Source of the DNA: Bacteroidaceae bacterium
GTDB taxonomy: Bacteria > Bacteroidota > Bacteroidia > Bacteroidales > Bacteroidaceae
Reading direction: 5' to 3'
NCBI GenBank assembly: GCA_017429945.1
Contig: JAFRNY010000037.1
Location: forward strand, 1-37,801
DNA length: 37,801 nt
A model generated the notes under the pieces. That model was not told where the DNA came from and made no database searches. It worked only from the letters and a program-made list of their open reading frames with translations. A program made the position numbers and the translations under genes. This document shows positions 1 through 37,801 of this stretch, in pieces; within the stretch, counting starts at the first letter, position 1; each line of letters starts with the position of its first letter.

Positions 1-26
1 CTCATAACCTCATAACCTCACTACTA
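1..26 (+). repeat. Period-8 repeat abutting the exonuclease start codon
   Basis: Three octads (ctcataac, ctcataac, ctcactac) run in phase from the window edge to base 24 and are followed by 'ta' and the ATG of the exonuclease III gene. The array may extend leftward beyond the window. No Shine-Dalgarno site is present, so this repeat is the immediate 5' context for translation. Confidence 0.7.
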
Positions 27-782
27 ATGAAATTTATCTCCTGGAACGTCAACGGCCTGCGCGCCGTCTGTGGCAAAGGCTTCAGTGATATCTTCCTCGC
101 CTTCGACGCCGACTTCTTCTGCCTGCAAGAGACCAAGCTGCAGGCCGGACAGCTCGACCTCGCCTTCCCTGGCTACCAGAGCTACTGGAGCTATGCCGAC
201 AAGAAAGGCTACTCGGGCACAGCCATCTTCACCCGCCACACGCCCTTGAGCGTGGCCTACGGACTCGGTATCGACGAGCACGACCACGAAGGGCGCGTCA
301 TCACTCTCGAATACGACGGTTTCTACGTCGTAACCGTCTATACCCCCAACTCACAGGACGGCCTGCGCCGCCTCGACTACCGAATGACGTGGGACGATGC
401 CTTCCGCGACTACCTCTGCCGCCTTGATGCCCGCAAGCCTGTGCTCGTGTGCGGCGATATGAATGTGGCTCACGAGGAAATCGACCTCAAGAACCCGAAG
501 ACCAACCACATGAACGCTGGCTTCACCGACCAGGAGCGCGAGAAATTCACGCAGCTCCTCGACGCCGGATTCATCGACACGTGGCGCACGCGCAACCCGG
601 AGGTCGCCGACGTCTATTCATGGTGGAGCTATCGTTTCCGTGCCCGCGAGAAGAATGTTGGCTGGCGCATCGACTACTGGCTCGTTTCCAACCGCCTCTT
701 CCCGCAGGTCACCGACGCCCGCATCCACACCGATATTCTCGGCAGCGACCATTGCCCCGTGGAGGTCGACGTAGACTTGTGA
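27..782 (+). CDS. xth: Exodeoxyribonuclease III (AP endonuclease family)
   Basis: A 251-residue protein of the exonuclease-endonuclease-phosphatase fold, the usual length for bacterial ExoA/XthA. It cleaves DNA 5' of abasic sites and removes 3' blocking groups during base-excision repair in the cytoplasm. Visible family motifs: N-terminal FISWNVNGLRA; the metal-binding Glu in CLQETKL (about residue 35); the GDMNVAH motif with catalytic Asp and Asn near residue 145; and the C-terminal GSDHCPV with the catalytic Asp-His pair. The ATG at 27 gives the standard MKFISWNVNG start; it has no Shine-Dalgarno site and is preceded directly by an 8-bp repeat. The stop at 782 is followed within 20 bp by the repeat block behind the convergent tRNA-Ser gene, whose hairpins could also end this transcript. 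Confidence 0.96.
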   Translation: MKFISWNVNGLRAVCGKGFSDIFLAFDADFFCLQETKLQAGQLDLAFPGYQSYWSYADKKGYSGTAIFTRHTPLSVAYGLGIDEHDHEGRVITLEYDGFYVVTVYTPNSQDGLRRLDYRMTWDDAFRDYLCRLDARKPVLVCGDMNVAHEEIDLKNPKTNHMNAGFTDQEREKFTQLLDAGFIDTWRTRNPEVADVYSWWSYRFRAREKNVGWRIDYWLVSNRLFPQVTDARIHTDILGSDHCPVEVDVDL

Positions 783-796
783 TTATTATCTCTTAA

Positions 797-1051
797 AGCA
801 AAGAAGGAAGCCTTTCGGCTTCCTTCTGATGCGGAGAGAGAGGGATTCGCGCTCGGCATCCCGTAGGGTGACGCTTTCGCGAAGACGAAAGAACTCCCCC
901 GGGGGTGAGAGTGCCTCTCAAGAAGCAAAGAAGGAAGCCTTTTGGGCTTCCTTCTGATGCGGAGAGAGAGGGATTCGCGCTCGGCATCCCGCCGGGTGAC
1001 GCTTTCGCGAAGACGAAAGAACCCCGGGGGTGAGAGTGCCTCTCAAGAAGC
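797..1051 (-). repeat. Two tandem tRNA-Ser tail/terminator repeats
   Basis: Read on the minus strand, the tRNA-Ser gene is followed by two further units of about 125-128 bp. Each contains an exact 19-bp copy of the tRNA 3' end (plus-strand positions 959-977 and 831-849; the genuine copy is 1084-1102), then a GGAAGCC/GGCTTCC hairpin like the tRNA terminator, then about 75 bp of shared filler with a CTTTCG...CGAAAG stem. The copies differ from each other by only a few substitutions and small indels. The layout resembles the tandem repeats behind the Escherichia coli tyrT tRNA gene, each of which also carries about 19 bp of the tRNA 3' end. Confidence 0.9.
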
Positions 1052-1076
1052 AAAAAAGGAAGCCTTTTGGGCTTCC
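1052..1076 (-). terminator. Rho-independent terminator of tRNA-Ser
   Basis: On the minus strand a perfect 7-bp stem GGAAGCC/GGCTTCC with a short A-rich loop is followed by six T residues, starting about 10 bases after the tRNA 3' end. Confidence 0.85.
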
Positions 1077-1084
1077 TCCTTTTG

Positions 1085-1169
1085 CGGAGAGAGAGGGATT
1101 CGAACCCCCGGTACCTTTCAGTACGTCGGTTTTCAAGACCGATGCAATCGACCACTCTGCCATCTCTCC
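1085..1169 (-). tRNA. tRNA-Ser(UGA)
   Basis: The minus strand folds as a class II tRNA: acceptor GGAGAGA pairs with TCTCTCC, discriminator G. The anticodon loop is CTTGAAA with anticodon TGA. A long variable arm follows (GTACTGAAAGGTAC region), and the T loop is TTCGAAT. CCA is not encoded. A TACCTTTG promoter box lies 30 bp upstream and a terminator immediately downstream, so it is a single-gene transcript. Confidence 0.96.
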
Positions 1170-1198
1170 AGTGAGCGCACATTTGTGGTTTGCGGGCG

Positions 1199-1206
1199 CA
1201 AAGGTA
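1199..1206 (-). promoter_or_regulatory. -7 promoter box for tRNA-Ser
   Basis: The minus strand reads TACCTTTG, matching the Bacteroidota TAnnTTTG box, about 30 bp upstream of the tRNA 5' end. No good TTTG -33 box is evident at the standard 19-20 bp spacing. Confidence 0.65.
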
Positions 1207-1507
1207 AGCAAATAAATGAAAAGAGAGAAATGAAAAGAGAAAAATTTTATTTCGGCGTCACTTTTTTCATCTGAGGAGTATATGTTGAGTAATTCTGCAT
1301 ACTCCAACACACCTTAATTTCATTCATCTTTCGTCATTCATCATTTCTGAATGGTGGCTTTGAACTTAAATCTTACTTAAATCTGAACTTAAAACTGTTA
1401 TTTGGTGGCTTCTTCGGCTTATCGCCTCAGAAGTTTACGGCCGCATGCGGCCTACCCATAAACGATAAACGATAAACGAAATTTCATTCGTCATTCATCA
1501 TTCGTCA
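1207..1507. other. Gene-free spacer with period-7 repeats
   Basis: No credible gene lies here. Four heptads (cattcat, ctttcgt, cattcat, catttct) occupy 1321-1348. A second in-phase run of eight heptads (cataaac, gataaac, gataaac, gaaattt, cattcgt, cattcat, cattcgt, cattacc) runs from 1457 to 1512, into the stop codon of the convergent pseudouridine synthase gene. A GGCCGCATGCGGCC palindrome sits at 1439-1452. Confidence 0.75.
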
Positions 1508-2182
1508 TTACCCCTCTCCCCTTATCCCCTGCCAGGGTCCTTCAGCGGGCAGCGGAGCCTCTACGTGGATCTGCTTGTGCGAAACGGGGTGCTCGAAACT
1601 GATGCTGCGGGCATGCAGGCTGATGCTGCCATCGGGGTTGCTGCGCGGCGCTCCATATTTGAGGTCGCCGCGAATGGGGCAGCCTATGGCTGCGAGCTGG
1701 CATCTGATCTGATGGTGGCGCCCAGTGTGGAGGTGCACCTCGATGAGGTGGTAGCGGTCGGAATGTCCGATGACCTCGTAGTCGAGCACGGCTTTCTTGG
1801 CTCCCGGGCGCTCGTGGTCGTAGGCGAACGATTTGTTCTTCTGTTCGTTGCGCACGATGTAGTGCGTGAGCGTGGCTTTAGGTTCTCGAGGCGCATTTTG
1901 CACGAGCGCCCAGTAAGTCTTGTGGACGCCTTGGGTGCGGAAGAGCTCGTTGAGGCGTGTCAGCGCTTTGCTTGTGCGCGCGAAGACGACCACGCCGCTG
2001 ACGGGGCGGTCCAAACGGTGCACCACACCAAGGAACACTTCGCCGGGTTTGGCGTAGCGTTCCTTGATGTATGCTTTCACCATGTCGGAGAGCGGCGCGT
2101 CGCCAGTCTTGTCGCCCTGGACAATCTCGCCGGCCTGCTTCGCAACGATGATAATGTGGTTGTCTTCGTAGAGAACTTTCAA
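1508..2182 (-). CDS. RluA-family RNA pseudouridine synthase
   Basis: About 224 residues of the RluA superfamily, which isomerises uridine to pseudouridine in rRNA or tRNA. The diagnostic HRLDRPVSG motif holds the catalytic Asp about 65 residues from the N terminus, and LHTGRHHQIRCQLA near the C terminus is the family's second signature. There is no S4 domain, so this is the short RluC/RluA-like form; its target cannot be read from the sequence. The start is unclear: no ATG is available. The TTG at 2182 gives (M)KVLYEDNHIIIV, the usual beginning in relatives, while another TTG at 2203 would add seven residues. Directly upstream are 34 heptanucleotide repeats separating it from fabG. With no promoter box in between, it is probably co-transcribed with tetR-fabG. 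Confidence 0.85.
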   Translation of the reverse strand: MKVLYEDNHIIIVAKQAGEIVQGDKTGDAPLSDMVKAYIKERYAKPGEVFLGVVHRLDRPVSGVVVFARTSKALTRLNELFRTQGVHKTYWALVQNAPREPKATLTHYIVRNEQKNKSFAYDHERPGAKKAVLDYEVIGHSDRYHLIEVHLHTGRHHQIRCQLAAIGCPIRGDLKYGAPRSNPDGSISLHARSISFEHPVSHKQIHVEAPLPAEGPWQGIRGEG

Positions 2183-2253
2183 CTTTTGGAGCAGTGAGAG
2201 CAATCAAGCTTGCTTGAATTGCCGAGTCGTGACAAAAGTCAGCGAAGCTAACT

Positions 2254-2491
2254 TTGAACTTTGAACGTTGAACATTGAACATTGAACGTTGACCATTGAA
2301 CGTTGACCATTGACCATTGACCATTGGCCATTGACCATTGAACGTTGAACATTGAACGTTGACCATTGACCATTGAACGTTGAACGTTGACCATTGACCA
2401 TTGACCATTGAACGTTGAACATTCAACTTTGAACTTTGTACTTTGTACTTTGAAATTTGTACTTTGAAATTTGTACTTTGAAATTTGAACT
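2254..2491. repeat. Heptanucleotide tandem array, 34 units
   Basis: Exactly 34 consecutive 7-bp units (238 bp) with no phase break. Nearly all begin TTG. The right third is a mixture of TTGAACT, TTGTACT and TTGAAAT; the left two thirds mix TTGAACG, TTGAACA and TTGACCA, with single variants TTGGCCA and TTCAACT. It fills the spacer between the fabG stop and the pseudouridine synthase start. Because 7 is not a multiple of 3, all frames on the minus strand stay open and give a spurious seven-residue peptide repeat. Confidence 0.95.
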
Positions 2492-2502
2492 ATGGCCGCG
2501 TT

Positions 2503-3240
2503 CTACATATTCATTCCGCCGTCGATCTGTATGACCTGTCCGCTGACATACGAGCTGAGGTCAGATGCGAGGAAGAGGGCTACGTCGGCCACGTCCTCGG
2601 GCTTGCCGCCGCGGCGCAGTGGTATTTTCTTCATCCAGTCTTCGCGCACGGCATCGGGCAGTGCGGCGGTCATGGCTGTCTCGATAAAGCCGGGTGCTAT
2701 GGCGTTGGCGCGGATGCCCTTGGGGCCCATCTCCTGTGCGATGCTCTTGGCCAGTGCTATCATTCCGGCTTTTGAGGCTGCGTAGTTGGCCTGTCCGGCG
2801 TTGCCGTGTACGCCTACTACGCTGGCCATATTGATGATTGAGCCACCGCGCTGGCGCATCATCACGGGCACACAGGCGTGAATGAAGTTGAACGCCGACT
2901 TGAGGTTCACGCCGATGACGGCATCCCATTGCTGTTCGGTCATGCGCAGCATGAGTCCGTCTTTGGTGATGCCTGCGTTGTTGACGAGGACGTCGATTGT
3001 GCCGAAGTCTTCTTTGACTTGCTTCACGAGCGCTTCCGTCTCGACGAAGTCTGCGGCGTTGCTGGCATAGCTCTTGCACTTGACGCCGAGCGCTGCTATT
3101 TCGGCTTGGGTCTCCTCGTTCACGGCGAGGTCTGTGAATGCGATGTTGGCGCCTTCAGCGGCGAATTTCAGGGCAATGGCCTTGCCAATGCCCCGTGCAG
3201 CGCCGGTGATGAGCGCTGTCTTTCCTTGTAATAGTCCCAT
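2503..3240 (-). CDS. fabG: 3-oxoacyl-ACP reductase (SDR family)
   Basis: A 245-residue short-chain dehydrogenase that reduces 3-oxoacyl-ACP with NADPH in fatty-acid elongation. The cofactor motif TGAARGIG is at residues 12-19 and NNAG at 87-90. The catalytic tetrad is complete: Asn112 (VNLKS), Ser140, Tyr153 and Lys157. The C terminus SYVSGQVIQIDGGMNM is characteristic of FabG. The ATG at 3240 gives a full-length family match. It lies 34 bp downstream of a TetR regulator on the same strand, suggesting one transcript and perhaps regulation of membrane lipid synthesis by that protein, which is inference. Generic SDR enzymes look similar, but the length and conserved C terminus favour FabG. Confidence 0.93.
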   Translation of the reverse strand: MGLLQGKTALITGAARGIGKAIALKFAAEGANIAFTDLAVNEETQAEIAALGVKCKSYASNAADFVETEALVKQVKEDFGTIDVLVNNAGITKDGLMLRMTEQQWDAVIGVNLKSAFNFIHACVPVMMRQRGGSIINMASVVGVHGNAGQANYAASKAGMIALAKSIAQEMGPKGIRANAIAPGFIETAMTAALPDAVREDWMKKIPLRRGGKPEDVADVALFLASDLSSYVSGQVIQIDGGMNM

Positions 3241-3274
3241 TTTTTATGTTTTGATTGTTTTGTTGGTTTTATAG

Positions 3275-3865
3275 TCAGTAGCGTTCGCGCCATAGCACTC
3301 GACGGATGATTTTCGTCACTATTGGGCGGGTGGCCTTTATGTCCATTCCAGCGCCTAGGCGCCCGTAGATATATGGTACCTCGAGTCCTTTGGCTGTGGC
3401 CTGGATGATGTCGGTGTAGAGCGTGATGTTGTCTATGTCGAACATCTTCATTTCCAAGCCTTCTTCGAGCGTCTTCTGTATGATGTCGTGCTCTTTCTTG
3501 TCGTACTTCTTGCGCACGCTCTCTACCTGCCAGATATTGCGGAAGAATTCGGCACGCAGGTATCCGTTGCGCTCGACGGCTTCTTTCATGAGGCTAAGGT
3601 GCGCGAAGATGAGCTCTACGAGTTTGTCGAGCGGCGAGAGTTGCTTGCGTGCCACGGCGAGGAACGTCGATGAGATGCGCTGCAGTTCTCCGTTGATGAC
3701 GGCTTCGTAGATGTCGTCCTTGCTTTTGAAGTAAGTGTAGAGCGTGCGTCGTCCCTTGCCTGAGGCTTCTGCGATGTCGTTCATCGTAGTGCCGTCGAAG
3801 CCTCGCTTGGCAAACTGCAGGCGGGCTATGTCGATGAGCAGCTGTCTCGTTTTAAGTTGTGCCAT
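3275..3865 (-). CDS. TetR/AcrR-family transcriptional regulator
   Basis: A 196-residue regulator. Residues 5-55 form the TetR helix-turn-helix, with the typical run GFDGTTMNDIAEASGKG followed by LYTYFKSKDDIYEAV; the remainder would be the helical ligand-binding and dimer domain. The open frame extends 43 codons further upstream, but the ATG at 3865 gives the normal MAQLKTRQLL start, and a promoter box at 3938-3945 would lie inside any longer gene. It sits immediately upstream of fabG, so it could be an autoregulator of fatty-acid genes of the FabT/FadR kind; the ligand is unknown. Confidence 0.9.
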   Translation of the reverse strand: MAQLKTRQLLIDIARLQFAKRGFDGTTMNDIAEASGKGRRTLYTYFKSKDDIYEAVINGELQRISSTFLAVARKQLSPLDKLVELIFAHLSLMKEAVERNGYLRAEFFRNIWQVESVRKKYDKKEHDIIQKTLEEGLEMKMFDIDNITLYTDIIQATAKGLEVPYIYGRLGAGMDIKATRPIVTKIIRRVLWRERY

Positions 3866-3937
3866 CTGTGTCTTGACTTTGTTCGGGTTAGGAATATTTG
3901 GCTCTCGGTTGACGAGTAATCTTCTTTTTCGACCGCA

Positions 3938-3969
3938 CAAAAGTACGTCTTTTATGCTTATTGAGCAAG
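3938..3969 (-). promoter_or_regulatory. Promoter of tetR-fabG
   Basis: The minus strand shows a -7 box TACTTTTG at 3945-3938 and, 20 bp further upstream, CTTG at 3969-3966 as a partial -33 box. The start codon is about 70 bp downstream. Confidence 0.65.
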
Positions 3970-4038
3970 AAAAGGCGACACACTTTTTGCGCACGTGTGC
4001 AAAAACGGGTCTTATTTAGCAATTTTTATTGAAAAAGC

Positions 4039-4069
4039 TTGGCAGTTCGATAAAAATAGCGTACCTTTG
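4039..4069 (+). promoter_or_regulatory. Promoter of initiator tRNA
   Basis: TTGG at 4039-4042, 19 bp spacer, TACCTTTG at 4062-4069. The tRNA begins 46 bp after the -7 box. Confidence 0.75.
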
Positions 4070-4115
4070 CACCCGCAAACGACAAGATAGCTTGTCTGAG
4101 GCGCTAAATTAACAT

Positions 4116-4188
4116 CGCGGAGTGGAGCAGTTGGTAGCTCGCCAGGCTCATAACCTGGAGGTCGCTCGTTCGAGTCGAGCCTCCGCAA
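4116..4188 (+). tRNA. Initiator tRNA-fMet(CAU)
   Basis: A 73-base cloverleaf without encoded CCA. The acceptor CGCGGAG opposes CTCCGCA, leaving the C1:A72 mismatch that marks bacterial initiator tRNAs. The anticodon loop is CTCATAA (anticodon CAT). Discriminator A. A promoter precedes it and a terminator follows, so it is monocistronic. Confidence 0.96.
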
Positions 4189-4204
4189 CTCAAAGCTCGA
4201 GAGA

Positions 4205-4237
4205 CCGTGTCTGGATTACCGGACACGGCCTTTTTTT
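4205..4237 (+). terminator. Terminator of tRNA-fMet
   Basis: A ten-base stem CCGTGTCTGG/CCGGACACGG with a four-base loop, then a run of seven T. Confidence 0.9.
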
Positions 4238-4314
4238 GTTGCCCGGAACGAAGCTCTCGGAGGCGGTTATATTAATTAATGTACGCACGTGAGAGAAGAT
4301 TTTCGGCTAAAAGC

Positions 4315-4345
4315 TTGCCTGTTACGTTAACTTGGGCTACCTTTG
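4315..4345 (+). promoter_or_regulatory. Promoter of the cobalamin operon
   Basis: TTGC at 4315-4318, 19 bp spacer, TACCTTTG at 4338-4345. It places transcription start just before the riboswitch. Confidence 0.7.
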
Positions 4346-4359
4346 CAGCCGCAAACGAG

Positions 4360-4600
4360 CAATACTTATGCGGTTCGCCCTTTCGCACGGGAAGGGCGCG
4401 AAGAGGGAAGCAGGTGTGAGTCCTGCACAGTCCCGCTGCTGTAAGCTCCGTCGTCGGGCCGGCAGACGTAAGCCACTGCACGTGCTGCCACGAGCATTGT
4501 AAGCGCACGCTCATCGTGCCTGCATTGCCGTTGCTGCCGTTGGGAAGGCGCCGTCCCGGGAGCGAGTCAGAAGACCTGCCACATGAGTTCGTACCTCTGT
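4360..4600 (+). ncRNA. Cobalamin (AdoCbl-type) riboswitch
   Basis: The leader carries the hallmark segments in order: GGGAAGCAGGTGTGAGTCCTG at about 4405-4425, followed by AGTCCCGCTGCTGTAA, then the B12-box type sequence GAGTCAGAAGACCTGCC at 4564-4580. A G/C hairpin (GCCCTTT...GGGC) lies at the 5' side. Boundaries are approximate. About 160 bases of further leader precede the first gene and contain GCCTGA and TCAGGC segments that could pair as part of the expression platform. By family knowledge, coenzyme B12 binding would switch off the downstream uptake genes, most likely by limiting translation initiation, since no clear T-tailed terminator is seen. Confidence 0.9.
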
Positions 4601-4759
4601 CGCCTCGAGGAAAGGTGCAGGGTCATAGGCGTGCTGCGTGCTGTGCGTTGCGCTGTCGCCGCCTGATGTTTCCCTTACTCTCATTCCTTGTGGCGGTGTC
4701 AGGCACAGCACTGTTGCAACGTAACGTCTTAATACATAATTCTAAAACTTACACAAGGA

Positions 4760-5485
4760 ATGAAAAAGAATCTTTTCGCACTCGCAGCGCTCACACTGAG
4801 CCTGACAGTTTTCACAGGTTGTAACGACGAGGATGAAGTGGTCATACGCACAGCCACGTTAACCTTCGAGGGCTCTGAATGGAACGCCCTGATCGACGAT
4901 GCCCAATATGGCGGTAAGCTCCTCTATGGCGAGAACTGCAAGAGCTATGCCTGGAGCGACGCAGCCACCGGCCTCTCGGGCGGCATGACGAATGCCTGGG
5001 GCGGCGACTATGGTTTCTCTGAGGGCGGCACGGCAATCTCCAATTACGTGGATTCCGACATCGCCAATCACGCCACCTACAACTATCAGCTCTCCGTGCC
5101 GGCCACGAATGGCAGCTCCAACTTCGCCATCGTCTACTGTGATGCTACAATCAAGTTCCCCACAGGTGTCAGCCGCTTAATCCGCTCGATGGAGATAGGA
5201 CCTACGACCTATGAGCTCGGCGTGGTCACCAACGGCGACGGCTATGCCTCATCGCTGGCTGAGAGCGGCAACCTCACTCTGACCATCACGGCCGATAATG
5301 GCAACAGCCTCAACGTAGATATGGCTCGTGACGGCTCAATCCTGGACAAATGGGTCACTGTAGACCTCACGAACCTCGGCCCGGTCAACAGCCTCACGTT
5401 CACGATGGACGGCAGCGACCGCAGCGACTATGGCGTCAAGCATCCTAAATACTTCGCTTTCGACAACGTCGTCGTTCAGCTCTAA
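4760..5485 (+). CDS. DUF4465-type surface lipoprotein, putative cobalamin binder (BtuH-like)
   Basis: A 241-residue lipoprotein, the first gene behind the cobalamin riboswitch. The signal peptide ends at the lipobox VFTGC (Cys20), and the following NDEDE is the acidic type of signal that sends Bacteroidota lipoproteins to the cell surface. The body has the look of the DUF4465 family: an aromatic/Gly-rich core (SGGMTNAWGGDYGFSEGG) and the C-terminal FAFDNVVVQL strand. From memory, DUF4465-type lipoproteins in Bacteroides B12 loci bind cobalamin directly (BtuH); I infer the same here from family and position. The ATG at 4760 is preceded by AAGGA, one of the few recognisable ribosome sites in the window. 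The gap to the next gene is 26 bp, so the genes are co-transcribed. Confidence 0.75.
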   Translation: MKKNLFALAALTLSLTVFTGCNDEDEVVIRTATLTFEGSEWNALIDDAQYGGKLLYGENCKSYAWSDAATGLSGGMTNAWGGDYGFSEGGTAISNYVDSDIANHATYNYQLSVPATNGSSNFAIVYCDATIKFPTGVSRLIRSMEIGPTTYELGVVTNGDGYASSLAESGNLTLTITADNGNSLNVDMARDGSILDKWVTVDLTNLGPVNSLTFTMDGSDRSDYGVKHPKYFAFDNVVVQL

Positions 5486-5511
5486 GATCTCTTGATGTCG
5501 TTCGACAATAG

Positions 5512-6636
5512 ATGAAACTCCCGTTCAATCATATCGCTACATTCTGCAAGCTGCTGGCGGCCTTGGCGCTGCTGGCAGCTTGCAGCAATTCTGACCCAGG
5601 CACCGATGAAGAGCCTTTCGATGCCCAGGGGCGTGGCGTCTTTATCTTGTGCGAGGGTAACTTCAATGCAGGTAACGCGTCGCTGTCCTTCTATGCGCCC
5701 GACACTCGTCGCGTGGAGAACGCTGTGTTCCAGCGTGCCAACGACCGCCGGCTGGGCGACACGGGGCAGAGCATAAGCCTGCGAGGCTCCACGGCTTACA
5801 TCGCCGTAGAGAACAGCGGCATCATCTGGGCCATAGATGCCCAGACGTTCCGAGTGCGCGGGCAGCTCGTGGCAGGGCAGACAGCGCACATGACCAACCC
5901 GCGCTACATCCATTTCCTTAGCGACACCAAGGCTTACGCCACCGACCTCTATGCCCCTTACATCACCGTCTTCAATCCGCAGACGATGGCTTACGTGGCA
6001 AGCATCTCCACCGAGCAACCCTCGGCCTTCGGCTACAGTTCTACAGAGCAGATGGTGCAGTACGGCCATGAAGTCTTCACCAACTGCTGGAGCTATAGCA
6101 ACAAGCTCCTCGTAGTGGACACGCGCACCGATGCCTTGACCGACAGCATCACGCTCACGAGCTGGCAACCCAAAAGTATGGTGCTCGACGCGCGGGGCAA
6201 GCTGTGGGTGGTCACCGACGGCGGCTACGACACGGAGGAAGACAGCTTCGGCGACAATATTCCGCACCTCTATCGTATTGATGCCGCCACCCACACCGTA
6301 GAGCTCGACCAGGCGCTCGACACTGACGAGGGCGGTGTGCAGCTCGCCACAAACCCCGATGCCACCGTTCTCTATCTCATCAACAACGATGTCTATCGTA
6401 TGGACATCACGGCAACGCACGTGCCCGTGCGCCCCTTCATACAGGCCGAGCGCAACAGCCGTGGCCTGCGCCACAAGCTCTATGGCATAGGCGTGGACCA
6501 TCGCTCGGGCGAGATTTACGTAGCTGATGCCGTAGACTACAGCCAGGCTGGCGTCGTACGCCGCTATACGTCCGAGGGCGAACTCGTCGACGAGTTCCGC
6601 GTCGGCATAAATCCAAACGGCTTCGCTTTCAAATGA
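5512..6636 (+). CDS. BtuG-like YncE-type beta-propeller surface lipoprotein
   Basis: A 374-residue lipoprotein with lipobox LLAACS (Cys24) and an acidic stretch soon after (DPGTDEEPF). The rest is made of repeated beta-propeller blades of the YncE / surface-layer type: successive segments such as IIWAIDAQTFRVRG, YITVFNPQTMAYVASI, KLLVVDTRTDALTDSI, KLWVVTDGGYDT and GEIYVADAVDYSQAGVVRRY. In Bacteroides thetaiotaomicron the same kind of protein, BtuG2, binds B12 with very high affinity and caps the BtuB transporter; riboswitch control and the downstream receptor make that role likely here. Its stop overlaps the next gene's start (ATGA at 6633-6636), indicating coupled translation. Confidence 0.82.
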   Translation: MKLPFNHIATFCKLLAALALLAACSNSDPGTDEEPFDAQGRGVFILCEGNFNAGNASLSFYAPDTRRVENAVFQRANDRRLGDTGQSISLRGSTAYIAVENSGIIWAIDAQTFRVRGQLVAGQTAHMTNPRYIHFLSDTKAYATDLYAPYITVFNPQTMAYVASISTEQPSAFGYSSTEQMVQYGHEVFTNCWSYSNKLLVVDTRTDALTDSITLTSWQPKSMVLDARGKLWVVTDGGYDTEEDSFGDNIPHLYRIDAATHTVELDQALDTDEGGVQLATNPDATVLYLINNDVYRMDITATHVPVRPFIQAERNSRGLRHKLYGIGVDHRSGEIYVADAVDYSQAGVVRRYTSEGELVDEFRVGINPNGFAFK

Positions 6637-8108
6637 GAAAACTCCTTTCCCTGCTGCTATTGGCGGCCTTCATACCCGTCGCCTGCACCGACAAGGGCGA
6701 CGGCGTCCCCGCCGGACAGCCGCCCGTGATCACATGGGCCGAGGCTTCGGCGCGCTTCCGCATATATCTCGACGAGTCGCTTATGCTCGTGCCCGATATC
6801 GAAGGCCTCGACGAGACGTCGACCTTCGTGTGGACTATCGACGGGCGCGTCGTCAGCACCTCCGATTCCTATACGTTCGTTGCGCACGCCATGGGCGAAT
6901 ACTTCGTGCATCTGCTCGTCACGAACCGCTATGGCAAGAGCGAGGACGAGGTGAAAGTCACCGTGCTCGAGAGCCAAAGCGCTCCGCTGCCCGACGTGCC
7001 CGAGGAGACGCGCCTCTGGCTGTGCCCGTGGACAGAGGTCAACATAGCTCAGGGGCGCACCGTAAAGGTGCAGGCTTACGTGCTGCGGCAGCTTCCGTCC
7101 GAGGCCCGCTTCAGCTGGGATGTCGACGGCACTCCCCAGCCTCAGGCCACTGCTCCCGAGTACGTCTTCACCGGCTCGGCGCAGGGCCGTCACACGCTGC
7201 GCCTCACGCTCGAGACGCCCGACACCACAGCCACGCAAGAGTTCGTGGTCAACGTGTGTGCGCCTGCCGGCACCTTCCGTCGCGGCTTCGCAGGCGATGC
7301 ACTTGTCAATAAGATTTATGAGTACATGCCAGCCCCGGGACATCAGGTCAACGGCTACATCATCGTGGGCGATTCCTATCCTCCAGGCTGCACTCACGAG
7401 CAAGCGTGCGACAGTGTGCTGGCTCACATGCAGCGCCGATGGTCGGTGAGCCTGGGCTCGCAGGGCGGCTATCTCATCGCAGGCTTCGACCATAGCGTGC
7501 GCAACTCGGGCGGCGACTACGACCTCAGCATCAAGGGCAATCCCTTCAGCTACCAGTCGGAACCCGGAATCGTCTGGGTCAGCCAGGACGACAACGGCGA
7601 CGGCCTGCCCAACGACCAGTGGTTTGAGCTCGCCGGCTCCGAACTCCGCACCGCCAATCATCGCACCAACTACGCCATCACCTACTACCGTCCGGCCGCC
7701 CGCCGCTCTGCAACGGCGTGGCGCGATATCGACGGCCGCACGGGCTATGTGCCATACATGAGCTATTGGAATCCTAACGACAGCTACTGGCAGCCGTGGG
7801 TTGAGGGCACCGCGCGGACGTATTTTGGTTCGCAGCTGGCTGACCACAGCACTTACTCAGGCGGCTATTCCGACATACCCCCTTATGCCGGCGGTTACGC
7901 CGACAACCTCGGCAGCGACTACGTCGAAGGCCCTGCCGGCTTGATGAATCATTTCAAGATTTCCGCCGCTATCGACCATGATGGCGCCTTCGTCGACCTC
8001 GAGTACATCGACTTCGTAAAGATTCAGACGGCGCAGATAGGCAGTACGCCCAACCTCGGCGACATCAGCACTGAGGTCTATTACATTGGCGACTACCATT
8101 GTGAGTGA
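6633..8108 (+). CDS. PKD-like surface lipoprotein of the B12 locus
   Basis: A 491-residue lipoprotein: signal peptide with lipobox PVACT (Cys18), then two PKD/Ig-like domains (about residues 30-110, with TFVWTIDGRVVSTSDSYTF, and 120-210, with ARFSWDVDGTPQPQAT), then a roughly 280-residue C-terminal domain. That domain contains an Asp-rich, possibly calcium-binding loop DDNGDGLPNDQW and ends in a beta-rich stretch rich in Tyr, Gly and Trp. Start overlaps the upstream stop; the next gene follows 22 bp after this stop. Position between a BtuG-like propeller and a BtuB-like receptor points to a surface accessory in cobalamin capture, but no biochemical function can be read from the sequence. Confidence 0.75.
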   Translation: MRKLLSLLLLAAFIPVACTDKGDGVPAGQPPVITWAEASARFRIYLDESLMLVPDIEGLDETSTFVWTIDGRVVSTSDSYTFVAHAMGEYFVHLLVTNRYGKSEDEVKVTVLESQSAPLPDVPEETRLWLCPWTEVNIAQGRTVKVQAYVLRQLPSEARFSWDVDGTPQPQATAPEYVFTGSAQGRHTLRLTLETPDTTATQEFVVNVCAPAGTFRRGFAGDALVNKIYEYMPAPGHQVNGYIIVGDSYPPGCTHEQACDSVLAHMQRRWSVSLGSQGGYLIAGFDHSVRNSGGDYDLSIKGNPFSYQSEPGIVWVSQDDNGDGLPNDQWFELAGSELRTANHRTNYAITYYRPAARRSATAWRDIDGRTGYVPYMSYWNPNDSYWQPWVEGTARTYFGSQLADHSTYSGGYSDIPPYAGGYADNLGSDYVEGPAGLMNHFKISAAIDHDGAFVDLEYIDFVKIQTAQIGSTPNLGDISTEVYYIGDYHCE

Positions 8109-8130
8109 CCCTTATCCCAACCCACCTTTA

Positions 8131-10167
8131 ATGAGGCAGGCATTGTTCTTCATAAGTCTTGCGCTCTCCTGCGCCCTTGCCGCGCAGGACGAGAGCACGA
8201 TGCGCGAGGTCTCCGTTGCGGCTTTCCGCCGTATCGGCGACACGGGTTTGCAGCGAACGACTCTCGACACCCTCGTGCTTCACCAGAACGTGGCCCTCTC
8301 GATGTCCGACATACTTACGCAGCACTCCTCGCTCTTCATCAAGAGCTACGGCCGTGCCACGGAGTCGACAGTGGAGTTCCGCGGCACGTCGCCAAGCCAC
8401 ACCCAAGTGCTGTGGAATGGCATGAAGATCAACTCGCCAATGCTCGGCACGGTGGATTTCAGCACCATTCCGGCATATTTCGTCGACGAGGCCAATCTGC
8501 TGCACGGAGCATCGTCGCTGACGCTCACCGGCGGAGGCCTGGGCGGCGCTGTGGAACTGGCCACGAAGGCGGCGAGCCAGCCCGGACTGGGCTTTCAGTA
8601 CATCCAAGGCATAGGGTCGTATAAGACGTTCGACCAGTTCGCGCGCTTCACCTATGCCAACGAGCGTGTGGCCAGCAGCACGCGCGTCAGCTACGCCACG
8701 AGCCGCAACGATTTCCGCTACACCAACTACGATAAGAAAGTCGACGAGCGCGACGCCGACGGCCGCATCATCCGCTCCTATCATCCTACCGAGCGCAACC
8801 GCAGCGGCTACTTCCACGACCTACACGTACTGCAGCAGCTGACGTTCAAGCAAGTACTCGGAGGCACCCTCGACGCCTCAGCGTGGTACACCCACAGCCT
8901 GCGGGGCCTGCCCTTCCTGAGCGTCGATTATCGCGACGACCGCGACTTCACCAACGAGCAAGGGCAAGATGCCGTGCGCAGCGTAGTCGATTGGCAGCGG
9001 GCCCTGGGCAGCAACTGGGCTCTCGACGCGCGTGCCGGCTATGCCTATCAGTCCATAGCCTACGATTATTCCACGACACGCACGACGGCCGACGGCACGC
9101 AACCGACGGCCAACATCATCACAGCTTCGCACAGCTACAGCCAACAGGCCAACCTGCACCTGAAGGCCGACTATATGCCTGCGGCCGACTGGCTCCTCTC
9201 GGCCTCCCTCGACCTGGCCTACGACCACGTCCGCAGCCACGACCGCAGCCCCTTCCACATTGGCGACAACTACAACCGCGGGCGCATGGAGTCGGCGCTG
9301 AGCCTGGCCGCACGTTATCGTCCCACGAGGCGACTTTCGCTGGCTGCCGTGGCGCGCGAAGAGCTCTATGCCCGCGACCTCGTGCCGGTCATACCCGCCT
9401 TCTTCGGGGAGTACACGCTTCTGAAGGGCTTGGTCTTCAAGGTCTCGGTAGCGCGCAACTATCGTTATCCCACGATGGACGACCTCTACTTCCGTCCCGG
9501 AGGCAACCCCGACCTGCGCCCGGAGCGTGGCTTCACCTACGATGGAGGCCTCGAAGGCAGTATGCGCCGCACTCTCTTCGGCGGGCGCGACGGCTCGAGC
9601 CTGAGCCTGAAGGCTAACCTCTCGGCCTTCGATTCTTACATCAGCGACTGGATCCTTTGGACGCCCAATGCCAAAGGCTATTGGCAACCGTCAAACCTGA
9701 AGAAAGTTCACAACTACGGCACTGAACTCTCCCTCTCGGCCGACAGCCGCCTGCCTCGGCAGTGGACGGCGGCGCTCTCTGCCAACTACGCCTACACGCC
9801 GTCGATCAACCAGAGCGAAGACCTCGACGCCGCCGACACATCCTTCGGCAAGCAGCTCGTCTACGTACCCCTGCACTCCGCAAACCTCTCGCTGCGACTA
9901 GGGTGGCGCCGCTGGGCCCTGGCCTATCAGTGGTATGCCTACAGCGAGCGGTTCACCACCACGAGCAACGACGTCAGCCGCATCACAGGGCGCCTCAAGC
10001 CTTACTATATGAGCGACATCACGCTCGAGCACCGCCTGCGCCTGCGCCGCCTCCAAGCATCAGTCAAAGGCGTAGTCTATAATCTCCTGGGCTCGGAGTA
10101 CGTCACTGTGCTCTCGCGCCCAATGGCAGGCCGGCATTTCGAGGTCTTTGTGGAGATAAAGCTGTAG
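8131..10167 (+). CDS. BtuB-like TonB-dependent outer-membrane receptor
   Basis: A 678-residue TonB-dependent receptor, small for Bacteroidota because it lacks the carboxypeptidase-like N-terminal extension of SusC proteins. The signal peptide MRQALFFISLALSCALAAQ ends before a short TonB-box region (EVSVAAF). The plug domain spans about residues 40-150 and includes VEFRGTSPSHTQVLWNGMKI and LLHGASSLTLTGGGLGGAVEL. The rest is a 22-strand barrel, with the lateral motif NPDLRPERGFTYDGGLEG and a terminal strand HFEVFVEIKL. The open frame starts earlier, at 8086, but the ATG at 8131 gives a proper signal peptide and sits 22 bp after the previous stop. Riboswitch control and the BtuG-like partner make cobalamin the probable substrate. 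Confidence 0.87.
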   Translation: MRQALFFISLALSCALAAQDESTMREVSVAAFRRIGDTGLQRTTLDTLVLHQNVALSMSDILTQHSSLFIKSYGRATESTVEFRGTSPSHTQVLWNGMKINSPMLGTVDFSTIPAYFVDEANLLHGASSLTLTGGGLGGAVELATKAASQPGLGFQYIQGIGSYKTFDQFARFTYANERVASSTRVSYATSRNDFRYTNYDKKVDERDADGRIIRSYHPTERNRSGYFHDLHVLQQLTFKQVLGGTLDASAWYTHSLRGLPFLSVDYRDDRDFTNEQGQDAVRSVVDWQRALGSNWALDARAGYAYQSIAYDYSTTRTTADGTQPTANIITASHSYSQQANLHLKADYMPAADWLLSASLDLAYDHVRSHDRSPFHIGDNYNRGRMESALSLAARYRPTRRLSLAAVAREELYARDLVPVIPAFFGEYTLLKGLVFKVSVARNYRYPTMDDLYFRPGGNPDLRPERGFTYDGGLEGSMRRTLFGGRDGSSLSLKANLSAFDSYISDWILWTPNAKGYWQPSNLKKVHNYGTELSLSADSRLPRQWTAALSANYAYTPSINQSEDLDAADTSFGKQLVYVPLHSANLSLRLGWRRWALAYQWYAYSERFTTTSNDVSRITGRLKPYYMSDITLEHRLRLRRLQASVKGVVYNLLGSEYVTVLSRPMAGRHFEVFVEIKL

Positions 10168-10252
10168 AATGCCAGGCCAGTTCCTTCCCTCTCCCGGTCT
10201 ATTCGTGGAGAGGACTAATTAACCTCTTTACTTTCACTCAAGCAGTAATCCT

Positions 10253-11485
10253 ATGGGCAAAAGACTCTCCTCGTTCTTCACTTCCCCCTTTTCGCCTTTC
10301 ACATTTCTAGCCTCCGCGCCCTCTGTCTTCTCCGCGCCATCAGTGGCAGTGAAGCGGTCATTCCTCGTCTCCCGGTTTTCGCTCCTCCTCATTCTCTTTT
10401 CCGCCTGCACGGGCAACCGGGTTGCGGAGCAGGGACTGACGGCCGTGCCGATGCGCTATGCGACCAACCTCACCTGCGAGCGGGGCGAGGGCTACAGCCT
10501 GTGGACTCTGCGCGACCCGTGGGACTCGACCGCCGTGCTTCATCGCTACGTCCTTGTCCACGACAGTGCCGCCGTGCCGGATTTTTCACTTTTCACTTTT
10601 CACTTTTCAATTATCAACGTTCCCGCCCGCTCAGCAGGCGTAGCCACTGCCGTCCACTGCGGACTGCTCGATGAGCTGGGCGTGGCCTCGGCCATCGCGG
10701 GCGTGTGCGAGAAACAATATATCGACCTGCCAGTCGTCAGCGAAGGACTTGCCGCAGGGCGAATTGCCGACTTCGGCAACGGCATGAATCCTACCATCGA
10801 GCGCATCATCGACGTGGCGCCCGACGTGCTGCTGCTCACGCCCTTCGAGCACAGCGGCGGCTATGGGCGCGTGGAGCGCCTGGGCATACCTATCGTCGAG
10901 TGCGCCGAATATATGGAGGTGTCGCCCCTGGCACGTGCCGAATGGATTCGCTTCTACGCTGAAATCTTTGGCGCCGAGGAGCGTGCCGACAGCATCTTCA
11001 AGGCCGTAGAGGCAAACTACCTCGAACTGAAAACGCTGGCCGCAAAAGTCGCAGAGCGCCCGCGACTGCTCACCGAGATGATGTATGGCGGCCAGTGGTT
11101 CGTGCCTTCAGGGCAGAGCACCATGGGCATTATGTTCGCCGACGCCGGCGCCGACTACCTCTTCAGCGACCTGCCCGGCCAGGGCAGCACGGCGCTGACC
11201 TTCGAGCAGGTGCTCGATCAGGCCGGCGAGGCCGACCTCTGGCTCGTGAAGTTCAATTCCGCACGCCCGCTGACCTATGCCCAGCTCTCTGCCGACTACC
11301 AGCCCTACACCCACTTCCGCGCCTTCGCCCAGCGCCACATCTGGGGCTGCGACCTCGCTCACAACCATTTCTACGAGCAGACGCCCTTTCACCCCGACCG
11401 CCTGCTGCGCGACCTCGTCAGCATCTGTCACCCTGAACTTATGTCTGGCCTGGAGCCCGTCTACTACAGCCCCTTGAAAGAATAA
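10253..11485 (+). CDS. BtuF-like ABC transporter substrate-binding lipoprotein
   Basis: A helical-backbone metal/cobalamin receptor protein of up to 410 residues, likely the periplasmic carrier that passes B12 to BtuCD (not in this window). Family features: VATAVHCGLLDELGVASAIAGV, then APDVLLLTPFEHSGGYGRVERLGIPIVECAEYME, and a second lobe from GGQWFVPSGQSTMGIMFADAGADYLF. Two oddities. First, the ATG at 10253 adds about 32 low-complexity residues; a GTG at 10349 gives MKRSFLVSRFSLLLILFSAC, a normal lipoprotein signal, and both share the lipobox Cys. Second, five 7-bp repeats at 10583-10617 insert FSLFTFHFSIIN between strands of the first lobe without breaking the frame. An 85-bp spacer behind btuB holds a CCTCTCC/GGAGAGG stem at 10188-10213. 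Confidence 0.82.
   Translation: MGKRLSSFFTSPFSPFTFLASAPSVFSAPSVAVKRSFLVSRFSLLLILFSACTGNRVAEQGLTAVPMRYATNLTCERGEGYSLWTLRDPWDSTAVLHRYVLVHDSAAVPDFSLFTFHFSIINVPARSAGVATAVHCGLLDELGVASAIAGVCEKQYIDLPVVSEGLAAGRIADFGNGMNPTIERIIDVAPDVLLLTPFEHSGGYGRVERLGIPIVECAEYMEVSPLARAEWIRFYAEIFGAEERADSIFKAVEANYLELKTLAAKVAERPRLLTEMMYGGQWFVPSGQSTMGIMFADAGADYLFSDLPGQGSTALTFEQVLDQAGEADLWLVKFNSARPLTYAQLSADYQPYTHFRAFAQRHIWGCDLAHNHFYEQTPFHPDRLLRDLVSICHPELMSGLEPVYYSPLKE
10583..10617 (+). repeat. Period-7 repeat inside the btuF-like gene
   Basis: Five heptads (ttttcac three times, ttttcaa, ttatcaa) lie wholly inside the open frame and encode an aromatic stretch that relatives of this family do not normally show. Confidence 0.85.
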
Positions 11486-11631
11486 CTCCATCGCTACCTC
11501 GCGTTGATGCAAAGGGTGGGGGAGAAGATCGCCCGGTATAGTATAAGAATCACAATATGCCCCGAAAACAGCCTTAAAATGCGCTTTGTTTAAATAAAAT
11601 GAAGCTACAATAACATTTTTTTTGCAAAAAC

Positions 11632-11663
11632 TTTGTTCACATACTATCTTTTAACTACTTTTG
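11632..11663 (+). promoter_or_regulatory. Promoter of the OmpA-family porin
   Basis: TTTG at 11632-11635, 20 bp spacer, TACTTTTG at 11656-11663: a full match to the Bacteroidota consensus, with an A/T-rich leader of about 40 bp before the ATG. Confidence 0.85.
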
Positions 11664-11710
11664 CACTGAAATATGTATCACCAAATTCAAAAAACAATTT
11701 TTTAATGATT

Positions 11711-12784
11711 ATGAAACTTACTAAAATTCTGCTCGTGGCAGCCCTCGCAATGGTAGGCCTGTCAGCCAACGCTCAGGAGACCGAGCGCGTAGAGTTCAAT
11801 CACCACTGGTTCCTGCAGCTGCAGGGCGGCGCCACCTATACCCTCGGTGAGGCCGACTTCAACAAACTCATCTCGCCTGCTGCCCAGGTGGCCGTTGGCT
11901 ATCAGTTCACTCCCGTATGGGCTCTGCGCCTGGCCGTCAATGGTTGGGAAAGCAAGGGTGGTTTCGAGACCAACGAGACCTATAAGTGGAACTACGTTAC
12001 TCCCGCCCTCGACCTCAAGTTCAACCTCGTCAACGCTATCGCAGGCTGGAATCCCAAGCGCGTATTCGGCATGAACCTCATCGCCGGCGTAGGCGCCAAC
12101 ATCGGCTGGAACAACGACGAAGCTGCCGAGATGGCTCGCTACTGGGTAATGCGCGAACTTTGGGACGGCACTAAGGTGCGCCCCGTTGGCCGCTTTGGTC
12201 TCGACCTCGACTTCCGTCTTAGCAAGCGCGTAAGCCTCAACATCGAGGGTATGGCCAACATGCTCTCCGACGAGTACAACAGCAAGCACAAGAACAAGGA
12301 CGCCAACCTCGACTGGTACTTCACCGCTCTCGCTGGCCTGAAGATCAACCTCGGCAAGGTAGAGAACGTTATCCCCGTGGCCGTTCCCGTTGTTGTTGAA
12401 GAGCCCGCTCCCGAGCCCGTAGCTCCCGCTAAGGTCGTTGAGAAGCCCGTCGTGAAGAAAGTTGCTGAGATGCGTCGCGAGATCTTCTATCAGATCCGTG
12501 AGACCGTCATCCCCGCCGACCAGAAGAACAAGATTGCTGAGCTCGTTTCCTTCCTCAAGGCTAACCCCGAGACTCGCGTGAACGTAACAGGTTATGCCGA
12601 CGCCGGCACCGGTAACCCCCGCATCAACATGAAGTACTCCGAGGGTCGTGCTGAGAACGTTGCCAAGGCTCTCACCGAGGCTGGCATCGACGCTGCCCGC
12701 ATCACCGTTGACGCTAAGGGCGACACCGTTCAGCCCTTCGCTGAGAACGACAAGAACCGCGTAACCATCGCTATCGCTAAGTAA
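11711..12784 (+). CDS. OmpA-family outer-membrane porin
   Basis: About 357 residues. The signal peptide MKLTKILLVAALAMVGLSANAQ is followed by an eight-strand barrel-type domain (roughly residues 30-215), a Pro/Val/Glu-rich linker, and a C-terminal OmpA/peptidoglycan-binding domain with EIFYQIRETVIPADQKNKIAEL and VNVTGYADAGTGNPRINMKYSEGRAENV. It anchors the outer membrane to peptidoglycan and is typically among the most abundant proteins in these bacteria. Codon use is visibly different from its neighbours (repeated gtt, cgt and aag, few rare codons), as expected for very high expression, and the promoter matches consensus. The ATG at 11711 is chosen; the one at 11705 (MIMKL) is equally possible, and the longer frame from 11633 would overlap the promoter. 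Confidence 0.93.
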   Translation: MKLTKILLVAALAMVGLSANAQETERVEFNHHWFLQLQGGATYTLGEADFNKLISPAAQVAVGYQFTPVWALRLAVNGWESKGGFETNETYKWNYVTPALDLKFNLVNAIAGWNPKRVFGMNLIAGVGANIGWNNDEAAEMARYWVMRELWDGTKVRPVGRFGLDLDFRLSKRVSLNIEGMANMLSDEYNSKHKNKDANLDWYFTALAGLKINLGKVENVIPVAVPVVVEEPAPEPVAPAKVVEKPVVKKVAEMRREIFYQIRETVIPADQKNKIAELVSFLKANPETRVNVTGYADAGTGNPRINMKYSEGRAENVAKALTEAGIDAARITVDAKGDTVQPFAENDKNRVTIAIAK

Positions 12785-12810
12785 GCTGATACGTTGAGTA
12801 AGCAATAACA

Positions 12811-12840
12811 AAAGCCCCGCCTTCTTGGTGGGGCTTTTTT
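12811..12840 (+). terminator. Terminator of the OmpA-family gene
   Basis: AAAGCCCC and GGGGCTTT form an eight-base stem followed by T residues; A residues on the other side mean it may also serve the convergent AraC gene. Confidence 0.9.
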
Positions 12841-12904
12841 GTGTGCAATAATATAGCAGTTGTCACAGGCAGCCCCATTGTGGCGGCTCTGTCGTCGCCT
12901 TCTT

Positions 12905-13783
12905 TTATTTCTCCGCTCTATACACCCTCGGCGACATACCTTTCATGCGCGAGAAGAACTTGCTGAACGACGCAGCGTCGGCGAAGTGGAGGCGGTCGGC
13001 AATCTGGGCGATGCTCATCGGCGACGTGCGCAGGAGGAACGACGCCTCCATAAGGAGCATTTGGTTGATATAGTCGACGACAGTGCGGCCCGTGACCTGC
13101 CGCACCACGCGCGAGAGATAGACGGGGGTGATATGGAGGCTGTCGGCGTAGTACGCTATGTCATGATGCTCGGCGAAATGCTTGGGCAGAAGGCTTATGA
13201 AGCCTATGAAGATTTCCTCAATGCGCGGGGGCGTCTGGCGATGTACGATGTTCTGATGCATCACATTATGCACGTCGAGCAAGAATACGGCATAGAGCAT
13301 TCGCAGGATCTTATCTTTGTAGATGTTGTCGGAGCGCTGATAGGCGATGATCTCGAGCAGCCGTGCGGACAGGTGCTGTGCTGTGGCATTAGGCAGCGCC
13401 AGTCTGGGCTCGTGCAGCTGAACGATGGGCCGATAGGCTATATTCACCAGGTCGCGAACGGTGGGCATCTCTATTGTCATATTCTCGTCGGCCATGAGGC
13501 ATAGGGCACGGTAGTTCTCCGAGGCCGAGACAACGTTGATCGATAGGCCCGGCGAGTAGAAATAGAGATCGTCGGCCTGCAGAGTGAGCACCTTGCCGTT
13601 GTAGATGACGGTCATCCATCCTTCCGTCACCAGCGTGAACGTGTAGGCTGCGATGAATCCTTGCGTGGCGTTCGTGCGCAACGCCATAGCAGCATTTTGC
13701 TCCACGCAGAGCAGCTTGCCGTCCCAATCGGCCATCGGCATCGAGCCGATCATAGCCATCCAACTTTCTTTCAGGGTATACAT
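12905..13783 (-). CDS. AraC-family transcriptional regulator
   Basis: A 292-residue regulator with an N-terminal cupin-like sensor half (about 1-150, including FTLVTEGWMTVIYNGKVLTL and DDLYFYSPG) and a C-terminal double helix-turn-helix (about 195-290). The latter has the typical pattern DIAYYADSLHITPVYLSRVVRQVTG followed by SMSIAQIADRLHFADAASFSKFF-like helices and MSPRVYRAEK. The ligand is unknown. It is transcribed away from the ferritin-like gene, so it may control that redox cluster, which is inference. Its -7 box TATCTTTG lies at 13799-13792, only 8 bp from the ATG at 13783. Either the mRNA is nearly leaderless or translation starts at an internal Met (13759 or 13741). Confidence 0.9.
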   Translation of the reverse strand: MYTLKESWMAMIGSMPMADWDGKLLCVEQNAAMALRTNATQGFIAAYTFTLVTEGWMTVIYNGKVLTLQADDLYFYSPGLSINVVSASENYRALCLMADENMTIEMPTVRDLVNIAYRPIVQLHEPRLALPNATAQHLSARLLEIIAYQRSDNIYKDKILRMLYAVFLLDVHNVMHQNIVHRQTPPRIEEIFIGFISLLPKHFAEHHDIAYYADSLHITPVYLSRVVRQVTGRTVVDYINQMLLMEASFLLRTSPMSIAQIADRLHFADAASFSKFFSRMKGMSPRVYRAEK

Positions 13784-13791
13784 ATCTGCGG

Positions 13792-13799
13792 CAAAGATA
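13792..13799 (-). promoter_or_regulatory. -7 box of the AraC-family gene
   Basis: TATCTTTG on the minus strand, 8 bp from the annotated ATG. TTTTTGTA (13806-13813) and TACAAAAA (13853-13860) form an 8-bp inverted repeat in the same intergenic region and could be an operator. Confidence 0.6.
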
Positions 13800-13876
13800 C
13801 CTAATTTTTTGTAGATTGTATCGTTTCAGACAAGTTTTGTATCATCTTAGATTACAAAAAGGTCGTATTTTGGTAT

Positions 13877-13884
13877 TACTTTTG
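13877..13884 (+). promoter_or_regulatory. -7 box for the ferritin-like operon
   Basis: TACTTTTG, 52 bp before the ATG at 13936. No convincing TTTG is found at -33, which suits a promoter needing an activator such as the divergent AraC protein. Confidence 0.65.
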
Positions 13885-13935
13885 CAAGCGATAACAACAG
13901 TCAGCTTAATTTTTAACTCTAAAACGTATACTATT

Positions 13936-14397
13936 ATGACTAAAGAAGAAGCTTTGAAAAAGTTCGCCGAACTCGGCGCTGTATGGTTTGGAAACAGTAA
14001 ACAACACTTCGCATTCTCCGCTTACTGCCGTCTGCAAGGCTGGAACAAGCTGGCCGACAAGTGGAAGGAAGAGGCCGAGGAAGAGTGGGACGAGGCCGAA
14101 GAGGTGCTCAACCGGCTCGTGGAGCTCGGCTGCAAGCCCGCCGACCTGCAGGAGGCTATGAAGACCATCGAATTCCCCTTCTACGACGACCCCAAGCAGC
14201 AGATTGAGACAGACTATCAGCCCAATGCCGTTAAGGAACTGAGCGAGCTGGCCGACGCCTTCAAGGACGACTATCCCACGCAGAAGCTCATCCAGAAGTG
14301 GATCGACGACGAAATGGAGCACATGGCTTGGGAGGCTCAGTACCTCAACTATATCGACAAGCTTGGCTACGAGAACTTCCTCACGGCAATGATGTGA
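13936..14397 (+). CDS. Ferritin-like (bacterioferritin-type) protein
   Basis: A 153-residue, all-helical, acidic protein. The pattern NKLADKWKEEAEEEWDEAEEVLNRLVELGCKP followed by PFYDDPKQQIETDYQ and KWIDDEMEHMAWEAQYL resembles the helix pairs of bacterioferritin/ferritin-like proteins, with an ExxH motif at Glu126-His129. The second-helix equivalent reads ExxE rather than ExxH, and no first-helix ligand is obvious, so the di-iron site may be altered; iron storage or peroxide handling is inference. The open frame begins at 13816, but the ATG at 13936 follows the promoter box and gives the normal MTKEEALKKF start. It leads a short cluster with a PPOX flavoprotein and a winged-helix peptide. Confidence 0.62.
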   Translation: MTKEEALKKFAELGAVWFGNSKQHFAFSAYCRLQGWNKLADKWKEEAEEEWDEAEEVLNRLVELGCKPADLQEAMKTIEFPFYDDPKQQIETDYQPNAVKELSELADAFKDDYPTQKLIQKWIDDEMEHMAWEAQYLNYIDKLGYENFLTAMM

Positions 14398-14402
14398 TAA
14401 TC

Positions 14403-14437
14403 CATTGAGAATTGACAATTAAGAATTGAACATTATG
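14403..14437 (+). repeat. Period-7 repeat ending in a start codon
   Basis: Five in-phase heptads (cattgag, aattgac, aattaag, aattgaa, cattatg) fill the spacer between the ferritin-like stop and the next gene; the final ATG is that gene's start codon. Confidence 0.85.
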
Positions 14438-14833
14438 GAAGCAGCAAAGAAAGTATATGATTTTCTGGAGAAAGCCGGAACATTCTACCTCGCAACGGTA
14501 GAGGGCGACCAGCCGCGCGTACGTCCCTATGGAGCCATGTTGTTCTTCGAGGAGAAAATCTACATCATGGCCTTCGGCCACACAAATGCCACACGCCAGA
14601 TTGCCGCCAACCAGAAGGTGGAAATCTGTGCCTTCAAGGGTCAGACGCTGCGCATTGAGTGCAAGCTCGTCGAGGACAATCGTCCCGAGGTGGGCAAGGC
14701 GCTCGTCGATAGGATGCCCGTGCTGAAGCCCGCCCTCGGTGAGAACGGCGAGAACGGCGTGATGTACTATCTCAAGGATGCCAAAGCCGACTTCTTCAAG
14801 ATGATGGAACTGGTAGAAACCGTAATATTCTAA
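14435..14833 (+). CDS. Pyridoxamine 5'-phosphate oxidase-family flavoprotein
   Basis: A 132-residue protein of the FMN-binding split-barrel fold: FYLATVEGDQPRVRPYGAMLFFEEKIYIMAFG covers the first strands with the usual Arg-Pro pair near the flavin, then ICAFKGQTLRIECKLVED. Members bind FMN or related flavins and act as small oxidoreductases; the substrate is not evident, and it is too short and diverged to be PdxH. Its ATG at 14435 is the last three bases of a heptanucleotide repeat. It lies 37 bp after the ferritin-like gene and 13 bp before a winged-helix gene, so the three form an operon. Confidence 0.82.
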   Translation: MEAAKKVYDFLEKAGTFYLATVEGDQPRVRPYGAMLFFEEKIYIMAFGHTNATRQIAANQKVEICAFKGQTLRIECKLVEDNRPEVGKALVDRMPVLKPALGENGENGVMYYLKDAKADFFKMMELVETVIF

Positions 14834-14846
14834 CCCTCTGACAATT

Positions 14847-15020
14847 ATGAAAGAAAAAGTGCTACAGGCCATGCGCGAGGCTGGCAAACCCGTCTCGGCT
14901 GGCGACGTCACGAAGGCATTGGCTGCCGACCGCAAGGAGGTCGACAAAGCTTTCGCTGAACTGAAGAAGGAGGGCGCCATCGTGTCGCCCGTCCGCTGCA
15001 AGTGGGAGCCGGCTAAGTAA
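14847..15020 (+). CDS. Small winged-helix DNA-binding protein
   Basis: A 57-residue protein beginning MKEKVLQAMREAGKPVSAGD. Three short helices (KVLQAMREAG, SAGDVTKALAA, RKEVDKAFAELKKEG) and the closing AIVSPVRCKWEPAK give the shape of a minimal winged helix-turn-helix, as in MarR-like domains reduced to the core. It is basic at both ends and could bind DNA as a regulator of its own operon; the function is unproven. It starts 13 bp after the PPOX gene and is followed by a large stem-loop with a T run. Confidence 0.75.
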   Translation: MKEKVLQAMREAGKPVSAGDVTKALAADRKEVDKAFAELKKEGAIVSPVRCKWEPAK

Positions 15021-15044
15021 AAAACAAAGGTTCTTTAACCCTAC

Positions 15045-15118
15045 ACGTATTACCATGAATGGCCACGCATTTCCGCGTGAATAATTAGTGGCGCATTCGT
15101 GGTAATACGTTTTTTTTT
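15045..15118 (+). terminator. Large stem-loop with T run between operons
   Basis: ACGTATTACCATGAATGGCC and an almost complementary arm ending GTGGTAATACGT form a stem of about 20 bp with a loop of about 25 bases, followed by eight T. It can end the ferritin-like operon and lies only 15 bp before the next ATG. Confidence 0.75.
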
Positions 15119-15132
15119 AAAACATAATTACT

Positions 15133-16074
15133 ATGGAGATTAAAGCAGTAAAATTCAGAAAGGATGGTTACTACACCCAGCCTTTCGCCTTCGGAGGTGA
15201 AGAAGGCGTAGATAAGTTCAACAAGAACATACGCTATCGCGGAAGCCTGCAGAACTATCTTATCGACACCGGAGAGGACGTCATACTCGTTGACACAGGC
15301 CTGCCCGCAGGCTTTCCCGAGGAGGTGATGGACGAGTCGGCAATGGCCTATACCGGAAAAACCATATGCGACTATATCGACGCCCTCGCCGCGCTGGGCT
15401 ATCGCCCAGAGCAGGTGACGAAGATCCTTCTCACCCACAAGCACAGCGACCACAGCGGCGAGCTGCGCAGCTTCCCCAAGGCCCAGATCTTTGTGAATGC
15501 CGACGAGATAGGCGTGGCGGAGCTGAAGGACATACCTAACCTCGTGCCCGTACGTTTCACCGATGGCCCCTATTACAACTTCCCCGAGAGCCAGAAGATT
15601 GTCGACGGCATTTATCTCATCAAGGCCAAAGGGCACACCAACGGCAACAGCCTTGTGATAGCCGAGAACGAGGGCCTCTTCTATATGTTCCAGGCCGATA
15701 TCACTTACGTCGATGAGGCTCTGTATGAGAACAAGCTGTCGGTGGTCTTCGACGACCTGGCCGCCGCCCGCGAGACAATGGACCGCGTGCGCGAGTTCGT
15801 AGCGGCGCATCCCACAGTATATATGGGCACCCACACCCCGCAGGGCTACGAGAACCTCGAGGCCAAGCGAGTGATAGACCTCGACAATCCCGTACCGACC
15901 GTCCTCGCCGAAGTCGATTTCACCCAGCAGGAAGCCTCCGGCAAATATGTATGCTCGGTCTGCGGCTACGTCTACGACCCGGCCGAGCACGATGGCGTGG
16001 CCTTCGACGATCTGCCCGACGACTGGCGCTGCCCTCGCTGCAAACAGCCCAAAGAGAAGTTCAATAAGGCATGA
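15133..16074 (+). CDS. Metallo-beta-lactamase-fold hydrolase fused to rubredoxin
   Basis: A 313-residue two-domain protein. Residues 1-250 are a metallo-beta-lactamase fold with the complete lactonase-type ligand set: HxHxDH at His102/His104/Asp106/His107, then His168, Asp189 and His234. This resembles AHL-lactonase-like hydrolases, not the Glu-containing motif of flavodi-iron proteins. Residues 270-313 are a rubredoxin with CxxC pairs Cys274/Cys277 and Cys300/Cys303 around the conserved [17 protein letters not shown] and DDWRCPRC segments. A one-electron iron domain attached to a zinc-type hydrolase suggests a redox or oxygen-related role; the substrate is unknown. Its own promoter is not obvious behind the upstream terminator. 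An efficient terminator follows. Confidence 0.9.
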
Positions 16075-16080
16075 AAGAGA

Positions 16081-16116
16081 AAAGAGCTCAACCTGCTGTA
16101 GGCTGAGCTCTTTTTT
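16081..16116 (+). terminator. Terminator of the hydrolase-rubredoxin gene
   Basis: AAAGAGCTCA and TGAGCTCTTT form a perfect ten-base stem with a 13-base loop and a T-rich tail. Confidence 0.9.
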
Positions 16117-16125
16117 ATAGTGGTT

Positions 16126-16341
16126 ATGATGTCGGAATTGTTACACAATTCCTTGTGCCATCATAGCGGAACGGACCTTGGCTTCGTTTCACTTCGTCGA
16201 GCTGTCCGGGCTATGATGTCGGAATTGTTTACACAATTCCTTGTGCCATCATAGCGGAACGGACCTTGGCTTCGTTTCACTTCGCCGAGCTGTCCGGGCT
16301 ATGATGTCGGAATTGTTTACACAATTCCTTGTGCCATCATA
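16126..16341. repeat. Tandem duplication of the gdhA 3' end
   Basis: An 88-bp unit is present two and a half times (starts at 16126, 16213 and 16301; the first spacing is 87 because one T is missing). The last copy contains the final codons and stop of gdhA on the minus strand; the other copies repeat those codons plus 44 bp of downstream sequence. Within each unit CTATGATG/CATCATAG and GGAATTGT/ACAATTCC form nested stems around the gdhA stop codon, and the filler adds a GGAC...GTCC stem. Confidence 0.92.
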
Positions 16342-17657
16342 GCTTTAGCCACCTTCATGAAGCCGGCCACGTTGGCGCCCTTGACGTAGTTGATGTAGCC
16401 GTCGGGCTCGGTGCCGTACTTGACGCAGTTCTCGTGGATGTTCTCCATGATCCAGAGGAGCTTCTTGTCGACTTCCTCGGCGCTCCAGCTCAGGCGCTCG
16501 CTGTTCTGCGACATCTCAAGACCGCTGACGCTGACGCCGCCGGCGTTGCTGGCCTTACCGGGAGAGTAGAGGATCTTGGCGTCCTGGAACACCTTGATGG
16601 CACCGGGCGTCGAGGGCATGTTGGCACCTTCGGCCACAGCGATACAGCCGTTGGCCACGAGGGCCTTGGCAGCCTCCTCGTTGAGCTCGTTCTGTGTGGC
16701 GCAGGGGCATGCGATGTCGGCTTTCTCGAACCAGGGCTTGGCGCCGTCGCCGACGTACTTGGCAGAGGGGTATTCCTCGACGTACTCGCGGATGCGGCCG
16801 CGGTAGACGTTCTTGAGCTCCATGATGTAGTCGAGCTTCTCGCGGTCGATGCCGTCGGGGTCGTAGATATAGCCGTCGGAGTCGCTCATGGTGAGGACTT
16901 TACCTCCGAGCTGCAGCACCTTCTCGGCGCAGTATTGGGCCACGTTTCCGGCACCGGAGATGAGCACGGTCTTGCCCTCGATGCTCTCGCCGCGGGTGCG
17001 GAGCATGGCGCGCAGGAAGTAGACGTTGCCGTAGCCGGTGGCTTCGGGGCGGATGAGCGAGCCGCCGAACTCGAGGCCCTTGCCGGTGAGCACGCCGCTG
17101 AATTCGCGCGTGAGCTTCTTGTACATTCCAAACATATAGCCTACCTCACGGCCGCCTACGCCGATGTCGCCTGCGGGGACGTCCACGTCGGGGCCGATGT
17201 GGCGGGTGAGTTCAAGCATAAAGGCCTGGCAGAAGCGCATAACTTCGGCGTTCGACTTGCCGCGGGGCGAGAAGTCGGAGCCGCCCTTGCCGCCGCCCAT
17301 AGGCAGTGTGGTGAGCGAGTTCTTGAAGGTCTGCTCGAAGGCCAGGAACTTCAGGATGCCTAGGTTCACGCTCTTGTGGAAGCGTATGCCGCCTTTGTAC
17401 GGGCCGATGGCGTTGTTGTGCTGCACACGGTAGCCCATGTTGGTCTGCACGCGACCTTTGTCATCGGTCCATGTGACGCGGAACTGGTACACGCGGTCGG
17501 GGATGCAGAGGCGCTCGATGAGGTTGGCGCTCTCGAATTCGGGGTGCTTGTTGTACTCTTCCTCGATGGTTCCGAGTACTTCTTCTACTGCCTGGTGGTA
17601 CTCAGGCTCGCCTGGGAAGCGCTGCTTCAGGTCTTCCAATACTTGCTTTGCGTCCAT
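16317..17657 (-). CDS. gdhA: NADP-type glutamate dehydrogenase
   Basis: A 446-residue glutamate dehydrogenase of the hexameric bacterial class that assimilates ammonia into 2-oxoglutarate. Visible motifs: YKGGIRFHKSVN with a substrate Lys (residue 88), LPMGGGKGGSDF with the catalytic Lys (124), PAGDIGVGGREVGYM (Asp164), the specificity loop RPEATGYG, and the dinucleotide fold SGAGNVAQYCAEK. Length and N terminus fit the NADP(H) type. The frame opens 54 codons upstream, but the ATG at 17657 gives the normal start, and a TACCTTTG promoter box lies 80 bp before it. The C-terminal AMMAQGIV codons and the stop sit inside a hairpin that has been duplicated downstream. Confidence 0.95.
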   Translation of the reverse strand: MDAKQVLEDLKQRFPGEPEYHQAVEEVLGTIEEEYNKHPEFESANLIERLCIPDRVYQFRVTWTDDKGRVQTNMGYRVQHNNAIGPYKGGIRFHKSVNLGILKFLAFEQTFKNSLTTLPMGGGKGGSDFSPRGKSNAEVMRFCQAFMLELTRHIGPDVDVPAGDIGVGGREVGYMFGMYKKLTREFSGVLTGKGLEFGGSLIRPEATGYGNVYFLRAMLRTRGESIEGKTVLISGAGNVAQYCAEKVLQLGGKVLTMSDSDGYIYDPDGIDREKLDYIMELKNVYRGRIREYVEEYPSAKYVGDGAKPWFEKADIACPCATQNELNEEAAKALVANGCIAVAEGANMPSTPGAIKVFQDAKILYSPGKASNAGGVSVSGLEMSQNSERLSWSAEEVDKKLLWIMENIHENCVKYGTEPDGYINYVKGANVAGFMKVAKAMMAQGIV

Positions 17658-17736
17658 TTGTGTATGTGGTTTTAAATAGTTAATGAGTTCGGATGCCACT
17701 CGCGTGAAGTTATCCTTACTGTTTTCTTTGACGCTG

Positions 17737-17744
17737 CAAAGGTA
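17737..17744 (-). promoter_or_regulatory. -7 promoter box of gdhA
   Basis: TACCTTTG on the minus strand, 80 bp upstream of the gdhA ATG; the -33 region is weak. Confidence 0.65.
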
Positions 17745-17852
17745 ATCAAAAGACCGCGGTTTTTCTTGAAAATATTTCAAATAGTAGCAAAATCTCAGCA
17801 AATTCTTGCTTTTTGTCAAGAAGAAAGAGGTTTTGAGCTACGAAATAGAACT

Positions 17853-18884
17853 TTATTGTTTAGGCTTCAGTATGGCGCGGGCATGCTCGATAAGCGTGTC
17901 GGTGCCTCGGGCTGCATCGTCGTCGCTGAGGCTGACGTAGATGTCGGGCTCTATGCCGAACTCTATCTGGTGCATTGCGGCATCGAACATAGGGCAGGCC
18001 GAGAAGCGCACGCTCCAGCCGTTGGGCAGCTCGCTGGAGAAGGGGAGGCCCGAGCCGCCGCCCGTCTTGTCGCCGAGGATGGTGACGCGCGGCAGGCCTT
18101 TGACGTCGCGCACGAAGGTGTTGGTGGCGCTGTAGCAGCCGCGGTTCGTAAGCACTACGACGCGCTTCATCCACCTGACGCCGTCGGAGGGCTCTATGTA
18201 CTGCGCCTCGGGCTTTGAGAAGTCGTTGTGGCCCTTGCCGGTCTTGTGGCAGACGTAGCCTGTGAGTCGGCGCTCGTCGACGAAGCGTGCTGCCAGGCGC
18301 TCTTCGTTGGTGAGGTCGCCGCCGCCGTTGTCGCGAAGGTCGAGGATGAGGCCGTTGGCCGAGCGCAGGTTGTGGAAGAGCTCGTCGAGGTTGCCGTCGC
18401 CTATTCCGCTAGAGAAGCTGCTGCAGACGACGTAGGCTACGTTGTCTTCAAGAATGTGGTATTTGAGGCTCGCGGCAATCTTGTAGCCGGTGCCGAGGTA
18501 GGCATCCTGGATGTCGGAGCGGAAGTTGGCGGGGTAGTCGTCTTTCCACGACCAGTTGCGGCCCACGTCGGCCGGGGTGTAGAGGTTGACGTGTCCGTCG
18601 CGCAGCTCGGCAAGCATCTCTGCCAGGACCTCAAAGAGCTGGTAGCGGTTCATGTCGGGGTTGATGCGCGCGGCGTAGCGTGCGTGTATCTCGTCCCAGT
18701 CTATGCCCAGGGCCTGCTGCTTGTAGTCGAGGAAGCAGTAGTGCTCGTCGATGATTTGCCACAGGGCTTCGAGGTTGCCGGAGGGGGTGTCGTCGAAATC
18801 ATCCTGACTGATGCAGCCTCCGTTGATCAGGAGTAGTGCTGCCGTTGCCATTGCCGTAAGTATGGAGCGGAGGTGTTTGTACAT
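17853..18884 (-). CDS. S41-family (C-terminal processing type) peptidase lipoprotein
   Basis: About 343 residues. The signal peptide ends in the lipobox LLINGGC (Cys24), followed by acidic residues (ISQDDFDD), so it is probably an outer-membrane or surface lipoprotein. An N-terminal helical segment (LEALWQIIDEHYCFLDYKQQ) precedes the tail-specific protease core: LRDGHVNLYTP, GLILDLRDNGGGDL, the serine nucleophile in TNRGCYSATNTF and the lysine base in GDKTGGGSG. No PDZ domain is evident, as in many short Bacteroidota S41 proteins. The ATG at 18884 is chosen because it starts a compact signal peptide; the frame opens ten codons earlier inside the tRNA terminator. Substrate unknown. Confidence 0.88.
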   Translation of the reverse strand: MYKHLRSILTAMATAALLLINGGCISQDDFDDTPSGNLEALWQIIDEHYCFLDYKQQALGIDWDEIHARYAARINPDMNRYQLFEVLAEMLAELRDGHVNLYTPADVGRNWSWKDDYPANFRSDIQDAYLGTGYKIAASLKYHILEDNVAYVVCSSFSSGIGDGNLDELFHNLRSANGLILDLRDNGGGDLTNEERLAARFVDERRLTGYVCHKTGKGHNDFSKPEAQYIEPSDGVRWMKRVVVLTNRGCYSATNTFVRDVKGLPRVTILGDKTGGGSGLPFSSELPNGWSVRFSACPMFDAAMHQIEFGIEPDIYVSLSDDDAARGTDTLIEHARAILKPKQ

Positions 18885-18901
18885 TGTAGGTTTACAGGTA
18901 T

Positions 18902-18948
18902 AAAAAGAGAGCATACTTCATGGCCGTTAAGGCTGAAAGCATGCTCTC
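18902..18948 (-). terminator. Terminator of the tRNA-Leu/tRNA-Val transcript
   Basis: On the minus strand GAGAGCAT pairs with ATGCTCTC, and the stem is followed by a run of five T. It ends about 40 bp after tRNA-Val. Confidence 0.85.
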
Positions 18949-18987
18949 GTAATTCATTGTGGTGATAGGCGTGTGCTATCGTTTGTG

Positions 18988-19061
18988 TGTCGACACTTGG
19001 ACTCGAACCAAGGACCCCCACCATGTCAAGGTGATACTCTAACCAGCTGAGCTATGCCGAC
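18988..19061 (-). tRNA. tRNA-Val(GAC)
   Basis: A 74-base cloverleaf: acceptor GTCGGCA pairs with TGTCGAC, the anticodon loop is TTGACAT with anticodon GAC, the T loop is TTCGAGT and the discriminator is A. CCA is not encoded. It is the second gene of a two-tRNA transcript. Confidence 0.95.
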
Positions 19062-19096
19062 AGTGTTGTGTCAAGGGCTGCGCGTGAGCACTGCTG

Positions 19097-19178
19097 TACG
19101 CCTGATAGGACTCGAACCTACACGCCTCGCGGCACCAGATCCTAAGTCTGGCGTGTCTACCAATTCCACCACAAGCGC
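19097..19178 (-). tRNA. tRNA-Leu(UAG)
   Basis: A class II tRNA of 82 bases. The acceptor GCGCTTG opposes CAGGCGT with a G1:U72 wobble. The D arm is GTGGAATTGGTAGACAC, the anticodon loop CTTAGGA (anticodon TAG), and a GCCGCGAGGC variable arm follows. It is transcribed first, 35 bp ahead of tRNA-Val. Confidence 0.94.
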
Positions 19179-19222
19179 GCTGGAGCGGCTTCGTGACTCT
19201 ACGAATCAGCCTTTTGACGGCG

Positions 19223-19253
19223 CAAAGGTACGCATTCTTGTCGAACTGGCAAA
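19223..19253 (-). promoter_or_regulatory. Promoter of tRNA-Leu/tRNA-Val
   Basis: On the minus strand TTTG (19253-19250), 19 bp, then TACCTTTG (19230-19223): an exact consensus match 45 bp upstream of tRNA-Leu. Confidence 0.85.
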
Positions 19254-19545
19254 TATTTTTGGGCAAAAAATGCAGGCGAGCCTTCTTTTTTCGGTTTTCG
19301 CCGGTCAATCCTTGCTCTTTCTTTGCGGGGCGCGGTGGGAGATGCAGGCGGGGAAACCGCCTGCCGCACCCCGAGGAGCGGGCCATTAGGGATGCCAATT
19401 TTCAGTCTTCAGCCAGCTTTCCCCGAGGAGCGGGCCATTGGGGATGCCAATTTTCAGTCTTCAGCCAGCCGCGCCCTGGAGAGCGCGCCATTTGGGATGC
19501 CTGGCGCGCCCTTTGGATATTTGCTGATGATTCCGCGTCGGGGAT
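19254..19545. other. Gene-free spacer with 52-bp tandem repeat
   Basis: No credible gene. A 52-bp unit beginning CCCCGAGGAGCGGGCCATT repeats at 19369 and 19421; a third, diverged copy begins near 19472, where the first half becomes GCGCCCTGGAGAGCGCGCCA. Each unit combines a G/C-rich inverted part with the shared AATTTTCAGTCTTCAGCCAG segment. The array lies just beyond the 3' end of the PEP-synthase-like gene. Confidence 0.8.
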
Positions 19546-22485
19546 TCATTCTTCGCTCATGATCACTCCTTCCTTGCGCTTGCCGTCGACTTTGATGGTG
19601 AGTGGATGCGGCAAGTGCACTACGCGCACGTGCTCGGTCTCTTCGGCTGCGGGCATGGCGTTGAGGATGTCCTGGCGGTAGATGCCGTCGCCGAGGTAGT
19701 CGTTGATGGTGAAATAGCCAACGCCGAACGAGGTGAGGTTCTGGAAGAAGTGGGTACCTTGGCTGGGGTCTACGCGGTAGTTCTGCAGGCCTGCCTCCAC
19801 GATGACCTTGGCGGCCGAGATCGATGGCCATTTCACGGGGATGCCGAGCCAGGGGTCGCTGGAGCCCCATCGTCCGGGGCCTATGAGCACGTAGGAGCGG
19901 TTGCTCTCGAGATAGCGGCGGTTGATGGTGTCGATTTCCTCTGCAATCTGCGGGTTGGACGATGCACTCCAGCCGTCGGTCTTGACGTAGACGATGTCCT
20001 CGATGTCGGTCATGATGCCGTGGCCGATGGCATTGTGTGAGCGCAGCAGGCAGTCGGCATCGGGGATGGTTGAGAGGTCTTCGTCGAGCATCAGCTTGTT
20101 GTCGACCATCGGGCGGATCTGCAGCAGATAGAGTTCGCCGGTGCGGTCGGCGTGGATGTTGGCGGCAAACTCAATCTCCACGGGGCGGCGCATCTCGTCC
20201 TGCCCGTAGCGCAGCACTTTCTGCATCAGTTCGGGCAGCGGGAAGATACCGTGCTGCAGCACTCCGCAGAAGGTGATGACCTTGCGCCCGCCTTCGTAGA
20301 TGCCGTCGCGCAGCACTTGGTCGTAGGGGTCGTAGGTCGAGGCTATGTACTGGAGTGTGCCGTCGGGTTCGGCCTTGGCCACGCGCAGCTTGAGGATGTT
20401 GAAGCCGTCGTCCTTGAAGAACGTCGAGGGCGGGTTCTCGAGGTCGAGGGCGTAGAAGCGCGTCTGCGTCTCCTTGAGGGCCAGCTCCAGCTCGGAGGTC
20501 TGCAGCACTTGGTTGGGGTGTGCAGGGCTCAGGCGCAGGCTTTGACCGCCGTCGACGATGTACTTGCCGAGGCCGAGTGCGAGGTTCACGGTGCCCTCCT
20601 CGGCCTGCTCGTCGCCGATGGGATAGTAGTTGACAGAGCGCGCCACGCCGGAGAAGGTGGGATAGAAGCGCGTGTCGTGGCGCTCGCCGACCACTTCCTG
20701 CAGGATGACGGCCATCTTCTCTTGGTCGATGACGTTTGACGTGGCCGTCATATAGGCCTTGGAGTCGCGGTAGTAGACGCTGGCGTAGACGGCCTTGATG
20801 GCATCGGAGAGCATGTGCAGGCGCTCGTATTTGTCGGCTACGTGCGGAATCATATATGTAGCGTAGATTCCGGCGAAGGGCTGGTAGTGGGAGTCCTCGA
20901 GGAGCGAGCTGGAGCGTATGGCCAGGGGCGTGTCGACGACGTCGAGGAATGCCATGAGGTCGCCGATGAGCCGTGCCGGCAGGCGTGCGTGGAGGAAGTA
21001 GCGGAGGATCTCCTCGTCGGGGATGTCGGAGAGCGCCACCTGGTAGAGCTTGTTGGTGTCCATGAACTCATCGAAGATGTCGGTGCAGAGCACTACGGTC
21101 TTCGGTATCATCACTTCGGCATTGTCGAAGTCGCCGAGGTCGGGGTGGCGCTTGATGATATGGTCGATGAAAGCGAGGCCACGGCCCTTGCCTCCGAGCG
21201 AGCCGTCGCCTATGCGTGCGAAGTTGGAATAGCGGTCGAAGCGTTCGCGGTGGAAAACGGCCACGACGCCCTGGTTCTTCATACGGCGGTACGAGACTAT
21301 GGCGTCGAAGATGATCTGGCGGTGCTGGTCGACGTCCTGCAGCGAGTTCCACGTGATTCCTTTCAGGAATTCGGCTATGGGGAAGAGTGCTCGCGAGCAG
21401 AGCCATCGCGAGACGTTGTTGTGCTGTATGTGGTAGAGCAGCGACTCGCGCGGCAGTGCGAAGATGTTGTCCTGCAGGTCCTTGAGGTTGCGCAGGCGTG
21501 CCACCTCCTCGAGTGTCTGCGGGTTGCGGAAGATGAAGTCGCCGAAACCGAAGTAGCGTAGGATGAGCTCGCGGAGGTCCACGGCCATCTTCTTCGAGTT
21601 CTTATCCACGAAGCGAATCTTGTAGGGCACGCACTCGTCGGCGCGGGCCGTGTCGGAGCTCTCCATGATGAGGGGCACGAACTCGTCGCGCGCGCGTATA
21701 TTCTTTAATAGTGTCAGTCCGGCCTCCTCGTCGAGGCGCCCTTCGTGGGGGAAGCGGCAGTCGGAGATGACGCCGAGCGTGTTGTCGGCATAGCGGTCGT
21801 ACAGCTCCCAGGCCTCCTCGTAGTTGCGCGCCAGCACAATCTTGGGGCGGCCGCGCATGCGCAGTGTCTCGAGCTGCGAGTTGAGGGCTTCGGTGGCGAA
21901 CTCCAGACTCTGCTGCAGCACGAACTTATAGAGGTTGGGCAGTATCGACGAATAGAAGCGGATGTTATCCTCCACGAGCATGATCATCTGCACGCCGGCG
22001 GCCAGGTCGTGCTCGAGGTTCATCTTGTCCTCGATGAGCTTGATGATCGACAGCAGCAACTCGGTGTTGCCCAACCAGCAGAAGACGTACTCGAAGGCCG
22101 AGAGGTCCTCGTCGGCCATGCGCTTGCTGATGCCGTGGGAGAAGGGCGTGAGCACGATGCAAGGAATCTGCGGCTGCTGGCTCTTAATCTCGCGGGCGAT
22201 ATCGAAGATGTCGTTGTTGTCGGTGCCTGGCATCACGATGACGAGGTCAAACTGGTACAGTTCCATCTGCCGCAAGGCCTCGTCCTCGCTGGCCACCTGA
22301 ATGAAGCGCGGTGGGAAGCGCAGGCCCAGCTTAGCGTATTCGTCGAAGATCTTCTCGTCGATACGTCCGTCATCCTCAAGCATAAAGGCATCGTAGGGGT
22401 TGGCTATGAGCAGGACGTTGAACACACGTCGCGCCATCATATCGACGAACGACGTGTCGTGCAGCATTAACTGTTCTTTCTTCAT
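19546..22485 (-). CDS. Receiver-like / PEP-synthase ATP-grasp hybrid protein
   Basis: A 979-residue cytoplasmic protein. Residues 17-150 look like a receiver domain (NVLLIANPYDAFMLEDDGRIDEK, then LVIVMPGTDNND). Residues 160-310 look like a second one (MIMLVEDNIRFYSSILPNL, then LGVISDCRFPHEG, keeping acidic residues where the phospho-acceptor would be). From about 430 it matches the ATP-binding half of PEP synthase/pyruvate phosphate dikinase: IGDGSLGGKGRGLAFIDHII, AIRSSSLLEDSHYQPFAGIYATY, and EIEFAANIHADRTGELYLLQIRPMV. The swivelling phosphohistidine domain and the PEP-utilising barrel are absent; instead about 170 residues follow with GPGRWGSSDPWLGIPVKWPS. Such proteins recur in Bacteroidota with no assigned role. 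Probably not a true PEP synthase. Transcribed divergently from the SPFH gene. Confidence 0.8.
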   Translation of the reverse strand: MKKEQLMLHDTSFVDMMARRVFNVLLIANPYDAFMLEDDGRIDEKIFDEYAKLGLRFPPRFIQVASEDEALRQMELYQFDLVIVMPGTDNNDIFDIAREIKSQQPQIPCIVLTPFSHGISKRMADEDLSAFEYVFCWLGNTELLLSIIKLIEDKMNLEHDLAAGVQMIMLVEDNIRFYSSILPNLYKFVLQQSLEFATEALNSQLETLRMRGRPKIVLARNYEEAWELYDRYADNTLGVISDCRFPHEGRLDEEAGLTLLKNIRARDEFVPLIMESSDTARADECVPYKIRFVDKNSKKMAVDLRELILRYFGFGDFIFRNPQTLEEVARLRNLKDLQDNIFALPRESLLYHIQHNNVSRWLCSRALFPIAEFLKGITWNSLQDVDQHRQIIFDAIVSYRRMKNQGVVAVFHRERFDRYSNFARIGDGSLGGKGRGLAFIDHIIKRHPDLGDFDNAEVMIPKTVVLCTDIFDEFMDTNKLYQVALSDIPDEEILRYFLHARLPARLIGDLMAFLDVVDTPLAIRSSSLLEDSHYQPFAGIYATYMIPHVADKYERLHMLSDAIKAVYASVYYRDSKAYMTATSNVIDQEKMAVILQEVVGERHDTRFYPTFSGVARSVNYYPIGDEQAEEGTVNLALGLGKYIVDGGQSLRLSPAHPNQVLQTSELELALKETQTRFYALDLENPPSTFFKDDGFNILKLRVAKAEPDGTLQYIASTYDPYDQVLRDGIYEGGRKVITFCGVLQHGIFPLPELMQKVLRYGQDEMRRPVEIEFAANIHADRTGELYLLQIRPMVDNKLMLDEDLSTIPDADCLLRSHNAIGHGIMTDIEDIVYVKTDGWSASSNPQIAEEIDTINRRYLESNRSYVLIGPGRWGSSDPWLGIPVKWPSISAAKVIVEAGLQNYRVDPSQGTHFFQNLTSFGVGYFTINDYLGDGIYRQDILNAMPAAEETEHVRVVHLPHPLTIKVDGKRKEGVIMSEE

Positions 22486-22515
22486 CTCTGGCTGTCGTTA
22501 GGTTATTTATGGCCG

Positions 22516-22523
22516 CAAAGATA
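22516..22523 (-). promoter_or_regulatory. -7 box of the PEP-synthase-like gene
   Basis: TATCTTTG on the minus strand, 30 bp upstream of the ATG at 22485; the -33 region is weak. Confidence 0.55.
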
Positions 22524-22671
22524 ATGTTTTACGGCCAAAGAGAGGGGAGCACGGCACAAAAAATTGAACTTCAGCCTGCATTTTTCTCGCGCCGAGAGGG
22601 TTACATGCTTGCCTTTGCGGCATAAAAAGTCAAATAACAGAATCATTTAATACATAAACCAGCGACAAATT

Positions 22672-23613
22672 ATGGAAAGTAAAGAATTCACGTACAACGG
22701 TACTACTCTGAGCGGCTTCGGCATGCTCTTCCTGAACATCTTCATGACCCTGGGCGCCCTGGCGCTTATAGGCTTGGCTATTTACAATATCGATTGGCCT
22801 TTAGGCATCTGTGGCGGCCTGCTGCTGCTCGTCACCTTCTTCCTCTGGGGCGGCTTCATGATGCTGGAGCCTGGCGAGGCCCGCGTGGTAATGTTCTTCG
22901 GCAAATACGTAGGCACCTTCACCCGCACTGGCTACTATTGGATTAACCCTTTCACCTCGACGAAGAAGCTGTCGCTGCGCGCCCGCAACCTCGATGCCGA
23001 GCCTATCAAGGTCAACGACAAGGAGGGCAACCCCGTGATGATCGGTCTCGTGCTGGTGTGGCGCCTGCGCGATACTTATAAAGCAATGTTTGAGATTGAC
23101 TCGCAGACGATGGCCGCCAACACCAACCCGCAGGTCGCCGGCACCGATGTGAAGTCGATGATGGCCGCCTTCGAGCGCTTCGTGCGTGTGCAGAGCGATG
23201 CCGCACTGCGGCAAGTGGCAGGGCAGTATGCCTATGACGACACCGACGCGCAGCCCACGGACATCACCCTCCGCAGCGGAGGCGAGGAGATCAACGACCA
23301 GCTCGAGGCAAAGCTCACCGAGCGCCTGGCCATGGCAGGCATCGAGGTCGTGGAGGCTCGCATCAACTACCTCGCTTACGCTCCCGAGATCGCTGCCGTG
23401 ATGCTGCGCCGCCAGCAGGCTACTGCCATCATCGCTGCCCGCGAGAAGATTGTAGAAGGTGCTGTCTCGATGGTCAAGATGGCTCTCGACCAGCTCTCGG
23501 AGCAGGACATTGTGCAGCTCAACGACGAGCGCAAGGCACAGATGGTGTCGAACCTGCTCGTAGTGCTCTGCGGCGAGGACAATGCACAGCCCATCGTCAA
23601 TGCAGGCAATTGA
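22672..23613 (+). CDS. SPFH / band-7 domain membrane protein
   Basis: A 313-residue protein with two N-terminal membrane segments (about residues 15-38, [21 protein letters not shown]; and 44-64, [20 protein letters not shown]). A stomatin/prohibitin-like SPFH domain follows: [50 protein letters not shown], and a helical stretch with [41 protein letters not shown], the usual flotillin-like pattern. Such proteins form ring oligomers in the membrane and often regulate membrane proteases; the partner is not in the window. It is divergent from the PEP-synthase-like gene and ends in its own terminator. The start at 22672 is the only ATG giving the first membrane helix in full. Confidence 0.9.
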
Positions 23614-23662
23614 AGTCGCTGGCAGCACTTTGTTTGGAATCAGACCGCTTATTATTTCGAAA

Positions 23663-23690
23663 AAGCCCGGAAGCATTGTCTTCTGGGCTT
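23663..23690 (+). terminator. Terminator of the SPFH gene
   Basis: AAGCCCGGAAG and CTTCTGGGCTT form an 11-base stem with one mismatch and a six-base loop, followed by ATTTGTTT. Confidence 0.8.
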
Positions 23691-23703
23691 ATTTGTTTCC
23701 TTC

Positions 23704-23780
23704 GTATCACGTTGTGACGTCATCACGTCACAACGTGACGTGATTGCGTCACGTTGTGATGTGAACAAATCACATTGTGC
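23704..23780. repeat. Palindromic TCACGTTGTGA array
   Basis: CACGTTGTGACGT (23708-23720) and its exact complement ACGTCACAACGTG (23725-23737) flank four bases. The same TCACGTTGTGA core recurs at about 23749-23760 and in weaker form (TCACATTGTG) at 23770-23779. The region has no reading frame of note. Confidence 0.85.
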
Positions 23781-23882
23781 TATTAACTATCTGGCCGCGC
23801 GTGTCGGCTTTTCCGCCTTTCTCAAATAGAAAAGCTGACAGGCTCGTGGCGCTTATGTGCACTGGCGCTTACGGAAATTAAT

Positions 23883-23915
23883 AGCCCCCGGGGAAACTGG
23901 AGTTCCTCGGGGGCT
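23883..23915. terminator. G/C-rich hairpin downstream of the 29-residue peptide gene
   Basis: AGCCCCCG...CGGGGGCT forms a 15-base stem with a short mismatch and two-base loop. Neither side has a strong T run, so its orientation is uncertain; position suits termination of the minus-strand peptide gene. Confidence 0.55.
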
Positions 23916-23954
23916 TATAGTTGTTAATAATGTTTACTTCTTAAAAACTCGACT

Positions 23955-24044
23955 TTAGTCGAGGTCGGTGAATACTGATGCGTTACTCACGATAGCTGCA
24001 ATAGCCAGGATTGCAAATGCGATGGTTGATGTTACTGTAGTCAT
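23955..24044 (-). CDS. 29-residue hydrophobic peptide
   Basis: A 29-codon open frame starting MTTVTSTIAFAILAIAAIVS and ending NASVFTDLD. Residues 7-22 form a single hydrophobic helix long enough to enter the membrane, with a short acidic tail. AAAAGGATT precedes the ATG at 24044 with good ribosome-site spacing, which is unusual for this genome. A TACCTTTG promoter box lies about 206 bp upstream on the same strand, the leader between them contains nine 8-bp repeats, and a G/C hairpin lies downstream. I do not recognise the family. It could be a small membrane regulator, a subunit of a membrane complex, or a toxin-like peptide. Confidence 0.5.
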   Translation of the reverse strand: MTTVTSTIAFAILAIAAIVSNASVFTDLD

Positions 24045-24107
24045 AATCCTTTTACCTTTTAAATGTTATCCTAAAATGTGTTTTCACTCTGTTCGCCATG
24101 CGAACCT

Positions 24108-24179
24108 GTTAATGTGTTTACTTGTTAATGTGTTAATGTGTTTACTTGTTAATGTGTTAATGTATTAACCTGTTAATGT
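24108..24179. repeat. Period-8 repeat in the leader of the 29-residue peptide gene
   Basis: Nine in-phase octads: gttaatgt (six copies), gtttactt (two copies) and attaacct (one copy). Confidence 0.9.
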
Positions 24180-24249
24180 GAAAAGATTGCTGGCCACGCT
24201 AGGCCTCTTTTCTTTACTTTGTTATCCTTTTTCTTTCCTTTTTGCGCTG

Positions 24250-24257
24250 CAAAGGTA
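24250..24257 (-). promoter_or_regulatory. -7 box of the 29-residue peptide gene
   Basis: TACCTTTG on the minus strand. TTGG occurs about 22 bp further upstream, slightly more than the standard spacing. No other gene lies between this box and the peptide. Confidence 0.6.
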
Positions 24258-24486
24258 CGGGCTTTTTGCGGATTATGAGCCAAAAACATGCTGAAAAGCA
24301 TAAAAAGACGCGCTTTCTTTGACCTCAGTCAAGAAAAAGGGCCTACCCGCCACTTCTTGATTTATGTCGGGTCACAAGCACACTTCCGCGTGCTGAAATA
24401 CAACCTTTTGTATTGACAATCAAGAATCTACACAAAGGGTGCAAAGCAGACAAGGCATAGGTGCTGGCTGCAGTTACGAAGAAATG
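24258..24486. other. Gene-free spacer
   Basis: I see no credible gene. It holds the upstream part of the small-peptide promoter region and the trailer of the BlaR-like gene. Confidence 0.6.
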
Positions 24487-24487
24487 A

Positions 24488-24519
24488 AGCCCCACCGTGT
24501 ATTGCTACGCGGCAGGGCT
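24488..24519 (-). terminator. Probable terminator of the blaI-blaR-like operon
   Basis: On the minus strand AGCCCTGCCG and CGGTGGGGCT form an imperfect ten-base stem with a loop of about 12 bases, followed by TCATTTCTT. Confidence 0.5.
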
Positions 24520-24547
24520 ATAGATGTTGGGCGTTGACTTGGTCAAG

Positions 24548-25849
24548 TCATTTTCCGGGAAGCCTGAACGAAATGGGCAGATTGAAGACTGTTCGGACGG
24601 GCTTGCCGCCAACCTTACCAGGCCTCCATTTGGGCATAAGCTGCACGACGCGTTTGGCTTCATCGGACAGCAGATCGTTGGGCGAACGCTTGACATTGAC
24701 CTCTGTGATGCTGCCGTCTGTCTCCACGACGAATTGGACAAAGACGCGGCCTTGAACCTTATTCTTAGCAGACTCTGCCGGGTACTTGAGATGCTCAGCA
24801 AGCCACTTGTACATAGCCTCAACGCCACCAGGGAATTCTGGCATAACCTCTACAGTATCATAGATTTTGTCCTTGTCATCGTTCACCGTGGCGGTGGCGA
24901 TGATGTCATTATAATCAAGCGACAGCGTTGTTTCCTCGCCGGGAATGGGAGGAACGGGCTCGGCCTTAGGTTTGGCAAAGGCAACAACGGCCATAGCCAT
25001 CAGTATTGGCAAGATGACTCCTTTGGTCATCAGCCAGCGGTTGGAATTCTTCTTGTGCATCATAGTGATTCGCTTTTTGAGTGAATGGTGACTCAGGTTG
25101 TTGCCAATGGTCTGCAGCCTACCAGCTACGGCCTTCGTCACGAGTAACAGTTGATATGTCTTTGCATCAATGCCAAGTTGCAGCACAGCGCTGTCGGCTT
25201 CGTATTCGTGCACAGCCTTGAGGTCGCGCCCTAAGAGATAGACGAAGGGATTGAACCACTGAACAATGGTCACGAGTTGCAGAATCATGAGGTCCCACGA
25301 GTGACCTAAGCGGATGTGAGCCTGCTCGTGTGCAAGAATGGGTTCACGCAGACACTCGTAGTCCGCAGCGCTGATAATGATATAATGGAAGAAGCTATAG
25401 GGAGCGAAGTCGCCACCGCGAATGATGACGGTGTTGCCTTGCTCGTCCTTAGTGCGCAAGCCGCTCTTTGTTTCGCGCCAGAAGCGCAAGAGCTGAACGG
25501 CGAAGACCAAGAAAGAGGCGAGCACACCAATGAGGTAAACTGCCTTCACCACAGACATCCACGTTAATGCAGAAACAGGATGTTCTGATGCCGGCGAACC
25601 CTCACCGGCTATAGTAGCAGTGCCCTCGCCGATGGTGATGGCAACAGGAGAGTCCGCCGCTAATAGAGAGTTGAGAAATGCGGGCATATTCAAGCTCAAC
25701 TGTACAGCGGGCAAGACTAACGAAGCCACAAGCACACTGAGCAGAGACAGCCTGTTGAAGCGATGAAACGTCTCGCGGCTCAGCAGCAAGGCAAAGCTTC
25801 CGTAAAGGAGCGCCAGCAGTATTGTGGATTTCAGCAGATAGGTCAACAT
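24548..25849 (-). CDS. BlaR1-like M56 metallopeptidase with TonB C-terminal domain
   Basis: A 433-residue membrane protein. N-terminal helices (about residues 4-22, 35-52, 100-122) surround an M56 peptidase loop with the zinc motif HEQAH (His174, Glu175, His178) in REPILAHEQAHIRLGHSWDL; a further helix lies near residues 270-290 (MTKGVILPILMAMAVVAFA). The C terminus (about 335-433) is a TonB C-terminal-type domain, with PEFPGGVEAMYKWLAEHLKYP and GRVFVQFVVETDGSITEV, where classical BlaR1 has a penicillin-binding sensor. It therefore probably senses something other than a beta-lactam, or works through envelope contact. It lies 13 bp after the BlaI-like repressor; by analogy its activated peptidase would cleave that repressor. 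Confidence 0.88.
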   Translation of the reverse strand: MLTYLLKSTILLALLYGSFALLLSRETFHRFNRLSLLSVLVASLVLPAVQLSLNMPAFLNSLLAADSPVAITIGEGTATIAGEGSPASEHPVSALTWMSVVKAVYLIGVLASFLVFAVQLLRFWRETKSGLRTKDEQGNTVIIRGGDFAPYSFFHYIIISAADYECLREPILAHEQAHIRLGHSWDLMILQLVTIVQWFNPFVYLLGRDLKAVHEYEADSAVLQLGIDAKTYQLLLVTKAVAGRLQTIGNNLSHHSLKKRITMMHKKNSNRWLMTKGVILPILMAMAVVAFAKPKAEPVPPIPGEETTLSLDYNDIIATATVNDDKDKIYDTVEVMPEFPGGVEAMYKWLAEHLKYPAESAKNKVQGRVFVQFVVETDGSITEVNVKRSPNDLLSDEAKRVVQLMPKWRPGKVGGKPVRTVFNLPISFRLPGK

Positions 25850-25862
25850 GACGATGTAAGTT

Positions 25863-26246
25863 TTACGATTTGTTTATCATCTCCATGATTTCGTGCAGAT
25901 CCTCGTCGGAGAGGTCTTCGCTCTGGATGAGGTAGGAGAAGAGACGCTTGGTGGAACTGCCGAAGAGCGAATCTTTCACATCGTTGAGTACATGCGTGAT
26001 ATATTTCTCACGCGAGAGCATGGGCGAATAGTAGAAAGTGCGTCCTGTGCCCTCCTTGCGCCGATGTTCCACATAACCCTTGGCCTCCAGAATCTTCAGG
26101 AAGGTAGCCACGGTGGTATAGGCAGGCTGCGGTTCAGCATATCGCTCCACGATTTCATTCACCGTGAGAGCCTGCGGCGCATCCCAGAGTACGTTCATGA
26201 CATCCATCTCGGCACGTGTGAGCGGTTTCATTGCCTTCTTTTCCAT
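25863..26246 (-). CDS. BlaI/MecI-family transcriptional repressor
   Basis: A 127-residue winged-helix repressor. Residues 4-75 carry the family pattern LTRAEMDVMNVLWDAPQALTVNEIV followed by TTVATFLKILEAKGYVEHRRKEGTGRTFYYSP. The C-terminal part (SREKYITHVLNDVKDSLFGSSTKRLFSYLI) is the dimer and cleavage region. It would repress its own operon until the linked M56 peptidase is activated. The ATG at 26246 is chosen over an upstream one at 26285 because the latter would lie within the promoter. No beta-lactamase gene is present, so resistance is not implied. Confidence 0.92.
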   Translation of the reverse strand: MEKKAMKPLTRAEMDVMNVLWDAPQALTVNEIVERYAEPQPAYTTVATFLKILEAKGYVEHRRKEGTGRTFYYSPMLSREKYITHVLNDVKDSLFGSSTKRLFSYLIQSEDLSDEDLHEIMEMINKS

Positions 26247-26267
26247 CGTTTCAGAGTTTTGACAATG

Positions 26268-26299
26268 CAAAAATACAAGGCTCACCTGCTTGCCTCAAA
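26268..26299 (-). promoter_or_regulatory. Promoter of the blaI-blaR-like operon
   Basis: On the minus strand TTTG (26299-26296), 20 bp, then TATTTTTG (26275-26268): a full consensus match, about 20 bp from the ATG. Confidence 0.85.
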
Positions 26300-26681
26300 G
26301 AAAAAAACAGGAAAAAGAAAACAACCGCGCAGATTTTAACATTTATGTTTAGTTTGTCGCGGTCGTTTATTAGTAGTTAACAGACAATAATCGCCATGAC
26401 AGGAAAACATGTAAACGGTAGCCGCTCAGCCTAAGGGTCGCCTGCTTCTACGCGTGACATGAGGGACAATTGGGACAAATGTTTTTGCAACAATATAGCA
26501 CTTGGCACATTCCTTCTTTTAAACAACGAATTATACGAATTAAACGAATTTAAGCTTGCGTCGTGTCTATAAGAAGATACGACTATAGGACAAGAAAGAA
26601 TTCGTAAAATTTGTATAATTCGTTGTCTTATAAAACATTATTTGTGCTTAGTGATATATCATTGCTTATGATTTGCACGGT
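26300..26681. other. Gene-free spacer with long inverted repeat
   Basis: No credible gene. An imperfect inverted repeat of about 28 bp has its arms near 26524-26551 and 26598-26625, each reading ACAACGAATTATAC outward. The loop of about 46 bp holds a smaller GTCGTGTCT/AGATACGAC stem. The left arm also repeats with period 9 (acgaattat, acgaattaa, acgaattta). The structure could act as a terminator region or as a mobile-repeat remnant. Confidence 0.7.
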
Positions 26682-27911
26682 TCAGTTGCCGATTGTGCGC
26701 TCTACGGAACGGCGGAGGCGGTCGATGGCTCGGTTCAGGGACTCGGTGGGCTCGATGATGTTGTCAGGACCCCAGAAGTCGGGCTCGCTGAAGAGGTCGA
26801 CGTTGTCGTAGAGGTTGTCATTACGCTTGAAAGTGTCGCGGCCACGGATGGTCTTGGCTTCAGGCAGGTTGTCGGTGACAACGAATTCGCTCACGACAGT
26901 GAAGGCTGAAGCGAATAGGCGACGGTGCCAGTCGCACTTGAAGCGCATCTCGTTGCGGATGTAATTAAGGTGGGTGGTGCCGCCCTCAGTGCGATAGAAG
27001 ATGCTGAAGGTCAGCTCCAGTGGCGTGAACCGCAGTCCTGTTGGTCGATGCAATAGCATAGTGGAAGTGGCGCGGGCGCGGTTGCGCATGTCTAAGTGGA
27101 GGTCGGCACGACTGATGGCCAGCGATTGCTTGTCGATGTATAGGTTGGCGAAGAAAAGGGCGTAGGGTTGTGCTTTCACGGGCGACATGCGAACGACGTA
27201 GTGTGGGCGGTCATCAAGCTGTTCGTCGCCCACGTAAGCGTAGGCGAAGCACTGTAGGTCGTCGGGGTAAAAGAGGAATTCGCGGTTCTTTACTACGTCG
27301 GCAAAGATAGGAAGGGTAGGGCCTCCCAGGACTTTCACGGCCAGCGTGTCGCTCGACTTCATGTTCATCATGCGTCTGCCACGTAGGATGGACACGGCAT
27401 CGAACGTAATGTCGTTGTCGTAAGATGTCTTGTACATCTCCACGACGGCTTCGCTGATGCTCAGGTATTGCCGCCGCTTCTGTATGACTTCGCGGTAGAA
27501 GCCTTTGTACGACGACGGCTGCTTGCTGTAGTTGGCATGGAACTTGCGGATAGCTTCGTACACCAGGTTCTCAGCCGAGAGATTGCGCACGACGACCTCA
27601 TTCAGCGTTACACTCAATGGTTGCAGCGCTATGTCTATCCTCTGCCCGTCGCGCTCTATGTGGACGTTGCGGCTTTGATAGCCTATGAGCGAGAAGGTCA
27701 CGACCTTGGCCTCGGGCTTCACTTTGAGAGTGAAGCGTCCGTGGTCGTTGGTCACTGTGCCCACTGCGCCCGCTGCTACGCTGACGTGTGGCAGGGGTTG
27801 GCGGGTTTGCAGGTCGGTGATGATGCCGCTAAGCGTGATGTAATCTTGTGCGGCAAGAGCATTACTTAGCATCACCAACAGTATGAAAATGAGGTGATGT
27901 GGTCGTTGCAT
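26682..27911 (-). CDS. Envelope protein with carboxypeptidase-like regulatory domain
   Basis: A 409-residue secreted protein. The signal peptide MQRPHHLIFILLVMLSNALAAQ precedes a carboxypeptidase-regulatory-like beta-sandwich (about residues 24-105: ITLSGIITDLQTRQPLPHVSVAAGAVGTVTNDHGRF), of the kind found at the start of SusC-like proteins. The remaining 300 residues contain alternating beta segments (NYSKQPSSYKGFYREVIQKRRQYLSISEAVVEMYK; SIFYRTEGGTTHLNYIRNEM) and resemble outer-membrane-associated proteins of unknown role in Bacteroidota. The open frame continues upstream into the antisense of valS, but the ATG at 27911 gives the signal peptide. It starts 29 bp after the valS stop, so it is the last gene of the mazG-valS operon. 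Confidence 0.8.
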   Translation of the reverse strand: MQRPHHLIFILLVMLSNALAAQDYITLSGIITDLQTRQPLPHVSVAAGAVGTVTNDHGRFTLKVKPEAKVVTFSLIGYQSRNVHIERDGQRIDIALQPLSVTLNEVVVRNLSAENLVYEAIRKFHANYSKQPSSYKGFYREVIQKRRQYLSISEAVVEMYKTSYDNDITFDAVSILRGRRMMNMKSSDTLAVKVLGGPTLPIFADVVKNREFLFYPDDLQCFAYAYVGDEQLDDRPHYVVRMSPVKAQPYALFFANLYIDKQSLAISRADLHLDMRNRARATSTMLLHRPTGLRFTPLELTFSIFYRTEGGTTHLNYIRNEMRFKCDWHRRLFASAFTVVSEFVVTDNLPEAKTIRGRDTFKRNDNLYDNVDLFSEPDFWGPDNIIEPTESLNRAIDRLRRSVERTIGN

Positions 27912-27940
27912 CGTGTCTGTGTGTGTGAGAGTGTGTGGTG

Positions 27941-30721
<2,781 letters not shown>

Positions 30722-30731
30722 ATGTATAATG

Positions 30732-31556
30732 TTATTTCTCAAGTTTCTTTGCTTCTTCCCAGATCTTGTCCATCTCCTCGAGAGTCATCTCGGTGAGAGG
30801 TTTGCCGATGCGTATGCTGTGCTCCTCGAGGTAGGTGAAACGCCGGATGAACTTGCGGTTGGTCATCTCAAGGGCATTGTCGGGGTTTAGTTTGTAGAGC
30901 CGTGCGGCGTTGATGACCGAGAAGATGAAGTCGCCGAGCTCGCCGGTGGCCTTGCGCTTGTTCTCCTCGCTCTTCTCTTGGCTGAGGGCCTCGAGCTCCG
31001 CTTCGAGTTCACCGAGCTCCTCGCGCACCTTGTCCCACACCTGCTCGCGGCAGTCCCAGTCGAAACCTACGCCGCGGGCCTTGTCCTGAATACGATAGGC
31101 TTTGATGAGCGAGGGCAAGGCATCGGGCACACCGCTGAGGACGCGTTTGTTGCCGCCCTTCTCCTTGACTTTAAGCTGCTCCCAGTTCTTGAGCACTTGG
31201 TCCACCGTCACCTCGCCCTTTTCGATGCGTTCTGCATCGGGGCCATAGACGTGCGGATGGCGATAGATGAGTTTGTCGCAGAGCTTGTTGCAAACGTCGG
31301 CGATGTCGAAGTCTCCGGTCTCGCTGCCTATGCGGGCATAGAAAACGATATGGAGCAGCACGTCGCCCAGTTCCTTGCATATCTCTGCCTTATCGTCCTT
31401 GATGAGGGCGTCGGCCAGCTCATACGTCTCTTCGATGGTGTTGGGGCGAAGGCTTTCGTTGGTCTGCTTGCGGTCCCACGGGCATTTTGTCCGCAGGTCG
31501 TCCATGACGTCGAGCAGTCGCCCGAACGCCTCCATTTTTTCTTCTCTTGTGTGCAT
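30732..31556 (-). CDS. mazG: MazG nucleoside triphosphate pyrophosphohydrolase
   Basis: A 274-residue, two-domain MazG. It hydrolyses (d)NTPs to monophosphates and pyrophosphate, clearing aberrant nucleotides and influencing stress signalling. The first domain has [31 protein letters not shown] and [15 protein letters not shown]-like helices ([20 protein letters not shown]), giving the ExxE...ExxD metal motif. The second repeats it: [21 protein letters not shown] and [17 protein letters not shown]. The start [20 protein letters not shown] at 31556 agrees with the family. It heads the operon with valS 10 bp downstream. Confidence 0.93.
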
Positions 31557-31575
31557 ACGCGTGTGAATTTGGGCG

Positions 31576-31583
31576 CAAATTTA
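31576..31583 (-). promoter_or_regulatory. -7 box of the mazG-valS operon
   Basis: TAAATTTG on the minus strand, about 20 bp before the mazG ATG; no clear -33 box. Confidence 0.55.
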
Positions 31584-31701
31584 CAAAAAAGATTAAAGAA
31601 CAGGGCTTAAAGGTTGAAGAAAAATGTTTTCGCTGCACATTATTATTATTATTTACATCGGAATATTCAATAACAGCCACGTTTTTTTGTGCCGGTAAAT
31701 G

Positions 31702-31739
31702 AAAAGGGCTGCGACGCAGAATCGCGTCGCAGCCCTTTT
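31702..31739 (-). terminator. Bidirectional terminator after the 38-residue peptide gene
   Basis: AAAAGGGCTGCGACGC and GCGTCGCAGCCCTTTT form a perfect 16-base stem with a six-base loop and T runs on both strands. It lies 22 bp beyond the stop of the small peptide. Confidence 0.92.
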
Positions 31740-31760
31740 GTCTGCTTTAGACTTCAAGTG

Positions 31761-31877
31761 TTAGCTGTACCATATCGTAGCATTACTCGATGACTCATAG
31801 TAGCGGTCATCGTCTTCGTTCAGGTAGTTATCGAGCTCATACTCCTCCTGAAAGTGCATTTTCTTCTTCGGTTTCAT
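31761..31877 (-). CDS. 38-residue charged peptide of unknown function
   Basis: A 38-codon frame: MKPKKKMHFQEEYELDNYLN, then a run of acidic residues (EDDDRYYE), Ser/Asn and a C-terminal IWYS. The N terminus is strongly basic, the centre acidic, and five Tyr and one Trp cluster in the second half. AAAGGAGGAC precedes the ATG by seven bases, a near-perfect ribosome site that is rare in this genome. A TATCTTTG promoter box lies 48 bp upstream and a perfect terminator 22 bp downstream, so the DNA shows a complete single-gene transcription unit. I do not recognise the family. No modifying enzyme or exporter is adjacent, so a RiPP-type precursor is only a weak possibility. Confidence 0.6.
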   Translation of the reverse strand: MKPKKKMHFQEEYELDNYLNEDDDRYYESSSNATIWYS

Positions 31878-31924
31878 AGGCAGGTCCTCCTTTGTTTATG
31901 TTATGTCGGTTAGATTTTGCACTA

Positions 31925-31932
31925 CAAAGATA
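31925..31932 (-). promoter_or_regulatory. -7 box of the 38-residue peptide gene
   Basis: TATCTTTG on the minus strand within an A/T-rich region; a partial TTTT -33 element lies about 20 bp upstream. Confidence 0.65.
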
Positions 31933-32025
31933 GGATTAAATTTAGTTAGGAGAAAATATTGCGGAGGATTTTAACAAATTTTATGTAGATTTAGGTGTAT
32001 AAAGTGTGCTGCCTACAATTGCAAA

Positions 32026-32241
32026 CTATTGCTGATGACAGCAGCAGCCTGCTTGTTTGCCCTTGCAGCACTCGCCCGAGACAGTGTGCTCGCCCTGGTG
32101 GCGGCAGCTGTCGGCGAGCGGGCAGCCCTCGCAGTGAGGGTCGCCGGCCGGCGGCGCCGTGAAACGTCGCCAGAGGCGCCGCAGGGTGTAGGCCACGCAG
32201 GCGGCCAGCACTATTGTAACTATTATCGTCTGTAAATCCAT
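32026..32241 (-). CDS. FeoB-associated Cys-rich membrane protein
   Basis: A 71-residue protein immediately downstream of feoAB. One N-terminal membrane helix (MDLQTIIVTIVLAACVAYTL) is followed by a basic stretch (RRLWRRF) and a Cys-rich tail with CEGCPLADSC and a terminal CC..CCC cluster (GECCKGKQAGCCCHQQ), plus His residues. This matches the small FeoB-associated Cys-rich family that takes the place of FeoC in many Bacteroidota and may handle ferrous iron or an iron-sulfur cluster. The spacer from the feoB stop is 66 bp of heptanucleotide repeats that end at its ATG. Confidence 0.85.
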   Translation of the reverse strand: MDLQTIIVTIVLAACVAYTLRRLWRRFTAPPAGDPHCEGCPLADSCRHQGEHTVSGECCKGKQAGCCCHQQ

Positions 32242-32308
32242 AATTCATAAACTCTCAACTCTCACTCCGCGAAACAATCAATCCCTAATTCCTAATCTCT
32301 AATTCAAT
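32239..32308 (-). repeat. Period-7 spacer between feoB and its Cys-rich partner
   Basis: Ten heptad lengths separate the first base of the partner's ATG from the feoB stop. Clear units are cataatt, cataaac, tctcaac, tctcact at one end and atcccta, attccta, atctcta, attcaat at the other, with two degenerate units between. Confidence 0.75.
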
Positions 32309-34905
32309 CACCCCATCAGCGCCACAGCTGCCGACACGAGCCATGCCAAGGCTGTGGTGTAGACGGCCGTGAAGATGGCCCATCGCCATGAGCCTGTCTC
32401 GTTCTTGATAGCTACTATGGTTGCCAGACAGGGGAAGTAGAGGAGGATGAAGAGCAGGTAGGCATAAGCCGTGAGGGGCGTCACGCCATCGGCGGCCATC
32501 TGCTGCCGCAGGCGGGTATATTTGTCGGTGTCGGCGCTGAAGGCGTCATCGTCGCCAAACGAGTCGTCGCCCGAATAGAGGACGCCCATTGTCGAGGCTA
32601 CGATCTCTTTGGCTCCTACGCCGGCGATGAGGCTGACGTCGAGCTTCCAGTTGAAGCCTTGAGGAGCAAAGATCGGTTCTATGGCTTTGCCCATACGGCC
32701 GAGATAGGAGTTTTCCATGGAGGCCCCTCTCCCCGCTTCCGCCGTGGAGGAAGCCCCTCTCCCCGCTCCCTCCGTCGGGGGGAGGGCTGCAAAGCCTATG
32801 GTATCATTATTACAAGCGGATAAGGAGTCCTCCCCCCCACGGGGGGAGTTAGAGAGGGGCCTGTTCTCCTCCCCACGGGGGGAGCTAGGGAGGGGCCAAT
32901 AGCTCAGCGCCCACACTATTATGCTGGCCACGAGGATGATGCCTCCCATCTTCTTGAGGTATTCCTTGCCTTTCTCCCACGTGTGGCGCCCTATGGCTTT
33001 GGCCGTAGGCCATCGGTAAGGCGGCAACTCCATGACGAAGGGCGTGTCCTCACCCTTGATTACGAACGAAGCGAAGATGCGCGAGACGATGGCTGCAACG
33101 AGAATGCCTATGGCGTAGAGCGACACGAGCACAGTTGAGCGCCACTGTGCGGCGAAGAATGTGCCTACGATCATGATGTAGATAGGCAGGCGTGCCGAGC
33201 ACGACATGAAAGGCAGTATGAGCATCGTGATCAGTCGCGAGCGGCGGCTTTCTATGGTGCGCGTGGCCATAATGGCTGGCACGTTGCAGCCGAAGCCCAT
33301 GACGAGTGGTATGAACGACTTGCCGTGCAGGCCCATGCGGTGCATGAGCTTGTCCATGATGAAGGCGGCGCGTGCCATGTAACCCGAGTCTTCCATGAAC
33401 GAGATGAAGCAGTAGAGGATGAGGATCTGCGGCAAGAATACTATCACCGAACCTACACCTCCGATGACGCCGTCGACGAGCATCGAGCGCAGGGGACCCT
33501 CGCTCATCGCGCCGCCTATCCAGTTGCCCAGCCATTCCACGCCGGCCTCAATCCAGTCCATGGGATACTGCCCGAGAGTGAACGTGGTCTGGAACATGAC
33601 ATAGAGTATGAGAAAGAAGATGGGGAACCCAAGGTATTTGTTCGACAGCAGGTTGTCGATGCGGTGGGTGGTGCGGTATGTGTCCTCCTTGGTGCCGGTG
33701 TTGAAGCCTGCTTCAGCTAGGGCGCCGTCGATGAAGCCGTATTTGGCGTCCATAATTGCCGTTTCGGCATCGACGCCTGTTTCCTCGAGCACGCGCGCTG
33801 CGGCATTGTCGCGTGCGGCCATCAGCAGGCGCTGGTCTTCGGTGCGGTGCTCGCCTATGATGTGTTCGGTGATGTAGTCGGCCACGTCCTTGTCGTGCTC
33901 CAAAAGTTTGATAGCCAGATAGCGTGTGGAATAATGTGTGGCTATGTGCTCGTCGGCCTTGAGGTATTTCTGAATGTGCTTTATGCCGTCTTCAATCTCG
34001 TGGCCGTAGTTGATGTGCAGGTGTCGGGCCACGGTGTTCTCGCCTTCATAGACCTCGACCACCGTGCGCAGCAGCTCGTCGACGCCGCGCCCGCTCTTGA
34101 ACGACGTTGTCACCATTGGCACGCCGATGAGTTTCTGCAGTGTGTCGAGGTTCGCCTGGTCACCGCGGCGCTCAAATTCGTCGAACATATTTAGCGCGCA
34201 CACCTTGCGCAAGTTCAAGTCGACGAGCTGTGTGGTGAGGTAGAGGTTGCGCTCGAGGTTCGAGGCGTCGATGACATTGATGACCACGTCGGGCTGTTCC
34301 TCGGTGAGGTGGCGCCTCACGTACAGCTCTTCGGGCGAGTAGCATGAGAGGGAATATGTTCCGGGCAGGTCGGTGAGGTTGAGGCGGTAGTCGCCGTAGT
34401 GCGCTGTGGCCACTGTGGCATCCACGGTCACTCCAGAGTAGTTGCCCACGCGGGCATGAGCCCCGCTGGCATAGTTGAAGAGCGATGTCTTGCCGCAGTT
34501 GGGGTTGCCCACGAGTGCCACGTTGATTTCCTTGTGCTTGCGCTCGGCTACGCGGAGCAGCCGGTCCTCGCCATCGTCCTCCAGCGTCAAGGGCTCCGCC
34601 TGCATCGCGAGCGGTCCGTGGCTCTGTGCCTCGTGTCCGCCACCGGCGTGCCCAAGACGTTCGTCCTCGGCTTGCAGCTCAGCCTGGCTCAGCACCTCAA
34701 TCAGCGCAGCCTCGTCGTGGCGCAGGCTCACTTCGTAGCCCATAAGTCGGTATTTCACAGGGTCTTGCAAGGGCGCATTGAGTAGCGCTTCCACTTTTTG
34801 CCCCTTGATAAATCCCATCTCCACGATGCGTTTGCGGAAGCCTCCGTGGCCGCTCACTTTCACTATCACGGCACTCTCGCCGGTCTGTAGGTCTGACAGT
34901 TTCAT
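32308..34905 (-). CDS. feoB: FeoA-FeoB fusion ferrous iron transporter
   Basis: An 865-residue fusion. Residues 1-75 are FeoA-like (SH3 fold: MKLSDLQTGESAVIVKVSGH, FIKGQKVEALLNAPLQDPVKYRLMGYEVSLR). A short linker leads to the FeoB G domain with P-loop GNPNCGKTSLFN, G3 DLPGTYSLS and G4 NMFD. The membrane part has the gate repeats with GSVIVFLPQILILYCFISFMEDSGYMARAAF and VMGFGCNVPAIMATR. It imports Fe2+ across the inner membrane. The frame opens at 34965, but the ATG at 34905 gives the FeoA start and lies after the promoter box. Bases about 32715-32900 encode roughly 55 low-complexity residues (repeated LP..SPRGE and GAGRGAS) from C-rich hairpin repeats, within the loop before SYLGRMGKAIEP. Confidence 0.95.
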   Translation of the reverse strand: MKLSDLQTGESAVIVKVSGHGGFRKRIVEMGFIKGQKVEALLNAPLQDPVKYRLMGYEVSLRHDEAALIEVLSQAELQAEDERLGHAGGGHEAQSHGPLAMQAEPLTLEDDGEDRLLRVAERKHKEINVALVGNPNCGKTSLFNYASGAHARVGNYSGVTVDATVATAHYGDYRLNLTDLPGTYSLSCYSPEELYVRRHLTEEQPDVVINVIDASNLERNLYLTTQLVDLNLRKVCALNMFDEFERRGDQANLDTLQKLIGVPMVTTSFKSGRGVDELLRTVVEVYEGENTVARHLHINYGHEIEDGIKHIQKYLKADEHIATHYSTRYLAIKLLEHDKDVADYITEHIIGEHRTEDQRLLMAARDNAAARVLEETGVDAETAIMDAKYGFIDGALAEAGFNTGTKEDTYRTTHRIDNLLSNKYLGFPIFFLILYVMFQTTFTLGQYPMDWIEAGVEWLGNWIGGAMSEGPLRSMLVDGVIGGVGSVIVFLPQILILYCFISFMEDSGYMARAAFIMDKLMHRMGLHGKSFIPLVMGFGCNVPAIMATRTIESRRSRLITMLILPFMSCSARLPIYIMIVGTFFAAQWRSTVLVSLYAIGILVAAIVSRIFASFVIKGEDTPFVMELPPYRWPTAKAIGRHTWEKGKEYLKKMGGIILVASIIVWALSYWPLPSSPRGEENRPLSNSPRGGEDSLSACNNDTIGFAALPPTEGAGRGASSTAEAGRGASMENSYLGRMGKAIEPIFAPQGFNWKLDVSLIAGVGAKEIVASTMGVLYSGDDSFGDDDAFSADTDKYTRLRQQMAADGVTPLTAYAYLLFILLYFPCLATIVAIKNETGSWRWAIFTAVYTTALAWLVSAAVALMG
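32715..32900 (-). repeat. C/G hairpin repeat cluster inside feoB
   Basis: Several copies of CTCCCC(CC)-ac-GGGG(GG)AG hairpins and CCCCTCTCCCCGC units lie in frame within feoB, in two blocks (about 32720-32785 and 32825-32900) around a non-repetitive centre. Confidence 0.88.
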
Positions 34906-34931
34906 ATTTTCTTTCGTTGCTGCTTTGGCAG

Positions 34932-34962
34932 CAAAGGTAATGGTTTCAGCCGAATTGGCCAA
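34932..34962 (-). promoter_or_regulatory. Promoter of feoAB
   Basis: On the minus strand TTGG (34962-34959), 19 bp, then TACCTTTG (34939-34932), about 26 bp before the ATG at 34905. Confidence 0.8.
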
Positions 34963-34969
34963 CATACAT

Positions 34970-35132
34970 GTGAGCCTTAAGCGTAAAAATACCTACAGCA
35001 AAGGCTGAAATCATCAAAAATGGGTAATTGCCACTTCTAGCAAATAGCTACTCGAGTTAATGCTGAAGTCCGCAAATATCTTTCCACTAATTTAAATGGT
35101 TTTTGCTTGAGCGCGATGCACCCGTATGTGCA
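34970..35132. other. Gene-free spacer upstream of feoAB
   Basis: A/T-rich DNA between the feoAB promoter and the 22-bp repeat array. I see no gene and no clear iron-regulator box. Confidence 0.5.
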
Positions 35133-35242
35133 GCGCGATTCAACCGGCCGCAAAGCGCGATTCAACCGGTCGCAAAGCGCGATTCAACCGGCCGCAAAGC
35201 ACGATTCAACCGGCCGCAAAGCACGATTCAACCGGCCGCATA
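35133..35242. repeat. 22-bp direct repeat, five copies
   Basis: Five contiguous units of consensus GCGCGATTCAACCGGCCGCAAA at 35133, 35155, 35177, 35199 and 35221. The second has T for C in CCGGCC, the last two have GCAC for GCGC, and the final unit ends GCATA. There are no spacers, so this is not a CRISPR array. Confidence 0.95.
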
Positions 35243-35286
35243 AGGCGTCTCACCTGGGTGATTTGCCTTATCCGGCCGGTAGAATC
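35225..35286. repeat. 22-bp stem-loop at the end of the direct-repeat array
   Basis: The last repeat (35225-35246, GATTCAACCGGCCGCATAAG plus GC) pairs with an inverted copy at 35265-35286 in 20 of 22 positions, around an 18-base loop. It lies about 35 bp beyond the murF-alr stop and could terminate that transcript, although no strong T run follows on the minus strand. Confidence 0.85.
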
Positions 35287-35320
35287 TTCTTTTCCGGTTA
35301 TGTCGAAGAGAGTTTGTTGG

Positions 35321-37777
35321 TCAATCGACGTAGTAAACGCGCTTGACGCGGGGCGAGACTCCAGTGAGAATCTCGTAGGGGATAGTGTCGATGATGTCGG
35401 CAAGCACGGTGGGCGGCAGCTCCGGTCCGAAGATGATGACCTGGTCGCCCTCGCGGCAGGGTATGTCGGTGACGTCGATCATGCACACGTCCATACATAT
35501 ATTTCCCACGTAAGGTGCGCGCTGGCCGTTGACGAGGCAGTAGCCGTGGCCGCAGCCAAGGTGGCGGTTGAGGCCGTCGGCATAGCCTATGGGCAGGGCG
35601 GCGATTTGGCTGTCGCGCGTCAGGCGGCCCTTGCGCGAGTAGCCTACGGTCTCGTCGGCAGGCACGTCGTGGATCTGCAATATGGTGGTCTTTAGCGTGG
35701 AGATAGGCGTCAACGTGGCTTCGGACAATTTTTCATTTTTCACTTTTGCCTTTTCACTTCCCATCGGGTCTACACCGTAGAGGCCGAGGCCTAAGCGCAC
35801 CATGTCGCAGTGGCGTTCGGGGAAGTGGACGATGCCGGCGGAGTTACAGATGTGGCGCAGGATGGGGTAGGGGAAGGCGGCCTGCAGCTGCGCGGTGGCG
35901 GTGCTGAAGAGCTGCCACTGGCGGGCCGAGAAGGCGTCGAAGTCCTCGCTGTCGGACCCTACGAAGTGCGAGAATACGGAACGTGGCACGAGGGCTTTCT
36001 GCGAGTGGAGACGCTCGATGAGGGCGGGCAGGTCGGCCTGCGGGTCAAAGCCCAGGCGGTGCATGCCGGTGTCGAGCTTCAGGTGTATGGGGAAGCCGGT
36101 GATGCCTTCGTGCTCGGCGGCACGGATGAGGGCCTCGAGCAGGCGGAAGCTATAGACTTCGGGCTCCAGCTGGTATTCGAAGAGCGTGCGGAACGACGAC
36201 ATCTCGGGGTTCATGATCATGACGTTGCCCGTGATGCCGGCACGGCGCAGCTCCACGCCCTCGTCGGCAACGGCAACGGCGAGGTAGTCGACGCCCTGAT
36301 CCTGCAGCGTCTTGGCCACTTCGACAGCGCCGGCGCCGTAGGCCGAGGCTTTCACCATGCACACCATCTTCGTCTCGGGGCGCATGAAAGAGCGGTAGTA
36401 GTTGAGGTTGCCGACGACGGCCGAGAGGTTTACCTCGAGGATGGTCTCGTGAACTTTCTGCACCAAGGCGTCGGCTATCTGGTCGAAGCGGGCTTGGCGC
36501 GAGCCTTTGATGAGGATGACGCGGTTGTCGAGCGCCTGGGGAACGGTGCTGTCGAGGAACTGTTGTGTGGTGTCGAACAGCTGCAGATGGCGGGGGCGCA
36601 GTTCGTCGGCTACGCACATCATGCCCGATGATATTTCGCGCCCGATGCCTATAAGCTCGTCAGCCTCATACTGGCGCATGAGTGCTGCCACACGGCTGTA
36701 GAGCTCGGTCACGTGCAGGCCGGTCTGTTTGATGTCGGAGAGAATGAGCGTGCGCTTGCGACCGCTGCTCTCGGGGCGGCGGCGCATGAAGTCGAGGGCT
36801 ATCTCCAGCGAACCCAGGTCGCTGTTGCAGGTGTCGGTGATGAGGGTGCAGCCCTGTCGGCCTTCTTTCACCTCCATGCGCATGGCCACAGGCTCCAGGT
36901 GCCCGAGGCGCTCACTGATGGCTGTGGCGCTGATGCCAAGGTGGCGGCAGACGCTGATGCAGTGGCACATGTTCTCGAGGCTGGCGGCATCAGCAGAGGC
37001 TATGGCCGCGATGTCGAGACTCTCGTCGCCAAGCACGAGTTGCTCGCCTCTGAGCTGCCAACCGAGGAGCTCGCCGCGGAAATCCATAGTGCTCACGCAG
37101 TCGCTGATGAGCTCGTCGTCGGCATTGTAGATGAGCGCTTTGGCATGGCGGAACAGGCGCAGTTTCTCGAGACATTTCTCCCGACGGTCTGCGAAATTCT
37201 CGTCGTGGGCAGAGCCAAGGTGCGTCAGCACGCCTATCGTAGGTTGTATGATGCACTCCAGGGCGTCCATCTCGCCCGGCTCACTGATGCCGGCCTCGAA
37301 GATGCCGAGCTCTGTCTGGCCGGTGATGCGCCACACCGAGAGCGGCACACCGATCTGAGAGTTCCACGAACGGGGTGAGCGCGTAATATTGAAATCGGCG
37401 GACAGCATCTGGTAGAGCCATTCCTTGACGATGGTCTTGCCGTTGGAGCCCGTGATGCCTATGACGGGGATGTCAAACTCCTCGCGGTGGCGCTCGGCCA
37501 GACGCTGCAGGGCGCGCAGAGGCGACGGCACGAGCAGGTAGTTGGCGTCGGCTTTGGGGGCCTCGGGGGCCTTGCTGACGACAAAGGCGCGCACGCCGCG
37601 GCGGTAGAGCTCGTCGATATAGCGGTGCCCGTCGTTTTTCTGCGTGCGTATGGCAAAGAATAGTGTCTGTTCAGGAAAAACAAGCGAACGGCTGTCGGTA
37701 AGAAGCCAGTCCACCTGAGTCTCGGCCTCGCCTATGCGGTGGGCGCCGATCAATGTGCTTATCAGAGATATTTTCAT
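35321..37777 (-). CDS. murF-alr: Bifunctional MurF ligase / alanine racemase
   Basis: An 818-residue fusion typical of Bacteroidota. The first ~440 residues are MurF, which adds D-Ala-D-Ala to the peptidoglycan precursor: ATP loop GITGSNGKTIVKEWL, SWNSQIGVPLSVW and GAHDEN-like SAHDENF. The rest is alanine racemase, which makes D-Ala: PLP lysine in MVCMVKASAYGAGAVE, HLKLDTGMHRLGF, HICNSAG, then PIGYADGLNR and YVGNICMDVCMIDVT. Joining the two couples D-Ala supply to its use in the cytoplasm. The ATG at 37777 gives a normal MurF start; 7-bp repeats abut it. An A/T-rich period-7 segment at about 35728-35762 inserts EKAKVKNEKLSEA in a racemase loop after GLYGVDPMG. Confidence 0.96.
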   Translation of the reverse strand: MKISLISTLIGAHRIGEAETQVDWLLTDSRSLVFPEQTLFFAIRTQKNDGHRYIDELYRRGVRAFVVSKAPEAPKADANYLLVPSPLRALQRLAERHREEFDIPVIGITGSNGKTIVKEWLYQMLSADFNITRSPRSWNSQIGVPLSVWRITGQTELGIFEAGISEPGEMDALECIIQPTIGVLTHLGSAHDENFADRREKCLEKLRLFRHAKALIYNADDELISDCVSTMDFRGELLGWQLRGEQLVLGDESLDIAAIASADAASLENMCHCISVCRHLGISATAISERLGHLEPVAMRMEVKEGRQGCTLITDTCNSDLGSLEIALDFMRRRPESSGRKRTLILSDIKQTGLHVTELYSRVAALMRQYEADELIGIGREISSGMMCVADELRPRHLQLFDTTQQFLDSTVPQALDNRVILIKGSRQARFDQIADALVQKVHETILEVNLSAVVGNLNYYRSFMRPETKMVCMVKASAYGAGAVEVAKTLQDQGVDYLAVAVADEGVELRRAGITGNVMIMNPEMSSFRTLFEYQLEPEVYSFRLLEALIRAAEHEGITGFPIHLKLDTGMHRLGFDPQADLPALIERLHSQKALVPRSVFSHFVGSDSEDFDAFSARQWQLFSTATAQLQAAFPYPILRHICNSAGIVHFPERHCDMVRLGLGLYGVDPMGSEKAKVKNEKLSEATLTPISTLKTTILQIHDVPADETVGYSRKGRLTRDSQIAALPIGYADGLNRHLGCGHGYCLVNGQRAPYVGNICMDVCMIDVTDIPCREGDQVIIFGPELPPTVLADIIDTIPYEILTGVSPRVKRVYYVD
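35728..35762 (-). repeat. Period-7 repeat inside murF-alr
   Basis: Heptads cattttt, cactttt, gcctttt and cacttcc follow in phase (plus-strand reading) inside the open frame and encode a Lys/Glu-rich loop. Confidence 0.75.
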
Positions 37778-37801
37778 TGTTATTTAACTTTCATCTTTCA
37801 A
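37778..37801 (-). repeat. Period-7 sequence upstream of murF-alr
   Basis: On the minus strand ttgaaag, atgaaag, ttaaata run in phase to the aca-ATG start. Only 24 bases are in the window, so the extent is unknown. Confidence 0.55.

Follow-up and report, generated by a model that had tools for sequence, protein, structure and literature searches.

A dispersed REP-like palindrome recurs at one T-loop point of duplicated tRNA tails in Bacteroidaceae

The window analysed here, meaning the whole stretch under study, is a 37,801-nucleotide contig from a Bacteroidaceae bacterium (GenBank assembly GCA_017429945.1, contig JAFRNY010000037.1). Near its start a tRNA-Ser(UGA) gene occupies the minus strand at 1084–1169 (ARAGORN; Rfam RF00005, 60.2 bits), with its tail, CGAATCCCTCTCTCTCCGC, at 1084–1102 within the gene and a terminator-like hairpin and U-run directly 3' of it at about 1051–1080, recognized by eye and by script. 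Two units follow downstream on the same strand. Unit 1 comprises a degenerate inverted T-arm/tail with a direct T-stem half (GAGAGGCACTCTCACCCCCGG followed by GGTT; 1020–1047, from tail comparison by eye), a 42-nt stretch with two hairpins that we call element E (978–1019), an exact 19-nt copy of the tail (959–977, by sequence identity), and a terminator-like hairpin (929–955, from a terminator scan). Unit 2, also on the minus strand, comprises an inverted T-arm and T-stem half (892–920, by sequence comparison), a second 42-nt, two-hairpin copy of E (850–891), a second exact 19-nt tail copy (831–849, by sequence identity), and a second terminator-like hairpin (802–827, from the scan). Read 5' to 3' on the minus strand, the order is inverted tail/T-arm, T-stem half ending in TT, E, 19-nt tail and terminator. 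The junction in each window unit runs from GGTT into E and from E into CGA plus the remaining tail, with E placed at the expected T-loop continuation.

The repeat structure is clear by several measures. The tail of the tRNA and its two copies are spaced 128 and 125 bp from start to start, and Tandem Repeats Finder reports a period of 128 with 2.4 copies, 93% matches and a score of 533. The best downstream match to the 20-nt tail is 19/20, compared with at most 14 in 50 shuffles, which excludes chance. The terminator scan returned four minus-strand sites against a shuffled mean of 0.8; these include 929–955 and 802–827, the remaining two fall on the arm hairpin of unit 2, and the hairpin at about 1051–1080, evident by eye and script, was not listed by the scan. 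A covariance model built from 18 tRNA-linked E cores (R1) matches copy 1, a member of its training set, at 975–1022 (55.6 bits) and copy 2 at 847–894 (56.7 bits). These results confirm an earlier sequence-only reading of the locus, which had described two units behind tRNA-Ser(UGA), each with an exact 19-nt tail and a terminator. That reading had also called the filler well conserved between the copies. The two E copies are indeed 95% identical, but the filler is a composite that holds a dispersed repeat, which had been missed.

Facing the units is a convergent open reading frame of 251 amino acids on the plus strand (27–782, from the ORF listing), which we take to resemble exodeoxyribonuclease III. 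Its 80 best relatives share 72–86% identity; the top-ranked of them (80–86%) come from uncultured Prevotellaceae, Bacteroidales and Bacteroidaceae, several with rumen or reticulum in their names. The model matched E in two of the 80 loci around these relatives, one of them at an E-value of 0.1, and none of the 80 contained a tRNA-Ser(UGA) gene from the genus tail-match rows described below.

Element E has the layout CTT-hairpin-AAGCGTC-hairpin-GCCGAGCG and spans 42 bp in the window. Hairpin 1 varies in step on its two sides (CTTTC/GAAAG, CTTGC/GCAAG, CTTGA/TCAAG), and the inner part of hairpin 2 does likewise in most copies (CC/GG, CTC/GAG, CTCC/GGAG, CGC/GCG), pairing poorly in a CTCCTNCGTCG class. 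All 18 aligned cores carry AAGCGTC before hairpin 2 and all 18 end in GCCGAGCG, most of them having been collected with a pattern that demands both; CGGC stands in place of CGTC in genome G113 and in both Asn units (AAGCGGC copies). In the MAFFT alignment of the 18 cores, taken as made, 92.9% of cells pair, and pairing falls to 28–56% when partner columns are slid by 1–3; two rows (Asp and one Leu) look misaligned at their start. Changes on both sides of a pair occupy 15 cells, compared with 3.7 in shuffles. The count of pairs with a double change (3, reached by 104 of 500 shuffles) and the count of further pair types (7, reached by 410 of 500) do not exceed shuffles, so the paired-change support for the hairpins is real but modest.

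Such pairing is what one would expect if the units were an rtT-like trailer RNA, co-transcribed with the tRNA and releasing a structured small RNA, or serving as a processing decoy or sRNA sponge, hence the conservation of the hairpins. An RNA- or protein-binding role for E would likewise account for conserved hairpins. Folding of the unit transcript, much stronger than that of shuffles (z −8.24), is again in keeping with a trailer RNA, although the terminators and inverted repeats would lead one to expect it anyway. The repeats behind E. coli tyrT each carry a copy of the tRNA 3' end, and the sequence-only reading had drawn this parallel. As an analogy it holds, the tyrT repeats likewise being in tandem behind a tRNA gene according to the accessible part of PMC4986893, but the kinship goes no further, as the units stay below the gathering score of every Rfam family. 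RtT is not among the six Rfam release 15 matches in window positions 1–5000 at E-values up to 1, and the sub-threshold overlaps on the units (sX4, mir-4484 and a plastid 3'UTR model) lie below gathering scores. Unlike RtT, the present units occur behind several tRNA kinds and tmRNA, contain a dispersed element, and are known here from sequence alone.

Element E is a dispersed REP-like family. A 25-bp E core occurs at 25 places in the window's own genome at up to three mismatches (reversed control pattern, 0), and only three of these are tRNA-Ser units; on the 23 loci besides the two window copies, ARAGORN called a tRNA at the Ser(CGA) locus only. Three of the genome's 44 tRNA genes by Rfam model, some with less than 500 nt downstream, are followed by a tail copy other than a neighbouring tRNA: Ser(UGA) by two, Ser(CGA) by one and one Asp gene by one. 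A search for further duplicated tails had been proposed in the sequence-only reading, and the Ser(CGA) and Asp cases, absent from it, are what that search yields. Across the genus, unit DNA matches in 49 of 139 genomes, many through the dispersed core alone. Model R1 finds E in 69 of the 139 (at least 42 copies in the richest) and in 30 of 301 sampled family genomes, spanning 8 of 30 genera; tRNA-linked copies rank highest by construction because R1 was trained on them. A loose-pattern scan of viral sequences gave at least 120 matching stretches, from which nothing is concluded.

The flanks of dispersed copies carry a signal of their own. We sorted 120 distinct E copies with clean flanks by their flank letters, the set being confined to non-viral loci, to copies more than 60 nt from a locus end and to copies with a paired first hairpin. 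This gave 26 tRNA/tmRNA-like copies and 94 others, at least one of the latter (in G108) really being tRNA-linked and many coming from few genomes. Ninety of these 94 lie directly after TT. Many dispersed copies sit within heptad arrays, and the 7-mers to their left and right show an identity of 0.557, whereas shuffled pairs give 0.386 and at most 0.422. Length 7 stands well clear of the other lengths, though 5 and 8 reach or slightly pass their own shuffled maximum, and the weaker echo seen at offset 7 (0.424) is what heptad arrays should produce. These 7-nt near-repeats, which are absent at tRNA-linked E sites, may be pre-existing heptad arrays and not target duplications. With the 10 copies inside long ORFs set aside, the upstream gene is co-directional with E in 26 of 41 cases, a weak sense bias.

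MITEs are non-autonomous, dispersed and palindromic, as E is; E differs in that no transposon sharing its ends was found at seven loci. CGTC-tagged REPs, as the accessible part of PMC3733652 describes them, have an unpaired CGTC at one end of the palindrome, an 8–9 bp stem with AT nearly always in its first two positions, and a CCA-type unpaired tail; that part reports no linked transposase and places them in Bacteroidetes among other phyla. Judged against the same portion of PMC3733652, E is alike in being short, palindromic, dispersed and mostly intergenic, in varying in copy number between related genomes, in usually having CGTC beside a hairpin, and in having no linked transposase that we found. 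It differs in packing two hairpins into about 33–50 bp, in a hairpin 2 stem of about 2–5 bp that starts C-G (by eye) where the REP stem has 8–9 bp and starts AT, in ending in GCCGAGCG and not CCA, and in lodging at tRNA T-loops with host-matched tails. Because E departs from CGTC REPs in stem length, AT start and CCA tail alike, we call it REP-like and not a member of that class.

Two candidates for what moves E were tried and not supported. RAYT (PF01797) is present in 62 of the 139 genomes but not in the E-rich G058 or G103; a GTAG tag stands at no end of the 18 E cores. The idea that Es are the ends of a larger transposon fared no better, as genes that look ordinary by eye lie between the Es in those of seven loci with neighbouring copies where the pattern found at least two; at L534 and L536 it found none.

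Behind tRNA genes, E is found at one T-loop point in seven tRNA kinds and in tmRNA. Our table of such units contains 25 at 20 loci: Ser(UGA), Ser(CGA), Asp, Lys, Arg, Leu, Asn and tmRNA, the last called by ARAGORN. It was drawn from 24 loci, a unit entering only where E runs into CGA, TGA or CAA; in the four loci that gave no row (L447, L458, L461 and L463), an E-like hairpin with a diverged end or tail stands behind the tRNA. At L461 (G004), behind tRNA-Leu, the diverged hairpin is accompanied by a shortened tail copy and a repeat of the tRNA's own terminator. TT precedes E in 24 of the 25 units, the exception being GT in G108. The tail copy equals its own host gene over at least 19 nt from the T-loop in 19 units, and in the remaining six the host match breaks after 0, 8, 12, 6, 6 and 6 nt. 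Where the acceptor reads TCCTTCC and not TCTCTCC, in G094 and G108, the tail copies follow suit, except the second copy of G094. An intact tRNA or tmRNA stands upstream of all 25 units, 21 of the rows having been selected for that. A counter-example outside the table, L036 (G138), has an E unit without an intact tRNA; the tRNA-Ser body looks deleted in that contig, so that a short 5' remnant adjoins the tail.

The terminator is less regular. A separate terminator lies between gene and E in 14 of the 20 loci and none is evident in six: a loose script found none in G108 and G119, and the arm hairpin only in G046, G029, G081 and the Ser locus of G082, the terminator of G113 being read by eye. In those six, which include tRNA-Lys in G046 and tmRNA in G119, the units should be co-transcribed with the gene, as a trailer RNA would need. 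The T-loop junction is nevertheless more constant than the terminator position, which points to a rule at the DNA level.

Comparison of relatives shows units that differ in number and in at least one case have decayed. Among 92 genus tRNA-Ser(UGA) loci with at least 160 nt downstream, all from genomes other than the window's own, a tail match of at least 15/18 occurs in nine and of at least 14/18 in 14, five of these rows (L040, L192, L251, L262 and L263) reaching only 14/18 and some perhaps by chance. Four of the nine (L042, L178, L195 and L275) have fillers other than E. Element E lies at few genus tRNA-Ser(UGA) loci; by pattern, 7 of 94 tRNA-Ser loci have it, and the window's genome accounts for two of these. 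The comparison of copy number that the sequence-only reading had called for gives units in some relatives, but patchily, and the absence from all close relatives that, together with no transcript past the first terminator, would have marked a chance local duplication is not what we see. At a syntenic tRNA-Ser site, G094 has two units and G108 has one, and in G029 the unit has decayed and its E is truncated. At another site, common to G082 and G088, one genome has an E unit and the other a different tail repeat. The window genome's Ser(CGA) locus, aligned to syntenic G111, shows a 120-column gap made up of terminator, arm, E and tail (120 extra nt), a comparison that is supportive rather than strict because G111 has a tRNA-Ser(UGA) and an unlike terminator there.

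E can also differ within one array. In the tRNA-Leu array of G103 the unit flanks are 93% identical and the two Es 51%. The second of these has a CTTGCTCC hairpin subtype that, at up to two mismatches, occurs 63 times in G103 (the array copy included), 59 times in G058 and not at all in the window's genome. Five two-unit arrays were compared, and in the other four the Es agree at 95–100%, with identical copies in G046 and in G119, so exchange of E is seen in one array only.

Taken together, these distributions make a trailer RNA unlikely. E follows tRNA-Ser in so small a minority of loci, stands at tRNA-free places with little sense bias, changes type inside the G103 array, and has been left to decay in G029. 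Equilibrium folding further predicts that in a read-through transcript of the window the 5' end of the tRNA would pair with the last tail copy (0.92–0.95) and not with its own tail. The dedicated small-RNA source that the sequence-only reading had offered is accordingly less favoured; among the roles it listed, a recombination or insertion site is the best fit.

What kind of insertion is the next question. The classic signature of integration at a tRNA gene is a tail copy that starts in the T-loop and leaves the upstream tRNA intact, and the present units share it. The tails could then be remnants of attachment: the T-loop would be the attB of a tyrosine-integrase element, the attR-like tails would be left by internal deletion, and E would be an arm of attP. 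Beyond the last tail, G094 and G108 have terminators that look alike by eye and a downstream gene in common, as expected of an original tail. Of 18 genomes searched for integrase genes (PF00589), only one has such a gene within 5 kb of any unit on our list, some units being on short contigs that limit the count; this gene, in G094, is about 3.5 kb away and 5' of the tRNA, the wrong side for an element at the 3' end. The units are moreover about 90–140 bp and gene-free, one integrase would not typically account for a single E family behind tmRNA and seven tRNA kinds whose tails differ from host to host, and a distant blastn against 50,697 phage records gave no match. We regard such remnants as improbable.

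A further possibility is that the tRNA tail and its terminator were simply duplicated in tandem on the spot, nothing in them being mobile. It can point to L190 (G076), where a tail-like stretch and terminator behind tRNA-Ser(UGA) are tandemly doubled without E, and to the identical copies in G046 and in G119. It leaves unexplained why E sits at one T-loop point behind different tRNAs and at dispersed sites, and why Es differ within one array. The table of T-loop units already contradicts it as a complete account, and we give it very little credence.

We think it probable, on the sequence comparisons above, that E is mobile and REP-like and has come to lie time and again at the T-loop of duplicated tRNA tails, and that it is not a dedicated rtT-like small RNA. 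A unit would be a partial duplicate of the host tRNA 3' end, from T-arm to acceptor tail and here with a terminator, into whose T-loop the REP/MITE-like palindrome was inserted, at a point we take to be after T54-T55 and before C56 of tRNA numbering. E would be moved in trans by a putative enzyme preferring sites after TT. The duplicated tail may make such an insertion tolerable, because the upstream tRNA gene stays whole, and tandem units could then arise by ordinary recombination or slippage. The tail is usually host-matched, relatives differ in how many units they carry, and decay is seen in at least one unit, a pattern that is explicable without any host function. The inverted T-arm before E, with a loop change from GA to TC that recurs by eye in Ser, Lys, Arg, Leu and Asn units, lies outside what insertion explains.

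A more tentative version, which we hold possible though doubtful, is that E and a host-matched tail together form a minimal mobile cassette, a self-contained unit entering tRNA and tmRNA T-loops and regenerating their 3' ends. The cassette would resemble integrative elements, yet at about 90–140 bp, gene-free, and with a recombination site that is a hairpin, perhaps in single-stranded form, acted on in trans. Insertion of mobile E into duplicated tails would join two themes that are usually separate, the REP-like palindrome and the tRNA gene as a haven for insertions. The recurrence at T-loops with host-matched tails amounts to a natural experiment on tRNA 3'-end duplication, E bears on what moves REP elements without a known transposase, and the units suggest that tail repeats of the rtT type can have an insertion origin. 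We came upon neither E nor repeats lodged at T-loops in the open-licence PMC literature searched, including the accessible parts of PMC8040213, PMC4986893 and PMC3733652.

Other fillers occur behind tRNA-Ser. A second kind of tail repeat, at L178 (G011), L184 (G046) and L275 (G088), has an inverted tail and a palindromic filler, ACGCGCT...AGCGCTGAGAAG, accompanied in L178 and L275 by a direct tail copy. A third filler occupies the T-loop point behind tRNA-Ser(UGA) at L040, L041/L195 (G087) and L042, where it is internally doubled as CTTCGCTTCGCTCAGGCGGCATAGCCGG plus a second copy ending in GGAA. Elsewhere in the window, about 34 copies of the heptad AACATTG fill 2250–2490, and arrays of like heptads lie beside many of the dispersed Es. 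A cobalamin riboswitch (4354–4597, 93 bits) lies downstream of a tRNA-Met, and further tandem repeats occur at 16125–16343 (88 bp), 19369–19469 (52 bp) and 35132–35240 (22 bp), the last overlapping a listed ORF.
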